Assembly (NCBI GenBank): GCA_947627575.1
Contig: CANQWN010000006.1
Coordinates: 1-64,000, forward strand
Direction: 5' to 3'
DNA length: 64,000 bases
From: an uncultured Clostridia bacterium
Lineage (GTDB): Bacteria; Bacillota; Clostridia; Christensenellales; Borkfalkiaceae
The notes under the pieces are model-generated. The model was not told where the DNA came from. It ran no database searches and was given only the letters and a program-made list of their open reading frames with translations. Positions 1 to 64,000 of the stretch are shown here, piece by piece (position 1 is the stretch's first letter; each line of letters opens with the position of its first letter). The translations under genes and the position numbers were made by a program.

Positions 1-100
1 GAGCCCTGTACAATACAGAACTCATTCTCAAATCTGATTATTAAATTTTTGTCCAAACTTTGGGGTTCACTTCACTTGCCCCGTTTTTTTTATTTTGCTA

Positions 101-129
101 TTGAAAAATCCGACGATATGTTATATAAT
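101..129 (+). promoter_or_regulatory. SigA-type promoter of the EF-G-like gene
   Basis: TTGAAA at 101-106 and TATAAT at 124-129 are separated by 17 bp. Transcription would start near 136, giving a leader of about 36 nt that contains the AAGGGTG ribosome site before the ATG at 172. Seen directly; activity is inferred. Confidence 0.7.
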
Positions 130-171
130 GTTGGAAAAGCCGCTTGAAAGCGGAACGATAAGGGTGAAATT

Positions 172-2229
172 ATGAATATAACCGCAAAGGACATCAGAAA
201 CGTCGCCGTGATAGGTCACAGCGGCGAGGGCAAGACCACATTGTGCGAGGCTATGCTTTTCAACGGCGGCGCCTGCGACAGAATGGGCAAGGTGACGGAC
301 GGCACCACGGTAATGGACTATGACGAGCTGGAAAAGCAAAAGGGCTTTTCCGCCTACGCTTCGGTTGCGTATCTCGTCTGGAAAGGGGTAAAGATAAACC
401 TTTTGGATTTACCCGGCTTTTACGATTTCGAGGGCGAACGCAACGAGGGGCTTGCCGCCTGCGGCGCGGCGGTGCTTGTAATCGGCGCAAACGGCGTTAT
501 CCCCATAGGCGCCGAAACTGTTGTAAATCATTGCCTGCGCCTTGAAAAGCCGCTTGTAATATTTATAAACGGTATGGATAAGCCCAACGCCGACTACGCC
601 GGCACGGTGCGCGCCCTGCGCGAAAAGTACGCGGGCAAGCTCGCCCCCATACAGATACCCATTATGAACGATGGCAAGATGACGGGATACGTAAACGCCA
701 TACAGGAAAAGGCGTACAAATTCTCGTCCACCGGTCCGCAGGAAATCCCCGTGCCCGACAGCCTTAAAGCGCAGATGGACGAAATGCAGGACGGGCTTAT
801 GGAATCCGCCGCGGAAAACGACGAAAATCTGTTGGATAAATATTTTGAAAAGGGCGCGCTTACAAAAGAGGACACCGTCTACGGCATACGCAAGGGCATT
901 GCCACGGGCGGCGTAATCCCCGTTATGGCGGGTAGCGCGTTGCAGAACAAGGGCGTTATAAACCTGCTGGACGAAATAGTCCGCTATATGCCCACCGCAA
1001 ACGAGCGTAAAAATTCCATTGCCACGGACTACACCGTGGACGAAGTTGTAAACGTTTCCTGCGAGGAGGACGGACCTTTCGCCGCGCAGGTGTTCAAAAC
1101 GGTGTTCGATCCGTTTACGGGCAAACTTAACTATATCAAAATTTTCCGCGGCAGACTTAAATCCGGAATGACGGTATACAACGCCGTAAAGGGCAAGGAA
1201 GAGAGGATAGGGCAGATATTTATGTTGCGCGGCAAAAAGTGCGAGCTTGTGCCCGAACTTACCGCGGGCGACATAGGCGCCGTGAACAAACTTTCCTGCA
1301 CGGATACAAACGATACGCTTTGCGCCGTAGGCACAAACCTCGTTTTCGACCAGATTCACTTCCCCAAGCCCATGCTTTCGTTGGCGGTGCGCGCCGCGGT
1401 TAAGGGCGACGAGGACAAGATATTCAGCGGCTTTTCAAAGATGTGCGAGGAAGATTACACTTTCTCCGTCGAAAAGCGCGCCGAAACGGGCGAAATGGTT
1501 ATAAGCGGGCAGGGCGAAACCCACCTCGAACTTTTGGCTAAAAAACTTAAACAGCGTTACGGCGTGGACGTAATTCTTTCCGAACCCGCCATACCCTACC
1601 GCGAGACGATACGAAAAACTTCCGTGGCGGAGGGCAAGCACAAAAAGCAGACGGGCGGACACGGACAGTACGGGCACTGCAAAGTGCGCTTTGAACCCTG
1701 CGAAGCCGATTTTGAATTCGGCGACGAAGTTGTGGGCGGCGCGGTGCCCCGCCAATATATCCCCGCGGTGGAAAAGGGGCTTAAAGAATGTATGTCCCGC
1801 GGGGTGCTTGCCGATTATCCCGTAATAGGCGTGCGCGCGGTGCTTTTCGACGGCAGTTATCACGACGTGGATTCGTCCGAAATGGCGTTTAAAGCGGCTG
1901 CCGCGCTGGCGTTCAAGGAGGGCATAAAAAACGCCTCTCCCGTGCTTATGGAACCGGTGCATAAACTTAAAGTAAGCGTTCCCGCAGAGTATTTGGGCGC
2001 GGTTATGGGCGATATAAGCAAGCGCCGCGGCAGGATAATAGAGACGTTGCAGGAGGGCGAAAACAGCATGATAGCGGCGGAAGTACCCCTTTCCGAAATA
2101 GCCAAATACGCCACGGATCTCCGCGCGCTTACGCGCGGACAGGGCAGGTATTCCACCGAATTCGTCCGCTATGAGGACGTGCCTCCGCAGTTGGCGGAAA
2201 AGATCATAAAGGAAGCGCACGGAAACTGA
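172..2229 (+). CDS. Elongation factor G-like GTPase (EF-G paralogue)
   Basis: This 685-residue translational GTPase has an EF-G layout: N-terminal G domain, domain II near residues 300-380, then the III-IV-V region with the C-terminal EF-G domain V signature around residues 590-660. The P-loop is GHSGEGKT near residue 15 and the G3 motif is DLPG. The G4 position reads NGMD where the usual motif is NKxD, and the G2/effector segment differs from canonical FusA. These changes are typical of the EF-G-like paralogue family rather than the essential factor. TetM-type ribosome protection is possible but nothing specific supports it. The role is probably ribosome-associated; the exact function of this subfamily is not settled. 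It is probably co-transcribed with the serine dehydratase gene 35 nt downstream. Confidence 0.9.
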   Translation: MNITAKDIRNVAVIGHSGEGKTTLCEAMLFNGGACDRMGKVTDGTTVMDYDELEKQKGFSAYASVAYLVWKGVKINLLDLPGFYDFEGERNEGLAACGAAVLVIGANGVIPIGAETVVNHCLRLEKPLVIFINGMDKPNADYAGTVRALREKYAGKLAPIQIPIMNDGKMTGYVNAIQEKAYKFSSTGPQEIPVPDSLKAQMDEMQDGLMESAAENDENLLDKYFEKGALTKEDTVYGIRKGIATGGVIPVMAGSALQNKGVINLLDEIVRYMPTANERKNSIATDYTVDEVVNVSCEEDGPFAAQVFKTVFDPFTGKLNYIKIFRGRLKSGMTVYNAVKGKEERIGQIFMLRGKKCELVPELTAGDIGAVNKLSCTDTNDTLCAVGTNLVFDQIHFPKPMLSLAVRAAVKGDEDKIFSGFSKMCEEDYTFSVEKRAETGEMVISGQGETHLELLAKKLKQRYGVDVILSEPAIPYRETIRKTSVAEGKHKKQTGGHGQYGHCKVRFEPCEADFEFGDEVVGGAVPRQYIPAVEKGLKECMSRGVLADYPVIGVRAVLFDGSYHDVDSSEMAFKAAAALAFKEGIKNASPVLMEPVHKLKVSVPAEYLGAVMGDISKRRGRIIETLQEGENSMIAAEVPLSEIAKYATDLRALTRGQGRYSTEFVRYEDVPPQLAEKIIKEAHGN

Positions 2230-2264
2230 TTTAACGCGGCGTTTGCCGTAAGGACATATTCTTT

Positions 2265-3491
2265 ATGCAATCTTTAAAAGAACTTTACAAAATAGGCAGG
2301 GGACCTTCCAGCTCGCATACAATGGGGCCGGAGCGCGCCATAAAAATTCTGCGCGCCCGCTATCCCAAAGGCAACGCATATAAAGTTACGCTGTACGGTT
2401 CGCTTGCAATGACGGGCAAAGGGCACGGTACGGACAGGGTAATCAAAAAGACCGCAAGTCCCGCCTCGTGCGAGGTGGTGTTCGATACCCAAACGCCCTG
2501 TACCGTCCATCCCAACACGATGGACGTGGAAATATATCACGACGGCGAGTTGCTTGTAAACCAGCGCGTATACAGCGTAGGCGGCGGCTCCGTCGCGTTC
2601 GAGGGCGTGCCGGAGGACAGCCAACAGCCCCCGCGGGAAGTTTACGCGCTTCACTCGTTTACCGATATTGCCCGCTATTGCAGTTCACGCAATATACGTC
2701 TGTGGCAATACGCCGTAGAGTGCGAGGGCGGGGAAATTTTGGATTACCTCGAACATATCTGGGCGCAGATGCAAAAGACCATACGCGAGGGGTTGACCGT
2801 TTCGGGCGTGTTGCCCGGCGGGTTGGGCACAAAGCGCCGCGCGCAATATCTGTATAACCAGCGGCACATAGACGAATCCGCGCAGACGCGCGAAAACAGA
2901 ATGGTATGTTCCTACGCTTTCGCCGTCGGGGAGCAGAACGCTTCGGGCGGAACGGTAGTTACGGCGCCCACGTGCGGCGCAAGCGGCGTAGTTCCCGCAG
3001 TGCTTAAATATATGCAGGAAACGCGGGGCTTTTCGGACGAGGAAATTGTCCGCGCGCTTGCAACGGGCGGCATAATAGGCAATATAATAAAGCAAAACGC
3101 CTCTATAAGCGGCGCCGAATGCGGCTGTCAGGCGGAAATAGGTTCGGCTTGTTCGATGGCTGCCGCCGCGCTTGCAGAGCTGTTCGGAATGGGTTTGGGG
3201 CAGATAGAGTACGCCGCCGAAGTTGCTATGGAACATCACCTCGGGTTGACCTGCGACCCCGTAGCGGGGCTGGTGCAGATCCCCTGTATAGAGCGCAACG
3301 CCGTCGCCGCAATGCGCGCGATAAACGCGCTTTCGCTGGCGGATTTCCTTTCTGAAACGCGTAAAATCAGCTTCGACCTCGTTGTGCAGACGATGTACAA
3401 CACGGGCAGGGACCTTTTGAACGGCTATCGCGAAACTTCCTCCGGCGGACTTGCCAAATATTATAAGCCCATCGCAAAGAAGAAAAAATAA
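2265..3491 (+). CDS. sdaA: L-serine ammonia-lyase, single-chain, iron-sulfur dependent
   Basis: The enzyme deaminates L-serine to pyruvate and ammonia. The 408-residue chain carries the N-terminal beta-domain signature GPSSSHTMGP at residues 13-22 and the C-terminal alpha domain with APTCGASG near residue 235. Three cysteines placed as expected for a [4Fe-4S] cluster lie near residues 295 (ACSMAAAA), 329 (CDPVAGL) and 341 (CIERN). It is slightly shorter than the roughly 450-residue E. coli SdaA, but no catalytic block is missing. An AAGGA site lies about 11 nt before the ATG, which is rather far. A strong bidirectional terminator follows at once. Cytoplasmic and oxygen-sensitive by family. 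Confidence 0.93.
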   Translation: MQSLKELYKIGRGPSSSHTMGPERAIKILRARYPKGNAYKVTLYGSLAMTGKGHGTDRVIKKTASPASCEVVFDTQTPCTVHPNTMDVEIYHDGELLVNQRVYSVGGGSVAFEGVPEDSQQPPREVYALHSFTDIARYCSSRNIRLWQYAVECEGGEILDYLEHIWAQMQKTIREGLTVSGVLPGGLGTKRRAQYLYNQRHIDESAQTRENRMVCSYAFAVGEQNASGGTVVTAPTCGASGVVPAVLKYMQETRGFSDEEIVRALATGGIIGNIIKQNASISGAECGCQAEIGSACSMAAAALAELFGMGLGQIEYAAEVAMEHHLGLTCDPVAGLVQIPCIERNAVAAMRAINALSLADFLSETRKISFDLVVQTMYNTGRDLLNGYRETSSGGLAKYYKPIAKKKK

Positions 3492-3495
3492 CAGC

Positions 3496-3527
3496 AAAAA
3501 ACCCGCCGCAACTGCGGCGGGTTTTCA
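3496..3527. terminator. Bidirectional rho-independent terminator
   Basis: A perfect 10-bp stem (AACCCGCCGC at 3500-3509 with its complement at 3514-3523) has a 4-nt loop, with A residues on the left and T residues on the right. It lies between the convergent sdaA and lipoprotein genes and can serve both. Confidence 0.85.
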
Positions 3528-3548
3528 ATATATGTTGCGTTTTTCGGG

Positions 3549-4697
3549 TTATTGCGGGTTTTCCGCTTCGCCCGCCCAAAGGGTGCTGTCCACTGCGGAA
3601 AGCGTGTAGTTAAGCACGCCCAACGAGAAGGTAAGGGGGACGGAAATTTTAACCGGCGTACTGCGGGATACGTTGTTTGCGGCGTCCGCAACGGCGGCGT
3701 ACCAATATGTGGCTGCGGGCCCCGGCATAGAGGCGGTGTGCCTTACCGTGGCTGTAACCGTGTTCAGTTCGTCGTCGCCTTCAAGCAGACCCGCTCCGCG
3801 CATCACGTCGGAAATTTTGGATTTTTCGTCCTCCGTAAGCGCGGTGTTGCCGCCGCTTATTGTGTAGTCGGCATATCCTCCGGCGAAACCGTTGAAGATA
3901 TTTATTGCCGAGGAGGAGCCGTCTGAAAGTTTCATCGAACGGAGAACTACGTCCATCGCGCTGTTGTCGAACAGGGAATTGTTTGTTTTATGCAGATTTG
4001 TATATCTGTTTTGCGTTCTTTCGCCGTCGGTTGCCCTGTCGGTACCGTAAACCGTCGCTTCGGTGCAGTAATAGTTATAGTAAGTTTCGTACAGCACGTC
4101 CACTTTTACGTAAGTGCCGTCCAGATTAGTTGCCTGCGCCGCTTCCGGAATATAGTTCACAACGTCCTGTTTTGCGTATACGGGTTGCAGATTTTGCCCC
4201 GCGGAACGGAACCACGATTCCGTAACTATATCTATTTTGAAAGTATCGGTGTTTTCCTCGCCGCGGGTGTACTGAACGTCCGCGGTGAATTCCGTCTTAT
4301 AGAAGTACAGCCATTCCGTATTCACTTTTTCGTCGGCATAATTTTCGGGGATGCCTGCGGCAGTCCAATCGTATTCGGCGCCGTAAAAGGACGTCTTGTA
4401 CTTTCCGTTTGCATAGTTTACGGAATAGCTTGAGTTTGCGCCGTCCTCCATCTGCACGTCGAAAACAAGTTCTTCCCCGCTGAATTTTTCGTTGCCCTGC
4501 CTGAACGAGGGCTGTATGCCCTTGTAGTAAGTATCGGTATACCAGTTGGAAGAAGTAAGCGTAACGTTTTTGGCGGTATTTCCGCAACCGTTGCAGCTGT
4601 TGCAACCTCCGCAGCTGAAACATCCGCCGCAACCCGCAAGCACAACCGAACAGCCCGCGGCAAGCAAAATAGCGCCAAGACCCTTGAATTTTTTCAT
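3549..4697 (-). CDS. Cysteine-rich lipoprotein of unknown function
   Basis: I do not recognise the family. The start at 4697 is preferred over the upstream in-frame ATG at 4730 because AAGGAA lies just before it, the encoded signal peptide begins MKKFKG, and 4730 falls inside the -10 box. The 382-residue product has a hydrophobic segment and a lipobox (VLAGC), so it should be a membrane-anchored surface lipoprotein. The lipidated cysteine opens a striking run of six cysteines spaced every third residue (CGGCFSCGGCNSCNGC). The rest is Tyr/Thr/Asn-rich and looks beta-rich, without a domain I can name. It has its own promoter (4730-4758) and is divergent from addB. Confidence 0.8.
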   Translation of the reverse strand: MKKFKGLGAILLAAGCSVVLAGCGGCFSCGGCNSCNGCGNTAKNVTLTSSNWYTDTYYKGIQPSFRQGNEKFSGEELVFDVQMEDGANSSYSVNYANGKYKTSFYGAEYDWTAAGIPENYADEKVNTEWLYFYKTEFTADVQYTRGEENTDTFKIDIVTESWFRSAGQNLQPVYAKQDVVNYIPEAAQATNLDGTYVKVDVLYETYYNYYCTEATVYGTDRATDGERTQNRYTNLHKTNNSLFDNSAMDVVLRSMKLSDGSSSAINIFNGFAGGYADYTISGGNTALTEDEKSKISDVMRGAGLLEGDDELNTVTATVRHTASMPGPAATYWYAAVADAANNVSRSTPVKISVPLTFSLGVLNYTLSAVDSTLWAGEAENPQ

Positions 4698-4729
4698 AAA
4701 TTTCCTTATTTCTAACAGAATACTTTTCA

Positions 4730-4758
4730 ATTATAGCACATTATTTCATAATTGTAAA
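4730..4758 (-). promoter_or_regulatory. Promoter of the cysteine-rich lipoprotein gene
   Basis: Read on the minus strand, TTTACA (4753-4758) and TATAAT (4730-4735) are separated by 17 bp. The start site would fall near 4723, about 26 nt before the ATG at 4697. Confidence 0.7.
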
Positions 4759-4798
4759 AACTTTTATGCCCAAAATCTTTAAAATTTGCCGCGAGGTA

Positions 4799-4807
4799 TG
4801 ATATAAT
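4799..4807 (+). promoter_or_regulatory. Extended -10 promoter of addBA
   Basis: TGATATAAT is a perfect extended -10 element. The expected transcription start, 7 nt after the box, coincides with the ATG at 4814, so the addB message may be leaderless. No good -35 is visible, which is usual for extended -10 promoters. Confidence 0.6.
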
Positions 4808-4813
4808 AAACTT

Positions 4814-7800
4814 ATGATTTGCGCAATATGTTGCCCCGCGCTTTCTTCGGCGCTTAAACGTCTTAAAAAAATAGTAGCCGAAAACGAGCGCACGGGCAAA
4901 ACCACGCTTATATTTTGCGAGGACAGGCTTACTCTCGCCGCCGAACGTACGGTATGTTCCGCCGTGGGCGGCACTTTTTCCACGTCCGTCTACACCTTTG
5001 CGCGCTTCCTTTCCGCCTGCCGCGGCAAGCGTGAGGATATGCTGTCCGCGCAGGGTTCGGCTATGGCGATAAGGCGGCTTATAGAGGAAAACAGGGGCAA
5101 GTTAAAGCTGTTCGGCAGGCTTTCGGCGGCTTCCGCCGCGCAGGCTGTGTACGATACCATCGCCCTTTTTATAGCTTCCGGCGTCACCCCGGAACAGGTT
5201 TCCGCCGCCGCGGCGCAGGGTATGCTTGTGGATAAACTGCACGACCTCGCCCTGCTGTATTCGGGCTATATCGAGTATCTTTCGGCGTGCGGCAAGACGG
5301 ATAGGAACCGCCTTTTAAAGCAGTTGCCTTCCGAAATTTCCGCAAGCGAACAAATCCGCTCGTCCGAAGTGATTTTCCTCGCCTACCAATCGTTCACGCG
5401 CTCCGCGCTGGATTGCGTGCGCGCGGCTTTCGGCGCGGCAAAATCGGTTATGGGCGTGTTTGTGGGCGGAGAAAGCGCGTTTTACGTAAACGAAGCCCAT
5501 TCGGCGTTTGTGGACGCGGCGGAAGAATACGGCGGCGCGGTTACGCAAAAGGCGGAAAGCGACCTTGTGCCCGAAGCGGAATTGTTGCGCGTTTCGCTGT
5601 TCGACCCCGTAATTTTCCACAGGGCAAAACCCGCGCCTTGCAAGCGAGTGCATATCATAGAGGCGGCGGACGAAGAAGAGGAACTTGAATTTATCGCCGC
5701 ATACATAAAAAAACACGTTTTGGGCGACGGGTTGCGCTACGTTCAGATTTCCGTACTGTTGCCCGACCTGCAATCGGCGGAAAGGCGGCTGGCGCGGGTG
5801 TTCGCGCAATACCGCATACCGTATTATGCGGACAAGAGGATAAAACTTAACGAACATCCCCTGTGCGCGTTTGTGTTAAGCTGGCTGGGCTGCGTGCTTT
5901 CCGGCTGTTCGTTGAGGGATACCGAGGGGGTAATCGCTTCGCCCCTGTTCCCCGCCTTGCGGGAAGATAAGGATAAATACCGCAACTACGCTTTGCGCTT
6001 CGCGCATTACCGCGGCGGAATAAAGAGAGAGCCGAACAGGGAAAAAGTTGAAAGTTGCGGATATGATTACGACGCTGTACAACGCGTAAGGGAAACTTTT
6101 TTAAAGTGCCTTAAACAGTTGCCCGAAAGGGGCGGCCCCGCCGCGGTGTGCGCGGGGATAAAAAAACTGCTTGTAACGGCGGGCGTGGAGGATACGCTTA
6201 AAGGAATGGCGGAAAAATTCCGCGATACCCATCCCGTGCAGGCGCAATTCAGCGCGCGCGCACAGGAAGCGTTTCTCGCCGTTCTCGACGAGGCGGAAAG
6301 CATTGCCGGGGATTCGGCTATGCCCCTCGCGGAATTCGTCAAAATTTTAAAAAGCGGTATGGCGGCTTCTGAAATTTCCCTCATCCCGCCCAAAGCGGAC
6401 GCGGTATTCGTAAGCGATTGCGCCGCAACCGAAAATTTGGGCAGCAAGATAGTTTTCGCCGCGCGTATGACGGGCGACGTGCCGGGCGCGGGGGACGATA
6501 CCGCCCTGCTTACCGACAGGGAAATAACCGCGCTGGAAGAGGCGGGCGTGCTTATAACGCCCAAAATCAGGCAGGTGAACGCCCGCCGCCGCGAAATTAC
6601 CGCGCTTAACGTCTGCGCGTTTGAAAATCACCTGTATTTAAGTTACCCCGTGCGGCTTTGCGGCGAGGAGTGCGGGCGGAGCGAAATCATATCCTACGCT
6701 TCCGCGCTGTTTGCCGCCCCGTCCGGCGGAAATCTCGCCCCGGTAAGCTGTAAGCGGCTTGAACGCTACCCGGGGCTTATCCCGTACTATTGCAGTGAAA
6801 AACAGCCCGCTTTAAAGCGGCTTAACGGCGGCGGGGCGTTGCCCGAAAGCGCCGTTTCCGCAATATATTCGGTACTTTCCGCCCACGGTTACGGGGACGA
6901 GGCGGAAGCCGCGCTTAACCCCGTAGGCGTAAGCAACATAACCGTGGGCAAAAATCTGTTCGCCGCGTACGGCAGCGTTTCGCCCACCGCGCTGGAAAAC
7001 TACTTCTCCTGCCCGTACAAGTCCTTTATGCAAAACGGGCTTAAATTGCAGGAAAGGGAGGAGCAGACTTTGCGCGTGGTTGACGTGGGCAACTTCATAC
7101 ACGCGGTGCTTTGCGAAATTGCGCCCGCGGCAAAACTGTTCGCCTCCCGCGAAGAGGCGTGCGCCCGCGCCGCGGAAACAGCCGAAAAACTTTTAACCAC
7201 GCCCTTATATTCCCCGCTTACCGAAAGCGGCGGAGGCAGATACGCGGCAAGCCGCCTCGTAAGCGAAGCCCGCGAAATATGCGGGGGCGTGTACGAACAG
7301 CTTTGCAATTCCGGGTTCGCCGTGGAAAACACCGAAAAGCCCTTTGAAATTTACCTTGCCGACGGACTTAAACTTTACGGCAAGATAGACAGGGTGGACG
7401 CGTGCGGCGATATGGTGCGGGTTATAGATTACAAGACGGGCACGATAGACAGCTCCGCGGCGAAGTACTATATGGGGCTTAAATTACAGCTTCCGCTTTA
7501 TCTTCTTGCCGCAAGCAAGGGCAGGCGGGGCGTGGGCGCGTACTATTTCCCCGCCTCGTACGATTACCGCGAAAGCGACGCGGATAACGGCGTGTTCCGC
7601 ATGCGCGGGTTTACCGACGTCAGCAAAGAGGTGTTGCGCGCCTCCGATACTACCCTGACGGAAAGCGGAAAAAGCAAATATATATACGTAAATTCGGGCG
7701 GGAAACCGCTGGAAGGTTCGCTGTCTGCGGAAGATTTCGGCGATTTTCTCGGCTATGCCCGCCTGATAGCGCAAAGCGGCGCGGAAGAGATGTTCGCCGG

Positions 7801-7960
7801 CAATATACAGCCCTCGCCCGTGCCCGACGCGTGCAAATATTGCAGGATGGGCGGCAGTTGCGGCTTTGCCGCGGGCGAAAAGATACTGCCGCGCAAAGAA
7901 AGCGGCGTTTCCTGCGCCGATATCGCCGCGATAGTCCGCGGAGAGGGGGGTAAGAAATGA
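4814..7960 (+). CDS. addB: ATP-dependent helicase/nuclease subunit B (AddB)
   Basis: AddB is the partner of AddA in the AddAB (RecBCD-equivalent) enzyme that resects double-strand breaks for recombination. The 1048-residue protein has a UvrD-like helicase fold with a weak P-loop remnant (ERTGKTTL near residue 26). The C-terminal RecB-like nuclease contains VIDYKTG near residue 870. Cysteines in CPYKSFM (about 732) and CKYC...C (about 1006) match the positions that bind a [4Fe-4S] cluster around the AddB nuclease. The gene overlaps addA by the ATGA at 7957-7960, a sign of translational coupling. No ribosome site is visible before the ATG, in keeping with the leaderless arrangement. Confidence 0.9.
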   Translation: MICAICCPALSSALKRLKKIVAENERTGKTTLIFCEDRLTLAAERTVCSAVGGTFSTSVYTFARFLSACRGKREDMLSAQGSAMAIRRLIEENRGKLKLFGRLSAASAAQAVYDTIALFIASGVTPEQVSAAAAQGMLVDKLHDLALLYSGYIEYLSACGKTDRNRLLKQLPSEISASEQIRSSEVIFLAYQSFTRSALDCVRAAFGAAKSVMGVFVGGESAFYVNEAHSAFVDAAEEYGGAVTQKAESDLVPEAELLRVSLFDPVIFHRAKPAPCKRVHIIEAADEEEELEFIAAYIKKHVLGDGLRYVQISVLLPDLQSAERRLARVFAQYRIPYYADKRIKLNEHPLCAFVLSWLGCVLSGCSLRDTEGVIASPLFPALREDKDKYRNYALRFAHYRGGIKREPNREKVESCGYDYDAVQRVRETFLKCLKQLPERGGPAAVCAGIKKLLVTAGVEDTLKGMAEKFRDTHPVQAQFSARAQEAFLAVLDEAESIAGDSAMPLAEFVKILKSGMAASEISLIPPKADAVFVSDCAATENLGSKIVFAARMTGDVPGAGDDTALLTDREITALEEAGVLITPKIRQVNARRREITALNVCAFENHLYLSYPVRLCGEECGRSEIISYASALFAAPSGGNLAPVSCKRLERYPGLIPYYCSEKQPALKRLNGGGALPESAVSAIYSVLSAHGYGDEAEAALNPVGVSNITVGKNLFAAYGSVSPTALENYFSCPYKSFMQNGLKLQEREEQTLRVVDVGNFIHAVLCEIAPAAKLFASREEACARAAETAEKLLTTPLYSPLTESGGGRYAASRLVSEAREICGGVYEQLCNSGFAVENTEKPFEIYLADGLKLYGKIDRVDACGDMVRVIDYKTGTIDSSAAKYYMGLKLQLPLYLLAASKGRRGVGAYYFPASYDYRESDADNGVFRMRGFTDVSKEVLRASDTTLTESGKSKYIYVNSGGKPLEGSLSAEDFGDFLGYARLIAQSGAEEMFAGNIQPSPVPDACKYCRMGGSCGFAAGEKILPRKESGVSCADIAAIVRGEGGKK

Positions 7961-10900
7961 ATCTCACACCCGAACAGCAAGCCGCGGTAAACTGCCGCGG
8001 AAAGGTTATAGTTTCGGCTTCCGCGGGCAGCGGTAAAACTTCCGTAATGATCCGCAAACTCACCGACGCGCTGTGCGAGGGAGCCGACCTCGAAGGCGTG
8101 GTTGCCGTAACTTTCACCAAAAAAGCGGCGGCGCAGATGAAGGAAAAGTTGCGCGCCGAAATAATATCGCGGTTGGGCGACGCCCCCGCCGAAGTGGCGG
8201 CGCGGCTTAAACTTCAACTTTCCAAAATCCCCTCCGCAAACATTTCCACTATACATTCGCTGTGCGGAAAACTTCTGCGCACCTATTTTTACGCGCTTGA
8301 CATATCTTCCGATTTCGACGTGATAAGCGCGGACGACGCCGAAGCCTCCGTGTTGCAACAGCGCGTGCTGGATAGCTTATTCGAGCGGTACTATGCCGAA
8401 GATAACGCAAGTTTTAAGCAACTTTTAAAGATATTTTTCAAGGGTCACAGCGACGACGGACTGCGCAAACTTATCGTAAGTTGCTATTCGTCTTTGCGCA
8501 TACGCGCGCACTACGCCGAATTTTTGAAAGAGATTACAAAGCTGTTCACCCCGCGCGGGTTTGAGGAGGTGTGCCGCAGATTTTCCGAAGATATCGACGG
8601 GCGTATGCGTATTCTCGAAAGGCGCATAGATGAATTTGCCCGTAATTTCGGCGGTGTACACCCCGCCTATGCAAAGATATTCGATGAAATGCGGGAAGCG
8701 GCGGAAAGCGTACGCCACGGCGACCTCTTTGCGCCCCTGCCCAAATTTACCCGCACCGCAAGGCCGCACGACGCCGAATACGGCGATAAGTTTGCCGCTT
8801 TCAGGGACGGCGCAAAGAAGTTTTTTGAAAGTTGCAAACCCGCCTTCCGCACCCGCGAAGAGGAAGAGGCGGCGTTTATCGCAAGCGGCGCAACCGTAAC
8901 CGCGCTTGCGGAGGCGCTTACCGATTTCGACAGCGGATATACCGCCGTCAAGCGCGACGAAAACAAGCTGGACTACAACGATCTGGAACAGCTTACCGTC
9001 AGCCTGCTGTCCAATCCCGAAGTGCGCGGCGAAATAGCCTCGAAGTATTCCTTTATCTGCGTGGACGAATATCAGGACGTCAACCCCGTGCAGGAAGAGA
9101 TAATATCAATGCTCGGCTGCGGCGAGCTTTTCCTCGTCGGCGACGTAAAGCAGGCGATATACGGCTTCCGCGGCAGTAAATCGGCGTTCTTCGCCGAAAA
9201 GTACGCCGGCTTCGGCAAAAGCGGGGGCACGGCGCTTAAACTTTCCTCCAACTTCCGCTCGTCGGACGGGGTGATAAATTTCGTCAACGAAATTTTCGCC
9301 GATATAATGACGGACGACAGTTGCGGGTTCGATTATACAAAAACTTCGTTTATGACGCGCGGAGCCGACTATCCCGCGGGCTACGGTTCCGCGCAGATAC
9401 ACGTGTTCGGCAAGGAAGAAAAGCAAAAAAACGCCGCGGCAGGCATATATTCCGTCAAAAGGGGCGCGAAGGAAGCGGAGGACACCCGCGAGGGGCTTGC
9501 GGTTGCGGAAATCGTCCGCAGGGAGCTTGAAAGCGAAGTGTACGACCCCGCTACGGGCGGTTACCGCCCCGTACAGCAGGGCGACATATGCATACTCACC
9601 CGCAAAAACGACGATAAAAGCGCAAACGGAATAGTCCGCGCGCTTAAAAACGCGGGGTATACGCCTTCCGGCGCGCAGACGGACGACTTGCGCGACCGCC
9701 CCGAAGTTAAAAAAATCACCGATATACTTTCCTATATAGATAATTCCGAACAGGATATTCCCCTCGCCACGGCGTTGCTTTCGCCGTTGGGCGGGTTTAC
9801 CGCGGACGAGCTTGCCCGCATAAGGACGGCGTACCGCGCCGCGGGCAGGGCGCCCTTCCGCCTGTGCTGTAAAAAATATGCGGAAGAGCGCCGCGACGAA
9901 ATTGCGGAAAAACTTAACGGGTTTTACGGCAAGGCGCAGGCTTTGCGCGACGAGGCGGAAATATGCACCGCCGCGGAAATGGTGGATATACTTTTGGAAA
10001 GCACGGGGCTTGAAAGCGAATTTGCGGCGGACGGCGGCGAAAAATTGAGGAACGTGCGCCGCTTTGCCGCCGAAGGCGAGGGGATTAACCTCTGCGCGTT
10101 TATGCAAAAGTTAGGCGACGGACAGAAAAAGATAAGCCCGCCCGCGCCCGCGCTTTCGGACAGCGTAAAAATAATGACGATGCACGCCTCCAAAGGGCTG
10201 GAATTCCCCATAGTGATAATTGCCGACGTGTGCGCCCCGTTCAAGGGCAGGGACGCGGCGGGCTCGCTTATAATTGACGACGAGTTCGGCTTTGCGCCCA
10301 AATTTTACGACGACGCGGATATGACCAAACGCAACACCGTTTTGGGCGAACTGTGCGCGCGGCGCAAAAACCGCGAAGAACTTAAAAACGAGTTGAACCT
10401 CTTTTACGTCGCCTGCACCCGCGCGATGAGCCGCCTGCACATTATGGCGGAAACCGCGCCGCAGTACGACGGAATAAATCTGTTTACCGCAGGCAACTAT
10501 GCGCAACTGTTCGATATAAACGCCCACGGCAGTGAAATTATGCAAACTTCGGCAACGCCCTCCGCCGGCGCGAAAACAACGCTTGCCGCCGAACCGGACA
10601 AGCAGATCGAAAGCGGCTTGAACGGCGTGTTCGAAAGGGCATATCCCCACGCGGAAAGCGTGGATTTGCCCGTAAAAAGTTCGGCTTCGGCGATAATAAG
10701 GTTTGACGGCGGGGACGATTATTACGCGCCGAAAAAGCTGTTCCCCGCGGAAGAGAGTACGGGCGCGGAGCGCGGCATAGCCTACCACAGATACCTGCAA
10801 CTTGCCGACCTTACGCTGTGCGGCAAAGCCGATATAGAAAGGCAACTTAAAGAACTTAACGCGCGCAATCTCATCACGGACGAGGGGCTTGCCCTTTTAA

Positions 10901-11256
10901 GCGCGGATAACCTTTCCGAAATTCTGTCTATGCCCGTATTTGCGGATCTCCGCGGCGCAACGCTTTACCGCGAGAGGGAATTTTTATGCAGTTTGCCCGC
11001 CTCGTCGTTCCTCGATACCTCTTCACAGGCGGAAGTGCTGGTGCAGGGCGCAATTGACCTGTTGGCTGTGGGGCGCGGCGTAATACGCATAATAGATTAT
11101 AAGTATTCCGCAAAGGACGACGCGCACCTTGTAAGCACGTACGCGCCGCAACTTGCGCTGTATAAACTTGCCGTATCCAAAATAATGAACGTGCCCGCGG
11201 AAGAGATATCCACGCACATAGTAAACATCTTCGCGCGCAGGCTTATAAATCTTTAA
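7957..11256 (+). CDS. addA: ATP-dependent helicase/nuclease subunit A (AddA)
   Basis: This is the catalytic UvrD/Rep-type SF1A helicase with a C-terminal RecB nuclease. Walker A ASAGSGKTS lies at residues 20-28, the Walker B/motif II segment DEYQDVNPVQ near 369, and the motif VI segment YVACTRAMSRL near 815. The nuclease core IIDYKYS lies near 1045, followed by QLALYKLAV. At 1099 residues it is somewhat shorter than B. subtilis AddA (about 1230) but has every expected motif. It starts inside the addB stop region with GAGGGGGG just upstream. Together with AddB it processes DNA ends and degrades unprotected linear DNA. Confidence 0.95.
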   Translation: MNLTPEQQAAVNCRGKVIVSASAGSGKTSVMIRKLTDALCEGADLEGVVAVTFTKKAAAQMKEKLRAEIISRLGDAPAEVAARLKLQLSKIPSANISTIHSLCGKLLRTYFYALDISSDFDVISADDAEASVLQQRVLDSLFERYYAEDNASFKQLLKIFFKGHSDDGLRKLIVSCYSSLRIRAHYAEFLKEITKLFTPRGFEEVCRRFSEDIDGRMRILERRIDEFARNFGGVHPAYAKIFDEMREAAESVRHGDLFAPLPKFTRTARPHDAEYGDKFAAFRDGAKKFFESCKPAFRTREEEEAAFIASGATVTALAEALTDFDSGYTAVKRDENKLDYNDLEQLTVSLLSNPEVRGEIASKYSFICVDEYQDVNPVQEEIISMLGCGELFLVGDVKQAIYGFRGSKSAFFAEKYAGFGKSGGTALKLSSNFRSSDGVINFVNEIFADIMTDDSCGFDYTKTSFMTRGADYPAGYGSAQIHVFGKEEKQKNAAAGIYSVKRGAKEAEDTREGLAVAEIVRRELESEVYDPATGGYRPVQQGDICILTRKNDDKSANGIVRALKNAGYTPSGAQTDDLRDRPEVKKITDILSYIDNSEQDIPLATALLSPLGGFTADELARIRTAYRAAGRAPFRLCCKKYAEERRDEIAEKLNGFYGKAQALRDEAEICTAAEMVDILLESTGLESEFAADGGEKLRNVRRFAAEGEGINLCAFMQKLGDGQKKISPPAPALSDSVKIMTMHASKGLEFPIVIIADVCAPFKGRDAAGSLIIDDEFGFAPKFYDDADMTKRNTVLGELCARRKNREELKNELNLFYVACTRAMSRLHIMAETAPQYDGINLFTAGNYAQLFDINAHGSEIMQTSATPSAGAKTTLAAEPDKQIESGLNGVFERAYPHAESVDLPVKSSASAIIRFDGGDDYYAPKKLFPAEESTGAERGIAYHRYLQLADLTLCGKADIERQLKELNARNLITDEGLALLSADNLSEILSMPVFADLRGATLYREREFLCSLPASSFLDTSSQAEVLVQGAIDLLAVGRGVIRIIDYKYSAKDDAHLVSTYAPQLALYKLAVSKIMNVPAEEISTHIVNIFARRLINL

Positions 11257-11316
11257 AATCGCGGCTATTCCCCAAAAAAACACAATATATATCACTATTT
11301 TTAAGCGGACTGCGGA

Positions 11317-11322
11317 TATAAT
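11317..11322 (+). promoter_or_regulatory. -10 element upstream of the small membrane protein gene
   Basis: TATAAT lies 8 nt before the ATG at 11331 and only 2 nt before the in-frame ATG at 11325. The predicted start site falls on or next to the second ATG, another leaderless-type arrangement. No convincing -35 is visible. Confidence 0.45.
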
Positions 11323-11330
11323 CTATGCGT

Positions 11331-11945
11331 ATGTTCGTTGAATTTATCGAAAAAGTATGCTCCGCGGCGAAGCGGAGCCCCTTCGACGCGCTTATGTGGG
11401 CGCTTCTCGGTTCCTTTCTGTTAATCTATCTTGCGACGGTTATACTCGCTATAAAACTTCCCGCCGTGCGCGGGGCTTGCAAACGTCCCTTTCTGTGCCT
11501 CGTCAACCTTTACGCCGCCGCGGTGCTTGTGGCGTTTTTAAGCGAAACGCAGTCGCTTTCGGCATTGGTTGCAGCCGCGCTGTTCTGGATGGCGGGCTAC
11601 GTAATGTACGGCGCGCTGTGCCTTATACGCGTTAAAAAACAGCCCGCGCCCATCGCATACGCCGCGGTTACGCCCGCCGCGCCGCCCGCGCCCGCAAATC
11701 CCAAAATGCAGGTAAGGGGGGATATCCCCGCCGCAAAAAACAGCGTAAGGCTGGAACACGCTATGGGCGTGACGGATAGGCTTTTAAGCAAAAATTTGGG
11801 CAAAAGCGACAGGCAGGAGCTGGAAAAGCTGAAAAACACGCTTGCGGTGTTGCAACTTAAAGGCACGCTTTCCCCTCCCGAAGCGGAAATTCTCAACGAA
11901 AATTTCAATACCCTTTTAAAACTTATGGCAAAATACAACGTATAA
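11331..11945 (+). CDS. Small integral membrane protein, unknown function
   Basis: I do not recognise the family. The product (204 residues from this start) has three hydrophobic helices in its first 100 residues: around 22-44, 56-72 and 78-98. A Pro/Ala-rich linker (APPAPANP) follows, then a cytosolic tail of about 80 residues that is charged and helical (DRQELEKLKNTLAVLQLKG), suggesting a coiled coil or oligomerisation segment. The in-frame ATG at 11325 would lie upstream of the probable transcription start, so 11331 is preferred. It stands alone between addA and a perfect terminator. Confidence 0.65.
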   Translation: MFVEFIEKVCSAAKRSPFDALMWALLGSFLLIYLATVILAIKLPAVRGACKRPFLCLVNLYAAAVLVAFLSETQSLSALVAAALFWMAGYVMYGALCLIRVKKQPAPIAYAAVTPAAPPAPANPKMQVRGDIPAAKNSVRLEHAMGVTDRLLSKNLGKSDRQELEKLKNTLAVLQLKGTLSPPEAEILNENFNTLLKLMAKYNV

Positions 11946-11978
11946 AAAAAGCGCCGCTTGCAAGCGGCGCTTTTTTTT
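11946..11978. terminator. Bidirectional rho-independent terminator
   Basis: A perfect 20-nt palindrome, GCGCCGCTTG/CAAGCGGCGC (11951-11970), is flanked by seven A and eight T residues. It serves the membrane protein gene and the convergent rubrerythrin gene. Confidence 0.9.
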
Positions 11979-11985
11979 GCGCTTA

Positions 11986-12609
11986 TCAATAATTTTTGGC
12001 TTCTATCTCGAAATACGCCTGCGGATGCGCGCATACGGGACAAACTTCGGGCGCTTTTTCGCTTACCACAACGTGCCCGCAATTGCGGCACTTCCAAACG
12101 TGTATACCCGTCTTTTTGGCAAATACTTCGTTGTTTTCGATATTTGCGGCGAGGGCGAGGTATCTTTCCTCATGGCGCCTTTCTATTTCCGCCACCGCGC
12201 GGAATTTTGCGGCGAGTTCGGTAAAGCCTTCCTCTTCCGCAACTTTCGCAAACCCGGCGTACATATCCGTCCATTCCTCGTGTTCGCCCGCGGCGGCGGC
12301 TTTAAGGTTTTCAAGGGTGGAATTTATCCCGCCCAATTCCTTAAACCACATTTTTGCGTGTTCCTTTTCGTTGTCCGCCGTTTCGGTGAACAGCGCGGCG
12401 ATCTGCTCGTATCCTTCCTTTTTGGCTTTGGAAGCAAAGTAGGTGTACTTGTTGCGCGCCTGGCTTTCCCCGGCAAACGCATAAAGCAGGTTGGCTTCCG
12501 TTCTGCTGCCTTTAAGTTCTGGCAGTTTTACGGCTTTTTCCGCGGGCGCGCCGCAGACGGGGCATTTGTCGCCGTCGAAAACGGCGTTGCATACTTTACA
12601 TTTGTACAT
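11986..12609 (-). CDS. Rubrerythrin with N- and C-terminal rubredoxin-like domains
   Basis: This non-heme di-iron peroxidase detoxifies hydrogen peroxide in anaerobes. The 207-residue protein opens with a zinc/iron ribbon (CKVC at 4-7, CPVC at 16-19). A ferritin-like four-helix domain follows, with ExxH-type ligands in EKEHAKMW and ERRHEERY, and the protein ends with a rubredoxin domain (CRNCG...CPVC). Having ribbons at both ends is a variation on the classic rubrerythrin, which has only the C-terminal one. AGGAGG sits 8 nt before the ATG, and a near-perfect SigA promoter lies at 12637-12665. Confidence 0.92.
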
Positions 12610-12636
12610 AAAATCATCCTCCTGATTTGTAATGTC

Positions 12637-12665
12637 ATTATATCATACGCCGATAGCCGTGTCAA
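12637..12665 (-). promoter_or_regulatory. Consensus promoter of the rubrerythrin gene
   Basis: On the minus strand TTGACA (12660-12665), a 17-bp spacer and TATAAT (12637-12642) with an extended TG are present, a fully consensus SigA promoter. No obvious PerR-type operator overlaps it. Confidence 0.8.
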
Positions 12666-12680
12666 TTAAAAGGATTAAAT

Positions 12681-13196
12681 CTATTTAAGCGTTTTAAGAT
12701 TGGTCTGCACGTACTCTCCCTCTGCGCGCGCCGCCTCCAAAACTTCCTCTGTTACGTGCGTGCCCTTGCGGAAGATAACCTTTCCGTCTTTTTCCACGTC
12801 GCTTTTAAGGGTGGGGGTATAGCGGCGCACTATCATAACGTCCCCGTTCGCCACGTCTGCGGCGGGGTATTTCTTTCTGCCCACGCAGGCAAAGCCTTCC
12901 TTCTGCGGCTGAAAAGTGTAGTCCGTAAGCGTGCCCAAAAATTTGCCCTCTGTATCGTACACGGGCTTGCCCAGCCTTATGGGCACGCTGTGCTTTGCAA
13001 GATAGGCGCGGTCGGCGTAAATCATTTCGCCGCGTTCCATGCTTACGTCCTTTATATCCACAGTAAATTCCCTCTCGTTTTCGTCCGCGCATACAAGGCA
13101 ACACGGCTTACCCGCAAATTCGTTTACCGAAATCACATATCCCGTCTTTCCGCTTGCGCTTTTAATTATCCTGCCGCATATTTCCGAAACTTTCAT
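12681..13196 (-). CDS. PRC-barrel domain protein
   Basis: The 171-residue soluble protein has two PRC-barrel-like segments: residues 1-70 (starting MKVSEICGRII) and about 75-110 (GKPVYDTEGKFLGTLTDY). The family contributes to RNA processing, photosynthesis and sporulation or surface regulation in different bacteria, so no specific role can be given. The C-terminal 50 residues resemble a short barrel-like appendage (KVIFRKGTHVTEEVLEAA). The start at 13196 is chosen because GAGGTG is correctly spaced before this ATG and overlaps the alternative GTG at 13205. Confidence 0.75.
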   Translation of the reverse strand: MKVSEICGRIIKSASGKTGYVISVNEFAGKPCCLVCADENEREFTVDIKDVSMERGEMIYADRAYLAKHSVPIRLGKPVYDTEGKFLGTLTDYTFQPQKEGFACVGRKKYPAADVANGDVMIVRRYTPTLKSDVEKDGKVIFRKGTHVTEEVLEAARAEGEYVQTNLKTLK

Positions 13197-13337
13197 AAAA
13201 ATCACCTCTACGTTTTATAGTATGGCGGGCGCGGGCGCATCTTGCCCCGTTATTTTATAACTTTTTGTCGAAACGTCCCGCCCGCAATACGCGCCGCGGC
13301 TTTTGCGCGTTTTTATTTGCCCCGTTTGCAAAAAATG

Positions 13338-13380
13338 TTTACATATGACTTGACAGGTGTAAAGTTTTAGTGTAAACTTT
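13338..13380 (+). promoter_or_regulatory. nadBC-niaR promoter with probable NiaR operator
   Basis: TTGACA (13350-13355) and TAAACT (13373-13378) are 17 bp apart. Two inverted repeats overlap this promoter: TTTACA (13338-13343) with TGTAAA (13358-13363), and AAAGTTT (13361-13367) with AAACTTT (13374-13380). Because the operon ends with a NiaR-type repressor gene, these are good candidates for the niacin-responsive operator. Binding is inferred from context. Confidence 0.65.
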
Positions 13381-13407
13381 TGCTATAAAGTTTTAAGGCG
13401 GCTTAAA

Positions 13408-14706
13408 TTGAAAAACTTTTACGACGTAATCATAGTCGGTTCCGGCGTGGCGGGGCTTAACTGCGCGCTTAACCTTCCGCAGGATAAGCGAGCGCTTATC
13501 ATCTGCAAGGGCTTGCCGGACGAAAGCGACAGCTATCTCGCGCAGGGCGGGATATGCTGCCTGATGGACGAAAGCGATTACAACAGTTATTTTAACGACA
13601 CCATGGCGGCGGGTCACGGCGAAAACGACCCCGCCGCGGTGGAATGTATGATACGCTCGTCAAAGCGCACCATAGAAAAACTTATAGGGTTGGGCGTGCA
13701 GTTCAACCGCGACGCAAACGGCAACCTCGCCGTCACGCGGGAGGGCGGACATTCCGCCAACAGGATCTGCTATCACGAGGACACCACGGGCAAGGAAATA
13801 ACCACCCGCCTTATGGAAAGGGTGACGGCGCTTCCCAACGTGGAAATCTGCCCCGACGTGTGTATGCTTGACATAATAAGCAGGGGCAATTGCTGTTACG
13901 GCATAGTGGCGCGCGCGGCGGGCAAAACTTCCCTAATATTTGCGGATTATACCGTGTTTGCGTGCGGCGGCATAGGCGGGGTGTTCAAGCGTTCCACAAA
14001 TTTCCGCCTGCTTACGGGCGACGGCGTGGCGATAGCGCTTAAAAGGGGCGTTAAGGTTAAAAACGTAAACTATGTTCAGGTTCACCCCACAACGCTGTAC
14101 ACGTCCGCGACGGAGGGCAGGTGTTTTCTCATTTCCGAATCTGTTCGGGGCGAAGGCGCCGTTCTCCGCGATAAAAATTTTTGCAGGTTCACCGACGAAT
14201 TGCAGCCGCGCGACGTGGTAACCGCCGCCATCTACCGCAAGATGGAAGAGGACGGAACGGATTTCGTATGGCTGGATATGCGCGGGATAGGCAGGGAAGA
14301 AATACTTGCCCACTTCCCGCAGATAGTTGCAAAGTGCGGGGAGGAGGGCTACGACGTGTTTACCGAATGTATCCCCGTAGTGCCCGCGCAACATTACTTT
14401 ATGGGCGGCGTTCAAAGCGACCTTAACGGCAGAACCACAATGTCCCGACTGTACGCCGTGGGCGAAACGGCTTGCAACGGCGTGCACGGCAAAAACCGCC
14501 TTGCTTCCAACTCGCTGTTGGAAAGCATAATTTTCGCGGGCAGGGCGGCGGAGGATATAGCCGCAAATTACGTCCCCGCGGACAGGGCGGAATCCAAAAC
14601 AGCCGCGGATATGCTGGATTTAACGCCCTATGAACAGCCCGAAAAACTTATGGAAGAATACAAACGTACTATATTGAAAGCTATAGAGGAGGCAAACCGT
14701 GAATAA
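13408..14706 (+). CDS. nadB: L-aspartate oxidase
   Basis: NadB oxidises L-aspartate to iminoaspartate, the first step of de novo NAD synthesis. The FAD-binding GSGVAGLNCA motif lies at residues 11-20. The succinate dehydrogenase/fumarate reductase-family segments SYLAQGGI, REGGHSANR and the terminal LASNSLLESIIFAGRAAEDI block are all present. At 432 residues it lacks most of the C-terminal helical extension of E. coli NadB (540), as is common in Clostridia. Translation probably starts at a TTG codon with AAGGCGG 7 nt upstream. It overlaps nadC by 8 nt. Confidence 0.93.
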   Translation: MKNFYDVIIVGSGVAGLNCALNLPQDKRALIICKGLPDESDSYLAQGGICCLMDESDYNSYFNDTMAAGHGENDPAAVECMIRSSKRTIEKLIGLGVQFNRDANGNLAVTREGGHSANRICYHEDTTGKEITTRLMERVTALPNVEICPDVCMLDIISRGNCCYGIVARAAGKTSLIFADYTVFACGGIGGVFKRSTNFRLLTGDGVAIALKRGVKVKNVNYVQVHPTTLYTSATEGRCFLISESVRGEGAVLRDKNFCRFTDELQPRDVVTAAIYRKMEEDGTDFVWLDMRGIGREEILAHFPQIVAKCGEEGYDVFTECIPVVPAQHYFMGGVQSDLNGRTTMSRLYAVGETACNGVHGKNRLASNSLLESIIFAGRAAEDIAANYVPADRAESKTAADMLDLTPYEQPEKLMEEYKRTILKAIEEANRE

Positions 14707-15562
14707 TCCCGTAACAAACAAAATAAACGCCGACGAACTTATAAAGATGGCGCTTATGGAAGATATTCCCAACGAGGACGTAAGCACAAACGCGGTAATG
14801 TCCCGCGAAATGCAGGGCAGCGTACAACTTATCTGCAAGCAGGACGGCGTGATTTGCGGGCTTTACGTTTTCGAGCGCACTTTCAAAATTCTCGATCCGC
14901 GCACGATAGTAAATCTGCACTGCACCGACGGCGACAGGGTGAAAAAGGGCGAATTGCTTGCCGAAGTTTCGGGCGATATACGCGTATTGCTTTCGGGCGA
15001 GCGCACCGCGCTTAATTTTTTACAGCGCATGAGCGGCATAGCCACATATACAGCGGAAGTGGTGAAATTGCTTGAAGGCAGTAAAACAAAACTGCTGGAT
15101 ACCCGCAAAACCACGCCCAATATGCGCATCTTCGAAAAGTACGCCGTAAAAGTGGGCGGGGGCGGCAACCACCGCCACAACCTTTCGGACGGCATACTTT
15201 TAAAGGACAATCACATAGGCGCGGCGGGCGGCGTAAAGCAGGCGGTGGAAATGGCGAGAAGTTACGCCTCGTTCGTCAGGAAGATAGAGGTGGAGGTGGA
15301 AAACCTCGATATGTGCCGCGAAGCGGTGGAAGCGGGCGCGGACGTTATTATGCTTGACAATATGAGCGTTGAGGACATGAAAAAAGCCGTTCAGCTTATA
15401 GACGGCAGGGCTTTGACGGAATGTAGCGGCAACATAACGAAGGAAAATATCAAAAACATCCTCGAAACGGGCGTGGATTACGTTTCCAGCGGCGCGCTTA
15501 CGCACAGCGCGCCCATACTCGATCTCTCGCTTAAAAATCTCAATCCCACGGTGAAGAAATGA
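14699..15562 (+). CDS. nadC: Nicotinate-nucleotide pyrophosphorylase (carboxylating)
   Basis: NadC converts quinolinate and PRPP to nicotinate mononucleotide. The 287-residue chain shows the expected RTALNFLQRMSGIAT, DTRKTTPNMR, HRHNLSDGILLKDNH and EVEVEN motifs of the QPRTase fold. It starts with GTG preceded by GGAGG inside the end of nadB and overlaps niaR by an ATGA, so the three genes are translationally coupled. Quinolinate synthase (nadA), normally in the same operon, is not in this window. Confidence 0.95.
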   Translation: MNNPVTNKINADELIKMALMEDIPNEDVSTNAVMSREMQGSVQLICKQDGVICGLYVFERTFKILDPRTIVNLHCTDGDRVKKGELLAEVSGDIRVLLSGERTALNFLQRMSGIATYTAEVVKLLEGSKTKLLDTRKTTPNMRIFEKYAVKVGGGGNHRHNLSDGILLKDNHIGAAGGVKQAVEMARSYASFVRKIEVEVENLDMCREAVEAGADVIMLDNMSVEDMKKAVQLIDGRALTECSGNITKENIKNILETGVDYVSSGALTHSAPILDLSLKNLNPTVKK

Positions 15563-16068
15563 AATCCGACAAAAGGCGCGCGGAAATATTAAGTTTTATA
15601 GGCAACACCGATAATCCCGTACCGGCAAGCGTGTTAAAGGATAAATTCGGCGTGTCGCGGCAGGTTATCGTGCAGGACGTCGCTATCCTGCGCGCAAACG
15701 GCTATGCGATAACTTCCACCAACCGCGGCTATCTTCTTAACACAAAGCCGCAGGCGGCGCGCGTTTTCAAGTGCCGCCACTCGTTTGAGGAGATTGTGGA
15801 CGAAGGGTTGCTTATAATAGGCGCGGGCGGAAAAGTGGAAGATATATTCGTAAATCACAGGGTTTACGGCAGAATCACCGCCCGCCTCGATTTGCACAAC
15901 AAAACGCACGTGGAAGAACTTTACCGCTCGCTTGTTTCGGGCGCGTCCAAACCGCTTATGAGCGTTACGGACGGCTATCATTATCACACCGTTTCGGCGG
16001 ACAGCGAAAGCGTTTTGGACGAGATAGAAAATCTTCTGCGTGAGAGGGGATTTTTGATAGAGATATGA
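15559..16068 (+). CDS. niaR: NiaR-type niacin-responsive transcriptional repressor (HTH + 3H domain)
   Basis: The 169-residue protein has an N-terminal HTH_11 winged helix (residues 5-55, VSRQVIVQDVAILRANGY) and a C-terminal 3H domain. That domain carries the histidine-containing segments CRHSFEEIV, VNHRVYG, LHNKTHVEE and GYHYHT, expected to bind a metal and sense nicotinic acid. Members of this family repress NAD synthesis and niacin uptake genes when niacin is plentiful. Its place as the last gene of nadBC suggests autogenous control through the operator at 13338-13380. Confidence 0.9.
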   Translation: MKSDKRRAEILSFIGNTDNPVPASVLKDKFGVSRQVIVQDVAILRANGYAITSTNRGYLLNTKPQAARVFKCRHSFEEIVDEGLLIIGAGGKVEDIFVNHRVYGRITARLDLHNKTHVEELYRSLVSGASKPLMSVTDGYHYHTVSADSESVLDEIENLLRERGFLIEI

Positions 16069-16100
16069 TTTTGCGCGCGGCGGACTATTTAATCTGAAAA

Positions 16101-16140
16101 AAGCCCCCGTTCCCTGAAAAGGAACGGGGGCGTATTTTTT
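16101..16140. terminator. Rho-independent terminator after niaR
   Basis: An 11-bp perfect stem (16103-16113 with 16121-16131, GCCCCCGTTCC) has a 7-nt loop, with A residues before and GTATTTTTTT after. It may also serve the convergent MATE gene. Confidence 0.85.
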
Positions 16141-16182
16141 TAATTTGCGCAAAACACCCGCATATATGCGGTAAATAACGGG

Positions 16183-17592
16183 CTATGCGCTTTCTTCCGA
16201 TTCTTGCGGCGGTTCGGCTTTTTCGCTTTCGGGGAATTTAAGTTTTCTGAAAAGCACGAAGAAGCAGACGGCGTGCACCGCGCAGGTAAGCGCCCACGAA
16301 ATGGGATAGGATATTGCCAGCCATTTGAGGTTGTGGAAGTAATCTATGGGGAACAGCGCGAATATCCAGATAAGCCTGAACCCGCACGCGCCGCAGGTGG
16401 AAATCACCGTCGGCAGGACGGAATATCCTATCGAACGCAAAGCAAAGGCGAAAGTATCCATAAACCCGCACATAAAGTAGGTGCAAAGTATTATCCAAAG
16501 CCGTTGCCTGCCCCATTTCACCGCGTCGGAATCCTTCACGTACAGCCCCAACAGCCGCCTATCCAGCAAAAGTATTACGCCGCTTAACACAAACCATACG
16601 GCAAGCACAAGTATAAGCGCGTAAAGTATGCTCCGCAGTATGTTTTTCTTGTTTTTCGCGCCGTAATTTGCCGAAGCGAAGGTAACCGCGCCCTGCGCGC
16701 AGGAATTCATAGCCGTATATACAAAGCCTTCCAGCGACGAGGACGCTCCGTTGCCGTCGCCCAAAGCGGGGCCGTATATGCGGCAGAGGTCGTTTATGCT
16801 CTTCTGTATCATCACGTTGGAAACGGAAAACAGCACGCTTTGCAGTCCTGCGGGCAGTCCTATGCGCACTATTTCCAGCGCTTCCTTGCCGTATATGCGT
16901 ATTTCTTTTACTTTGAAACGGAAAAAGCCCGTCTTTTTAAGCAGTAAATCAGCCACAACCAGCGCCGCCGCGACAAATTGCGAAACGGAGGTGGCGATGG
17001 CAACGCCGGGCACGTCTAACCTGAACACCACCACGAACAGCAGGTTCAACAGCACGTTCACCACGCCGGAAGCAGTCAAAAAATAAAAGGGTTTGCGCGT
17101 ATCGCCTACGGCGCGCAACAGCGCGGAACCGAAGTTGTAGATTATGGTAAACGGCACGCCGATAAAGTATATCGTCAGATATTTTATGGAAAGCCCTATA
17201 TATTCCTGCGGGGTGTTCAGCCATTGCAGGAAGTATTTTGCGCACACGCTGCCCACCACGCCCACGGCAACGCCGAGAATGGCGGAAAGCGCCATAGCCG
17301 TATAAACTACCCGCTGTCCCTTTTCGGCGTCCTTCGCGCCGTAACAGCGCGCCATAAGTACGTTTGCGCCTATGGAAAGCCCGATGAACAGATTTACTAT
17401 CAGGTTTATCAGCGAGTTGGTGGAGGATATCGCGCCCGAAGAGTGTTCCGAGCCGAAAAGCCCGCAAACAATAAGGTCGCTTGCGGTGTATAAAAGTTGT
17501 AAAATTCCCGTCAGCATAAGCGGAAGTATGAAAAGACACATGTTTTTCATAAGTCCGCGCGTCAGGGTCATATCCATGCTTTTTGTTTTCAT
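16183..17592 (-). CDS. MATE family multidrug/metabolite exporter
   Basis: The 469-residue polytopic membrane protein has about 12 hydrophobic helices in two homologous halves. The N-terminal segments LPLMLTGILQLLYTASD and GLSIGANVLMARCYGAKD are typical of MatE family Na+- or H+-driven antiporters. The substrate cannot be told from sequence. The C-terminus is a short acidic tail. On the minus strand an extended -10 element (TGATATAAT, 17622-17630) lies about 30 nt before the ATG. No ribosome site stands out. Confidence 0.88.
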   Translation of the reverse strand: MKTKSMDMTLTRGLMKNMCLFILPLMLTGILQLLYTASDLIVCGLFGSEHSSGAISSTNSLINLIVNLFIGLSIGANVLMARCYGAKDAEKGQRVVYTAMALSAILGVAVGVVGSVCAKYFLQWLNTPQEYIGLSIKYLTIYFIGVPFTIIYNFGSALLRAVGDTRKPFYFLTASGVVNVLLNLLFVVVFRLDVPGVAIATSVSQFVAAALVVADLLLKKTGFFRFKVKEIRIYGKEALEIVRIGLPAGLQSVLFSVSNVMIQKSINDLCRIYGPALGDGNGASSSLEGFVYTAMNSCAQGAVTFASANYGAKNKKNILRSILYALILVLAVWFVLSGVILLLDRRLLGLYVKDSDAVKWGRQRLWIILCTYFMCGFMDTFAFALRSIGYSVLPTVISTCGACGFRLIWIFALFPIDYFHNLKWLAISYPISWALTCAVHAVCFFVLFRKLKFPESEKAEPPQESEESA

Positions 17593-17747
17593 CTTAAAGT
17601 ATACGTCCGGTCACTTTGATTATTATATCACCGCCGCCGAAAATAGCAAGCAAAAACGCCCGCTGTTTGCGGGTTGAAAAAAAGACTGTAAATTTCTTTC
17701 GCTATATATTTTATACCCGCGCGCCGAAACGGGTTACTTTTTCCCGC

Positions 17748-17785
17748 ATAAAACAAAAAAACTCCGCCGCGGCGCGGCGGAGTTT
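17748..17785 (-). terminator. Terminator of the TerY-P/helicase operon
   Basis: A 12-bp stem AAACTCCGCCGC/GCGGCGGAGTTT (17759-17770, 17774-17785) with a 3-nt loop is followed on the minus strand by a T-rich run. It lies immediately after the helicase stop codon. Confidence 0.85.
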
Positions 17786-17788
17786 GCG

Positions 17789-20700
17789 TTACGGGTTCAA
17801 AGCCCGCCGCGCCTCGTCCAAAAGTTTTGCCTTTTCATAGGAATAGTTTTTTATCCACGCTTCGGGGAAGACGCGGTAAATTTTCCAGAAATACTTATTT
17901 TCCAGCAGTTGTTCTGTAAGGCGGGTGTATTCCCGCACGCTGTCCAGATCGGGGCGGGAGGGGTTGTCTATTATTATCCCCAGCGCAAAATTTTCGGGGT
18001 TGTCTTTCGCGCATACGCCTATGTTTATTTTACATTCCGATCTGCCTATTTCCGTCCTGTAATCTATCCCCGCCTCGTCCAGCGCGGCGCATACCGAAGC
18101 CGCTACGGGCGTTGCGGGCGCGCGGGAACCGTATACGCCTACGCGCTTTATCGTTTCGGCATAATCCAAAAATTCGCACAGCGCAACCGCGCCTTCCTTG
18201 TTTTCCGCGGGCGCGCTACTAGCCTCTATCGCGGATTTCAGGGAATACACGTCAAGCGTGGAAATAACTATCATTCTGCGGCGGGCGCGCGTAACCGCAA
18301 CGTTAAGCCGCTTTTTGCCTGCGCGCAGGCGCAATCTGCCCAAATACGGCAGGGTGAATCTGCCGTTCGCGTCTTTGGAATAGCACACGCTTAAAAGCAT
18401 TGTGTCGCGTTCGTCGCCCTGCATTGTGTCAAGGTTGCAAAAAATCAGCGGCTCGTCCTTATGGCTGTTTTCCCACGCCTCAATCACAGGCTTACGCGCG
18501 GGATCTTCGCGGAATTTCAGCCAGCGGGACTCTATTTCCATCGCCTGCGCGTTTGAAAACGCCACCACGCCCAATGAATAGTTTTTCCTTTCCGCGTGGT
18601 TCATTTCCCGCCAAAGCAGGTTCACCGCGGCTTCCGCCTCGCCCGGGTTCGCGTGCGAACCCTTTGAACCGGAATCGTACGCCCTGTCGGGGCTGTACGG
18701 CACGCGGCGGTATTCTATGCCGTAATTTTCGTTTTTAAAGGCGGAGGGGAAGGTTATCAGGTTGTAATCGAAATGCTCGTTGGAAAAGGCTATAAGCGTC
18801 TCGTCACAGCTTCTGTAATGCCATTTCAGGGAAATGGAAACGTCCCCCAGCGCCGCGTTGGCGACGTTCAGTACCGAATATTCCGATTCGGACTCTTCGT
18901 CGAACAGCCTGTCGTCCCCGTCCACGGTTATGTCGTCTGCGCGGAAAAAGTCGCAGGGGGGAAGCTGGTTTCTGTCGCCCGCAATTATTATCTGTTTGCC
19001 ACGCACAATGCTTGCAAGGGCGTCCTCGATAAATATCTGCGAAGACTCGTCGAATATCACCATATCGAATTTAATAGACGGGTCTATATATTGGCTTACG
19101 TTCAGCGGCGACATCATAAAGCAGGGCTTTATCCTGCGTATATATTCCCAATTTTCAAGTATGGTTTCCTTTATGGAATGTTTGGCAAGGGAGCGCAGTT
19201 TGGGATATTCGCCCGTTGCTCCGCCCGCCCGCGCAAAAGCCGCGGCGCGCTTCAACTCGTCCAGCCGCAGATATAACTGCAAAGCCCCCGATTTCAGCGC
19301 GCGTTCGTCAAGGCGCGCATAGTTTTCCATAAGACGGCTGTGTTCGTCGCGTTCAAAGGACAGCACGCAATCCAAACTGTTTTTAAGCGCGTATTCGTGG
19401 GCGGCAAGTTTATAATATGTGCCGTAAATCATTCCCACCGCGGTTTCGTACTCGCTTACGCCGTTTTCAGTAAGCTCGTCCAAAATCCCCCGCGCGCCGC
19501 TTTCGTCCGCCCATTTCAGGTCCGCGCGGAAGTTGTACCAATCGGCAAGTCTGTCCTTTTCGGCGGCAACCGTTTCGGCTTCGCTTATGCAAAACCGCCC
19601 GTCGGACGCGCCGTCGAAAAATGCCGTTATCTCCCTGTTTAAAATCGCCTCGCCGTCCAGCGCTTCCGCAAGCGCTTCCGCCAATTTGCGCGCCGCGTTG
19701 CGCGTGGCGTCAGCCGCCTGCGGGGTGAATCTCAAAAGCGCGCCCCTATGCGTATCGAGGTCGTATCCCGCCGCGTCGTTGCGGAAGTAAAAGTTCTTTA
19801 TGCCGTCCGCAACGCGCAATATTTCGTCCCATTCTTCCGCGGTCTGCGGCGACGAGCCGAAGTTTTTGTAATCATCCTCGCTTTTGCCGTCGTATTCGGC
19901 TTTCATAAGGGTATATTCGCGGTATTTTATCAATTTATCCGCGTAAACCGCAAGTTCGGAATATTTTATTTTGCGCGGCTTGTCTTTAAAGCAACCGATA
20001 ACTTTCGCGGCGTAAATTTTGTATTTTTTGCCCAATCTCGAAAAAATCGGGCGGAATAAAGGCAATTGCGCCGCAAGCTCTTCCGCGTCAACGGCGGCAT
20101 AGGCGGCGGGGTCTATTTCGCGACGGTAGTTCCCGCCCGCGCAGGCGCACAATTTTTCCGCCTGCCCGCGCCGCAATGCGGCTTCAACCGTAAGCGCGTG
20201 CAAAACATCCCTGTCTTGTATTTGCGCCATCTGCACGGGCAGCGCGGGGGCTTCAGCCCAATCCTCCGCAAGCGTAAGCGCCCTTGTAAGGCTTTCCCTT
20301 TCAAACGCAAGTTCGCAGCCGAAAAATTTCTTCGCCGCTTCCGCACATTCCTTCAATTTTTTTATTGTGACGGAGTATCTTTCGCACAGCCTTTCAAGTT
20401 TGCCGCTGCCGTCGCCCTTGCAGTTTATAAGCGGGTCGTCGCGGTAGTTGAAGTATACCTTTCCCCTGCCGCAAAGCGAATAGAATCTTGAAATGCGCGC
20501 GATAAGTTCGTCTATGCCGCGGTTGTCGCAATCGTAGTCCGTAAAGCTGTTAAGTTTGCGGTATTTCGCGTAGGGCGCCGCCCTCTGCAATATCTTCTCG
20601 TATGATTCGCCGTCGGCGTCCACGGCGGAAATCTGGTTCATATATCTCTGTATTTTCCGCCTCCCTTCCGCCAATTCTTCGGGGGAGGGGGAATTGTATC

Positions 20701-22546
20701 TGTCGGCGGGTCTGCCGCAGGCAAGCGCCTTGTTTATTTCCGCTACAAAGGGGTCCCTGCAAACCGCGCCGCCGCGCTTGTTCAGGTGTTCGAAGTCGAG
20801 GACGAAATCGTTCAGCGAATGTGCGCCGTCCACTTCAAGCCTGCCGAGGTTATCCGTTATCACCGCGCGCGCAGTGGCTTTTTCCGTTACGAACAGCACG
20901 GATTTTCCGCTTCCCGCCGCCGTGGCTATCATATTAGTAATCGTTTGGCTTTTGCCCGAACCGGGCGGACCCTGTAATATGAAGGACTTGCCTTCCGCCG
21001 CCGCCCGTATAACATTTTCCTGGCTGGAATCGGCGTCAAGCACCATATATTTAGCGCCTTCTTTTGCGGGTTCCGCGTCGGGCAGGGGACATTCGTCGCC
21101 GCATATCCTGCGTATAACGGGATTTTCAAGGTACAGCGCGCGGTTGGTTTCAATGTCGTGTTCAAGTTGCAGTTTCTGATAGTGGAAAAGCCCCAGCCCC
21201 AAGCCTTCCGTCACCGTCCAATCTTTGGTAATCTGCGCCGCCGCGGAGGACGAATTTTTCCAGACGTTGGTCAGCATACGGAAGTATGTCTTTGCGCCGA
21301 AAGATTTGTCGTATTCGGGCATAGTAAGCGAACACATTGCGGAATATCCTTCCAGCATATGCGTAAGCGTACGGTTAAGCACAAATTCGGGCTTCGCTTC
21401 GGAAGCCTCGAAGTAACATTCCGCGCTTGTCCTGTCGTAGGTAAGCGTGATGGGAAGGAGAAGTATGGGCGAGCGGTAGGCAGTTCCCGACGAATCTTTC
21501 CAATTGAGGAAGCCGCAGGCGAGGTAAAGCACGTGCAAGCCGAAGTTCCGCTCCATATTTTTCGCCTTGCCCGTCATTCTTTTCACCGTTTCCTGCGCCT
21601 CGTCGTCGGGCAACGCGCAGAGTACGGCGGTTGACGGCAGAGAGGTAAGCAGGGAACGCTCTATCAGGGGATAGGAAGTAAGTTTTGCGGGCTTTCCGCA
21701 AACGGGGCAGGTTGCGTTTGCTTTGCGCACTTCGTCCAAAGCTATCTTTCCGCCGCACTCGCACGCGACGTAGCCGTCGTGCAGTACAAGGTCTTCCTTC
21801 AAAGTTACCATGCTTTTCCTGCCCGAAGTGTTGCCGCTGTCGCAGTCGGGGCAGGCTTCGGCGTATCTCGTCTTTTTATCGAAAGGGATAAAGGGGCGGA
21901 AGAGGTATTTGCCGCACAGTTTGCACTGCAAAACGGTTTGCGGTTTAAATAATTTCCATTCGGCAAATCTCACCCGCTTGCCGGAAATAAGCGCCTTCAT
22001 CGTCCCGTCTATGTTTCCGGAATGAAGCGTAAGCATACTTGTACGGCTGTTTTTAAAGTTCACCAAAGGGTTATTGCGGGAAACGTCAAGCAGCCTTATG
22101 CGGTAAAATTCCAGCTTCTTTTCTTGCGGCGTGGCTTGCTTTTCAATCGAAACGGAGGGGTCGAAGCTCAAAAGCTCGTTCTCGTCCAAATCGTCCGTCG
22201 CCACTTCGTTTTCGTCGGCAAGCCCCAAACACACGGCAAAAAGCCGCGTTACAAACACGTACGCCTGCACGCGGTAAATATCGGGGCGGCAGTCGCGCTT
22301 CATATTTCTCTGCGCGGCGAAAGCTATTTCAAGCGGATCGACTTCACGGTTGCCGCTTTCGGCTATTTCAAAAAGAATGGCGCACACGTAGTCCGCAAGG
22401 TCGTAAACGGCTTTCGCATATCCGTAGTTTACGTTTTCCCGCAGGTAGTCCGATATATAGAGCGAGGGCTTGTCTTTCCAAGCCGGTTCGCGTGCTGCCA
22501 TTTCCCTCATTCCCTCGCAGTAGCGGTGAAATCTCTCTTTAAGCAT
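17789..22546 (-). CDS. Large DUF4011-type SF1 helicase with zinc ribbons and a C-terminal endonuclease-like domain
   Basis: The 1585-residue protein is the last gene of the VWA-PP2C-kinase operon. Residues 1-140 are unassigned. A DUF4011-like segment near 150-180 carries RLLDVSRNNPLVNF, followed by two zinc ribbons (CKLC...CPDC and CECG...CPVC) at about 210-295. The SF1 helicase core has Walker A QGPPGSGKS near 524, motif II FDESSQ near 1160, and QGDERDTMLL near 1375 with motif VI NVAVTRARRR after it. A long charged helical insertion separates motifs I and II. The last 110 residues resemble the Vsr-like nuclease found in such helicases, but the usual RIDLAV and LGIExD motifs read KINIGV and LGIIID, so catalysis is doubtful. 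It probably unwinds nucleic acid under control of the kinase/phosphatase pair. GAGGA lies just before the ATG, 10 nt after the kinase stop. Confidence 0.8.
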   Translation of the reverse strand: MLKERFHRYCEGMREMAAREPAWKDKPSLYISDYLRENVNYGYAKAVYDLADYVCAILFEIAESGNREVDPLEIAFAAQRNMKRDCRPDIYRVQAYVFVTRLFAVCLGLADENEVATDDLDENELLSFDPSVSIEKQATPQEKKLEFYRIRLLDVSRNNPLVNFKNSRTSMLTLHSGNIDGTMKALISGKRVRFAEWKLFKPQTVLQCKLCGKYLFRPFIPFDKKTRYAEACPDCDSGNTSGRKSMVTLKEDLVLHDGYVACECGGKIALDEVRKANATCPVCGKPAKLTSYPLIERSLLTSLPSTAVLCALPDDEAQETVKRMTGKAKNMERNFGLHVLYLACGFLNWKDSSGTAYRSPILLLPITLTYDRTSAECYFEASEAKPEFVLNRTLTHMLEGYSAMCSLTMPEYDKSFGAKTYFRMLTNVWKNSSSAAAQITKDWTVTEGLGLGLFHYQKLQLEHDIETNRALYLENPVIRRICGDECPLPDAEPAKEGAKYMVLDADSSQENVIRAAAEGKSFILQGPPGSGKSQTITNMIATAAGSGKSVLFVTEKATARAVITDNLGRLEVDGAHSLNDFVLDFEHLNKRGGAVCRDPFVAEINKALACGRPADRYNSPSPEELAEGRRKIQRYMNQISAVDADGESYEKILQRAAPYAKYRKLNSFTDYDCDNRGIDELIARISRFYSLCGRGKVYFNYRDDPLINCKGDGSGKLERLCERYSVTIKKLKECAEAAKKFFGCELAFERESLTRALTLAEDWAEAPALPVQMAQIQDRDVLHALTVEAALRRGQAEKLCACAGGNYRREIDPAAYAAVDAEELAAQLPLFRPIFSRLGKKYKIYAAKVIGCFKDKPRKIKYSELAVYADKLIKYREYTLMKAEYDGKSEDDYKNFGSSPQTAEEWDEILRVADGIKNFYFRNDAAGYDLDTHRGALLRFTPQAADATRNAARKLAEALAEALDGEAILNREITAFFDGASDGRFCISEAETVAAEKDRLADWYNFRADLKWADESGARGILDELTENGVSEYETAVGMIYGTYYKLAAHEYALKNSLDCVLSFERDEHSRLMENYARLDERALKSGALQLYLRLDELKRAAAFARAGGATGEYPKLRSLAKHSIKETILENWEYIRRIKPCFMMSPLNVSQYIDPSIKFDMVIFDESSQIFIEDALASIVRGKQIIIAGDRNQLPPCDFFRADDITVDGDDRLFDEESESEYSVLNVANAALGDVSISLKWHYRSCDETLIAFSNEHFDYNLITFPSAFKNENYGIEYRRVPYSPDRAYDSGSKGSHANPGEAEAAVNLLWREMNHAERKNYSLGVVAFSNAQAMEIESRWLKFREDPARKPVIEAWENSHKDEPLIFCNLDTMQGDERDTMLLSVCYSKDANGRFTLPYLGRLRLRAGKKRLNVAVTRARRRMIVISTLDVYSLKSAIEASSAPAENKEGAVALCEFLDYAETIKRVGVYGSRAPATPVAASVCAALDEAGIDYRTEIGRSECKINIGVCAKDNPENFALGIIIDNPSRPDLDSVREYTRLTEQLLENKYFWKIYRVFPEAWIKNYSYEKAKLLDEARRALNP

Positions 22547-22556
22547 CGTATCCTCG

Positions 22557-24101
22557 TCAAACGTGTATTTTCAAAGTTTTCCCGTTTTTATAAACAATTT
22601 TATATCCGTCGCAAAGTTTTGCGCCGTCGCCGTCTTTAAGTTCGGCTATGCGACTGTCGTTGCGGTCGCGTATTTCCGCTTCGCCCGCGCAGGTAAAGTA
22701 AACCGCGCCGTTGTCGCATTCGAATTCTCCCGCTTCGGGCGCGTCAAGCGCCAACGTTGCGCCGCTTATTTTCTTTTTGCCGCCGTTCAGCTTGTAATAG
22801 CGTACGTTTCCCTCTGCGGAAAGGTATTCGATATAGGTTCCCGAAGGCACTCCGCCGTAAAAGCTGGCGTACTTCACCGCGTGGCTTTCGGGCGCGCGGA
22901 AGGCGTTGTAATTTTGTTTGCCGTCGGGCGCCCTGCCGCCGTAAAAAGAGGGGTAAGGTTGGTTTTCCGCAGGGGCGCGGGGCGCTTCGGCGGGTATCGC
23001 CGCGCTCATAATATATGACGGCGACGGCGCGTCGGGCTTTGCCCCGTGCTTTTTTGCGGCTTCCGCGCCGTCCGCGGGCTTTCCCGCAAGAATTTCGCCT
23101 ATAATTTTCGCCCAGCTGTGCGCGGTGGGGCGGGATTCGCGGTCGAAAGGTTTAACAAACGCCTTTTCAAAAAGTTGTTTCAGCCTCAAATCAAGCGAAT
23201 CCCATATCTTCAATTTTTCGTCCAGATTTTTTCTGAACGCGATGTTGGCGGGGTTTTTGCTGTTGCGCATAAGGTTGTCCACGCAATTGCATCTGTCTTT
23301 GGGGTCGAAGATGTAGGTGAGGCACCTTATGTCCAGATCGCCGTCGTCCACGGCTTCCTTAACGCCTTCCATATCCAGACAGGCGGGCAAAACGGAATAC
23401 ATTATCTCGCCGTGATAAGCCGATTGCAGGCAGTTATCCAACAGCATGCGGAAGATGAATGTGGCAAGCGCATATCTGTCGCTGTATATCGAAACTTTTT
23501 CCTTTCCGAACGCCACTTCGGGCGCAAGGAAAAATCCCGTGCCCTTCAAAAAGTTCAATTTCCCGCTTTCTATATCGGCGGAGTTTGCGGCGTTTTCGCA
23601 GTCGATAACGTATATAAAACCGCTGTCCGCATTGTACATAAAGTTGCCCCAATTTATGTCCGTATAGCAGTGCCCCACGTTGTGCAAAAGCGTCAAAGCC
23701 GTGGCTATTTTCTTTATGATGCGCAGTTTTTGGGTTACGCTCATCTTCTGTATTTCGCCGTCGATAAGCATATCGTTAAGCGTTTTGCCGGGCACGCAGT
23801 CCATAAGATAGGCAACTTCGCCGTTCGCTTCGCACATGCTTTTGGGGAAAACAAAGTCAACCTGTTCCCTTGCGGCTATTTCGTCTATGCGCTTTTCTAT
23901 CCCGGAATTTATAAGTTGTCGCACGTTTTCTATCTTATTGCAACGCTTCTGATAATCCTGTTCGTTTAGTATCTTAACGCAAAAAAACTTGCCCTGCCTG
24001 TCCTTTACGCGCCATATCGAGCCTTGTCCGCCCTGCCCCAATTTGCGGTCCACGGTATAGGGTTCGCCCTTGAAAGCTACGATATCTCCCGTATTAATCA
24101 T
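22557..24101 (-). CDS. Ser/Thr protein kinase of a TerY-P-like triad
   Basis: This 514-residue soluble kinase has a glycine loop GQGGQGS at 23-29 and the VAIK-type lysine at 43 (CVKIL). The catalytic loop is YTDINWGN (D148, N153) where HRDxKxxN is usual. Its magnesium motif is DCE at 167-169 instead of DFG, and the APE motif is at 194-196. Active-site Lys, Asp and Asn are kept, so activity is likely. Residues 345-420 form a Pro/Ala-rich linker with two SFYGG elements. The last 100 residues look like a small beta domain, possibly a ligand or phosphopeptide module. It overlaps the phosphatase gene by 8 nt, with GAGGTG before the start, so coupled translation is expected. Confidence 0.85.
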   Translation of the reverse strand: MINTGDIVAFKGEPYTVDRKLGQGGQGSIWRVKDRQGKFFCVKILNEQDYQKRCNKIENVRQLINSGIEKRIDEIAAREQVDFVFPKSMCEANGEVAYLMDCVPGKTLNDMLIDGEIQKMSVTQKLRIIKKIATALTLLHNVGHCYTDINWGNFMYNADSGFIYVIDCENAANSADIESGKLNFLKGTGFFLAPEVAFGKEKVSIYSDRYALATFIFRMLLDNCLQSAYHGEIMYSVLPACLDMEGVKEAVDDGDLDIRCLTYIFDPKDRCNCVDNLMRNSKNPANIAFRKNLDEKLKIWDSLDLRLKQLFEKAFVKPFDRESRPTAHSWAKIIGEILAGKPADGAEAAKKHGAKPDAPSPSYIMSAAIPAEAPRAPAENQPYPSFYGGRAPDGKQNYNAFRAPESHAVKYASFYGGVPSGTYIEYLSAEGNVRYYKLNGGKKKISGATLALDAPEAGEFECDNGAVYFTCAGEAEIRDRNDSRIAELKDGDGAKLCDGYKIVYKNGKTLKIHV

Positions 24102-25686
24102 CTTTCACCTCGTCAGTATTCTCTCTTTCGCCGTGCGTCATAAGCGCGAACACGATAGAGCAGTCGTCGCCCTTTCCGCACTGCGTCTCGTTGTAATCCG
24201 CGCAGCGCATCGCGGCGGCGTCCGCCTTGTCCGCCCTTTCGGAGGGGTCCGCCGTTTCGTACAGCTCGTAGCAGAAATCCAGCTTGTTTTTCATATTTCC
24301 GAACAGGGAATCCGCCCCGTCGGAAGCTATAAGTATGCAGTCCACTTCGTCCGCGTCGAAAAATCTCATTTGCAACGCGTGCGGATTTGTTTTAAGGTGC
24401 GCCAGCGTAAGAACTTCGGTCTGCGTTACGCCGGAAACGCCGTCGTTCACGTCAAATCCGCCCACCGCGATTCTGTCTGTTATCCGTTCGGATTTTTTCA
24501 CGAAGAATACGCCGTCGCCCACCGCGCCGCACAGCACGTAATCGGGGCAACCGAACGCAAACTGCATTGTGGTGGCGAAAGCCTCCGTTCCCGCGCCGCC
24601 GTAATTTGCGTATTCACCGGAAGCGCGGATAAGTTTTTCCCATTCGGCGTACAGATCCCCGGCAAGCGAATTGCGCATATATATCGCAAATTCCACCCAA
24701 TTTATCGCGGGCGTTTGGCTTTTGTACCGCCTGCGGAAGCGTTTGCTTTTTCTTGCGGCTTCGGTCAGTTGCTCTATTTTCGCGGAAATGACGTTTTTAA
24801 GCGCCTCCGCGGCTTTTTGCGAGCCGAGCGCGGAATCGATACAGCTTCCCACGCCGTCGTTGCAAACGGCAAGCCACGCGCCGTCCCGCCCGTCGAATGT
24901 GCAGCAAGAGGAGTAGTCCTCGCAGGATATATGCCCGGGTTTTTGCAGCATACCCTCGTGCGAGACGGAGTAAATTTCCACGCCGTCGCCCGCGGCGCTT
25001 GTCTTTACGCGCGCCCTGTGGCTTTTGCCGAGGTATTCTTCAAGGCAGGATATCCATATTTTGGGTCGGTAGTTGGGGTATTTGAACGCCAGCGCGTCCC
25101 AAAGCATCTCGTAAATTTTAACTTCGCCCGCATTTTCTCCGCCGCCGGCAAGTTTTTCCACGTCTCGTTTTTTAAGCGAAAATTTTATTTCCTCGCCCAT
25201 ACGTCTTATGTTTTCGGCGGCGGGGCGGGGCAGATCCCCGTCGGACTGCAAGGCGTTCAGCGCGGCGTTCATACGCGCATATGCGCCGTCCGCGCGCGGC
25301 TTTGCCGCGTCCGTCCACACTTCGTCGGGATATTTCCCGCCCGTCATTATAAAAAATATCGCGCCTGCAAGGCAGATGTTTGCGCGCCCTTTAGCAGGAA
25401 GCTCCTTTTCGCAGTCGCAGGGCAAAAGCAGGCGTTTATTGTCCAATTTAGTTTGTAAAGCGTCCGCGGCGGCGCACAAAGTTTCTTCCGCGCCGTCGTT
25501 TTCGTTTGCGGCAAAAATTTCGGCAACCTTTATGCACAGCCGCAGTTTTCCGCCGTAATCCGCGGGCGGGAAAATGGCGCTTTGCGCGCCGCCGTCCGTT
25601 TCAGCCGCGGCGGAAGCGTGCGTCGGCAGACGTTTTGTGCCGTCCGTGCCGAAAAATTCGTATAAAAAATTATTTTCGTCGGGCAT
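24094..25686 (-). CDS. PP2C-family protein phosphatase of a TerY-P-like triad
   Basis: The 530-residue protein has a C-terminal PP2C domain (about 235-515) with the metal-binding motifs NDGVGS near 278, GAVGDG, SDGADS near 453 and GDDCS near 508, so it should be an active Mn/Mg-dependent phosphatase. The N-terminal 230 residues are not PP2C. A stretch ending LAGAIFFIMTGGKYPDEVW resembles the helix-F region of a protein-kinase C-lobe with no catalytic loop before it, hinting at a degenerate kinase lobe (inference). GGAGGG precedes the ATG. A hairpin with T residues separates it from the VWA gene. It probably reverses phosphorylation by the neighbouring kinase. Confidence 0.85.
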   Translation of the reverse strand: MPDENNFLYEFFGTDGTKRLPTHASAAAETDGGAQSAIFPPADYGGKLRLCIKVAEIFAANENDGAEETLCAAADALQTKLDNKRLLLPCDCEKELPAKGRANICLAGAIFFIMTGGKYPDEVWTDAAKPRADGAYARMNAALNALQSDGDLPRPAAENIRRMGEEIKFSLKKRDVEKLAGGGENAGEVKIYEMLWDALAFKYPNYRPKIWISCLEEYLGKSHRARVKTSAAGDGVEIYSVSHEGMLQKPGHISCEDYSSCCTFDGRDGAWLAVCNDGVGSCIDSALGSQKAAEALKNVISAKIEQLTEAARKSKRFRRRYKSQTPAINWVEFAIYMRNSLAGDLYAEWEKLIRASGEYANYGGAGTEAFATTMQFAFGCPDYVLCGAVGDGVFFVKKSERITDRIAVGGFDVNDGVSGVTQTEVLTLAHLKTNPHALQMRFFDADEVDCILIASDGADSLFGNMKNKLDFCYELYETADPSERADKADAAAMRCADYNETQCGKGDDCSIVFALMTHGERENTDEVKDD

Positions 25687-25702
25687 TTCGTTCCCTCCAT
25701 TT

Positions 25703-25735
25703 TAAAAGGGGGGAGAGGTGTTTCACTCTCCCCGC
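25703..25735 (-). terminator. Intra-operon hairpin between the VWA and PP2C genes
   Basis: On the minus strand GGGGAGAG/CTCTCCCC (25726-25733, 25710-25717) forms an 8-bp stem with an 8-nt loop, followed by CCTTTTAA. It resembles a weak terminator that would make the VWA protein more abundant than the downstream enzymes. It ends before the PP2C ribosome site. Confidence 0.55.
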
Positions 25736-25741
25736 GGTCTT

Positions 25742-26392
25742 TTAAACTGCTATCGAGGCGTTTAACGTCACCGATTCCAGAATTTCCACAAGGTTGTCGG
25801 TGTATTCTTCGGAACAGTCGTAGTAGGGCTTTATGCCCGCCTTTTCCATTTTGTCGCTTACCTTCGCAAAGCGTTTAAGACTGTCCTTGCCCTGTTCGTT
25901 TACGTTAATGCCTATCGCCACGCGCAGGGACTTTCTGAACTGCCTTATGTGGTTGGGGCTGTTCTTGTCCGCGTATTCCAGCACCTCGTCGTAGGAAGGG
26001 GTGCTGTCGGTCGGCTCGCCGTCGGAAATAAGCACTATCGCGGGCGCAACGGCGTTTTTGTCCTCTTCGCCGTAATTGCCGCCCTGCAAGTCCTTGATAA
26101 CCTCGTAGATAGCCGCGCCCGTGGGCGTGCCGCCGTAGAAGGTTTCCTGTTTGATGGGGTCCCAATGATCGAAGTCGTCAAGCGTCCTTTCGGCTATAAG
26201 CACAACGTTGTTGGTGAAATTGCTTGAAAAGCCCAGCACCTTGAAGTTGATATTCAAATCGGGCGTTTTAAGGCGTTTTATTTCGGGTATTGCGTCCGCC
26301 ACAACGTTTTCCATCGCCGTGTTAACGGCGTCTGCGCGCTGTCCGTGCATCGAGCCGGAGCAGTCGATCAAAAAGTAAACTGTTTTGTTCAT
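25742..26392 (-). CDS. VWA-domain protein, TerY-like
   Basis: The 216-residue soluble protein is a single von Willebrand A domain with a complete MIDAS: DCSGS at 10-14, the Thr of GGTPTG near 89-91, and SDGEPTD near 123-129. It resembles TerY-type proteins, which by published comparative genomics (Anantharaman, Iyer and Aravind, on Ter-dependent stress systems) recur with a PP2C phosphatase and a kinase as the TerY-P triad. It is first in the operon, with GGAGG before the ATG and its own consensus-like promoter. Its likely role is a metal-dependent scaffold for the complex. Confidence 0.88.
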   Translation of the reverse strand: MNKTVYFLIDCSGSMHGQRADAVNTAMENVVADAIPEIKRLKTPDLNINFKVLGFSSNFTNNVVLIAERTLDDFDHWDPIKQETFYGGTPTGAAIYEVIKDLQGGNYGEEDKNAVAPAIVLISDGEPTDSTPSYDEVLEYADKNSPNHIRQFRKSLRVAIGINVNEQGKDSLKRFAKVSDKMEKAGIKPYYDCSEEYTDNLVEILESVTLNASIAV

Positions 26393-26425
26393 TTTATTCC
26401 TCCGTAAAGTTTATTTACAATAGTG

Positions 26426-26454
26426 ATTATAGCATGTCACCTTTTAAAAATCAA
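26426..26454 (-). promoter_or_regulatory. Promoter of the VWA-PP2C-kinase-helicase operon
   Basis: On the minus strand TTGATT (26449-26454), a 17-bp spacer and TATAAT (26426-26431) are present. The start site would be near 26419, about 27 nt before the VWA ATG. It is the only clear promoter upstream of the four genes. Confidence 0.7.
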
Positions 26455-26575
26455 TGCCGCGGGGGCTTAATTTGTAAAACCCGCATAAATGTGGGGAAAG
26501 CCGCAATAAGTACGGAAAACCCCTTTATTTTTACGGATATATTGCGGATAATTTGCCCGCTTCGCTTTCAAATTA

Positions 26576-26604
26576 TTGACATTTTTTCCGTCGCAGAGTA
26601 TATT
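26576..26604 (+). promoter_or_regulatory. Promoter of tcdA giving a probably leaderless message
   Basis: TTGACA (26576-26581) and TATATT (26599-26604) are exactly 17 bp apart. The ATG at 26611 begins 7 nt after the -10 box, where transcription itself should start, so there is no room for a ribosome-binding site. Confidence 0.75.
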
Positions 26605-26610
26605 TTAGGC

Positions 26611-27327
26611 ATGCTTGAACAATTTTCCAGAACACAATTGCTTTTGGGCGAAGAAGCAATGCAAAAACTTGCCTCCTCGCGTGTGGCGGTATTCGGCATA
26701 GGCGGCGTGGGCGGATACGCGGTGGAAGCCCTCGCCCGTTCGGGTATAGGCGCGTTGGACCTCGTCGATAACGACAAAGTGTGCGTTTCAAACGTCAACC
26801 GGCAGATACACGCAACATTGTCCTCCGTGGGCAGGTATAAGACGGAAGTTGCGGCGGAAAGGATAGCCGATATAAATCCGTCCTGCAAGGTGCATACGCA
26901 CAACATGTTTTTCCTGCCTGAAAGTCAAAGCGGGTTAAATTTCGCCCTATACGATTACGTTATAGACGCGATAGATACCGTGTCCGGCAAACTCGCCATA
27001 ATAAAAAGCGCAAAGGCGGCAAACGTCCCCGTAATAAGTTCTATGGGGGCGGGCAACAAACTCAACCCCGCCGCGTTCGAGGTTTCCGATATATATAAAA
27101 CTTCCGTATGCCCGCTTGCAAAGACGATGCGGAGGGAGTTAAGGAAGATGGGGATAGACAATCTGAAGGTTGTATATTCCCGCGAAGAACCCAAAGCGAA
27201 CGGCGGAGGGGAAGAAATAAAAAACGGCGCGCGCCGCGCGTGCGGCAGCGTAGCTTTCGTCCCCTCGGTTGCGGGGCTGATAATGGCGGGCGAAGTTATA
27301 AAAGACTTGATTACCGCAAAAAAATAA
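26611..27327 (+). CDS. tcdA: tRNA threonylcarbamoyladenosine (t6A) dehydratase
   Basis: TcdA cyclises t6A37 of tRNA to ct6A in an ATP-dependent step that resembles E1 enzymes. The 238-residue protein has the family start MLEQFSRTQLLLGEEAM, the nucleotide-binding GIGGVGGYAVEALARSGIG, the NVNRQIHA segment and the D-rich YVIDAIDTVSGK region. The reading frame is open for 59 more codons upstream, but that part has no family similarity and overlaps the promoter, so the ATG at 26611 is used. A cystathionine lyase/synthase gene starts 21 nt downstream. Confidence 0.92.
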   Translation: MLEQFSRTQLLLGEEAMQKLASSRVAVFGIGGVGGYAVEALARSGIGALDLVDNDKVCVSNVNRQIHATLSSVGRYKTEVAAERIADINPSCKVHTHNMFFLPESQSGLNFALYDYVIDAIDTVSGKLAIIKSAKAANVPVISSMGAGNKLNPAAFEVSDIYKTSVCPLAKTMRRELRKMGIDNLKVVYSREEPKANGGGEEIKNGARRACGSVAFVPSVAGLIMAGEVIKDLITAKK

Positions 27328-27348
27328 TTACATTCGGGGTAAAAATAT

Positions 27349-28485
27349 ATGCGATTTGAAACGCTTTGTCTGCATGCGGACGGCAACAAAAAGGACGAAT
27401 GGGGAACGCTTACGCAAGCCGTATGCCAGACCTCTACTTTTGTGCATAAAGGGGTGGGCGACCCCTCGGAATACAGTTATTCCCGTCTGTCCAACCCCAC
27501 GCGCGCACATCTTGAAAACACCGTTGCGGCTTTGGAAGGCGGCGTGGCGGCGTACGCCTTTACTTCCGGTATGGCGGCGGTAACAACCGTGATGAAGTTG
27601 TTTGGGGCGGGCGCGCACATAATAGCTTCCGAAGATTTATACGGCGGAAGTTTAAGGCTGTTCAGAAACGTGAACTCCCGCGAGGGAATGACGTTCGATT
27701 TCATCGATACGGGTGATTTGAAGAGGGTGGAATCGCTTATAAAGCCGCAGACAAAGGCGCTTTACATAGAGACGCCCGGCAACCCGCTTATGTCTGTTTC
27801 CGATATAGCTGCCCTTTCCGCCGTTGCAAAGCGCAACAATCTTTTGCTGATAGTGGACAACACTTTCCTCACGCCCTATTTTCAACGCCCGATAAGTTTG
27901 GGGGCGGATATAGTTATACACAGCGGCACAAAGTATTTGGGCGGGCACAACGACGCGCTTGCGGGTTTCGCCGTGGTAAATTCAAAGGAACTTGCCGAAC
28001 GGCTGGGGTATTACTATAAGACGGTAGGCGCGTGTCTCGCCCCGTGGGAGTGCTTTTTGATAGAGCGCGGCATAAAAACTTTGCCGTTGAGAATGGACAG
28101 AATAAATTACAACGCCAAAGAAATAGCCGCGTGGCTCCGCGGGAAAAAGCAAGTAAAAAAGGTATACTACGTGGGCTTTGAAGACCACGCGGGCTATTCC
28201 GTTTCCAAAAAGCAGTCTACGGGCTTCGGCGGAATGATTTCCTTTGAAGTGGAAAGCAAGCAACTTGCCGAACACATATTAAAGAACGTAAAAGTTTTTC
28301 AATATGCCGAAAGTCTCGGCGGCGTGGAAAGCCTTATAACCTACCCCATGTTGCAGACCCACGCCGACGTCCCCAAAGAGGAACGGGAAAGGCGGGGCAT
28401 CAACGACGGATTTTTGAGAATTTCCGTAGGCATCGAAAACGTGAAGGATTTGATTGAAGATTTGGAACGGGTATTTGAAGAATGA
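27349..28485 (+). CDS. Trans-sulfuration PLP enzyme (cystathionine gamma-synthase / beta- or gamma-lyase family)
   Basis: This 378-residue Cys/Met metabolism PLP enzyme has the substrate-site YSRLSNPTR segment, YETPGNP-like IETPGNPLM, DNTFLTPYFQ with the PLP-binding Asp, and HSGTKYLGGHND with the Schiff-base lysine. The C-terminal SLGGVESLI and RISVGIEN motifs are also present. Within the family, sequence alone does not separate MetB-, MetC- and gamma-lyase-like enzymes. It overlaps the downstream PatB-like gene by 4 nt. The pairing of two C-S enzymes suggests methionine synthesis or H2S-releasing cysteine catabolism. GGGGTAA precedes the ATG. Confidence 0.88.
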   Translation: MRFETLCLHADGNKKDEWGTLTQAVCQTSTFVHKGVGDPSEYSYSRLSNPTRAHLENTVAALEGGVAAYAFTSGMAAVTTVMKLFGAGAHIIASEDLYGGSLRLFRNVNSREGMTFDFIDTGDLKRVESLIKPQTKALYIETPGNPLMSVSDIAALSAVAKRNNLLLIVDNTFLTPYFQRPISLGADIVIHSGTKYLGGHNDALAGFAVVNSKELAERLGYYYKTVGACLAPWECFLIERGIKTLPLRMDRINYNAKEIAAWLRGKKQVKKVYYVGFEDHAGYSVSKKQSTGFGGMISFEVESKQLAEHILKNVKVFQYAESLGGVESLITYPMLQTHADVPKEERERRGINDGFLRISVGIENVKDLIEDLERVFEE

Positions 28486-29654
28486 AGTATGATTTCGATA
28501 AAATTATCGACAGAAGAAACACATATTGCCTGAAATACGACCACGCCGCCGAACGCGGCAAGCCGCAGGGCGTATTGCCCCTATGGGTGGCGGATATGGA
28601 TATAAGCGCGCCGCCGCAGGTAATAGCCGCGCTTAAAAACAGGGCAAAACACGGCGTTTTCGGCTACACTATGCCCAAAAGGGAATATTTCGAGGCGGTT
28701 TCCGCGTGGTTTTCAAAGCGCCACGGCTGGCAGACCGACCCCGACAAATTTATCTGCACGCCCGGCGTGGTTTTCGCGCTGTGCACGCTTATCCGCGCCG
28801 TCACGCGGGAGGGGGACGGGGTTATCTGTTGCCAGCCCGTGTATTACCCGTTTATGGACGCGGTTATTAACAACAACCGCAAATTGGTGGTAAGCGAACT
28901 TAAAAACGACGGCGGGAAGTACCGCGTGGATTTCGACGACTTTGAAAGCAAGATAGAGGAAGGGGGCGTAAAGGCGTTTATACTGTGCAACCCCCACAAC
29001 CCCGTAGGAAGGGTATGGACGCGGGAGGAGCTGAAAAAACTCGGCGATATATGCGCCGCGCACGGCGTTTTCGTCATTTCGGACGAAATACACGCGGACT
29101 TCGTGTTCGGGGCGAACAAACACCTGCCGTTTCCCTCGGCAAATCCCGGTTACGAGGAAAATTGCGCGGTTTGCACCTCGCCTTCAAAAACTTTCAATCT
29201 CGCGGGATTGCAGATTTCGGATATATACATACCGTCGTCCGCGGTGCGTAAAAAATTTGAAGCGGAACTTGACAAAACGGGGTATTGGGAACCCAACGTA
29301 ATGGGGCTTACCGCCTGCGAAGCCGCATATCGCCGTTGCGGCGGCTGGCTGGACGGGTTGCTTGAATATCTTAAAGGCAACATAGATTACGCCTTTGAAT
29401 ATGTATCCCGCAATCTCGCCCCCGTAACGTTGCGCAAGCCGGAAGGCACCTATCTTTTATGGCTGGATTTCCGCGGGCTGTCCCTTTCGGACGATGGGTT
29501 GAACAGCCTGATGGTAAACAAGGCGGGGCTTTGGCTGGACGACGGAAATATTTTCGGCGCGGGCGGAAGCGGGTTTCAGCGCATGAATATAGCCTGTCCG
29601 CGCGCAACCGTAACAAAAGCGCTTGAAAATATCCGCAAAGCGCTTGACCGTTGA
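28482..29654 (+). CDS. patB: PatB/MalY-type cystathionine beta-lyase (C-S lyase)
   Basis: This fold-type I aminotransferase-like enzyme of 390 residues opens with the family-typical FDKIIDRRNTYCLKYD. WVADMDISAPPQV follows, then CNPHNPVGRVWTREEL and SDEIHADFVF. The PLP lysine lies in SPSKTFNLAGLQ. Members cleave cystathionine or cysteine conjugates to homocysteine or thiols, pyruvate and ammonia, and some also act as regulators. It is coupled to the preceding trans-sulfuration gene by an ATGA overlap. The cobalamin riboswitch region begins shortly after its stop codon. Confidence 0.9.
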   Translation: MKYDFDKIIDRRNTYCLKYDHAAERGKPQGVLPLWVADMDISAPPQVIAALKNRAKHGVFGYTMPKREYFEAVSAWFSKRHGWQTDPDKFICTPGVVFALCTLIRAVTREGDGVICCQPVYYPFMDAVINNNRKLVVSELKNDGGKYRVDFDDFESKIEEGGVKAFILCNPHNPVGRVWTREELKKLGDICAAHGVFVISDEIHADFVFGANKHLPFPSANPGYEENCAVCTSPSKTFNLAGLQISDIYIPSSAVRKKFEAELDKTGYWEPNVMGLTACEAAYRRCGGWLDGLLEYLKGNIDYAFEYVSRNLAPVTLRKPEGTYLLWLDFRGLSLSDDGLNSLMVNKAGLWLDDGNIFGAGGSGFQRMNIACPRATVTKALENIRKALDR

Positions 29655-29693
29655 ACGCGGCGGTGATATTATAAATATACAAAAAAAACATAT

Positions 29694-29790
29694 CCGGCGC
29701 GATCCGCCCTTGGGGCGGGATGCAGGGAAAGCGCGGTGAAATTCCGTCGCAACACCCATTGCGGTTATAGTCCGAACGCCTGCCCGCCGG
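29694..29790 (+). promoter_or_regulatory. Cobalamin riboswitch aptamer (compact)
   Basis: Conserved elements occur in order: AGGGAA, GGTGAAATTCC, a CCC-containing loop segment and the closing GTCCGAACGCCTGCC. A closing helix pairs CCGGCG (29694-29699) with CGCCGG (29785-29790). The aptamer is about 97 nt, short for the AdoCbl class and closer to compact cobalamin riboswitches. Part of its 3' side (CTGCCCG, 29780-29786) is complementary to CGGGCAG at 29810-29816, giving an alternative pairing that could pass the ligand signal to the terminators downstream. It should switch the lipoprotein/ECF genes that follow off when B12 is present. Confidence 0.8.
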
Positions 29791-29838
29791 AAAAAACGTT
29801 ACTCGTTTTCGGGCAGTGGATTGCGGTAACGCTTTTTT
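29791..29838 (+). terminator. Expression-platform hairpin 1 of the cobalamin riboswitch
   Basis: AAAAAACGTTAC (29791-29802) pairs with GTAACG (29826-29831) and the following T residues (29833-29838). It encloses the CGGGCAG that can pair with the aptamer. It has the form of a ligand-controlled terminator or antiterminator; the direction of switching is inferred. Confidence 0.5.
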
Positions 29839-29840
29839 AA

Positions 29841-29869
29841 GCGCGCCCGAAAAGGGAGCGCGTTTTTTT
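29841..29869 (+). terminator. Expression-platform hairpin 2 (GC-rich terminator)
   Basis: GCGCGCCC-loop-GGGAGCGCG (29841-29862, one bulged A) is followed by seven T residues, 12 nt before the first gene of the locus. It is well placed as the terminator arm of the riboswitch. Confidence 0.7.
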
Positions 29870-29880
29870 ATGAGCGGATT

Positions 29881-30315
29881 ATGAAAAAATTTTTGATATG
29901 TATTTTTGCTTTGATAGCCGCGCTGTGCGTTTCGGCGTGCGCGGAAAGGACGGCGGATGCCGAAGTGCTGGAAAGCGGGGAAAGATTTCTGGTGTTGCGC
30001 GCCCGCGACACGGATACTTCCGCAAGCCTCGGCGATGCAATGACGTCGCTTAAAAACAGCGGCGAAATTTCATTTGAGGCAAGCGAGGGTGTTTACGGGC
30101 TGTACGTGCTGTCTGTAAACGGCGTAACCGCCGCCGGAGACGAATATTGGGCGGTGTACACGTCGTTGGGCGAATACGGCGGGGTGGAATATTCCTACGA
30201 AAGTTCCGCCGCCTATGAATACGGCGGCACGGTCTGCCGTCAGGCAAATTACGGCGTGGACGGTTTGCCGCTTGTGCGCGGCGCGCTGTACATATTGTCG
30301 CTTGAAAGTTATTGA
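29881..30315 (+). CDS. Small DUF4430-domain lipoprotein (transcobalamin-like C-domain)
   Basis: The 144-residue protein has a signal peptide with lipobox (CVSACA, Cys near 20) and one DUF4430-like beta domain. That fold is shared with the C-terminal cobalamin-contacting domain of transcobalamin and intrinsic factor. The diagnostic part is SVNGVTAAGDEYWAVYTSLG followed by a strand-rich tail. It is the first gene after a cobalamin riboswitch and precedes an ECF-type membrane protein, so a surface B12-capturing role is likely (inference). Its ATG is part of an ATGA with a four-codon open frame that starts at 29870. Confidence 0.8.
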   Translation: MKKFLICIFALIAALCVSACAERTADAEVLESGERFLVLRARDTDTSASLGDAMTSLKNSGEISFEASEGVYGLYVLSVNGVTAAGDEYWAVYTSLGEYGGVEYSYESSAAYEYGGTVCRQANYGVDGLPLVRGALYILSLESY

Positions 30316-30316
30316 G

Positions 30317-31018
30317 ATGGGTATGAACGCAAAAAAGACGGCTGTGTGCGCCGTATTCGTCGCACTGCTTATAGCCGCGCAATTCTGTTTCGGTATGTTG
30401 CCCGGGGTGGAACTCGTCACCGTGTTTCTGCTGTGCTTTTGCTATGCGTTCGGCATATGTATGGGGATGATTGCCGCAACGGCGTTTTCGCTTTTAAGGT
30501 GTATAATCTTCGGTTTCAGCCCCAACGTTCTGGCGCTTTATCTGATATATTACAACCTTTTCGCGGCGCTGTTCGGCGCGGTGGGCAAAAAAAGCGTTCC
30601 TCCGTGGGCGTGCATACCTCCCGCCGCGGCTATCGCGGCGGTAAGCGCGTATTTCGCCGCCGCGGGGTTGCCCGTAAGCGCCGTATATGCCGCGCGCATT
30701 TCGGCTATGCTGTGGGTGATTTTCGCGCTGTGCGCGCTTATTTGCGTCGCGTCGGCGGCGATTTCTTTCAAGCGCAAAGGCGGGTGGGCGGCGGAAACCG
30801 TTTCCGTAACGGTGCTTGCGGTGGTTTGCACGGTTGTTTTCACCCTGCTTGACGACGTGATAAGCCCGCTTTTTTACGGCTACACGTTGCGGGCGGCGCA
30901 GGTGTATTTTCTGGCTTCTCTGTACGTAATGACGGCGCAATCGCTTTGCGTGCTTATAAGCGTGCTTTTTCTGTTCCGCCCTCTGGTTACGATATTCAGG
31001 ATGGTAAAATTACAATAA
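30317..31018 (+). CDS. ECF transporter S-component-like membrane protein, probable cobalamin/cobinamide uptake
   Basis: The protein has about 233 residues from this start and six or so hydrophobic helices. An AAQFCFG...VTVFLLCFCYAFGICMG segment near the N-terminus is typical of substrate-binding S components of energy-coupling factor transporters. The S-component vitamin is suggested only by the riboswitch upstream. The frame is open further upstream, but that part overlaps the lipoprotein gene in a different frame. Starts at 30317 or 30323 are both possible, the second having GAGATGGG before it. The shared EcfA1/A2/T module is not in this window. Confidence 0.75.
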   Translation: MGMNAKKTAVCAVFVALLIAAQFCFGMLPGVELVTVFLLCFCYAFGICMGMIAATAFSLLRCIIFGFSPNVLALYLIYYNLFAALFGAVGKKSVPPWACIPPAAAIAAVSAYFAAAGLPVSAVYAARISAMLWVIFALCALICVASAAISFKRKGGWAAETVSVTVLAVVCTVVFTLLDDVISPLFYGYTLRAAQVYFLASLYVMTAQSLCVLISVLFLFRPLVTIFRMVKLQ

Positions 31019-31036
31019 TTTTCAAAGAGGTGTAAA

Positions 31037-32956
31037 ATGAAAAAATTTTTTTGCGCGGTTATCGCCGCCCTCGTCGGGGTATGCGTTTTCTCCGCCGCCT
31101 GCGCGGATAAAAATTCCGCCGCGGCAGAACACAGCATACAGGTGGTCTGGTCGGACGGCGTAAACGGCGTATATTTTGAACAGGACGGCGGCAGGCTGTT
31201 TCCCGTAAACGGCAAACTTTCCACGGGTTCGGACGGGGATATATCCGTTTCGGTGGACGTAAAGGAAGGCTACAGGCAGAATAAGCCCGTGTTGAAAGCC
31301 GACGGCGAAGAGGTTGAAGGATTTACCGTCCCCGCAACCGTGTCACGGCTGGAAATATCCGTGCTTCCCAACGCCCTGATAACCCTGTCCCTCGGCGAGG
31401 GCGTGGGTTACAGGCTGGACGAGCTGAAAAGGATTGAAGAAGAGGTGGGTTATACTTCGTTGATAGGTATATATCTCGAAGAGGGCTACCGCAAAATTTC
31501 CCCGCCGCGGGTGAACATAATCGTTTCAGGCGCGGAATACAATGCAGTTTCTTCCCTGTCGCCTTACGGGCTTGACGAAGTAAAACTCAAAAGCGACGGC
31601 TATCATTCCTTCTACGTATTGCGCGTGCTGGAAAATACTTCGGTAGGCGTTACGGGCGTTACAGAGGACAGTTCTTCGCCCGAAGAGTACGCCACGGTAA
31701 AGCATATCGCGGGCGAGGGCTACACCCTCCGCGCGCTTGAAGATACCAACAACGACGGTATAAGCGACGTACAGCGGGTTATTTCGGGCGAAACGCGCGT
31801 TTTAAAGGGCACGCGGCTTAACCTGATTATCTGCCGCGACGGATTATACACCGCAAAGGACGCCGCGCTATTTGTAAACGGCATAAAAGCCGCAGGCACG
31901 CAGGGCGAGGGCGCGGATTATTCCGACCCCTTTTCAAACGAGCTTATATACTGCCTGACCGTGACGGAGGACATCGAGATAACGGTTACGGGCGTAAGGC
32001 TGTTGGGGCAGTTTACCCTGCATATAATGAACGCGGACGGCACGCAGCGTTACCGCACTTTCTGCCGCGCGGACAGCGTAACGGAGGCGCTTTCGCAGAT
32101 ACCCGGCAACGACGACCGCGGCAACGAGGCTTATTCGCGCTGGTGGGAAGCGAACCCCGGCGCGGACTATACTTTCCGCTATTGGCGCTTTGAGGACGGC
32201 GTTTACGCCGAAATTTCGGAGGACTATGTCCCCGAAGCGTATGCGGATATATACTGCGGCTTTGTAAAGGACGGTGAAACGCCCACCGACCCGGGCGACC
32301 GTCCCACCGTTCCCGTCCAACCCCCAAAGCCTCAAATTCCCGGGGACGCGGCTTTGCCGCAGTCCTTAAAGGACGCGTTGGGCAGGGTTGCCGCGCTTTC
32401 CGAAGGCGAGCTTACAAATAAGCGTTGGGTTTTGGCGTGGGCGGCTTATAAGCTATATCAGGCGGGAGTGGACATAGGCAGACAGACCGTGTTCCCCAAC
32501 GCCGACATTTACGACGATTATATGGACGATATATTAAGCGACTATAAGTTCCCCGCGGCGAACAACCTCTATGTGTACGCATACGATATGCTTTCGGCGG
32601 GCGTTTCGCAGGTTTCCGTGGAAGAACAGCTGTTGTCGTCGTTTATAAATCCCAAAACGGGCGCAAAGCGCAGTTGGGCGAATAACGAGGCGATAATCTA
32701 CGAAGTAAGTTCTTATATCCCCGGCTTTGAACCCAAAACTTCTTTTACGATAAACGATATTGACGATTTGAATATGACTATTATGCTTATACTCGACGCG
32801 ATAGACTCGGGGTTATGGACGATAGGCTACGGCAATGCGGTTAAAAATTATACCGTGGAAACGTACAGGCAATATGTTGAAGGACACGCGTGCGAAGGGG
32901 TAACGGCAAATGTTGTCAAGGAAGTTTACGCTTTTATTGGCGGTATCGGCGGTTAG
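31037..32956 (+). CDS. Large secreted/lipoprotein of the cobalamin-riboswitch locus
   Basis: The 639-residue protein has a signal peptide ending in a lipobox-like SAACA (Cys near 23) and AGAGGTG before the start. Residues 30-410 are beta-rich, with repeated strands around VSVDVKEGYRQ, VNIIVSG and TVTEDIEITVTGV. A Pro-rich linker (PTVPVQPPKPQIPG) at about 415-435 leads to a C-terminal region of about 200 residues that is alpha-helical, with aromatic and glycine turns (WVLAWAAYKLYQAGVDIG). I do not recognise a named family for the whole protein. Given its neighbours, it could be a surface corrinoid-binding protein whose helical part mimics the alpha-barrel of transcobalamin (inference). It overlaps the next gene by 47 nt. 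Confidence 0.75.
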   Translation: MKKFFCAVIAALVGVCVFSAACADKNSAAAEHSIQVVWSDGVNGVYFEQDGGRLFPVNGKLSTGSDGDISVSVDVKEGYRQNKPVLKADGEEVEGFTVPATVSRLEISVLPNALITLSLGEGVGYRLDELKRIEEEVGYTSLIGIYLEEGYRKISPPRVNIIVSGAEYNAVSSLSPYGLDEVKLKSDGYHSFYVLRVLENTSVGVTGVTEDSSSPEEYATVKHIAGEGYTLRALEDTNNDGISDVQRVISGETRVLKGTRLNLIICRDGLYTAKDAALFVNGIKAAGTQGEGADYSDPFSNELIYCLTVTEDIEITVTGVRLLGQFTLHIMNADGTQRYRTFCRADSVTEALSQIPGNDDRGNEAYSRWWEANPGADYTFRYWRFEDGVYAEISEDYVPEAYADIYCGFVKDGETPTDPGDRPTVPVQPPKPQIPGDAALPQSLKDALGRVAALSEGELTNKRWVLAWAAYKLYQAGVDIGRQTVFPNADIYDDYMDDILSDYKFPAANNLYVYAYDMLSAGVSQVSVEEQLLSSFINPKTGAKRSWANNEAIIYEVSSYIPGFEPKTSFTINDIDDLNMTIMLILDAIDSGLWTIGYGNAVKNYTVETYRQYVEGHACEGVTANVVKEVYAFIGGIGG

Positions 32957-33338
32957 CGTTGCGTTTGCCTGCGCGTGCGGCGGCAGGGCGGAAAAGTTGC
33001 CGTATCTCGCCGCGCAGGGAGAGGGCGGAAACGAAAATACCGTAACCGTATACGTGCTTACGCGGTACGAGCTTACAGAGGTGGTTGCGGACTATTCCTC
33101 GTACGGCGGATGGGTTGAACTTATAGAGGAAAAGTTCGACGATAGCCTGCCGCGCTTCGCGCGGGCGGAATGGCGCGGCGAATACGTTACGGCGATAGGC
33201 AATCTCCGCACGGGCGACCCCGCGGATATATGCGTGTATCTCAACGGGGAATATTCATCGCGCTTCGTTTCGGGATGCGAATACGCCGCGGGATATACCC
33301 TCTCTTTCGTCGAAAGTTCCGTCGCAAAACGGCAATAG
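32910..33338 (+). CDS. Second DUF4430-like lipoprotein
   Basis: The 142-residue protein has a signal peptide with lipobox (AFACAC, Cys near 21 or 23). The beta domain ends DPADICVYLNGEYSSRFVSG, matching the YxVNGe...G core of DUF4430 domains. It starts inside the 3' end of the large secreted protein gene, in another frame, with GAAGGGG upstream, which suggests coupled expression. By context it belongs to the cobalamin-regulated uptake set and may pair with the large helical protein as the transcobalamin N- and C-domains do (inference). No terminator is obvious after it. Confidence 0.7.
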   Translation: MLSRKFTLLLAVSAVSVAFACACGGRAEKLPYLAAQGEGGNENTVTVYVLTRYELTEVVADYSSYGGWVELIEEKFDDSLPRFARAEWRGEYVTAIGNLRTGDPADICVYLNGEYSSRFVSGCEYAAGYTLSFVESSVAKRQ

Positions 33339-33364
33339 CGGGGGTTGCTTTTTCCGCGCTTACG

Positions 33365-33373
33365 TGATATAAT
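33365..33373 (+). promoter_or_regulatory. Extended -10 promoter of the MmcQ/YjbR-domain gene
   Basis: TGATATAAT is a perfect extended -10 element. Its start site near 33380 leaves a 19-nt leader that contains GAGGTGG before the ATG at 33399, so the earlier in-frame ATGs are not needed. Confidence 0.65.
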
Positions 33374-33398
33374 GTCCGAAAACTTACCGAGGTGGCAT

Positions 33399-34067
33399 AT
33401 GGACGTAAACCCTTCGGCGTTTGCCGACAAATCTCCCCGCTTTGAAAAACTTACCGAATACGGCTTTGAAAGGCGCGCAAATTGCTACTTTTATTGCCGC
33501 AAAATTTGCGGCGGGCAGTTCGATTTGCACATAACCGTGGAAGAGGACGGGCGAATTACCGCCGCGCTTTTCGATTGCGATTTGAACGAGGAATACACTT
33601 TGCACCTCGTAAAGCAATCCGCGGGCGAGTTTGTGGGCAGGGTGCGCGCCGAATACGAAAGCGCGCTTGAGGATATTGCGGAAAAGTGCTTTTACGGCGA
33701 CGTGTTCCGCAGCGCGCAGTCCAAAGCGGTTATGCGATACGTGCTCGATAAATACGGCGACGCCCCCGAATTTTTGTGGGAAAAGCTGCCGGACGCGGCT
33801 GTGTTGCGCCGCAAGGACAAGGGCAAGTGGTACGCGGTGTTTATGAAGGTCCCGCTTGACAAATTTATCCCGTCCGCCGAGGGGGTTGCGGAAATTGCGG
33901 ATTTACGGGTAAACCCGGACGATATGCAAACGCTTACAAAAAGCGCAGGGATATTCGTCGGCTATCATATGAACAAAAAGCATTGGATATCCGTCGTGCT
34001 TGACGGCTCCGTCCCCATCGAAAAAATTTACGCGCTTATTGATTACAGCTATTCCAAAGCGCTGTAA
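33399..34067 (+). CDS. MmcQ/YjbR-like (DUF419) domain protein
   Basis: The 222-residue soluble protein has an N-terminal part of about 105 residues that is charged and unassigned. The C-terminal MmcQ/YjbR domain (about 110-215) runs from VMRYVLDKYGDAPEFLWEKL through WYAVFMKV to the family-typical GYHMNKKHWISVVLDG. The CyaY-like fold is often annotated as DNA-binding, but no function is proven. GAGGTGG with 5 nt spacing fixes the start. It is convergent with the integrase gene and shares its terminator. Confidence 0.85.
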   Translation: MDVNPSAFADKSPRFEKLTEYGFERRANCYFYCRKICGGQFDLHITVEEDGRITAALFDCDLNEEYTLHLVKQSAGEFVGRVRAEYESALEDIAEKCFYGDVFRSAQSKAVMRYVLDKYGDAPEFLWEKLPDAAVLRRKDKGKWYAVFMKVPLDKFIPSAEGVAEIADLRVNPDDMQTLTKSAGIFVGYHMNKKHWISVVLDGSVPIEKIYALIDYSYSKAL

Positions 34068-34083
34068 GCGATATATGTCATAA

Positions 34084-34118
34084 AAAACGCGGCTCCGCAC
34101 AATGCGGAGCCGCGTTTT
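34084..34118. terminator. Bidirectional terminator between the MmcQ-like and integrase genes
   Basis: A 12-bp stem CGCGGCTCCGCA/TGCGGAGCCGCG (34088-34099, 34103-34114) is flanked by A and T runs and extended to about 16 bp by A-T pairs. The integrase stop codon touches it. Confidence 0.88.
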
Positions 34119-35016
34119 ACAAACCGTTGCGGAAGTTGTATTTTTCAAGCACCTTTATCTTTCTTCCGGGCGTAACTTCGGTATATCTTTCAGTAACGGA
34201 AATGCAGGAATGTCCCAAAATTTCCTGCACGGCGCGCAGGTCGGCGCCGTTTGCCAAAAGGTTGGTGGCAAAGGTATGCCGCAGATAGTGCGGCGTAGCC
34301 TGCGGGTTTATGCCCGCCGCATTTCTGTATTTGCCGAAGATATCTTCTATCCCGTGGATGGACAGCGGCATATTTCCGCGGTTTACAAACAGGTATCCGT
34401 GTTGGGTGCAAAAGGTTTTGCGCATCGCTATCCAATCCTTAAGGTTATCCACCGTCTGTTTGCAGGAAAGGTAGATAAGCCGTTCCTTTTTTCCCTTGCC
34501 GTGTATAAGTATCAGGCGGGAGCGCAAATCTATGTCATCAAAGGTTATAGCGGCGGCTTCGCCTATCCTTATGCCCGTGGCGCAAAGCAAATCTATAAGC
34601 GCCATATCCCGCGTCGTCTGAAAAGTTTCAAAGCTCGTCCGCGCGCAGTCTTTGGCTTTCGCCGCCGTTTCAAGCAGTTTTTTAACGTCGCGCACGGTTA
34701 TGGTGCGCGGCAAAAGTTTTTCGGATTTTATTTTGAATTCCAAAGCGAGCATCGGATTCGCCGTTTTGCCCGCCTTGCAGATATACTTGTAATACTGTTT
34801 AAGCGTGGCTATGTGCCGCTTTACGGTGGCGGGTTTTCGCCCCGACTTCAAAAGATGCGAAACGTAGTCCTCAACGTCGCTTTCGGGGTGACTCTGCATA
34901 TACGCGGCGTACGTTTTAAGGTCCTGCGCATACGCCGTAATGGTTTTTCCGCTTAAATTTTTACGGTACGCGCAGTAATCTATAAACTTTTCCGCCCCGC
35001 GGCTGTCATATTCCAT
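34117..35016 (-). CDS. Tyrosine recombinase (XerC/D-like integrase)
   Basis: The 299-residue recombinase has an N-terminal SAM-like core-binding domain (residues 5-90). Its catalytic domain has R150 (ATGIRIGEA), the beta-hairpin lysine in GKGKKER (about 174-177), H243 and R246 (HYLRH), H269 (LGHS) and the nucleophile Y278 (ERYTEV). All catalytic residues are present. GGAGG lies before the ATG. It is transcribed away from a methylase/endonuclease pair starting about 250 nt off, so it may have mobilised or may still rearrange that cassette. A role as the housekeeping Xer protein is also possible. No att site or dif-like sequence was identified. Confidence 0.92.
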   Translation of the reverse strand: MEYDSRGAEKFIDYCAYRKNLSGKTITAYAQDLKTYAAYMQSHPESDVEDYVSHLLKSGRKPATVKRHIATLKQYYKYICKAGKTANPMLALEFKIKSEKLLPRTITVRDVKKLLETAAKAKDCARTSFETFQTTRDMALIDLLCATGIRIGEAAAITFDDIDLRSRLILIHGKGKKERLIYLSCKQTVDNLKDWIAMRKTFCTQHGYLFVNRGNMPLSIHGIEDIFGKYRNAAGINPQATPHYLRHTFATNLLANGADLRAVQEILGHSCISVTERYTEVTPGRKIKVLEKYNFRNGL

Positions 35017-35197
35017 AGCCGTTTCCTCCGTGCTTTTGCAAAATTATATCCCAATCCCTCCGCGTTTTGTGGTTTTATGCGGGTATTTAATTTCGGCGAG
35101 TAGTACAAAAAAACGTTTTTTGCGTAATAAATTTGCGGATAACGCTTTTTTCGCGGCGCACTTCCGCCGCAACGCGCTTTACTATTTCGGCGGGCTA

Positions 35198-35206
35198 TGT
35201 TATAAT
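35198..35206 (+). promoter_or_regulatory. Extended -10 promoter of the restriction-modification genes
   Basis: TGTTATAAT is a perfect extended -10 element. Transcription would start near 35213, which argues against any methylase start upstream of that point. Confidence 0.6.
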
Positions 35207-35266
35207 ATATATGATAATTTTTCGGCTGTATTTTCCCCCGTAAGGCGGGAAGCGGCGCAATATACG

Positions 35267-37192
35267 GTGCATACTGTGATTACCGAAGAGGATTTTAATT
35301 TTAACGGCGCAAAAGAAAATTGCACGGCGGAACTCGACGCCGCGCTTTTGGATATTCTTCTCAAAGACGGAACTACGGGGAAGAATATCCTTTGGGCTAC
35401 CGATAATTACGAGGCTTTCGGCGCGCGGTATTCGGCGGGAAGGCAAATTCTTCCCGCTTTGATAACGGGTTCAAACGGCGAGGTGGTAAAGCGGCGCATA
35501 AATAAATCCAAAGAGGAACAGCAGGCGCGCATACGCGGCAAAGCCGAAGTGGTAACCCCGTCGTGGATATGCAACTGCCAGAATAACCTTGTGGACGGCG
35601 CGTGGTTCGGCTATGACGGCGCGTTCAATACGGAGGGCGAAAAATGCTGGCAAGCTACGTCTGCCCCCGTAAAATTTCCCGAAGGCAAGGATTGGCGGGA
35701 TTACGTGCGCGAAAACCGCCTTGAAATCACCTGCGGGGAAGCGCCCTATCTTGCCAGCCGCTACGATACCGTTACGGGCAAGCCGATTCCCGTAAAACAG
35801 CGTATAGGTTTACTTGACAGGAAGTTGCGCGTCGTAGGCGAAAATACCCAAAATAAAGCCGATTGGGCGGAGTGGGCAAAGGAAGCCTATAAAAGCGTTT
35901 ACGGTTACGAGTGGCAGGGCGACAATCTCTTGTTCGCCCGCGAAAATCTGCTGTATACATGCATAGATTTTTACGCGGAAAAATTCAAAGAACAGCCCGA
36001 CAGAGAACTGCTTTTGGAAATTGCCGAAATAATATCGTGGAATATCTGGCAGATGGACGGACTTAAATTCATCGTGCCGGAAAGTTTCGCGGCTCCGCGT
36101 TCGGGGCGGAATACGGAATTTTGCAAGGGCTACGTCAGGGAAGAAATATACTGTAAGATAAAAAATTGGCAAACGGGCAAAGCCGTCAGGTTTTCGTCGC
36201 TTATGGGCGCAAAAGCCGTTTTTGCGGCGATTGTGGGCAATCCGCCTTATCAGGTTCCGGACGGGGGCGCGCAGGCAAGCGCAAAGCCCGTGTATAACCT
36301 GTTTGTGGATATATGCAAAAAGGCGAGCCGAAGATATCTTTCCGTCATAATGCCCGCGCGCTGGTATGCGGGCGGCAAGGGGCTTGAAGAGTTCCGCAAT
36401 TGTATGCTTGCGGACAGAAATATAGTAACTTTGGTGGATTATCCCAACTCCGCCGATTGTTTCCCCGCCCTCGGCGACAGAAACATCAAGGGCGGGATAT
36501 GCTATTTTTTGAGGGACGCCGCCCACTGCGGTAAATGCACCGTAAAAAGCATGCGCGGCGGGATATGCGCGGGCGTATCCCAAAGGTATCTCGAAGGGGG
36601 GTGCGGCATATTCATAAGGGACGCGGCGGGCGCGTCCGTGCTTGAAAAGGTAAAAGCGCGGGGCGAAAATTGCTTTGCGGATATAGTAAGCCCGCGTAAA
36701 CCGTTCGGGCTTGCAACTGATTTCAGGGAATTTTCAAAGGAAAAGACCTCGGACGGGCAGATAGTAATATACGCCTTCAAAAGCAAGGGATATGTGGACG
36801 TAAAAAAGATAAAGCGCAACGCCGATTGGGCGGATAAATACAAACTTTTCGTGCCGGAAGCCATAGGCGAGGGGGACGTGTCTACCGACGTGGTAAAGCC
36901 CGTTTTCGGCGGCAGGGGCACCTGCTGTACCGAAACCTATCTTGTGGTGGGACCTTTTCCGGACGAAGCAGAGGCGAAAAATTGCCTTTCGTATATAAAC
37001 ACAAAGTTTTTCCACTTTTTACTTTCGCTTAAAAAAATCACGCAGCACACAACTAAAAAATGTTACGGGTTTATCCCTCTGAAAGATTTTACGGAGGAAT
37101 GGAACGACGAAAAACTTTTTGCGGAATACGGCTTTACGGAAGAAGAAAAAAATTATATTTTAAATACCGTTTGGGCGGGAAAAGGAGAGTGA
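35267..37192 (+). CDS. Eco57I-class DNA adenine methyltransferase of a type II restriction-modification system
   Basis: The product has about 641 residues from the GTG at 35267; a GTG at 35276 is also possible. The frame is open further upstream, but the promoter at 35198-35206 rules out longer forms. The N-terminal half has TGKNILWATDNYEAFG, RGKAEVVTPSWICNCQNNLVD and LEITCGEAPYLASRYDT. It also has LLDRKLRVVGENT and a WNIWQMDGLKF segment, all typical of this subfamily. The catalytic GNPPYQ (NPPY, N6-adenine type) lies near residue 324. The C-terminal half contains the target-recognition region and ends with YNTVWAGK-like ILNTVWAGKGE. It overlaps no gene; the putative endonuclease follows after 2 nt. 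Confidence 0.85.
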   Translation: MHTVITEEDFNFNGAKENCTAELDAALLDILLKDGTTGKNILWATDNYEAFGARYSAGRQILPALITGSNGEVVKRRINKSKEEQQARIRGKAEVVTPSWICNCQNNLVDGAWFGYDGAFNTEGEKCWQATSAPVKFPEGKDWRDYVRENRLEITCGEAPYLASRYDTVTGKPIPVKQRIGLLDRKLRVVGENTQNKADWAEWAKEAYKSVYGYEWQGDNLLFARENLLYTCIDFYAEKFKEQPDRELLLEIAEIISWNIWQMDGLKFIVPESFAAPRSGRNTEFCKGYVREEIYCKIKNWQTGKAVRFSSLMGAKAVFAAIVGNPPYQVPDGGAQASAKPVYNLFVDICKKASRRYLSVIMPARWYAGGKGLEEFRNCMLADRNIVTLVDYPNSADCFPALGDRNIKGGICYFLRDAAHCGKCTVKSMRGGICAGVSQRYLEGGCGIFIRDAAGASVLEKVKARGENCFADIVSPRKPFGLATDFREFSKEKTSDGQIVIYAFKSKGYVDVKKIKRNADWADKYKLFVPEAIGEGDVSTDVVKPVFGGRGTCCTETYLVVGPFPDEAEAKNCLSYINTKFFHFLLSLKKITQHTTKKCYGFIPLKDFTEEWNDEKLFAEYGFTEEEKNYILNTVWAGKGE

Positions 37193-37194
37193 AA

Positions 37195-37797
37195 ATGGCT
37201 ACAAATTATGACTATGACAGGGGCTTTACGGATTACGTACATAACAACCTCGCTTTGAAGATTATCTATGAAAGGTTGGGCTGGAAAGAGCAGAAACCCC
37301 ACAGCCACCTGCGGGAAAACGCGGATCAGAACGACGCGGTAGACTATTTCTTTGTGGATAAAAATACTTTAAGTCTGGTAACCGTGCAGGAAAGGTTCAG
37401 GGAAAGCAAATTCGCAAGCTATAACGACATAACCATCAGATATAAGCGCGAATTCAATGTGCACGAGGAAAGAAAGGATTCCGAATTTTTCAAACTCAAC
37501 GCCGACTATATGGTATACGGCATAATAAATTCTTCCAAATATCAATATAATCAGGCGGACAACTTTTTAAAATACGTTATAGTAGACGCAAAGATATTGA
37601 ACGAGCTTATAAGAGATGGCAAAATAATAGTGGAAGAAAATTCAAATTCGCGGTATTGCAAGTGGGAGAACGGCGTTATACATTGCCCCGTAAACAATAA
37701 TCCGGACCGTTCGTCCTCGTTTATCCCCATAGACGTGGGCATGCTTTACCGGCTGAACGATAAAGCGATAAAATTAAACAACGGTTACAATATCTGA
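37195..37797 (+). CDS. Putative type II restriction endonuclease, partner of the methylase
   Basis: The 200-residue protein is immediately downstream of the methylase with an AAGGAGA ribosome site. A possible PD-(D/E)xK-like core is D50 (DAVDYFFVD) followed by QERFRE at 65-70, where the usual ExK would be an E/Q-x-R variant. The segments IRYKREF and DSEFFKLNADYMVYGI come next. From memory, proteins of this type regularly accompany this methylase subfamily, but the endonuclease assignment rests mainly on position and the weak motif. The recognition sequence cannot be read from the DNA. A terminator follows at 37803-37836. Confidence 0.65.
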   Translation: MATNYDYDRGFTDYVHNNLALKIIYERLGWKEQKPHSHLRENADQNDAVDYFFVDKNTLSLVTVQERFRESKFASYNDITIRYKREFNVHEERKDSEFFKLNADYMVYGIINSSKYQYNQADNFLKYVIVDAKILNELIRDGKIIVEENSNSRYCKWENGVIHCPVNNNPDRSSSFIPIDVGMLYRLNDKAIKLNNGYNI

Positions 37798-37799
37798 AA

Positions 37800-37889
37800 A
37801 TAAAAACAGGGACGCGCTGCAAGCCGTCCCTGTTTTATCGCCGCGTGATTGTCAAACGTGTTTTTTCAGGTAAATTTCATTGCCTTTGC
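37800..37889. repeat. 90-bp duplicated sequence, copy 1
   Basis: This segment matches 44111-44200 with about six mismatches, in the same orientation. It contains a terminator and the last codons of a lipoprotein gene whose intact copy lies at 44163-46292. The two copies flank the sugar operon at 38.2-44.0 kb. Confidence 0.85.
37803..37836. terminator. Terminator after the restriction endonuclease gene
   Basis: AAAACAGGGACG (37803-37814) pairs perfectly with CGTCCCTGTTTT (37825-37836) around a 10-nt loop; bidirectional. It is part of the 90-bp repeat. Confidence 0.85.
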
Positions 37890-37890
37890 C
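37852..37890 (-). pseudogene. 3'-terminal remnant of an InlB-repeat lipoprotein gene
   Basis: On the minus strand this reads GNEIYLKKHV followed by a stop, identical in protein to the last ten residues of the lipoprotein encoded at 44163-46292. Upstream of these codons (above 37890) similarity stops. It is a relic of a duplication or recombination, not a gene. The rest of the gap up to 38125 shows no gene. Confidence 0.75.
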
Positions 37891-38125
37891 CTATTGCAGC
37901 CCCCAAAGGAATTTAAGCGTTGCGGGAGGGCAATTGGGGTGTAAAGCAGTGTATGCACGCTTTTGGCGGAAAAATTTTTTGGATTAAATAATTTCTTTAA
38001 GCGGCATCCGCCGCTTTCTTTGTGTGCGCGTTTTTGGCGAAAATTGTCGCAATTAAGTTATTTTTAACCAAAAAATCAACAAATACTTGCAGGACAAACT
38101 ATTATATTATCTTTAATATAAAAAT

Positions 38126-38154
38126 TTGACAATTGCCCTGGCATATGTTAAAAT
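38126..38154 (+). promoter_or_regulatory. Promoter of the envelope sugar operon
   Basis: TTGACA (38126-38131), a 17-bp spacer and TAAAAT (38149-38154) with extended TG are present. The start would be near 38161, leaving a 73-nt leader before 38234. No riboswitch-like structure is evident in that leader. Confidence 0.75.
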
Positions 38155-38233
38155 TACAACGCTGTGAAACATAAATAATTTTCGTCTGCCGCTATGATAA
38201 TGGCGTGCGGCAAGGTGGGTTAAAAGGGGCGTT

Positions 38234-38896
38234 ATGGATCTTTCTTCTGATAATTTATTTGATTTTGCGCATACTTTAGCCGGAGATTATATCCGTTCGT
38301 TCCCGTATCCCTGGCAGGCGATTACGGGCATAAAGGATTTTATAATACAGCTTGCAAAAACTCTGCCCGAAGAATACCGCGAAATAAAAGACGGAATATG
38401 GGTCCATAGGGAAGCGCAAGTTTCCCCCGCCGCATATATCGCCGCTCCGACGATAATAGGTAGGGGTACGGAAGTGCGATTCGGCGCTTTTATCAGGGGC
38501 TCTGCGCTAATCGGCGAATATTGCGTGATAGGTAACTCTACCGAACTTAAAAACGTCATTTTGATGGACGGCGTGCAGGCGCCGCACTATAATTATGTAG
38601 GTGACAGCATTTTGGGATATAAAAGCCATCTCGGCGCCGGTGCAATAACCTCCAACGTAAAGGCGGATAAAAAGCCCGTCGAAATTAAGTGCGGCGATGT
38701 TGTCATAACAACCGGAATGAAAAAATTGGGCGCGGTTTTGGGCGACTTTGTCGAAATAGGTTGCAACAGCGTGCTTAATCCCGGCACGGTTATAGGCAGA
38801 AGAACTTCGGTTTATCCGTTGACTTCCGCACGCGGCGTTTATCCGCCTGACAGCATAGTTAAAAACACCGAAACGGTAATTAGAAGGAAATACTGA
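38234..38896 (+). CDS. Left-handed beta-helix acyltransferase-like protein (GlmU C-domain-like)
   Basis: The 220-residue protein has a short helical N-terminus (about 1-50) and then hexapeptide-type repeats at about 55-200 (IIGRGTEVRFGAFIRGSALIGEYCVIGNSTEL). The segments HYNYVGDSILG and GAGAITSNVK match the acetyltransferase half of GlmU. The nucleotidyltransferase half is absent. Its position before glmM and glmS suggests it supplies the acetylation step from glucosamine-1-phosphate to GlcNAc-1-phosphate, with uridylylation done by another enzyme (inference). It touches glmM by one base. Confidence 0.8.
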   Translation: MDLSSDNLFDFAHTLAGDYIRSFPYPWQAITGIKDFIIQLAKTLPEEYREIKDGIWVHREAQVSPAAYIAAPTIIGRGTEVRFGAFIRGSALIGEYCVIGNSTELKNVILMDGVQAPHYNYVGDSILGYKSHLGAGAITSNVKADKKPVEIKCGDVVITTGMKKLGAVLGDFVEIGCNSVLNPGTVIGRRTSVYPLTSARGVYPPDSIVKNTETVIRRKY

Positions 38897-40284
38897 TGGG
38901 TAAATATTTCGGCACAGACGGCTTCCGCGGCGAAGCCAATATAGGATTAACGGCTGAAAACGCTTTTAAAGTGGGAAAGTTTCTCGGCTGGTATTTGGGA
39001 GAAAAGAGACGCCGCGAGGGACTGAACGATCCTCCGAGAGTGGTTATCGGTAAAGATACGCGCCGTTCAAGTTATATGTTTGAATTTTCTCTCATTGCGG
39101 GCCTTACCGCTTCGGGCGCCGATGCATATATGCTGCACGTAACCACTACACCGTCTGTATCCTATATCACCAGGGTGGACGATTTCGATTGCGGCATAAT
39201 GATTTCCGCAAGCCACAACCCGTATTTTTATAATGGAATAAAACTTCTGAACGGGCGCGGTGAAAAGATGGACGACGATACGCTTGACTTGATAGAGGAT
39301 TTCCTCGACGGCGAAGTTAAGGTATTCGGGCAAACTTTAAAAGAAGTGCCTTACGCTTTTAAAAGCGATATCGGAAAAACCGTGGACTATGCTTCCGGAC
39401 GCAACAGATATATCGCATACCTCATTTCTTTGGGTATTTATTCTTTCCGCGGGATGCGCGTTGGGTTGGATTGCGCCAACGGTTCTGCGTGGAATATAGC
39501 AAAGTGCGTGTTTGAAGCGTTGGGCGCAAAAGTGTATGTAATAAACGCCTCGCCGGACGGACTGAATATAAACGATAACGCGGGGTCCACCCATATAGAA
39601 GGGCTTCAAAAACTTGTGCTTGATGAAAAACTCGACGTGGGGTTTGCTTACGACGGCGACGCCGACAGGTGCCTTGCCGTAGACGATAAAGGGCAGGTTG
39701 TCGACGGCGATAAAATTCTATATATCTATGCCCGCTATATGAAAGCCCGCGGCAAGTTGGTTACAAACAAAATAGTAACTACCGTTATGTCAAACATCGG
39801 GCTTTATAAAGCCTTGGACGAGTTGGGTATAGAATATGCCCGCACAGACGTGGGCGACAGATTTGTCTATGAGTATATGGCGAAAAACGGAAACCGCCTC
39901 GGAGGCGAACAATCCGGACACATAATATTCTCAAAATATTCCAGTACAGGCGACGGGATACTGACAAGTTTAAAAATTATGGAGGTTATACTTGCCGCCA
40001 AACAGAAACTTTCCGAACTTTGCGCTCCCGTTAAAATTTATCCGCAGTTGCTTTTGAATATCAAGGTTGGGGATAAGGACGCTGCGCTGAACGACGCCGA
40101 AGTTGTGAAAGCGGTTAAAGAGGTTGAAAACAAGTTGGGCGATTGCGGCAGAATACTTGTGCGGGGATCCGGTACAGAACCTTTGGTAAGGATAATGGTA
40201 GAGGCGGAAAGCGACGATTTATGCGCAGCTTGTGTGGAAAAAGTTGCAAACGCTATAAGAAGCAGAGGATATGAGGAAAGATAA
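38896..40284 (+). CDS. glmM: Phosphoglucosamine mutase
   Basis: GlmM interconverts glucosamine-6-phosphate and glucosamine-1-phosphate for peptidoglycan and envelope precursors. The 462-residue chain has the phosphoserine loop ISASHNPYFYNGIKL near 95-110, the metal-binding DGDADRC near 254-260, the sugar-binding GGEQSGH near 335 and the phosphate-binding RGSGTEPLVRIMVE at the end. Its start overlaps the preceding stop codon by one base, and glmS follows after 26 nt. Confidence 0.94.
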   Translation: MGKYFGTDGFRGEANIGLTAENAFKVGKFLGWYLGEKRRREGLNDPPRVVIGKDTRRSSYMFEFSLIAGLTASGADAYMLHVTTTPSVSYITRVDDFDCGIMISASHNPYFYNGIKLLNGRGEKMDDDTLDLIEDFLDGEVKVFGQTLKEVPYAFKSDIGKTVDYASGRNRYIAYLISLGIYSFRGMRVGLDCANGSAWNIAKCVFEALGAKVYVINASPDGLNINDNAGSTHIEGLQKLVLDEKLDVGFAYDGDADRCLAVDDKGQVVDGDKILYIYARYMKARGKLVTNKIVTTVMSNIGLYKALDELGIEYARTDVGDRFVYEYMAKNGNRLGGEQSGHIIFSKYSSTGDGILTSLKIMEVILAAKQKLSELCAPVKIYPQLLLNIKVGDKDAALNDAEVVKAVKEVENKLGDCGRILVRGSGTEPLVRIMVEAESDDLCAACVEKVANAIRSRGYEER

Positions 40285-40310
40285 CCGGGCTTTTAAAACG
40301 GAGGCTTAAA

Positions 40311-42134
40311 ATGTGTGGAATAGTAGGTTACATAGGTAATAAACAGGCAGCCCCGATAATTTTGGACAGTCTTTCTAAACTTGAATACAGAGGATATGAT
40401 TCCGCCGGTATTGCAATATATGACGGGAAAGAGATAAATATCGTCAAATCGGCAGGAAAACTTTCCTGCCTTGCGGAAAAAACAAACGGCGGGAAAAATA
40501 TGCCGGGCATATGCGGAATAGGGCATACGCGTTGGGCAACCCACGGCGAACCTAACGAAAACAATGCGCATCCGCATTGCAACGACGATAAAACGATCGT
40601 CGCCGTGCATAACGGAATTATAGAAAATTATATAGAACAAAAAGAGAAATTGACGAGGCACGGTTATAAGTTCTACTCCGATACCGACACGGAAGTAGCG
40701 ACAAAACTTGTGGATTATTACTATAAAAAATACGGCGATCCACTAAAAGCCCTCGCTAATTTCGTATTGAAAGCGCGCGGCTCGTATGCGCTTGCGGTTA
40801 TATTCGCCGACCGTTTGGACGAAATATACGCCGTCAGGAAAGATAACCCTATGATTATAGGCGTTACCGAAAACGAGAGTATGCTTGCGTCCGATGTGCC
40901 GGCTATTTTGAAATATACAAGGGACGTATACTATATAGATAATGCCGAAATAGCTTGCCTTAAAAAGGGCGAGGTGAAGTTTTTCAACATCGACGGCGAT
41001 GAAATATCGAAGAATATTTCAAAAATAACATGGGATGCAGAGACGGCTGAAAAAGGCGGTTACAGGCATTTTATGCTTAAAGAGATACACGAGCAGCCCA
41101 AAGTTATAACCGATACGTTGAACAGTTTTGTAAATAACGGCAAGATCGATCTGTCCCAAGTGGGATTTTCCGACAGGGAAATAAAAAAATATACCGGTAT
41201 AGTGATAGCGGCATGCGGCTCCGCATACCATGCGGCTGTGGTAATGCAGTATGTATTCGAACAGCTTGCGGAAATACCGGTTCGCGTAGAACTCGCTTCG
41301 GAATTCAGATATCGTAATCCTGTTTTAAGCTGTAGCGAGCTGTTTATTGTAATCAGCCAATCCGGCGAAACCGCAGATAGTCTCGCTGCGTTGCGGCTTG
41401 CAAAAAATATGAAACTTCCTACTCTCGCCATAGTTAATGTCGTAGGCTCTACCATAGCGCGGGAGGCGGATAAAGTATTATATACAAAAGCCGGACCGGA
41501 AATTTCAGTTGCCACCACTAAAGCGTACACGGCACAATTGATAGCCGGCTATTTGATTGCCTTGCACTTCGCCGCGGTGAGGAAGAAGGTGTCGGACGAA
41601 AGATATTCTTCACTGGTTGCCGATTTGTACGGTATTCCCGATAAAGTGCAGGAAGTTCTTGCCAAAAAGAAGAGCATTCAGCGCTTTGCCGCATCCGTTT
41701 CAAATAAAAACGATGTTTTTTTCATTGGCCGCGGCATAGATTATGCTGTAAGTTTGGAAGGCAGTTTGAAGTTAAAGGAAGTAAGTTATATTCATTCCGA
41801 GGCGTACGCCGCCGGGGAATTGAAACACGGAACAATCAGCCTTGTGGAAAACGGAACGCTTGTTATTGCCGTAGTTTCCCAACCGGGAACTGCCGCAAAG
41901 ACGATAAGCAATCTCGAAGAGACAAAAACCAGAGGCGCAAATACGGTTGTGGTAACTTGCGATCCGAAGTTATCCGTGGAAGGTTACAAATATTTAATTC
42001 CCGCTTGCGAACCTTATTTTGCGGCAAGTGTTGCCGTAATTCCTTTACAGCTTCTTGCCTATTATATGAGTGTGCTGCGCGGTAACGATGTGGATAAGCC
42101 CAGAAACCTTGCAAAAAGCGTCACCGTAGAATAA
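40311..42134 (+). CDS. glmS: Glutamine-fructose-6-phosphate aminotransferase (isomerizing)
   Basis: GlmS makes glucosamine-6-phosphate from fructose-6-phosphate and glutamine. The 607-residue protein starts MCGIVGYIGN, with the Ntn-type catalytic Cys2 exposed after Met removal. The RGYDSAG and GHTRWATHG glutaminase motifs follow, then two SIS domains (about 285-420 and 455-590) with the CGSAYHAA, SQSGETADSL and ELKHGTISL segments. Only 26 nt separate it from glmM, which leaves no room for a glmS ribozyme. Confidence 0.96.
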   Translation: MCGIVGYIGNKQAAPIILDSLSKLEYRGYDSAGIAIYDGKEINIVKSAGKLSCLAEKTNGGKNMPGICGIGHTRWATHGEPNENNAHPHCNDDKTIVAVHNGIIENYIEQKEKLTRHGYKFYSDTDTEVATKLVDYYYKKYGDPLKALANFVLKARGSYALAVIFADRLDEIYAVRKDNPMIIGVTENESMLASDVPAILKYTRDVYYIDNAEIACLKKGEVKFFNIDGDEISKNISKITWDAETAEKGGYRHFMLKEIHEQPKVITDTLNSFVNNGKIDLSQVGFSDREIKKYTGIVIAACGSAYHAAVVMQYVFEQLAEIPVRVELASEFRYRNPVLSCSELFIVISQSGETADSLAALRLAKNMKLPTLAIVNVVGSTIAREADKVLYTKAGPEISVATTKAYTAQLIAGYLIALHFAAVRKKVSDERYSSLVADLYGIPDKVQEVLAKKKSIQRFAASVSNKNDVFFIGRGIDYAVSLEGSLKLKEVSYIHSEAYAAGELKHGTISLVENGTLVIAVVSQPGTAAKTISNLEETKTRGANTVVVTCDPKLSVEGYKYLIPACEPYFAASVAVIPLQLLAYYMSVLRGNDVDKPRNLAKSVTVE

Positions 42135-42166
42135 TAATCATAAATAATGCAGTTAAACGGAGAAAT

Positions 42167-44002
42167 ATGGCTAAACAACTTACCAAAGTAAAAAGTATAT
42201 TGATATTATTGGGGTGTGATTTTGCAAACATCACCCTCGCTATCGTATTTTCTCTGCTCATCGTAAACGGCGGCATAAGCGCAAGTTGGGAATTGTTATG
42301 GTGGTATCTTGCGGAACTTGCCACGGTTTTTTTGTTTTACTTTGCTTTCAGGGTATATTTCATAATATTTGCGTCTGCGGGAATAGTAGATACGTTAAAA
42401 GTTATTTTAGCAGTCGTACTAATCCTGATAGTTAATGTCGGCTATATTTTTGCGTTCGAGATAGTAAATTTTCAGGTTATGATAACCTTTGTATTACTGC
42501 TCGCCGTAATGTCTCTGATCCCGAGATTTTCAAAGAGATTTTTGATTAGCATAAAATATGCTTTAACCAAAGGCAAGAAGGAACGCGTAAAAACGATGAT
42601 AGTGGGCGGCGGCAGCGCCGGTACTATGCTTATACGCGAAATGCAGACCACAGATAAAATCGATTATCTGCCCATATGTGTTGTGGACGACGACGAATCG
42701 AAGATCGGGTTGGAAATCAATAATGTAAAGATAGTTGGAAGTACAAAAGATATTCCTAAATTTGCCGAAAAATATTATATCGACGAAATTATAATCGCTG
42801 TTCCTTCTGCGCCAAAATCGGAAGTAAAGCGGATATATGAAATATGTAAAGAAACGCACTGCAAAGTAAAAACTTTGCCGGGGATATATCAGTTGGTTTC
42901 CGGCGAGGCAAGCGTATCGGCTCTGCGCGACGTAAGCATATTGGATTTGCTGGGACGCGATCAAGTAAGCGTAAACCTTGACGAGATAATGGGTTATATC
43001 GAGGGGCAGACAGTACTTGTTACGGGCGGAGGCGGTTCTATAGGTAGCGAGCTTTGCAGGCAAATTGCCACACATAAACCCAAACAGCTGATAATTTTGG
43101 ATATTTATGAAAACAATGCCTATGATATAGAGCAGGAATTAAAGCGGAAATATCCGGAATTAAATTTGTTGGCGCTTATTGCCAGCGTGCGCGACAAAGG
43201 CAAAATGGACGACGTGTTTAAAAAGTACAGACCGGACATTGTATTCAATGCGGCGGCGCATAAGCATGTTCCGCTGATGGAAACAAGCCCCAACGAAGCT
43301 GTAAAGAATAACGTATTCGGCACGCTTAACGTCGCCCGTTGCGCCGACAAGTACGAAGCTAAAACTTTTGTACAGATATCTACCGACAAAGCAGTTAATC
43401 CCACAAATGTAATGGGCGCCACAAAACGCATTTGCGAGATGATTATTCAAACGATAGGTCGGCATAGCAAAAACACCAATTTTGTGGCTGTGCGTTTCGG
43501 TAACGTACTCGGTTCAAACGGCTCTGTAATACCGCTGTTTGAAAAACAAATAGCGGAGGGCGGTCCGGTAACCGTTACGCATAAAGATATTATAAGATAT
43601 TTTATGACTATCCCGGAGGCGGTTGCGCTTGTGCTTCAGGCAGGCGCATATGCGAAGGGCGGACAGATTTTTGTGTTGGATATGGGCGAACCCGTCAAGA
43701 TATACGATCTTGCGGAAAACCTCATCAGGCTTTCCGGGCTTGAACCGGGGGTGGATATAGAAATAAAGTGTACCGGGTTGCGTCCCGGCGAAAAACTTTA
43801 TGAAGAAAGGTTGATGGACGAAGAAGGGATGCAAAAGACGCCAAACGGTCTTATAAACATCGCAAATCCTATCAAACTTGACGAGGATAATCTTTGGAAT
43901 TATCTCGACGAATTGTTTAAAGCGGCGTATGAAGAGACGCCTAAAATGAAAGAGCTTATCTGTAAACTTGTTCCAACTTATAAAATTACCGAAAATAAAT
44001 AA
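42167..44002 (+). CDS. Membrane-bound nucleotide-sugar 4,6-dehydratase (CapD/PglF/WbpM family)
   Basis: The 611-residue protein has four N-terminal transmembrane helices (about 12-130) and a first Rossmann-like domain (MIVGGGSAGTMLIREM near 145). The catalytic SDR domain has VTGGGGSIGSELCRQI near 286 and ISTDKAVNPTNVMGATKR near 405. It should convert UDP-GlcNAc to a 4-keto-6-deoxy sugar at the start of diacetylbacillosamine- or FucNAc-type sugar synthesis for glycans or glycoproteins. The family-typical TDK in place of the SDR Tyr triad is present. A terminator follows at 44009-44037. Confidence 0.9.
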   Translation: MAKQLTKVKSILILLGCDFANITLAIVFSLLIVNGGISASWELLWWYLAELATVFLFYFAFRVYFIIFASAGIVDTLKVILAVVLILIVNVGYIFAFEIVNFQVMITFVLLLAVMSLIPRFSKRFLISIKYALTKGKKERVKTMIVGGGSAGTMLIREMQTTDKIDYLPICVVDDDESKIGLEINNVKIVGSTKDIPKFAEKYYIDEIIIAVPSAPKSEVKRIYEICKETHCKVKTLPGIYQLVSGEASVSALRDVSILDLLGRDQVSVNLDEIMGYIEGQTVLVTGGGGSIGSELCRQIATHKPKQLIILDIYENNAYDIEQELKRKYPELNLLALIASVRDKGKMDDVFKKYRPDIVFNAAAHKHVPLMETSPNEAVKNNVFGTLNVARCADKYEAKTFVQISTDKAVNPTNVMGATKRICEMIIQTIGRHSKNTNFVAVRFGNVLGSNGSVIPLFEKQIAEGGPVTVTHKDIIRYFMTIPEAVALVLQAGAYAKGGQIFVLDMGEPVKIYDLAENLIRLSGLEPGVDIEIKCTGLRPGEKLYEERLMDEEGMQKTPNGLINIANPIKLDEDNLWNYLDELFKAAYEETPKMKELICKLVPTYKITENK

Positions 44003-44004
44003 AA

Positions 44005-44045
44005 TGTGCACCCGGGAATTATGTCGTTTCCCGGGTGTGTTTTTA
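44005..44045 (+). terminator. Terminator of the envelope sugar operon
   Basis: CACCCGGGAA/TTCCCGGGTG (44009-44018, 44028-44037) forms a 10-bp stem with a 9-nt loop, followed by TGTTTTTT. Confidence 0.85.
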
Positions 44046-44110
44046 TAATCTTACAGTTGAGATGTAAATTACAAATAATGTGCAAAATATAATAGCTAAT
44101 GATGTGTTGT

Positions 44111-44200
44111 ATAAAAACAGGGACGCGCCGCAAGCCGTCCCTGTTTTATCGCCGTATGATTGTCAAACGTGTTTTTTCAGGTAAATTTCGTTGCCTGCGC
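44111..44200. repeat. 90-bp duplicated sequence, copy 2
   Basis: This is the second copy of the segment at 37800-37889. It includes a bidirectional terminator (44114-44125 with 44136-44147) and the 3' end of the intact InlB-repeat lipoprotein gene. Confidence 0.85.
44114..44147. terminator. Terminator of the InlB-repeat lipoprotein gene
   Basis: AAAACAGGGACG/CGTCCCTGTTTT forms a perfect 12-bp stem with a 10-nt loop. It serves the minus-strand lipoprotein gene ending at 44163 and can act in both directions. Confidence 0.85.
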
Positions 44201-46292
44201 AAAGCAAAGCGGCGGCTTTTTCCTTGTCCGCCAGCAACTGCGGGTCTATCCCCTCCTCGCCGCAAAGCCAGCCGTCGCAGTTTTCAAATTCCGCTTCGGC
44301 AAGCCCGCAATTGCAAAACGCGCCTTCGCCTATACGGCTTACGCTTTGGGGTATAATAATCTTTTTCAGCGCAAGGCAATCGCTAAAGGCATAGTTTGGG
44401 ATAAATTCAACGCTGCCCAGATCGACGTATTCAAGGTTTTCGCAACCGTAAAACAGCAATTCGCCCATATTCTGCACGCTTCCGAGGAAGTTGACGCGTT
44501 CAAGCGACGCGCACTTTGCAAACGCGCTTTCCGCAATATTTGTATAGCCGTCCGGTATGACGGCGGAAGTTATTTGCGCGCCCGAAAAGGCTTTAAAGTA
44601 TATGCCCGTAACTTTTTGCAGGTTATGCACAACGGGCAATACGATATTTTCTTCCGTCCCGATATATCCCGTAACGCACAGCCCGCCGTCTGCGGGCGAG
44701 TACTCGAAGTCGTTGTTGTATATAACCTCATAAACGGCGTCTATCCTGATATCTCCGCCGCGCAATTCGTAATCTTGCCAGCGGCTGCTGTAACCGAACT
44801 TTTCGGGTATGGGCGGTTCGTCCGCAAAGCCGTTTTCAACGGTAAAGTTTCGGCTGTCCACAAATTTTCCGTCCGCATAAAATTCCGCGATGTAGGTTAT
44901 GGGCGTATGCGTCGCGTAAATCGTTAAGTTGCGCGGCGCCTTTTCGTAACTTTCCCAACGCGAAATATATCCGTCTCTCTGCGGAACGGGCGGTTCGGAT
45001 ATTTCGGTTAATTTATCGAAAAAGGTTGCGCCTATCTCGTCCGTTCCGTCCATAAACGTCGCAGTATAAGTTTCAAGCGAGTACACGGCGTAAATATCTA
45101 TATCGGCGTATGTAAGCGTATAATCCTGCCAAGCGGCGTAATACCATTCGCGTTTCGGCAGCGGAGGCGGGGTTACATTCATATTTTCCGCGTTGAACGT
45201 CTGCACGGACAGCGTTTCACCGTCAACTATAAATCTCGCGGTATAGTTCACAACGCGGTAGTTACCGTAAACTTCCGTAACGCCGTTCTGTGTCTGCGGC
45301 AAATCCCAACAGAATGTATAGCCGGGTTTTTCGGGAACATCGGGATAGACCAAACCCGTCTGCACATTGTAAGTTCTTTCGTCAAGCAACCTGCCGCCGG
45401 AATAAAACCTCGCGGCGTATTCTATCAGCATATATTCCCCGTTCACTGTTATATCTCCGCCGCATAAATCAAACTTATCCCATACAAAAAAATATCCCGT
45501 CCGGGCAGGCGCTTCGGGCGGGACTACGCTATCTTCTACGGTGTAAGCTACCGTTTTGAAAGGGGTGCCTTCTATTGTAAAGTAAATATTGTACGATACA
45601 GGCGTGTATACGGCGTAAACCGTCATATCGCCGGGGCAGGAAAAGTCATACTTCTGCCATTCGCCGCGGTAGTGCGGCTTTTCGGGTACGGGCGGCGGGG
45701 TAACGTCCGTGTCCTCAACCGTGTATTCGCGCGTGCCGACTGTAACCCCGTCAGCCACAAATGTCAGCGTATATGTCACGGGTTCCCAATAAGCGTAAAG
45801 CTGTTTGTCCGTCGTAACGGGTTCAAGCGGGTCGTAAAAAGCGCTGCCGCATTTCCAGCCTTTAAGCGCGTAACCCGCCCGTTCAGGGTTCGGCGGCGTA
45901 ATGCGCCCGCCTTCGGCTACAAGCTCGTACGAAAGATAGTTCTCGCCGTCGTAATAGGCGACGGTGTGCTTAACTTGCCCGGACTTGTCAAAGTAACCGT
46001 AAAGTTCGGTATCCTCGTAAAAAGGTTCGCCGTTCCACGGCTCCGCGCGGTTGCTGTCCATATACCAGCCTTTGAATATATATCCATCTTTTTTGCATAA
46101 AGGCAGGTCGTCCGGAATGTCGCCGCACTGCACGGTTTCGGCTTCGTAAAATTGGTCGTCGATATAAAAAATCACCGAGCAGTATTCAGCCTGCGCGGTG
46201 ACTTCATCGGACATATTTTTACAGGAACACATTACCGCCGCTGCGCCTATACAGTACAAAAACGGCATAAAAACAAGCAATAATTTCTTCAT
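44163..46292 (-). CDS. Surface lipoprotein with InlB-type B repeats and a BspA-like leucine-rich region
   Basis: The 709-residue protein has a signal peptide with a lipobox-like segment (AVMCSC, Cys near 22-24). About eight or nine repeats of roughly 55-65 residues follow, each with a strand plus PPxxPxKxGY and W...Y/VYAxY pattern, recalling Listeria-Bacteroides (Flg_new/InlB B) repeats. Residues 540-680 contain BspA-like LRR_5 units (VIPDGYTNIAESAFAKCASL, FIPNYAFSDCLALKKI). Such proteins are usually surface adhesins or ligand binders. GAGG precedes the start. A decayed copy of its 3' end lies at 37852-37890. Confidence 0.85.
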   Translation of the reverse strand: MKKLLLVFMPFLYCIGAAAVMCSCKNMSDEVTAQAEYCSVIFYIDDQFYEAETVQCGDIPDDLPLCKKDGYIFKGWYMDSNRAEPWNGEPFYEDTELYGYFDKSGQVKHTVAYYDGENYLSYELVAEGGRITPPNPERAGYALKGWKCGSAFYDPLEPVTTDKQLYAYWEPVTYTLTFVADGVTVGTREYTVEDTDVTPPPVPEKPHYRGEWQKYDFSCPGDMTVYAVYTPVSYNIYFTIEGTPFKTVAYTVEDSVVPPEAPARTGYFFVWDKFDLCGGDITVNGEYMLIEYAARFYSGGRLLDERTYNVQTGLVYPDVPEKPGYTFCWDLPQTQNGVTEVYGNYRVVNYTARFIVDGETLSVQTFNAENMNVTPPPLPKREWYYAAWQDYTLTYADIDIYAVYSLETYTATFMDGTDEIGATFFDKLTEISEPPVPQRDGYISRWESYEKAPRNLTIYATHTPITYIAEFYADGKFVDSRNFTVENGFADEPPIPEKFGYSSRWQDYELRGGDIRIDAVYEVIYNNDFEYSPADGGLCVTGYIGTEENIVLPVVHNLQKVTGIYFKAFSGAQITSAVIPDGYTNIAESAFAKCASLERVNFLGSVQNMGELLFYGCENLEYVDLGSVEFIPNYAFSDCLALKKIIIPQSVSRIGEGAFCNCGLAEAEFENCDGWLCGEEGIDPQLLADKEKAAALLCAGNEIYLKKHV

Positions 46293-46845
46293 AAGTATAC
46301 CTCAAAGAAAATATTTTTGTTACATAAAATTATATATTCTATATTCGGCAATAACCCAAAAATTTCAAAAAATTACCTCGCCCGATAAAATTTTAAAAAG
46401 AATATACAATAAAAAATTTTAAGTGCATAAATTATGCCAAATTTTTGCATAATTATGCGTGAAAGATAAAAATTTTGTATCATTATTTTGTTCATTTGCA
46501 AAATCGTCGTATTGAAACAATAAATTTATAAAATAAGAAAAGTTCAAAAGTATTTGCAAATGCGATAAGCCGTAAAAGCCACGCCTTATAAAGCACCTGA
46601 AATGAAGTAGTTTATCTGTAAAATAAAATTTGCTTTAAAAATTTGATTTAATATTGCGTTGGTGCTATAATGTATTTAAAGTAGCATATCTTCTACGGTA
46701 AATGCGCTTTTTTTATTGCAAGCAGAATTTCAATCTCAAACGTCGCGGACTTTTTGTTACCGATACCGCCTATTGTCGAAAGCTATTGATTTTCTGATAA
46801 GCGCAATAGGATATACAAAAAATCAATTGCAAGGGGTAGGGAGAC
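46293..46845. other. Intergenic region, AT-rich, divergent promoters
   Basis: No gene is seen. A TATAAT on the minus strand (46329-46334) is a likely -10 for the lipoprotein gene, and the promoter at 46643-46671 serves the downstream GmrSD-like gene. The AT-rich stretch in between has no clear inverted repeat. Confidence 0.5.
46643..46671 (+). promoter_or_regulatory. Promoter of the GmrSD-like gene
   Basis: TTGATT (46643-46648), 17 bp, TATAAT (46666-46671). The predicted start near 46678 gives a leader of about 168 nt. Confidence 0.65.
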
Positions 46846-48936
46846 ATGGATGCACATAAATTATGGCTGTTGAGGGATTTTATCGGAGCAAATAAGGTAT
46901 TGTTCAGGATACCCGTTTATCAGCGCAATTATGATTGGTCCGAATCCAACTGCAACAGGCTTTTGGACGATGTTCATAACATAATCAAAACATCCGAAAA
47001 GCATTTTTTGGGTACTATAGTGTTTATGGCTGCCGGAAGCGGCGGCTTCGCCCTGCAGGAATATATAATAATAGACGGGCAGCAGCGGCTTACAACCCTC
47101 ATGATAATGCTTAAAGCGTTGGCGGAGCTTGCAAAGCAAGAGGGCGACAATTGCTATGAAGAAATAAACGATACATATTTGCATAACAAGTTTTGCGCCG
47201 AGGAATTTAAAGTTAAATTAAAGCCCATAAAAAGCGATAACGAGCAATTTTTGCTTCTTTTAAACGGAAGAATCAAGGAGATGGACGAGGATAGTCATAT
47301 CTTCGTAAATTACGATATTTGCAAGCGGAGATTTGAAAAATGGATTGATAGCGGCGTAACGCCCTCCGGCATTTTAGAGGCGCTTACGAAGTTGGAGTTG
47401 GTTGAAATAGTACTTACCAAAGGCGAGGACGATCCGCAAATAATCTTTGAAAGCATAAATTCCACAGGGCTGGAACTTTCAAATTCCGATCTTATAAGAA
47501 ACTTTCTTTTGATGAACGCCGACAATCAGGAAAAGCTGTACGAAGATTATTGGCTTAAAATAGAAAATGCTTTAAAGAAAAAGTCCGATTATACATTTTT
47601 GGATATGTTTTTCACGCAATATATCCTGTATAAAACAAGTAAGCCCGTAAATAATAAAAGACTTTACGAACTGTTCGTAAAGTTGTTCAGAGATGGCGGA
47701 TATTCACAGGAAGGTATATTGCAGGAGCTTTTATATTACGCGGAAATTTTCAAGGCCTTCGCATTCGGAAGCGGAGATTATTCGGACGAAATCAACCGTA
47801 CTCTTAAAAAGATAAGGGTGCTGAATCAGTCAACATGCTATCCGTTCCTTTTCCATGTGTTTGACGATTTCCACAAACACGTAATATCGGAATCGCAACT
47901 TAAACAAGTTGTAGATTTAATTTTATCCTACCTTTTAAGACGTCTTGTCTGCGGCGTGCCGTCAAACTCGTTGCGCGGGTTGTTTATTTATTTGTATAAC
48001 CGTGTGTTCAAAGTGGAAAGCAACAAACAAAAATATTATGAAGCTATAAATAAATTTCTGTTCACGGTTACATCAAAAGACGTTGTGCCTTCCGCCGCGG
48101 AATTTAACCGCTGTCTTACTACGGCAAATATCTACGGAAACCCCGCACTTTGTAAATTTTTGCTGTCTGATATTGAGAACGGGGATAGCAAAGAGACATT
48201 GCATACTGAAAATCTTACGATAGAGCATATTATGCCGCAGACATTAAGCGCCGATTGGAACTATATATCGGAAGGCGAACACGAACAATATCTTCACACT
48301 TTGGGCAACTTGTCCGTTACCGGATACAATTCCGAGCTATCCAATAAAAGTTTTGCGGATAAAAAAGCAATAATCAAGGAACATTCCAAAGCCGTGGTAC
48401 TGAATTCTGACGTCATTGATAAGGAAGTGTGGGATATTGCTTGTATAACAGCCCGCGCCCAAAGACTTGCCAAAATTGTTGTCGATAGATACCGGATCAA
48501 TATGGTAGTCGACGATACGATAGAATTTGAATATATTCAGACGGTTACTCTCTCAAATTACGGCGATATAACCGGCAAAAGGCTTGTAACGTTTAAATTT
48601 TTCAATAATGTCTATCGCCAGAATTATTACGCATTGATGCTTTTGGATATCATAAAATTGCTTGATAAATCCAAACCGGGTAAACTTGAAGAATTGGCGA
48701 AAAGCGGTTTCTCGTTTTCCGCTTATAGAAGACATATTCATATAAACACCGACGGATCGAATATGCGTTTGCCGCAAAAAGTTAAGGATGACGTGTTTGT
48801 CGAAATTAATTTATCGGCGGTTTCCTGCGTAAAATTTATCGAATACCTGTTAAAGGAATTCGATATACCTTCAACCGAATTTTCCTTTAACATAGTAGCC
48901 GAAGAATCGGAAGAATACGATGACGAAAACAACTGA
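46846..48936 (+). CDS. GmrSD-like type IV restriction protein (DUF262 + DUF1524)
   Basis: The 696-residue protein has an N-terminal DUF262 domain with IPVYQRNYDWSE near 23-34 and the nucleotide-handling DGQQRLTT near 76-83. A helical middle follows, then a DUF1524 HNH-type nuclease with EHIMPQTL near 459 and LGNLSVTGYNSELSN about 25 residues later. The last 150 residues or so form a further domain I cannot name. Related proteins cut modified phage DNA (GmrSD, BrxU). The S and D parts are fused in one chain. GGGTAGGGAG precedes the ATG. It is a stand-alone gene with its own promoter at the edge of the defence island. Confidence 0.87.
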   Translation: MDAHKLWLLRDFIGANKVLFRIPVYQRNYDWSESNCNRLLDDVHNIIKTSEKHFLGTIVFMAAGSGGFALQEYIIIDGQQRLTTLMIMLKALAELAKQEGDNCYEEINDTYLHNKFCAEEFKVKLKPIKSDNEQFLLLLNGRIKEMDEDSHIFVNYDICKRRFEKWIDSGVTPSGILEALTKLELVEIVLTKGEDDPQIIFESINSTGLELSNSDLIRNFLLMNADNQEKLYEDYWLKIENALKKKSDYTFLDMFFTQYILYKTSKPVNNKRLYELFVKLFRDGGYSQEGILQELLYYAEIFKAFAFGSGDYSDEINRTLKKIRVLNQSTCYPFLFHVFDDFHKHVISESQLKQVVDLILSYLLRRLVCGVPSNSLRGLFIYLYNRVFKVESNKQKYYEAINKFLFTVTSKDVVPSAAEFNRCLTTANIYGNPALCKFLLSDIENGDSKETLHTENLTIEHIMPQTLSADWNYISEGEHEQYLHTLGNLSVTGYNSELSNKSFADKKAIIKEHSKAVVLNSDVIDKEVWDIACITARAQRLAKIVVDRYRINMVVDDTIEFEYIQTVTLSNYGDITGKRLVTFKFFNNVYRQNYYALMLLDIIKLLDKSKPGKLEELAKSGFSFSAYRRHIHINTDGSNMRLPQKVKDDVFVEINLSAVSCVKFIEYLLKEFDIPSTEFSFNIVAEESEEYDDENN

Positions 48937-48944
48937 AAATAAAG

Positions 48945-48980
48945 TTTTAACGGCGCCGAAAAATTTCGGCGCCGTTATTT
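48945..48980 (+). terminator. Hairpin after the GmrSD-like gene
   Basis: AACGGCGCCGAAA/TTTCGGCGCCGTT (48949-48961, 48964-48976) makes a 13-bp stem with a 2-nt loop, TTTT before it and ATTTG after. The T-run is short, so termination strength is uncertain. Confidence 0.6.
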
Positions 48981-49083
48981 GCATAAAGAAAAGAAACAAT
49001 AATAAAGTTATTATAAAAAGTATTCCGATAAGCATAATCTTAAAGTTTATCTTTATTTAAAATATTGCATTTATGTAATTATT

Positions 49084-49092
49084 TGTTATAAT
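49084..49092 (+). promoter_or_regulatory. Extended -10 promoter upstream of the large two-gene defence module
   Basis: TGTTATAAT is a perfect extended -10 element. A start near 49099 would give a leader of about 285 nt before 49385 that contains a 45-codon open frame. Confidence 0.5.
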
Positions 49093-49103
49093 ATATGTAA
49101 AGT

Positions 49104-49241
49104 ATGGTTTTATATGACACGAATCAAGTGGTAAATTTGCGTTGTTTGCATAAGCGTAATGTAATCGACGAAGACAAGAAATTTTCAAAAACGGGACAAG
49201 CCGTATATTTTGCCTGTAAATTTATGATGATTGAACCATAA
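49104..49241 (+). CDS. Possible small protein (45 residues), unknown
   Basis: This open frame begins at an ATG (start MVLYDTNQVVNLRCLHKRNV) 12 nt after the -10 box and ends with KFMMIEP. Lysine, arginine and aspartate are well represented and the codon use is compatible with its AT-rich surroundings. No ribosome site is visible, so it would need leaderless translation. It may be a small regulator, a leader peptide, a gene relic or chance. Confidence 0.3.
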   Translation: MVLYDTNQVVNLRCLHKRNVIDEDKKFSKTGQAVYFACKFMMIEP

Positions 49242-49384
49242 TGGGGTTTTCTAATACCTATTTAACATAGTACAAGTAAGTAAGACAAAATGATAGCTGA
49301 TAAAATAATAAAATGTTTTTCCTTTGTATTTAATACATATTATTGTTAATAATTGGGATTTTTACTAAATTTTGAGGTTTAATT

Positions 49385-52300
49385 ATGGGTATTACAAAAG
49401 ATGAATTTTTTAAATATATAGGAGAGGGGAATAGCTTGAACGGATACAGCCGTTCATACATACTTGTATTATATAAGATTCTTTTTGAGGATGTTATATA
49501 TAAAAGGCGGTCATATATATCTAAAGTCGCTGAAAAGTTTAAGCAGTTCTATGTCAACAGAAAAGAGTCGGGGAAAATTGCCGATAAAGATGTAGATATA
49601 AAGATAGCTAATATAGAGACCAGTTCTATTGAACAAATAATAAGTGTTATCATTATTAATCCTTATAAGCATATACACGAGAACGGATATTTAAATATTT
49701 GGCAAGACAAAGATCAAAACAGATATTTTGTATTTGATGATGTTTTAATGAAAACTGTTTCAATGGGAGAATGGTTATATCTCCTAGTAAATATACGAAA
49801 AAAAATCGACTTGTATTTTTCACGTATTGATGAATCGTCAACAAATGAAGATCTTAAAGCCCCTAAGCAAATTGATAATACGAATGAAAAGATAATAAAA
49901 GTAGATTTTGCCTTCCCCGATAATTATTATGCAAAAGATTATTTGCCTGTAATTTTTATTTATGACAAATGTATATACAGTTTAAGTGGTTGGGAAGAAT
50001 TTTTAAAAATCAGTTTTTATTTGTTTGCAAAAACGCAAGCAGGCAATGAATTTTTTAACTCCACCTGCGGCGAAATTTTAAAAGGTATAGGAAGGCGTAT
50101 TTCAAAAAACGATACGATTTTAAACAATCCATGCAAATTTTCTAAAGATATGTATGTGGAATGTTTAAAAACAAAGCCGTTTACTTATATACATGATTCA
50201 TATAAATTTGCAAGTTTGAATTTGAGTTATATAAAATATGTCAAAGATGTTCTTGCAATCAACTTTGATTTATGGCTATGCGAAGCCGAATATATAGGCG
50301 CAATTAGTACAGAGAGAGACATTTTAATTTCAAAATTATCGTCCAAAGACAAACGCAATAAGATGAAGATTATCCGCGCTAAAAATTTTATAGCGCGGAT
50401 AAATGAAGAAATTTTATCCGACGCGGAAAAATTCTATTTGAGGATAGAAAAAGAATACGACAAAAAAATTCTTCTCGGCGATATTGTTATCAATGAGGAT
50501 GAAGAAAATATCTTAAAACAACATATGATAAACGAGCTGAAGCGTTTAAATTGCAGCAGTATATCATTTCATCCCGCCCGCCCGAAAATTTTTGCCTTTG
50601 GGCTGGTTCGTTTTGCAATGAAATTTTATAGCGAGGGAAAATTTTGGCCGTATTTCAAAGATGAGTATGGTATTGCCGTTAACGGCAATATCCAACACGA
50701 AATTCATTATTGGTTTAAATCAATAATGGGCGACACGGGCAAAACATATGATGATTCTTTGCCGCAAAAGATAGACAATATAAGTTTGCATAGTTTTGTT
50801 ACCGATAAATGTTCTAGACAGTTTTTTAATTATTTGTTTGATTTTTGGCGCAAAGAATTAAACCGTAATATCGATAATATGTACGGTGAAGGCAATGAGT
50901 TGTTTAAAGAACTTATAAAGGAAATAAAGCGAAATAACAGCGTAGGCATTAATAATGTAATGAAGCATACTTCTATGGCTGTTGAATTGAATGAAAAAAG
51001 CTGTACATTACGTATACGAAGATTTCTAAAACTTATAGACGAATGCTTTTGGAATGGGGATGTCATTCCTAAAACGGGGAACAGGTTTAATGAATTATTA
51101 AGAAAGTGGATGGATATACCAAATGGAAGGTTCCAATCGGAATATCAAATTAAAACGAGAAGACAGGATAAAAGGGGGCAAAAACTTTTATCTAAACCGC
51201 AGTTACAGGTAAAATTTACTAATAGCGTTTTCAGCTTGTGCTTGCCACAGCAGATATTACCGCATTGTACAAGTGTAGAGCATCCAAAATGGGAAATTGA
51301 AGCGGACGGCATTGAATCGATACTTATTGAGCCTGATCTTATGCAGGGGTCGGTTTTTCTTTATACGGAAGAAATCGAAACTGCTATACCACCGGAAATG
51401 ATTTTTAAGCAAATCGTTATCACTTTGCAATCCGAAACACATAAGTTTGCAAGGTTTTCGATTAAGAACAATGAAGTAAGATTTTTTGACGAAAACGGCA
51501 AATATTTAGATCATTCTATTTCGTTGCCCGAAGGGAATCTGTTTTGCTATTCCGCAGAGCAAGAAATTCCGCAAATGCTGTACAAAGAAAAGCAGGTAGC
51601 ACAACCTGTTAATGAAATGTATGTTGGCGTTTATCAAGCCGAAAAAGGTGATATTATGGTTTTTCATAATAATCACGCCGTGCAAGTTGGCGAAAAAATA
51701 TGTGAAGGTATTAACGATGCATACTTATTAGAAGGTGTAAGGGCAATTAAAGAAGATGCCGAATACCCCGTATATTCTAAATTACCGAGAATATTGTTCA
51801 AAGCGCCAAAAGATAGTTTAAGCGGCATAGCCATAATAATTTGGAGGACAAATTCAGAAAAGTCGGTTTACAAATTGACAGATTATCACTATAACGAATT
51901 TAAAATAGATAATACCCTTGATGAAACTTATGCGTATATTATTGATTTAAATCACTTTATACCTGACGAAGGGTGTTATCAAGTAAGCATAAATGTGCCG
52001 AATAGTCAAAAGCAATATAATTTTAATTTTTGTTATATAAAAGATTTTTCTTTTGAATTTGATGATGCGCCTTATATTTTTAAAGATACGGGAAGCATAT
52101 GTTTTGATAGAAAGTTGAATGTTGAAGTGAAAGGTGATAAATGGGAACTAACCGAAAATGTAAATCGTTTAAATATAAATTTTAATCCCCAAAGCGCAGA
52201 ATTCAGTACAGAATACATAGATAATTGGAAATTAAAATTAAATTATAATTTACCTAATGAAACTGTAAATCTAAAAATTGATATACCTATTTTCCTTTGG

Positions 52301-53335
52301 AAATATCAAAAAACAGATGATTGGTCCATAAGCAAGCCGGCAGATATTTTTTTAAAAAATTTACCTAATAAATTGTATATTGACGGACCGTTTAATTTCA
52401 ACGATAAAAACAAAAATAAACTGTTTGTAGATTTGAAAAATTCGGATAATGAAGATACAGACATATTTGCTGAAACAGTAAAAGATGAAGATTACTTTAT
52501 GTTTTCGTTTGGTAACTTTAAATCGTGGCTTAATCAAGATATTGTAAGGCGGCAAATCAAATTAAAATTAAACGGGAATGATTTCTTCTTTGTTGATGTT
52601 TATTGCAGAAGCATAGTGCTAAATCACAATCTTGTTGGAGATTTCGAAGCAAAAAAACTATACGGAGCTTTTGATATTTTCGGCGATGGGGAATACACTG
52701 TAACCATAAAGAAAGATAATTCCGTAATAGAAGAGAGCATCGAACTTGTTGACGGTAAGTTTGAAATCGAAACAGACGTTAGTTTCGGTTATTACACTAT
52801 CGTTGTATATGAATTGTTTGAAGACGATAGCGGGTTTGAGTCGTTTAACGTTGAAATAGGTTCATACGATTTAAAAATCAAAGATTTAAAAGACCTTAAA
52901 CAAAGCACGATGCAAATAAAAGAAATCAAGGATATAAATGGGAAGTATGCGCCTATACAGTTGGAATATTTATATCAGTTAGAGGATATCAAAAAAATCA
53001 ATTATGAAACTTTACAACAAAGAGATATTGAATTACTTGGGCTATGGCGGGAAGATTTAGGTGAAGAGCAACTGTGTGAATTGCCGATTTACGAGTGCTA
53101 TATATGTAATAATTTTTCGGAGAAGTTTAAAGGATTACTTATTTTTTATAGTCGGGTTGACATAAAAAGTGCGGTTATTTTAGAGTTGACACAGGATAGC
53201 GCAGGTTCGTTGTATTACGATTCGTACCGCCATAGATTAATTTCTGAAGCTCAGGCAAATAAATTCAAAAGATATGAAAGATTTAAGCGTACGATAGCCT
53301 TGCAGGATGATATGTATACATTTATTATTGACTAA
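49385..53335 (+). CDS. Very large protein of unknown function paired with a DUF1998 helicase
   Basis: I do not recognise a domain in this 1316-residue protein. The first 650 residues or so look mainly alpha-helical and basic (GYSRSYILVLYKILFEDVIY near the start). From about 640 on, the pattern becomes beta-strand-rich with short hydrophobic strands separated by polar turns, like a string of immunoglobulin-like or beta-sandwich modules. No signal peptide, transmembrane helix or cysteine cluster is seen. GAGG lies about 8 nt before the ATG, and the helicase gene follows after 12 nt, so they form an operon. By gene order it could correspond to the large partner (DruH-like) of a Druantia type III system. 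That is a proposal, not a match I can demonstrate. Very AT-rich. Confidence 0.75.
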   Translation: MGITKDEFFKYIGEGNSLNGYSRSYILVLYKILFEDVIYKRRSYISKVAEKFKQFYVNRKESGKIADKDVDIKIANIETSSIEQIISVIIINPYKHIHENGYLNIWQDKDQNRYFVFDDVLMKTVSMGEWLYLLVNIRKKIDLYFSRIDESSTNEDLKAPKQIDNTNEKIIKVDFAFPDNYYAKDYLPVIFIYDKCIYSLSGWEEFLKISFYLFAKTQAGNEFFNSTCGEILKGIGRRISKNDTILNNPCKFSKDMYVECLKTKPFTYIHDSYKFASLNLSYIKYVKDVLAINFDLWLCEAEYIGAISTERDILISKLSSKDKRNKMKIIRAKNFIARINEEILSDAEKFYLRIEKEYDKKILLGDIVINEDEENILKQHMINELKRLNCSSISFHPARPKIFAFGLVRFAMKFYSEGKFWPYFKDEYGIAVNGNIQHEIHYWFKSIMGDTGKTYDDSLPQKIDNISLHSFVTDKCSRQFFNYLFDFWRKELNRNIDNMYGEGNELFKELIKEIKRNNSVGINNVMKHTSMAVELNEKSCTLRIRRFLKLIDECFWNGDVIPKTGNRFNELLRKWMDIPNGRFQSEYQIKTRRQDKRGQKLLSKPQLQVKFTNSVFSLCLPQQILPHCTSVEHPKWEIEADGIESILIEPDLMQGSVFLYTEEIETAIPPEMIFKQIVITLQSETHKFARFSIKNNEVRFFDENGKYLDHSISLPEGNLFCYSAEQEIPQMLYKEKQVAQPVNEMYVGVYQAEKGDIMVFHNNHAVQVGEKICEGINDAYLLEGVRAIKEDAEYPVYSKLPRILFKAPKDSLSGIAIIIWRTNSEKSVYKLTDYHYNEFKIDNTLDETYAYIIDLNHFIPDEGCYQVSINVPNSQKQYNFNFCYIKDFSFEFDDAPYIFKDTGSICFDRKLNVEVKGDKWELTENVNRLNINFNPQSAEFSTEYIDNWKLKLNYNLPNETVNLKIDIPIFLWKYQKTDDWSISKPADIFLKNLPNKLYIDGPFNFNDKNKNKLFVDLKNSDNEDTDIFAETVKDEDYFMFSFGNFKSWLNQDIVRRQIKLKLNGNDFFFVDVYCRSIVLNHNLVGDFEAKKLYGAFDIFGDGEYTVTIKKDNSVIEESIELVDGKFEIETDVSFGYYTIVVYELFEDDSGFESFNVEIGSYDLKIKDLKDLKQSTMQIKEIKDINGKYAPIQLEYLYQLEDIKKINYETLQQRDIELLGLWREDLGEEQLCELPIYECYICNNFSEKFKGLLIFYSRVDIKSAVILELTQDSAGSLYYDSYRHRLISEAQANKFKRYERFKRTIALQDDMYTFIID

Positions 53336-53347
53336 AGGAGATAAAAT

Positions 53348-56300
53348 ATGTCGTTTAACGTTATAGAGGCTTCAAAACATATTATTGAAAAATATCAACG
53401 CTATTTAAGGACGGTTTTTGATATTAAGGACCCGGATTATAGAACTTTGTTCTTGGAGCAATTAAAAGATAGCGATCCGTTTTCAAAAGGTCCGTATCTC
53501 GATGTGGTTGATTCATTTCAAAAGGGACATTCTGTTCCGCAGCTAATTGAAGACGGCTTGCTTCATCGTGATTTTGTCAAAATACAAGATATATATAATA
53601 AGACGCTTTACGTTCATCAGGAAGAGGCTGTCCGCAAAGCTGCTGCCGGAAACAATTTGGTTATTTCAACGGGTACCGGCTCGGGTAAGACAGAAGGTTT
53701 TTTACTGCCTATACTTAATGCCTTAATGAAGGAGAAGGAAGAAAACGGGGGCATATTGTCTCCGGGGGTAAGGGCGTTGATAATTTATCCTATGAATGCC
53801 CTTGCAAACGATCAGGTGGACAGGCTTAGAAGGACGCTTGCCGATTATCCCGATATTACATTCGGCTGTTACACGGGTCAAACAGAACATAACTATTCTA
53901 AGGCACTGTTAACTTACCAAAAACTTAACAAGAACGGAGTAACGGGGGAAGAAAAACAACCACTTAAAAACGAGCTTATTTCGCGTGAGCAAATGAAAAG
54001 AACACCTCCGCACATTTTGATTACAAACTATGCAATGTTAGAATATCTAATGTTACGCCCCGAAGACAACGTATTTTTTAACGGAGAATTTGCAACTCAC
54101 TGGAAGTTTATTGTTCTTGATGAAGCCCATACATATACGGGATCTACCGGTATAGAAGTTTCCTTGTTATTAAGAAGAGTAGTGGCACAACTCAATAATC
54201 CTCAATTACAATATATCCTTACAAGTGCAACTCTGGGAGATGAGAATTCTAATGAAATGGTGGTGTCATTTGCCGAAAACTTATGTAATGCTCCATTTGA
54301 TACTTATAATATTATAAGGGCTACGCGAATAAGTTTGCAAGAAGTTGAAAAAAGCGAACAGATTGATTTAGATATTGGTTTCTATACATATATAGCTAAA
54401 TTACTGGATGCAGGCTATGATGATAAAATAATACTTTCAAAAATTCAAGAAGATTTCGGTTTAACAAGTTTAACTCAATCTTTAAGTGAATTTTTGTTTG
54501 ACATTTTAATAAAAGACAAAACATATTGGCGGGTAAAAAATCATCTTAGTTCGCCTAAAAGTGTTGCCGATGTTTGCGAATATATGGGGTGGTCTTCCGA
54601 GGAACTGTCCGACTTTGTTTCGGTTGCATCATGTGCAAATAAAGATAGGACTAAACTTTTCGATTCTCGCTATCATTTATTTATAAAAGCAACGGAAGGC
54701 GTGTATATAACATTAACTCCTCATAAAAACTTATTTTTGAACAGAAAGAATATTGACTATTATGAAGGGAAAGAGTATAAGGTTTTTGAAGTGGTTTCAT
54801 GCGTTCAATGCCACGCTCTTTATATTCTCGGTAATATTGAAGGAGGCAAACTTGTTCAAAAATCAAGCTCCGGCGATCAAGTAATAAAGGAGGCTTTTTT
54901 AATCGGTGATACTGTTCATAATGAAGATGAGGATAATTCGTTAGAAATTGAACATTTGACGACGGAGCAATATGAACTTTGTCCGTATTGTGGGTTTATC
55001 CGCAATAAAAACGCAGTTCATAAGGGTAGATGTGAACATAGCGAAGCTGAATATATCCAGTTAACAAAAGTAAAAACAAGTGAAATTACGGGTAGGGTTA
55101 CAAAATGCCTTTGTTGCGAGGGGGTAAACAGCTTGGGTATTTTGCGCGCATTTTTTACCGGGCAAGAAGCATCGACAAGCGTTATAGGCACTGCATTATT
55201 CGAAGAATTACCGGCTTATGAAAAAAATATAGTTTTGCACGAAGATGATTCCGGCTTTGAAGGATTTGAAATAGGTGAAGACGTAGTGGAGACGCCCAGG
55301 GCAAAGCAATTTATAGCTTTTTCGGATAGCAGACAGGCTGCGGCTTATTTTTCAACTTATTTTTCCGAAACCTACGATGGAATTTTATACGGCAGACTGA
55401 TTCGTGAAACGGCTTTAAAAAATGGTGGTGAGGCAAAGGTTATTCCGCAATTTGTGAAAGAACTTTCAGGAATATTCAAGAGAAATAATATTGTGCCTTT
55501 CGGTGAAGAAAACCCCGATTACGAACTTGAAGCATGGAAAGCCGTATTAAAGGAGTTGGTTGATAACCGTTCAAGAAATTCATTGATTGGATTGGGGCTT
55601 TTGAAAGTTGACATAGACGATAATATAAAATTCGGACAAAATATAAAATATAATTTATCGACAGAAGAAGTAAAAAATCTTTGTCTTGCGTTTATTATGG
55701 GCATGTTGTCAGATGTAGCTGTTTACTATGAAAAGGATATGTCGGAAGCGGATAGAGAATTTTTTACTCATAACGGCGTGGAAACTACCTATCTATCTAA
55801 TGGTGCAAATTCAAAATATATTAAATCGTTTGTGCCTAAAAATGATAACAGAACAAATAAGAGGTTAGATTATCTTTCAAGGATTTTAAAAAAGAAAGGA
55901 ATTGTTGCCCGCCGTGAGGAAATGATTAAATTATTGGAATCCTTATGGCAAATTTTCTTTGTAAGATCTGAGCTTGTAAAAAATGTTACAACAAAATCAG
56001 AAGGAGAGGGTTATCAGGTAAATACAAATAAATTAACGTTGTCCGCTTCAAATAAATGGTATATTTGCAATCATTGTAAAAAATTGACTACAATAAATAT
56101 CGATAATGTTTGCCCTAATTATCTTTGTGACGGTGCTCTTGAAAATATAGACGTAGATAAAGCCCTTCAAGACAATCATTATTATCGTATGTATAATGAT
56201 TTACTTGTTCAGCCATTGCGCGTAGTGGAACATACGGCACAACTTGATAGAGAGGAAGCTTATAAATATCAGAATATGTTTAAATCAAAAAAGATAGATG

Positions 56301-58081
56301 TTTTAAGTTGTTCCACTACGTTTGAAATGGGTGTGGATGTAGGCGAACTGGAAACGGTATTTATGAGGAATATGCCGCCGACACCGGCAAATTATACGCA
56401 AAGAGCGGGGCGCGCCGGCAGAAGTACAAATTCTGCGGCGTTTGCACTTACATTCTGCACAAAATCAAACCATGATTTTAATTTTTTCAAAAATCCCATA
56501 TCAATGATAAAAGGAATAATTACGCCGCCGGCATTTAAGGTTGACAATGAAAAAATAAGCATACGGCACGTATATTCTTCGGCTCTTGCATTCTTCTGGC
56601 GCAAATATCCTATGTATTATGGGAGCGTAGAAGATATGTTGGAACCCAAAAAAGAAGGCGATAAGTGTGGCTATGATATGTTTAAAACGTATTTAAAAAG
56701 CAAGCCTCAGGATTTGAAAGAGTATCTTTTTAAATGTTTACCGAAAAGATTAATGCAGCAATTTGAAATTAATTCTTTCGGTTGGGTGGATTGGCTTTTT
56801 GATAAACCTAAAGACGAATATCCTAATTTTAAAAGGGTCTTTGAATTATATGTGAGAGAAATTAAGGCGCTTGTAGAAGATAAAAACAGAGCGTTTGTAA
56901 GCGGGGAAAAAGTAGATTACATTGTTTGGCGGTTGAAAAATTACAGAAGCGAACGTATTATAACGTTTTTATCTAAAAATAGTATTTTACCCAAATACGG
57001 TTTCCCCGTTGATACGGTAAGTTTAGCAATACAAACCCAAGGTCCTTCAAGTACTCTTGATTTATCCAGGGATTTATCTATGGCTATTTCAGAGTATGCC
57101 CCCGGTTGTCAGATTGTAGCAGACGGTAAACTTATTACTAGCCGCTATATTAAAAAAATGCCTAATGAGCATTGGAAAATGTATGATTATGTAAAATGTC
57201 CTAATTGCCAAACTTTAAATTTAGAGATAAATACGGGTTGTAGCAGGGAAAAGTTAAAGCAGTGTAGGCAGTGCCATGCTGTATTAAGAGATAGCGAAAT
57301 TAAAACATTTTTAATCCCGGATTTTGGTTTTGTTGCGGACAGAAGAATTGAAAAGCCAACTCTTATTAAACCGGAAAGGACATTCAGATCGGAAGCTTCG
57401 TTTGTAAGCTATAATAATGAAATACCGGAAATCGAGTATAAAATAGGGAATACAAAGATTAATGTAGCTTCAATAGATAACGGCAGAATGGCAATGCTTG
57501 CGACAGATGATTTTTTTGTGTGCCAGGAATGTGGTTATGCAATGGATGGACCTGAAACGGGTAATCCTTTTGTTCGTCATCACACCAAAGAACATTATAC
57601 TTCATATGGCGCAAAATGTAAGTGCAAAAACTTAGATAGATTTTCGCTTGGGTATACATTTGAAACTGATGTGATAAGATTGCGCATTGATAAGCCTATT
57701 ACGCGAGTTGAAGAGGCATATTCGGTATTACAAGCGTTTATATTATCGGCTTGCTCAAATCTTAATATAGACAATAATGAGATTTCCGGCTGTTTACAAT
57801 ACTATAAAGACGGTTGCTATAGTTATATTTTGTATGATTCGACGCCTGGTGGTGCAGGACATGTCAGAAGGTTAAACAATGAAACGGCTTTACGCGAAAT
57901 GTTGAACTCGGCATATTTCAGAGTTGATACTTGTACATGCGGGGATGACAAAGGCGATACATCTTGCTATGGGTGTTTACGCACTTATCAAAACCAAAGG
58001 CACCACGATATTATTAAGCGTAGGTACGTAATTGACTATTTAAAGGATATAATTACCGAGAATATAAATGTAAATAGTTAA
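53348..58081 (+). CDS. DEAD/DEAH-box SF2 helicase with C-terminal DUF1998 (DruE/DrmA-like)
   Basis: The 1577-residue ATPase has a Walker A motif TGTGSGKTEG near 106-116, VLDEAHTYTG near 255, motif III LTSATLG near 290, and motif V-VI FEMGVDV followed by QRAGRAGRS near 1018. Several zinc-binding pairs lie between and after these: CVQC about 483, CPYC about 544, CLCC about 587, CNHC about 907, CPNC/CRQC about 1285-1310, CQEC about 1392. The C-terminal DUF1998 contains DSTPGGAGHV and CTCG...CYGCLRTYQNQ near 1530-1553. Helicases with this layout belong to DISARM, Druantia and related defence systems, or to MrfA-like repair enzymes. AAAGGAG precedes the ATG. The relic of hsdR begins within 35 nt of its stop. 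Confidence 0.88.
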   Translation: MSFNVIEASKHIIEKYQRYLRTVFDIKDPDYRTLFLEQLKDSDPFSKGPYLDVVDSFQKGHSVPQLIEDGLLHRDFVKIQDIYNKTLYVHQEEAVRKAAAGNNLVISTGTGSGKTEGFLLPILNALMKEKEENGGILSPGVRALIIYPMNALANDQVDRLRRTLADYPDITFGCYTGQTEHNYSKALLTYQKLNKNGVTGEEKQPLKNELISREQMKRTPPHILITNYAMLEYLMLRPEDNVFFNGEFATHWKFIVLDEAHTYTGSTGIEVSLLLRRVVAQLNNPQLQYILTSATLGDENSNEMVVSFAENLCNAPFDTYNIIRATRISLQEVEKSEQIDLDIGFYTYIAKLLDAGYDDKIILSKIQEDFGLTSLTQSLSEFLFDILIKDKTYWRVKNHLSSPKSVADVCEYMGWSSEELSDFVSVASCANKDRTKLFDSRYHLFIKATEGVYITLTPHKNLFLNRKNIDYYEGKEYKVFEVVSCVQCHALYILGNIEGGKLVQKSSSGDQVIKEAFLIGDTVHNEDEDNSLEIEHLTTEQYELCPYCGFIRNKNAVHKGRCEHSEAEYIQLTKVKTSEITGRVTKCLCCEGVNSLGILRAFFTGQEASTSVIGTALFEELPAYEKNIVLHEDDSGFEGFEIGEDVVETPRAKQFIAFSDSRQAAAYFSTYFSETYDGILYGRLIRETALKNGGEAKVIPQFVKELSGIFKRNNIVPFGEENPDYELEAWKAVLKELVDNRSRNSLIGLGLLKVDIDDNIKFGQNIKYNLSTEEVKNLCLAFIMGMLSDVAVYYEKDMSEADREFFTHNGVETTYLSNGANSKYIKSFVPKNDNRTNKRLDYLSRILKKKGIVARREEMIKLLESLWQIFFVRSELVKNVTTKSEGEGYQVNTNKLTLSASNKWYICNHCKKLTTINIDNVCPNYLCDGALENIDVDKALQDNHYYRMYNDLLVQPLRVVEHTAQLDREEAYKYQNMFKSKKIDVLSCSTTFEMGVDVGELETVFMRNMPPTPANYTQRAGRAGRSTNSAAFALTFCTKSNHDFNFFKNPISMIKGIITPPAFKVDNEKISIRHVYSSALAFFWRKYPMYYGSVEDMLEPKKEGDKCGYDMFKTYLKSKPQDLKEYLFKCLPKRLMQQFEINSFGWVDWLFDKPKDEYPNFKRVFELYVREIKALVEDKNRAFVSGEKVDYIVWRLKNYRSERIITFLSKNSILPKYGFPVDTVSLAIQTQGPSSTLDLSRDLSMAISEYAPGCQIVADGKLITSRYIKKMPNEHWKMYDYVKCPNCQTLNLEINTGCSREKLKQCRQCHAVLRDSEIKTFLIPDFGFVADRRIEKPTLIKPERTFRSEASFVSYNNEIPEIEYKIGNTKINVASIDNGRMAMLATDDFFVCQECGYAMDGPETGNPFVRHHTKEHYTSYGAKCKCKNLDRFSLGYTFETDVIRLRIDKPITRVEEAYSVLQAFILSACSNLNIDNNEISGCLQYYKDGCYSYILYDSTPGGAGHVRRLNNETALREMLNSAYFRVDTCTCGDDKGDTSCYGCLRTYQNQRHHDIIKRRYVIDYLKDIITENINVNS

Positions 58082-58112
58082 TTGTATGGAAGTTGGTCCA
58101 TTTTAGCGGACA

Positions 58113-59111
58113 GCGTTTGACGCTACTACTTTAAATACTCTTTGGGTCGATAAAAACTTGAAAATGCACGGCTTAATTCAAGCATATTCCCGTACAAATC
58201 GCATATTGAATACGATTAAAACCTATGGCAATATCGTTTGTTTCCGTAACTTGCAAAAGCGTACAGACGATGCGGTTTCGGTATTCGGAGACAGGGAAGC
58301 GGGCGGTATCGTAGTGATGCGCGGATATAAGGACTATTATTATGGTTATACGGATGACAAAGGTAAATATAATAAAGGATATGTTGATTTAATAAATGAA
58401 CTTACCGAAAATTTTTCGCTTGCCGAAGAGCGTATTATCGGGGAGAAAAATCAGAAAAACTTTATTGTCTTGTTTGGTGCTATTCTCCGTATGCGTAATT
58501 TGTTGACATCATTTGATGATTTTGCAGACAATGAAATTCTTTCGGAGCGTGATTTGCAGGATTATCTCGGAAGATATCAGGATTTGCGCGACGAATGGAA
58601 GGCGCGTCGTGAAGATGGAGAGAAGGAAGACATAACCGACGATATTGTTTTTGAAATAGAGCTTATCAAACAGATAGAGATAAATATTGATTACATTTTG
58701 TTGCTCGTACAAAAATATCATGATACGCATTGTTGCGACAAAGAAGTTTTAATTACAATACAAAAAGCCGTTGATGCAAGTCCGCAGCTTCGTAGTAAAA
58801 AATTATTGATTGAGAATTTCATTGCGGGAGTAAACGACATTTCCGATGTGATGATTGAATGGCGTGAATATGTAGCGGCGCAAAAGGAGAAACAACTTGA
58901 CGACATTATAAAAGAGGAAAATCTAAAACCTGACGAAACGAGGAAGTTTATAGATAATTCTTTCCGTGATGGACAATTAAAGACGAACGGAACGGATATA
59001 GATAAAATAATGCCTCCGATTTCAAGATTTGGCGGCGGCAGAGCAGAAAAGAAAGCGCAGGTTATAGAAAAACTTTTGATATTCTTTGAAAGTTTTTATG
59101 GGATAGGATAA
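58113..59111 (+). pseudogene. hsdR: 5'-truncated hsdR (type I restriction endonuclease C-terminal part)
   Basis: The frame reads AFDATTLNTLWVDKN upstream of the first ATG at 58158, then HGLIQAYSRTNRILNTIKT and GGIVVMRGYKDYYYGYTD, and later ERDLQDYLGRYQDLRDEW. This is the last third of an EcoR124-type HsdR, including the end of the second helicase domain and the C-terminal helical domain. The nuclease and both Walker motifs, some 650-700 residues, are missing. Similarity begins right after the DUF1998 helicase gene ends and a stop codon (58104-58106) closes the frame. The remaining 317-codon frame is intact but should not restrict DNA. Confidence 0.85.
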
Positions 59112-59680
59112 ACATCGGACAAAAACAAGAGTGCGGTTGACGGTGTAGCAATTTGCTTGAAAAAGTGACTTTTGAAGAGGGGCACAAAATTCCCAACATA
59201 ATGTTCGCTTATTGCACTTCGATAAATGAAGTGATTTTGCCTTCAAAATTGTTTTCGTTGTTCGTAAGGGCAACGGACAACTCGGTAAGGCTTCGCCTTC
59301 GGCGCGACACCGTTTGCGCGATTATTTGATTAGCGAAGAAGTCAATCAAGCGATAACGCAATTAAGATACATGGATGCAACGTCACGTTGCCGCCTCGTT
59401 CCACTTTTTTCCACTATTTACCCCACTATTGTGGAAAAAAAGAAAAAAGCCGAATAAAAAATGGGCGGTTTTTAGCTAAAAATCGCTAAAAACCGCCCGA
59501 AATTGGCTGAGCAGATATAACGTAATCCGAACTGAATTCGGGTTACGTTTTTTGCATTATAAAAGGCAAGTAGCATTGAGCTTGCCTTATAAAATTTGTT
59601 CCATTTTCGGCGGGGTATTTTCCATTTCAAATGGGGAGTGGCGATGGCGCGTGTGCTTGTATATATACAAGTTGAGAATA
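59112..59680. other. Gene-free stretch with relic-like sequence and hairpins
   Basis: No convincing gene is seen. A 14-bp perfect inverted repeat GGGCGGTTTTTAGC (59463-59476) / its complement (59485-59498) is not followed by T residues. A terminator-like hairpin lies at 59519-59553. The first 300 nt keep a mid-GC composition unlike the flanking AT-rich genes and may be the decayed remains of something once located between hsdR and hsdM. Confidence 0.4.
59519..59553. terminator. Terminator-like hairpin
   Basis: AACGTAATCCGAA (59519-59531) pairs with TTCGGGTTACGTT (59537-59549), with one G-T wobble, and is followed by TTTT. It could end transcripts from the hsdR relic side. Confidence 0.6.
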
Positions 59681-60328
59681 TTACCGACAATTGCGTTGAT
59701 AAACTTGATTTACTGCTTCCACATACACGATGAATGACGGATGGTTCGTATCATTATTCTGCAAATAATTATTTTTCAAATTAAGATAACACTCTCTCAC
59801 TTCATTCCATAAGCGATTTGCTTTAAGTATTTGTACCTTATCTTTAACGTTATGTGAGGTTGGAACTTCGTTCCAAGTAAATTGAGATTGAGACGATTTA
59901 TTGTGAATAAGTCTACACCAATTTCCATTTTTATTTTTTGCCAATATGGCAATGTCGAAGCTAAACTCAACGCGGGGTGTTTCTTGAAAATGCAATAATG
60001 ACGTGATTACAGATTTAGAATCTTTTCCATCAGAGAAGAAAGTATCGTGGACTATTTTATTTAGTTCGTTACGGACAGTATCTTTTAAGCTTTTAAGATC
60101 ATCCCAATTTTTATTCGGCATACGGATTATCTGTAAATTATAGTCCAAATCAAAAGGACCGTTGCCATTGGCGGTAACCATGTTTCTTGAATCGCTACCG
60201 CTTCCGACCAATGAAAATTGAGTAATTATATCATAATGTTTATTTAAATTATCCCTAAGTTCTCTCAATACATTTGAACAATATCCGCGATAAGGCTTAA
60301 TTACACTTTCTTCTATATACTTGTACAT
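59681..60328 (-). CDS. Nucleotidyltransferase-fold protein, orphan
   Basis: The 215-residue soluble protein has the polymerase-beta-like NTase signature: SLVGSGSDSRN near 40-50 followed by the metal-binding pair in PFDLDYNLQI (about 58-67). A third acidic strand lies in RVEFSFDIAIL near 118-128. All three acidic positions are present, so nucleotide transfer is plausible, whether as a toxin, an AMP/UMP transferase or a second-messenger synthase. It is too short for a complete CD-NTase, and no effector gene sits beside it. AAAGGAG precedes the ATG and a promoter lies at 60384-60411. It is divergent from the DUF4143 ATPase gene. Confidence 0.75.
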   Translation of the reverse strand: MYKYIEESVIKPYRGYCSNVLRELRDNLNKHYDIITQFSLVGSGSDSRNMVTANGNGPFDLDYNLQIIRMPNKNWDDLKSLKDTVRNELNKIVHDTFFSDGKDSKSVITSLLHFQETPRVEFSFDIAILAKNKNGNWCRLIHNKSSQSQFTWNEVPTSHNVKDKVQILKANRLWNEVRECYLNLKNNYLQNNDTNHPSFIVYVEAVNQVYQRNCR

Positions 60329-60383
60329 ATTATTTCTCCTTTCGTCCCAAGCCTACCATTTGATTTTATTACCAAATCGTTAC

Positions 60384-60411
60384 AGTATAACATAATATTT
60401 CTATTTGTCAA
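60384..60411 (-). promoter_or_regulatory. Promoter of the nucleotidyltransferase gene
   Basis: On the minus strand TTGACA (60406-60411), 16 bp, TATACT (60384-60389) with extended TG are present. Confidence 0.7.
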
Positions 60412-60495
60412 TACTTGCTGAATCTATTTTTAAAATTTTTAACAATTTTGTAAATAGAAAATTCTTATTATTACGCAAAAATTCTCAACGGACAA

Positions 60496-60524
60496 TTGAC
60501 AACATGAGCACGCTTTGCTATAAT
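60496..60524 (+). promoter_or_regulatory. Consensus promoter of the DUF4143 ATPase / hsdMS genes
   Basis: TTGACA (60496-60501), 17 bp, TATAAT (60519-60524) is a perfect SigA consensus. The start would be near 60531. Confidence 0.8.
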
Positions 60525-60546
60525 AAATACAAATATGAGGGCGTGT

Positions 60547-61806
60547 ATGGAGATTGCAAGAGATTTTTATTTACAAAAGCTCATTGACCATAAACAAAAC
60601 GGGTTGGTAAAGATTATTACAGGTGTACGCAGGTGCGGCAAATCGTATCTGCTTTTTACACTGTTTTACAAGCATCTTTTGAGTGAAGGCGTACCTGAAA
60701 ATCATATTATACGCGTTTCACTCGAAGATTATGGCAACAAGCAGTTCCTGAACCCTGATGAACTCTACTCCTTTGTCAAGACTCAAATAAGGGACAACGC
60801 GCCCTATTATATCCTTTTGGACGAGATTCAACTTGTAACCGACTTTGAGAGCGTTGTCAACGGATTTTTGCACGTTTCAAACGTTGACGTTTACGTGACG
60901 GGGAGCAACTCAAAATTTTTATCGAGCGATATAATCACTGAATTCCGCGGGCGCGGCGACGAAATCCGCGTATATCCTCTTAACTTTGCGGAGTATTATT
61001 CCGCCCTCAATCCGAATACGCCGTTTAATAAGGCGTGGCTCCAATATGCAACCTATGGCGGAATGCCGCTGTGCTTTACTATGAAATCCGAAGCGGACAA
61101 GACGAAATATTTGCGCGACTTGTTTGCAACGACCTATCTTGCGGATATTATAAATCGCAACAACTTGCGAGGAAACGCCGAAATCAATGAGCTGACCGAT
61201 ATTCTCGCCTCGTCGATCGGCTCGCTCACCAATCCTTTGAAGCTGTCGAATACCTTCAATTCGCAAAAAAACTTAAAACTCTCCGCAAATACGATTTCAG
61301 CGTATCTTGATTATCTGCAAGACGCATTCCTAATTGAAAGAGCTGTCCGTTACGATATCAAAGGTAAGAAATATATCAACACGCCGTCCAAATACTATTT
61401 TGTCGATATGGGGTTACGAAACGCCCGACTTTCCTTCCGTCAACAGGAATATAACCACATCATGGAGAATGTTGTCTATAACGAGTTGACGTTGCGCGGC
61501 TATTCCGTTGATGTGGGAGTTGTGGAGACCAATCTGAAAGTAAACGGCGCATCACAGAGGAAGCAACTCGAAGTGGATTTCGTCGCCAATATAGGTAGCC
61601 GCAGATATTATATTCAATGCGCCTATCGGATGCCCGGTGAGGAGAAAAGCAGGCAGGAACAGGCTTCCCTTCTCGGCATAAACGACGCGTTCAAAAAAGT
61701 TATAATAGTCGGCGACGAGGTGCTGACGAGCTATAACGAGCAGGGGATTTTAATCGCCTCGCTGTCCGATTTTTTACTTGACCCCGAAAAAACATTGAAT
61801 TGGTAG
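60547..61806 (+). CDS. AAA+ ATPase with C-terminal DUF4143
   Basis: The 419-residue protein has an ATPase domain with Walker A GVRRCGKSY near 25-33, Walker B YYILLDEIQ near 84-92 and sensor-like VTGSNSKFLSS. A DUF4143 region follows at about 205-370, then PD-(D/E)xK-like KQLEVDFVANIGSRRYYIQC near 338-357, where D and the terminal Q/K positions suggest a nuclease-type fold that may be inactive. The family is common in gut bacteria and its role is unproven. The second ATG (60547) is preferred because GAGGG lies 6 nt upstream and homologues start MEIxRDxYL. It lies 24 nt before hsdM and is probably co-transcribed. Confidence 0.85.
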   Translation: MEIARDFYLQKLIDHKQNGLVKIITGVRRCGKSYLLFTLFYKHLLSEGVPENHIIRVSLEDYGNKQFLNPDELYSFVKTQIRDNAPYYILLDEIQLVTDFESVVNGFLHVSNVDVYVTGSNSKFLSSDIITEFRGRGDEIRVYPLNFAEYYSALNPNTPFNKAWLQYATYGGMPLCFTMKSEADKTKYLRDLFATTYLADIINRNNLRGNAEINELTDILASSIGSLTNPLKLSNTFNSQKNLKLSANTISAYLDYLQDAFLIERAVRYDIKGKKYINTPSKYYFVDMGLRNARLSFRQQEYNHIMENVVYNELTLRGYSVDVGVVETNLKVNGASQRKQLEVDFVANIGSRRYYIQCAYRMPGEEKSRQEQASLLGINDAFKKVIIVGDEVLTSYNEQGILIASLSDFLLDPEKTLNW

Positions 61807-61830
61807 TGTACTGTCGCAAAGGAGTTACTT

Positions 61831-63660
61831 ATGACAAGAGGAATCAATATCAAAAAACTTGAAGCCGATCTGTGGGAATCGGCGGACTTGCTTCGCGCCG
61901 GGTCAAAACTGACAAGCAATCAATACTGTATGCCCGTGCTCGGTCTGATTTTCTTGCGCTATGCTTATAGCCGCTTCAAATTGGTTGAAGCGGAAATTCT
62001 CAAAAACAGACCCATGCGCAACGGCAAGCCTCTACCTGTAGAGGCGAGCGATTTCGCGGAAAAGAGCGCACTGTTCCTTCCGCGCGAGGCACAGTATGCT
62101 TACCTTGTCAACCTTCCCGCGAATATTTCGTCGCAGAATTTGAAAAGTATAGACGGAAACGTGATGAACAGCCTCGGCGAAGTCGTCAACAACGCCATGC
62201 GCCTCGTGGAAATGCAGAGTGAACAACTCAAAGGCGTTCTGCCGAAAGATTACACAATATTTTCGGACGAGCTTCTCGCCGAACTTCTCCGCATTTTCAA
62301 CAACAATGCGCTCGATGATATCGGCGGCGATGTTATCGGGCGCATCTACGAATATTTCCTCAATAAATTTGCGAAAAACATCGCTTCCGACGATGGCGTA
62401 TTCTTTACGCCCAAGCCGCTCGTCAAAATGATCGTCAACATCTTGGAGCCGAAGTTGGGCATACTCCTCGATCCCGCGTGCGGGAGCGGCGGTATGTTCG
62501 TGCAGACGGGTGACTTCGTCAATGCGGCGGGCATGGTCGCCAACAACACGATGACCTTCTACGGACAGGAAAAAGTGGAATACAACGCCCAACTTTGCCT
62601 GATGAATATGGCGGTGCATGGGCTTACCGGCGTAATTAAGTCGGGAGATGAAGCAAACACGTTCTATCACGACGCGCACAATTTGAACGGCTGTTGCGAT
62701 TATGTGATGGCAAATCCACCCTTCAACGTGGATAAAGTAAAATCAGAATCGACTTCCGCTGCGGGGCGCCTGCCGTTCGGGCTTCCGAGCGTGAATAAGG
62801 CAAAGGAAGTTGGCAACGCAAACTACCTTTGGATCTCCTATTTCTACTCCTACCTCAACGAAAAGGGCCGCGCGGGCTTTGTGATGGCGTCCTCTGCGAC
62901 GGATAGTCAGGGGAAAGACAAGGATATTCGGGAACAGCTCATCAAAACGGGTCACGTTGACGTCATAATCAGCGTGGCGAATAACTTTTTCTATACCAAG
63001 AGTTTGCCCTGCTCGCTGTGGTTTTTCGATAAAGGGAAATCCGACGCGCTCAAAGAGAAGGTGCTGTTTATCGACTCCCGCAATTACTATACGCAAGTGG
63101 ATAGAACGCTCAACGAGTGGAGCGATTGGCAGCTCAAAAATCTTAATGCCATCGTTTGGCTCTACCGCGGCGAAACGGAAAAATATCAAAATTTGCTCAA
63201 AGAATATCACGAAGCGTTGTCCGACGACCGTCCATTTGCCGAGATTGTGGCGGAACTTTCCAAAACCGTGCAGGAGAAGCGCACGGAAGCGAAAGATGCC
63301 GTTGAGGCGGCGGGAAAGCGCGAGAAGAAGGGTATCCAAGCAAAGTACGACGAGGAGAGCGCTGCGCTCAATGAACGCCTTACGATTGCAAAAGAGGCGG
63401 ATTGGCTGTATGAAAAATTCGGCGAGGGTGAGTATCGGGATATTCTCGGACTTTGCAAAATCGAGGAGCGGTCTGCGATCCTTGAAAGGGGTTGCTCATT
63501 GACGCCAGGTGCTTACGTCGGCGTTGCGCCCACGGCAGATGACGGCGTAAATTTTGCGGAGCGCATGGCGGAGATCCATCAAGAACTCTTGCGTCTGCAA
63601 GCCGAATCCAACGACCTCATGGATACTATCTCCAAAAACATGAAGGAGATGGGGTTATGA
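61831..63660 (+). CDS. hsdM: Type I restriction-modification DNA methyltransferase subunit M
   Basis: The 609-residue adenine N6-methyltransferase has an N-terminal HsdM helical domain (KLEADLWESADLLR...). The SAM-binding motif I DPACGSGGMF lies near 211-220, the catalytic NPPF near 294, and a C-terminal coiled-coil region of about 450-560 is rich in Glu/Lys/Ala. AAAGGAG precedes the ATG. hsdS overlaps its end by an ATGA. With the matching HsdR reduced to a remnant, this M/S pair may now act as a methylation-only unit, unless another HsdR is encoded elsewhere. Confidence 0.95.
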   Translation: MTRGINIKKLEADLWESADLLRAGSKLTSNQYCMPVLGLIFLRYAYSRFKLVEAEILKNRPMRNGKPLPVEASDFAEKSALFLPREAQYAYLVNLPANISSQNLKSIDGNVMNSLGEVVNNAMRLVEMQSEQLKGVLPKDYTIFSDELLAELLRIFNNNALDDIGGDVIGRIYEYFLNKFAKNIASDDGVFFTPKPLVKMIVNILEPKLGILLDPACGSGGMFVQTGDFVNAAGMVANNTMTFYGQEKVEYNAQLCLMNMAVHGLTGVIKSGDEANTFYHDAHNLNGCCDYVMANPPFNVDKVKSESTSAAGRLPFGLPSVNKAKEVGNANYLWISYFYSYLNEKGRAGFVMASSATDSQGKDKDIREQLIKTGHVDVIISVANNFFYTKSLPCSLWFFDKGKSDALKEKVLFIDSRNYYTQVDRTLNEWSDWQLKNLNAIVWLYRGETEKYQNLLKEYHEALSDDRPFAEIVAELSKTVQEKRTEAKDAVEAAGKREKKGIQAKYDEESAALNERLTIAKEADWLYEKFGEGEYRDILGLCKIEERSAILERGCSLTPGAYVGVAPTADDGVNFAERMAEIHQELLRLQAESNDLMDTISKNMKEMGL

Positions 63661-64000
63661 GGCAACAAACCATTACTAAAATTGGTAACCTTGGAAGAAT
63701 TATTACAGGTAAAACGCCGTCCACACTCAATCCAGATTTTTACGGAGGAACGATTCCTTTTATAACGCCCACAGACATGGTGGGAACTAAAACCATCGTT
63801 ACAACCCAAAGATATTTATCAACGCAAGGAAGAAACAGCGTCAATAGCAGTTATATTCCACCTCACAGTATCTGCGTATCATGCATTGGCTCCGATATGG
63901 GGAAAGTGGTTATGACGCATGAATGGGCTGTAACCAATCAGCAGATAAATTCGATAATTGTCAATGAAAGTTTTGATTATAGATACATTTACTATCTAAT
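63657..64000 (+). CDS. hsdS: Type I restriction-modification specificity subunit S (partial, runs off the window)
   Basis: The first 114 codons are present. They read as the start of a target-recognition domain, with GRIITGKTPST, YGGTIPFITPTDM and the conserved VSCIGSDMGKV segment of HsdS proteins. It starts at the ATG overlapping the hsdM stop. The second recognition domain and the 3' end lie beyond the window, so target sequence and completeness cannot be judged. Confidence 0.9.
   Translation, partial: MRQQTITKIGNLGRIITGKTPSTLNPDFYGGTIPFITPTDMVGTKTIVTTQRYLSTQGRNSVNSSYIPPHSICVSCIGSDMGKVVMTHEWAVTNQQINSIIVNESFDYRYIYYL

Follow-up and report, generated by a model that had tools for sequence, protein, structure and literature searches.

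A conserved four-gene cassette joining a VWA-PP2C-kinase triad to a DUF4011 helicase, probably an anti-phage system

The TerY-P triad (TerY-phosphorylation triad) is anti-phage in Gao et al. 2020, according to the available portions of PMC7699616 and PMC11090510. In CoCoNuT systems, as far as the accessible text of PMC11090510 goes, TerY-P is missing from those types whose helicase is fused to other nucleases or effectors. We analyzed a window of 64 kb (the whole stretch of DNA examined, from an uncultured Clostridia bacterium) in which genes of triad type are encoded together with a DUF4011 SF1 helicase. No description of this four-gene set came up in the literature searched, although Anantharaman 2012 and Gao 2020 may contain a similar one. 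The cassette is probably an anti-phage system. Our preferred reading, to which we give about an even chance, is that a TerY-P-like phospho-switch is coupled to a helicase of Hhe/ProA-like type, which would sense nucleic acid but have given up cutting, the whole being a mobile module most likely directed against phages.

The four minus-strand genes, encoding a VWA protein, a PP2C phosphatase, a Ser/Thr kinase and the helicase, form one tight operon (17,748-26,454). This agrees with the earlier note on this DNA: all four reading frames were found where it had placed them, with tight junctions and a good promoter and terminator. The features of the operon are the following:

26426..26454, minus strand: promoter-like site, TTGATT-17-TATAAT, with TG 5' of the -10
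25742..26392, minus strand: gene 1, VWA protein, 216 aa (ORF and Pfam VWA)
25710..25733, minus strand: hairpin of 8 pairs in the VWA/PP2C gap (fold z -2.5)
24094..25686, minus strand: gene 2, PP2C phosphatase, 530 aa (ORF and Pfam PP2C_2)
22557..24101, minus strand: gene 3, Ser/Thr kinase, 514 aa (ORF and Pfam Pkinase)
17789..22546, minus strand: gene 4, DUF4011 SF1 helicase, 1585 aa (ORF; Pfam DUF4011, AAA_11/AAA_12 and MTES_1575)
17759..17785, minus strand: intrinsic-terminator-like hairpin of 12 pairs (8 G-C) with a T-run beyond (sequence scan)

The -10 lies 33 nt from the VWA start codon, and the junctions are a 55-nt gap (VWA/PP2C), an 8-nt overlap (PP2C/kinase) and a 10-nt gap (kinase/helicase). 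Promoter-like sites over the region (14, shuffle mean 9.1, sd 2.8) and terminator-like sites (30, shuffle mean 24.3, sd 4.4) are barely more numerous than in shuffles, so that the case for the operon promoter and terminator is one of position and quality rather than of counts. The gap hairpin, a possible attenuator or processing site, was present in five of the six cassette loci and not seen in G240; in G330 the whole folded stretch of the gap was no stabler than shuffles (z -1.1). By Pfam, the genes on either side of the operon in the window belong to metabolism or transport. That the four genes are a unit is best supported by their conservation in other genomes: the same genes, order and strand were observed in all five assessable loci (orthologs in six genomes, spread over three families of a single order). 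Far from being rare neighbours elsewhere, the four families thus adjoin at each of these loci, as the earlier note would have it. At the sixth locus (G320), one contig breaks off after the VWA, PP2C and kinase genes, and the helicase gene lies at the end of another contig. The G330, G320 and G240 loci were read with tblastn.

The composition of TerY-P is found here, VWA, PP2C and kinase being encoded side by side with the VWA MIDAS residues present. These we take to be D10, S12, S14, T89 and D124; they are intact and kept in 6/6 orthologs, as are the metal-binding Asp of the PP2C and the catalytic residues of the kinase, in which DCE replaces DFG. The VWA protein matches the PADLOC TerY model weakly (16.2 bits, E 0.0014, over 49 residues), and no PADLOC or NCBIfam model matched the PP2C at E 0.01. 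The PP2C_2 domain spans residues 253-483, with about 250 residues N-terminal to it. A homologue search with the PP2C returned three proteins, one of them a near-copy of the query, too few for a profile; a PDB sequence search gave no matches for it, and otherwise generic helicase, integrin-VWA and kinase matches only. The identification with TerY-P previously proposed therefore stands in part: composition and active-site residues agree with it, the TerY match is weak, and the PP2C models and the kinase tail (predicted FHA fold, see below) do not agree. The kept kinase and PP2C residues, together with the overlap of the two genes, would also suit a toxin-antidote pair, in which the kinase would be lethal or arrest the cell, with PP2C as the antidote and the helicase only triggering release, in the manner of KKP. 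This kinase-kinase-phosphatase module has defence activity, but in the available part of PMC11341870 it is described without VWA or helicase, and we regard such a pair as somewhat unlikely.

The preferred reading gives the kinase tail a role in docking. Two features were delimited downstream of the kinase domain (mean pLDDT of the AF2 kinase model, 83.9):

22851..22955, minus strand: segment of the disordered linker of the kinase, containing three loose Y..F repeats (YPSFYGG, YNAFRAP, YASFYGG; AF2 and motif scan)
22560..22841, minus strand: kinase C-terminal domain, residues 421-514, predicted FHA fold (AF2 and Foldseek)

The strict motif Y..F.P occurs 24 times in 17 of 28 kinase tails, versus 0.24 expected from shuffles; the window kinase's own Y..F copies are looser. 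Foldseek with the predicted tail gave nine matches at E <=0.001, all of them FHA domains, and Rad53 and Chk2 are among the structural matches, pointing to a predicted FHA fold. FHA domains canonically bind phosphothreonine through an Arg after IG, a Ser and a His. These residues are not conserved here: the Gly is found in 16/17, Arg at the next position in 4/17, and there is no conserved His. The G240 kinase is without FHA domain. Both facts count against the preferred reading. Kinases of TerY-P are reported with a zinc ribbon or an OB-fold in the available text of PMC11090510; the tails examined here have neither, and carry a predicted FHA domain or nothing.

The helicase contains the following features:

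21353..22096, minus strand: DUF4011 domain, residues 151-398 (Pfam PF13195, 86.1 bits vs cut-off 22.2)
21698..21925, minus strand: zinc-ribbon pair within DUF4011 (C208, C211, C232, C235, C262, C264, C280, C283; alignment)
20948..20971, minus strand: Walker A GPPGSGKS, residues 526-533 (alignment)
19037..19054, minus strand: helicase motif II FDESSQ, residues 1165-1170 (alignment)
18275..18295, minus strand: helicase motif VI VTRARRR, residues 1418-1424 (alignment)
17816..18097, minus strand: degenerate MTES_1575/Vsr-type nuclease domain, residues 1484-1577 (Pfam PF18741, 40.0 bits vs cut-off 38.2)

The earlier description of a zinc-ribbon SF1 helicase is borne out by the Pfam domains (DUF4011, AAA_11/AAA_12) and by the ribbon pair, whose eight Cys are all kept in 5/5 cassette helicases, as are the helicase motifs. 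The pair also occurs in the sister G012, and not in 15 other helicases of the same alignment. That description had omitted the C-terminal nuclease-like domain, in which K-I-N stands for K-I-D at 1508 and GIIID for GIECD at 1523-1527; the DRDRLR stretch is replaced in cassette helicases. We take the PD-(D/E)xK-like catalytic acids to be those that the family pattern indicates. The first of these presumed acids is lost (D to N or S) in 6/6 cassette helicases and the second (E to I) also in 6/6, while D1527 and R1538 are kept in all six. Among 53 other DUF4011 helicases the first acid is non-acidic in one (T in G015), and 27 keep the first D with E absent; many relatives without any triad may therefore be weak or inactive nucleases, judging from their sequences. 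Pairwise identity among cassette helicases is 62% in the nuclease domain, 66-70% in the motor and 27-49% in the rest, the domain being about as conserved as the motor. Cassette helicases form one clade (support 100/100); the two changes counted for them on the tree arise because the G320 gene was entered twice (L129 = TRIAD_G320). The 6/6 loss of the first acid is a single event in this clade, which, like the frequent loss of E among the relatives, counts against the preferred reading. Strong conservation of the domain, the kept D1527 and R1538 and the relatives that likewise have the first D without E would also suit a nuclease still active with altered metal ligands. The cassette would then be a helicase-nuclease of restriction-like type, with its cutting under the control of phosphorylation, the picture of the earlier note spelled out. 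Against it stand the N or S at the first acid and the change of E to I, each in 6/6, and the replaced DRDRLR stretch, and we consider it improbable.

The preferred reading treats triad and helicase as one system. VWA and helicase types were found in the identical five genomes among 297 of the order, with scores of 349-432 bits for the VWA type (next best 36.5) and 1870-2996 bits for the helicase type (next best 511); this co-occurrence test covers these two types only. No triad was found by tblastn near other DUF4011 helicases at 22 loci, five of them shorter than 10 kb. The latter result would agree with the TerY-P triad and the Hhe-like helicase being separate defence systems that merely share a promoter, each kind being named as a stand-alone defence system (TerY-P in the available part of PMC7699616, Hhe by its NCBIfam name). 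The perfect matching of VWA and helicase types speaks against this, as does the loss of the first nuclease acid in the cassette clade alone, bar the one T in G015, and we hold it to be very unlikely.

The cassette was detected in 3/326 genomes of the family, 1/391 of a class sample and 1/398 of a phylum sample. When the flanks of five cassettes were compared at E 1e-20, only two protein pairs were in common, both at least 10 kb away, and the cassette gene tree is at odds with genus (moderate support). Being rare and differently flanked, the cassette therefore behaves as an accessory, moving module. In same-genus genomes without the cassette, the nadC-3H-MatE block (G1142) and the ThiF-CysMet pair (G1135) are each present; the two flank blocks were not adjacent in the ten stretches examined, so that no clean empty site was found. 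Viral contigs searched with a VWA profile showed no phage-borne copy, with one weak partial match (L110, 46% over 54 residues). This distribution bears on the possibility of a host stress or genome-maintenance checkpoint, in which FHA-kinase, phosphatase and helicase would sense damage in a loosely Rad53/Chk2-like way. Rad53 and Chk2 do indeed combine an FHA domain with a kinase, the genes adjoining the operon in the window serve metabolism or transport, and TerY-P is tied to tellurite resistance in the available text of PMC11090510. Rarity, differing surroundings and a tree off genus would nevertheless be unusual for a host checkpoint, which we think unlikely.

As to the defence role in the preferred reading, the enrichment in defence islands raised by the earlier note is suggestive only: the operon is not inside such an island, which starts about 9 kb away, and the surroundings of the other cassettes hold scattered defence-like genes only, which counts against the preferred reading. 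PADLOC, applied to 85 proteins of at least 150 aa that flank four other cassettes, gave 51 families at 1e-20, nearly all single-member among the 25 families listed. Eighteen of these 85 proteins were scanned singly. One, about 13.5 kb upstream of the G082 cassette, was HamB of Hachiman, and another, 3.7 kb beyond the cassette of G330, gave a mad3-like match; the member resembling a type II methylase did not turn up among the 18. Such scattered matches are too few to claim enrichment.

The preferred reading would work as follows. The DUF4011 helicase, with its two zinc ribbons and two RecA-like motor halves, would act as nucleic-acid sensor and motor, and its nuclease-fold tail, having lost the catalytic acid, would now be used for binding. 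When foreign or damaged nucleic acid is engaged, the state of the helicase would change. The FHA-tailed kinase, docked via its linker motif and kept in place by the VWA protein, would then phosphorylate the helicase or other targets, the output being arrest or a block of phage replication. PP2C would reset the switch, and would hold the kinase silent in uninfected cells. We build here on the operon, the conserved unit, the kept triad and motor residues, the lost catalytic acid and a predicted FHA fold; what we infer is the sensing, the formation of a complex, the way in which the signal runs, the output and the role in defence. More tentatively, and with some doubt, we suggest that phosphorylation may have replaced DNA cleavage as the defence effector of DUF4011 helicases in this lineage: the disarmed nuclease tail would have been kept as a binding platform, and the FHA-kinase/PP2C/VWA switch would have taken over the output, an independent echo of the CoCoNuT pattern. 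If true, a phosphorylation-for-cleavage system would make a bacterial counterpart of a checkpoint kinase, directed against phages. The four-gene block, with its constant helicase partner and disarmed-looking nuclease, offers a compact, direct test of the targets of TerY-P and of its role as effector or regulator, and for genome mining the inverse relation of TerY-P to fused nucleases, as in these two lineages of helicases, would be a concrete prediction.

Compared with known systems, the cassette resembles TerY-P in its adjacent VWA, PP2C and Ser/Thr kinase genes with active-site residues kept. It differs in the kinase tail (predicted FHA fold or none, against ZnR or OB-fold in the accessible part of PMC11090510), in a weak or absent match to the PADLOC TerY model and in its link to a helicase in 5/5 assessable loci. 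With Hhe, ProA and PDC-S37 it shares DUF4011, an SF1 motor and an MTES_1575-type C-terminal domain. PADLOC PDC-S37 (PDLC05009, no cut-off given) scored 652.9 bits over residues 142-1582 (profile 7-1341 of 1550), whereas Hhe NF042953 (407.7 bits) and ProA NF058533 (643.4 bits) stayed under their cut-offs of 2000 and 1500; the zinc-ribbon pair, the lost first nuclease acid and the linked triad set the cassette helicase apart. CoCoNuT types II and III-A likewise encode a UPF1-like SF1 helicase with a TerY-P triad (PMC11090510, available portion), but in their place the cassette has DUF4011 and a degenerate domain of Vsr type, and no McrBC-like CnuB/CnuC or HEPN CnuE was found by Pfam in the four-gene operon or its direct neighbours in the window. 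By analogy, the inverse relation of TerY-P and fused nuclease in CoCoNuT fits the preferred reading. KKP also pairs kinase and phosphatase in phage defence, with neither VWA nor helicase in the part of PMC11341870 available. In Hachiman HamAB, as far as the available source describes it, a helicase is likewise a genome-integrity sensor controlling a separate effector; there the effector is a nuclease, whereas in the cassette it would be the kinase.

The earlier note had claimed that a VWA gene, a PP2C gene, a kinase gene and a large helicase gene form one operon. An ORF check found the four minus-strand genes at 17,748-26,454 of the window, as claimed. The first three products, hereafter the triad, match Pfam VWA (45.6 bits), PP2C_2 (58.2) and Pkinase (64.0). 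The fourth, of 1585 aa, matches DUF4011 (86.1 bits), AAA_11, AAA_12 and MTES_1575 (40.0 bits, cut-off 38.2). VWA and PP2C are separated by 55 nt, PP2C and kinase overlap by 8 nt, and 10 nt lie between kinase and helicase. A promoter-like site graded good (10/12 match, TG ahead of the -10) precedes the operon and a terminator-like hairpin graded strong closes it, in a region where counts of such sites scarcely exceed those of shuffles.

To measure conservation of this cassette, a VWA profile made from three orthologs (alignment A1) was applied to several genome samples that partly overlap. Scores were bimodal: orthologs reached 349-441 bits and the best non-ortholog 47.8. Of the 297 order genomes 5 contain an ortholog, and of 326 family genomes 3 do, the same three as in a smaller search of 101 family genomes; the class (391) and phylum (398) samples gave one each, both times the window's own genome. 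Pooled, these make six genomes: G000 (the window's), G082, G032, G240, G330 and G320. Order and strand of all four genes are identical in five of them; in G320 the contig breaks off within the kinase, and a different contig carries the helicase at its end. A helicase profile, applied to the same 297 order genomes, picked out the five VWA genomes and no others: these score 1870-2996 bits, all the rest at most 511. If five and five were independent draws, they would coincide completely with a probability of about 5e-11, a figure which relatedness makes too small; the count covers the VWA type and the helicase type. As a control, tblastn was run on 22 loci that carry other DUF4011 helicases, 14 of them in named genomes and 8 in the family, and five of the 22 shorter than 10 kb; no match to the triad of the cassettes was found. 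A set of 5.8 billion proteins, which are sequences without genomic context, gave 65 matches to the VWA protein, one of them the protein itself; of the remaining 64, 46 are 55-66% identical to it. For the kinase there were 39 matches, and 28 of these, among them a near-copy of the kinase, exceeded 250 bits. It is near certain that the cassette is a real conserved four-gene unit. The VWA/PP2C gap holds a hairpin at five of the six loci, G240 being the exception, directly followed by UUUU in G330 and G320; in G330 the whole folded stretch is no more stable than shuffles. By this hairpin, VWA may be made in excess over the other cassette genes.

The four-gene module is mobile. Its near flanks vary: the window has MatE and ThiF there, G082 a weak beta-helix match, and G032 a pectate lyase and a P-type ATPase. 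Between the flanks of five cassettes, matches at 1e-20 are confined to two protein pairs, each G032 versus G240 and at least 10 kb away from the cassette. In the helicase tree G000 and G082, of the same genus, are not sisters (group with G082 and without G000, 91/87). The window's two flanking blocks are present in cassette-free relatives and sit apart there, so that no clean empty site is available.

A dense defence island (35-64 kb of the window) lies about 9 kb from the operon, and GC drops to 33-38% at 46-60 kb. Its members are:

35030-63660, within this span: Eco57I-like methylase; PDC-S01 AAA/DUF4143; type I methylase
46846-48936: GmrSD
53348-58081: DruE-like helicase, preceded by a 1316-aa ORF that matches nothing in Pfam or PADLOC

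Directly behind the DruE-like gene, 58158-59111 encodes the C-terminal part only of a type I restriction subunit R (EcoR124_C), which looks like a remnant. In G082, Hachiman HamB is found about 13.5 kb away from the cassette; few defence-like genes were seen around the other cassettes. These surroundings are compatible with a possible defence role of the cassette.

In all five cassette helicases compared, Q509 is conserved together with the residues of Walker A, motif II and motif VI, and so are eight cysteines within DUF4011 resembling two zinc ribbons. These ribbons are common to the cassette helicases and a sister in G012 (L057, G012:C58), and are found in none of the 15 other helicases of the alignment. 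The sister, 41% identical over residues 1000-1582, lies downstream of two transglutaminase-like genes; tblastn found no triad on its 9-kb contig. With E/D/D, its nuclease active site may represent an intermediate. The window's genome also encodes a second DUF4011 helicase of about 1890 aa (L064, G000:C4:96176-100057), with the first acid of the nuclease site present and the E substituted; this type is widespread in the family, in contrast to the cassette helicase.

The C-terminal domain of the cassette helicase is of the MTES_1575/Vsr kind. Where the canonical site reads K-I-D-l-A-V ... G-I-E-C-D-G ... R-D-R-D-R-L-R, the window has K-I-N-I-G-V ... G-I-I-I-D-N ... D-S-V-R-E-Y. Fifty-nine distinct sequences were compared, 6 cassette helicases and 53 others. 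All six have N or S in place of the first acid; in the others this residue is D (51), E (one, G012) or T (one, G015). D and E are both present in 24 of the 53, and D without E in 27, chiefly long paralogues. Loss of E is thus frequent in the DUF4011 helicase family, and it is loss of D that distinguishes the cassette. Since the six cassette helicases group in a single clade (100/100), this loss is one event, retained ever after. The domain is not decaying: in it, five cassette helicases share on average 62% pairwise identity, against 66-70% in the motor and 27-49% in the remainder. The nuclease is probably disarmed, and we infer that the domain was kept for binding. In the G330 assembly, one in-frame TAG lies inside this domain near the helicase end (G330:C62, L095).

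A mechanism can be proposed in which the helicase would be the sensor, phosphorylation the output, PP2C the reset and VWA the scaffold; we give this scheme as a whole about an even chance.

Further VWA-kinase clusters exist in related genomes (L065, L066, L067, L068, L097, L098, L099, L100), with an adjoining PP2C shown for L065 and L066; none of the eight has a strong match to the cassette helicase.

Among known systems, TerY-P is described, in the available text, as a system that defends against T7-like phages (PMC7699616). Hhe and ProA are NCBIfam names of anti-phage DUF4011-type proteins; the available text of the literature searched gives no description beyond the list-entry name (PMC11291487). 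A DUF4011 gene adjoins a defence hotspot of P. aeruginosa, according to the accessible part of PMC10250203. As far as the accessible text of PMC11090510 goes, TerY-P accompanies UPF1-like helicases in CoCoNuT types II and III-A and is wholly absent from III-B and III-C, whose helicases are fused to different nucleases or to other effectors. On that text, the cassette fits the same inverse relation between nuclease and TerY-P, with another helicase family, a fused nuclease that is probably disarmed, and the triad present. The four-gene module is a new variant that combines defence parts of two known kinds.
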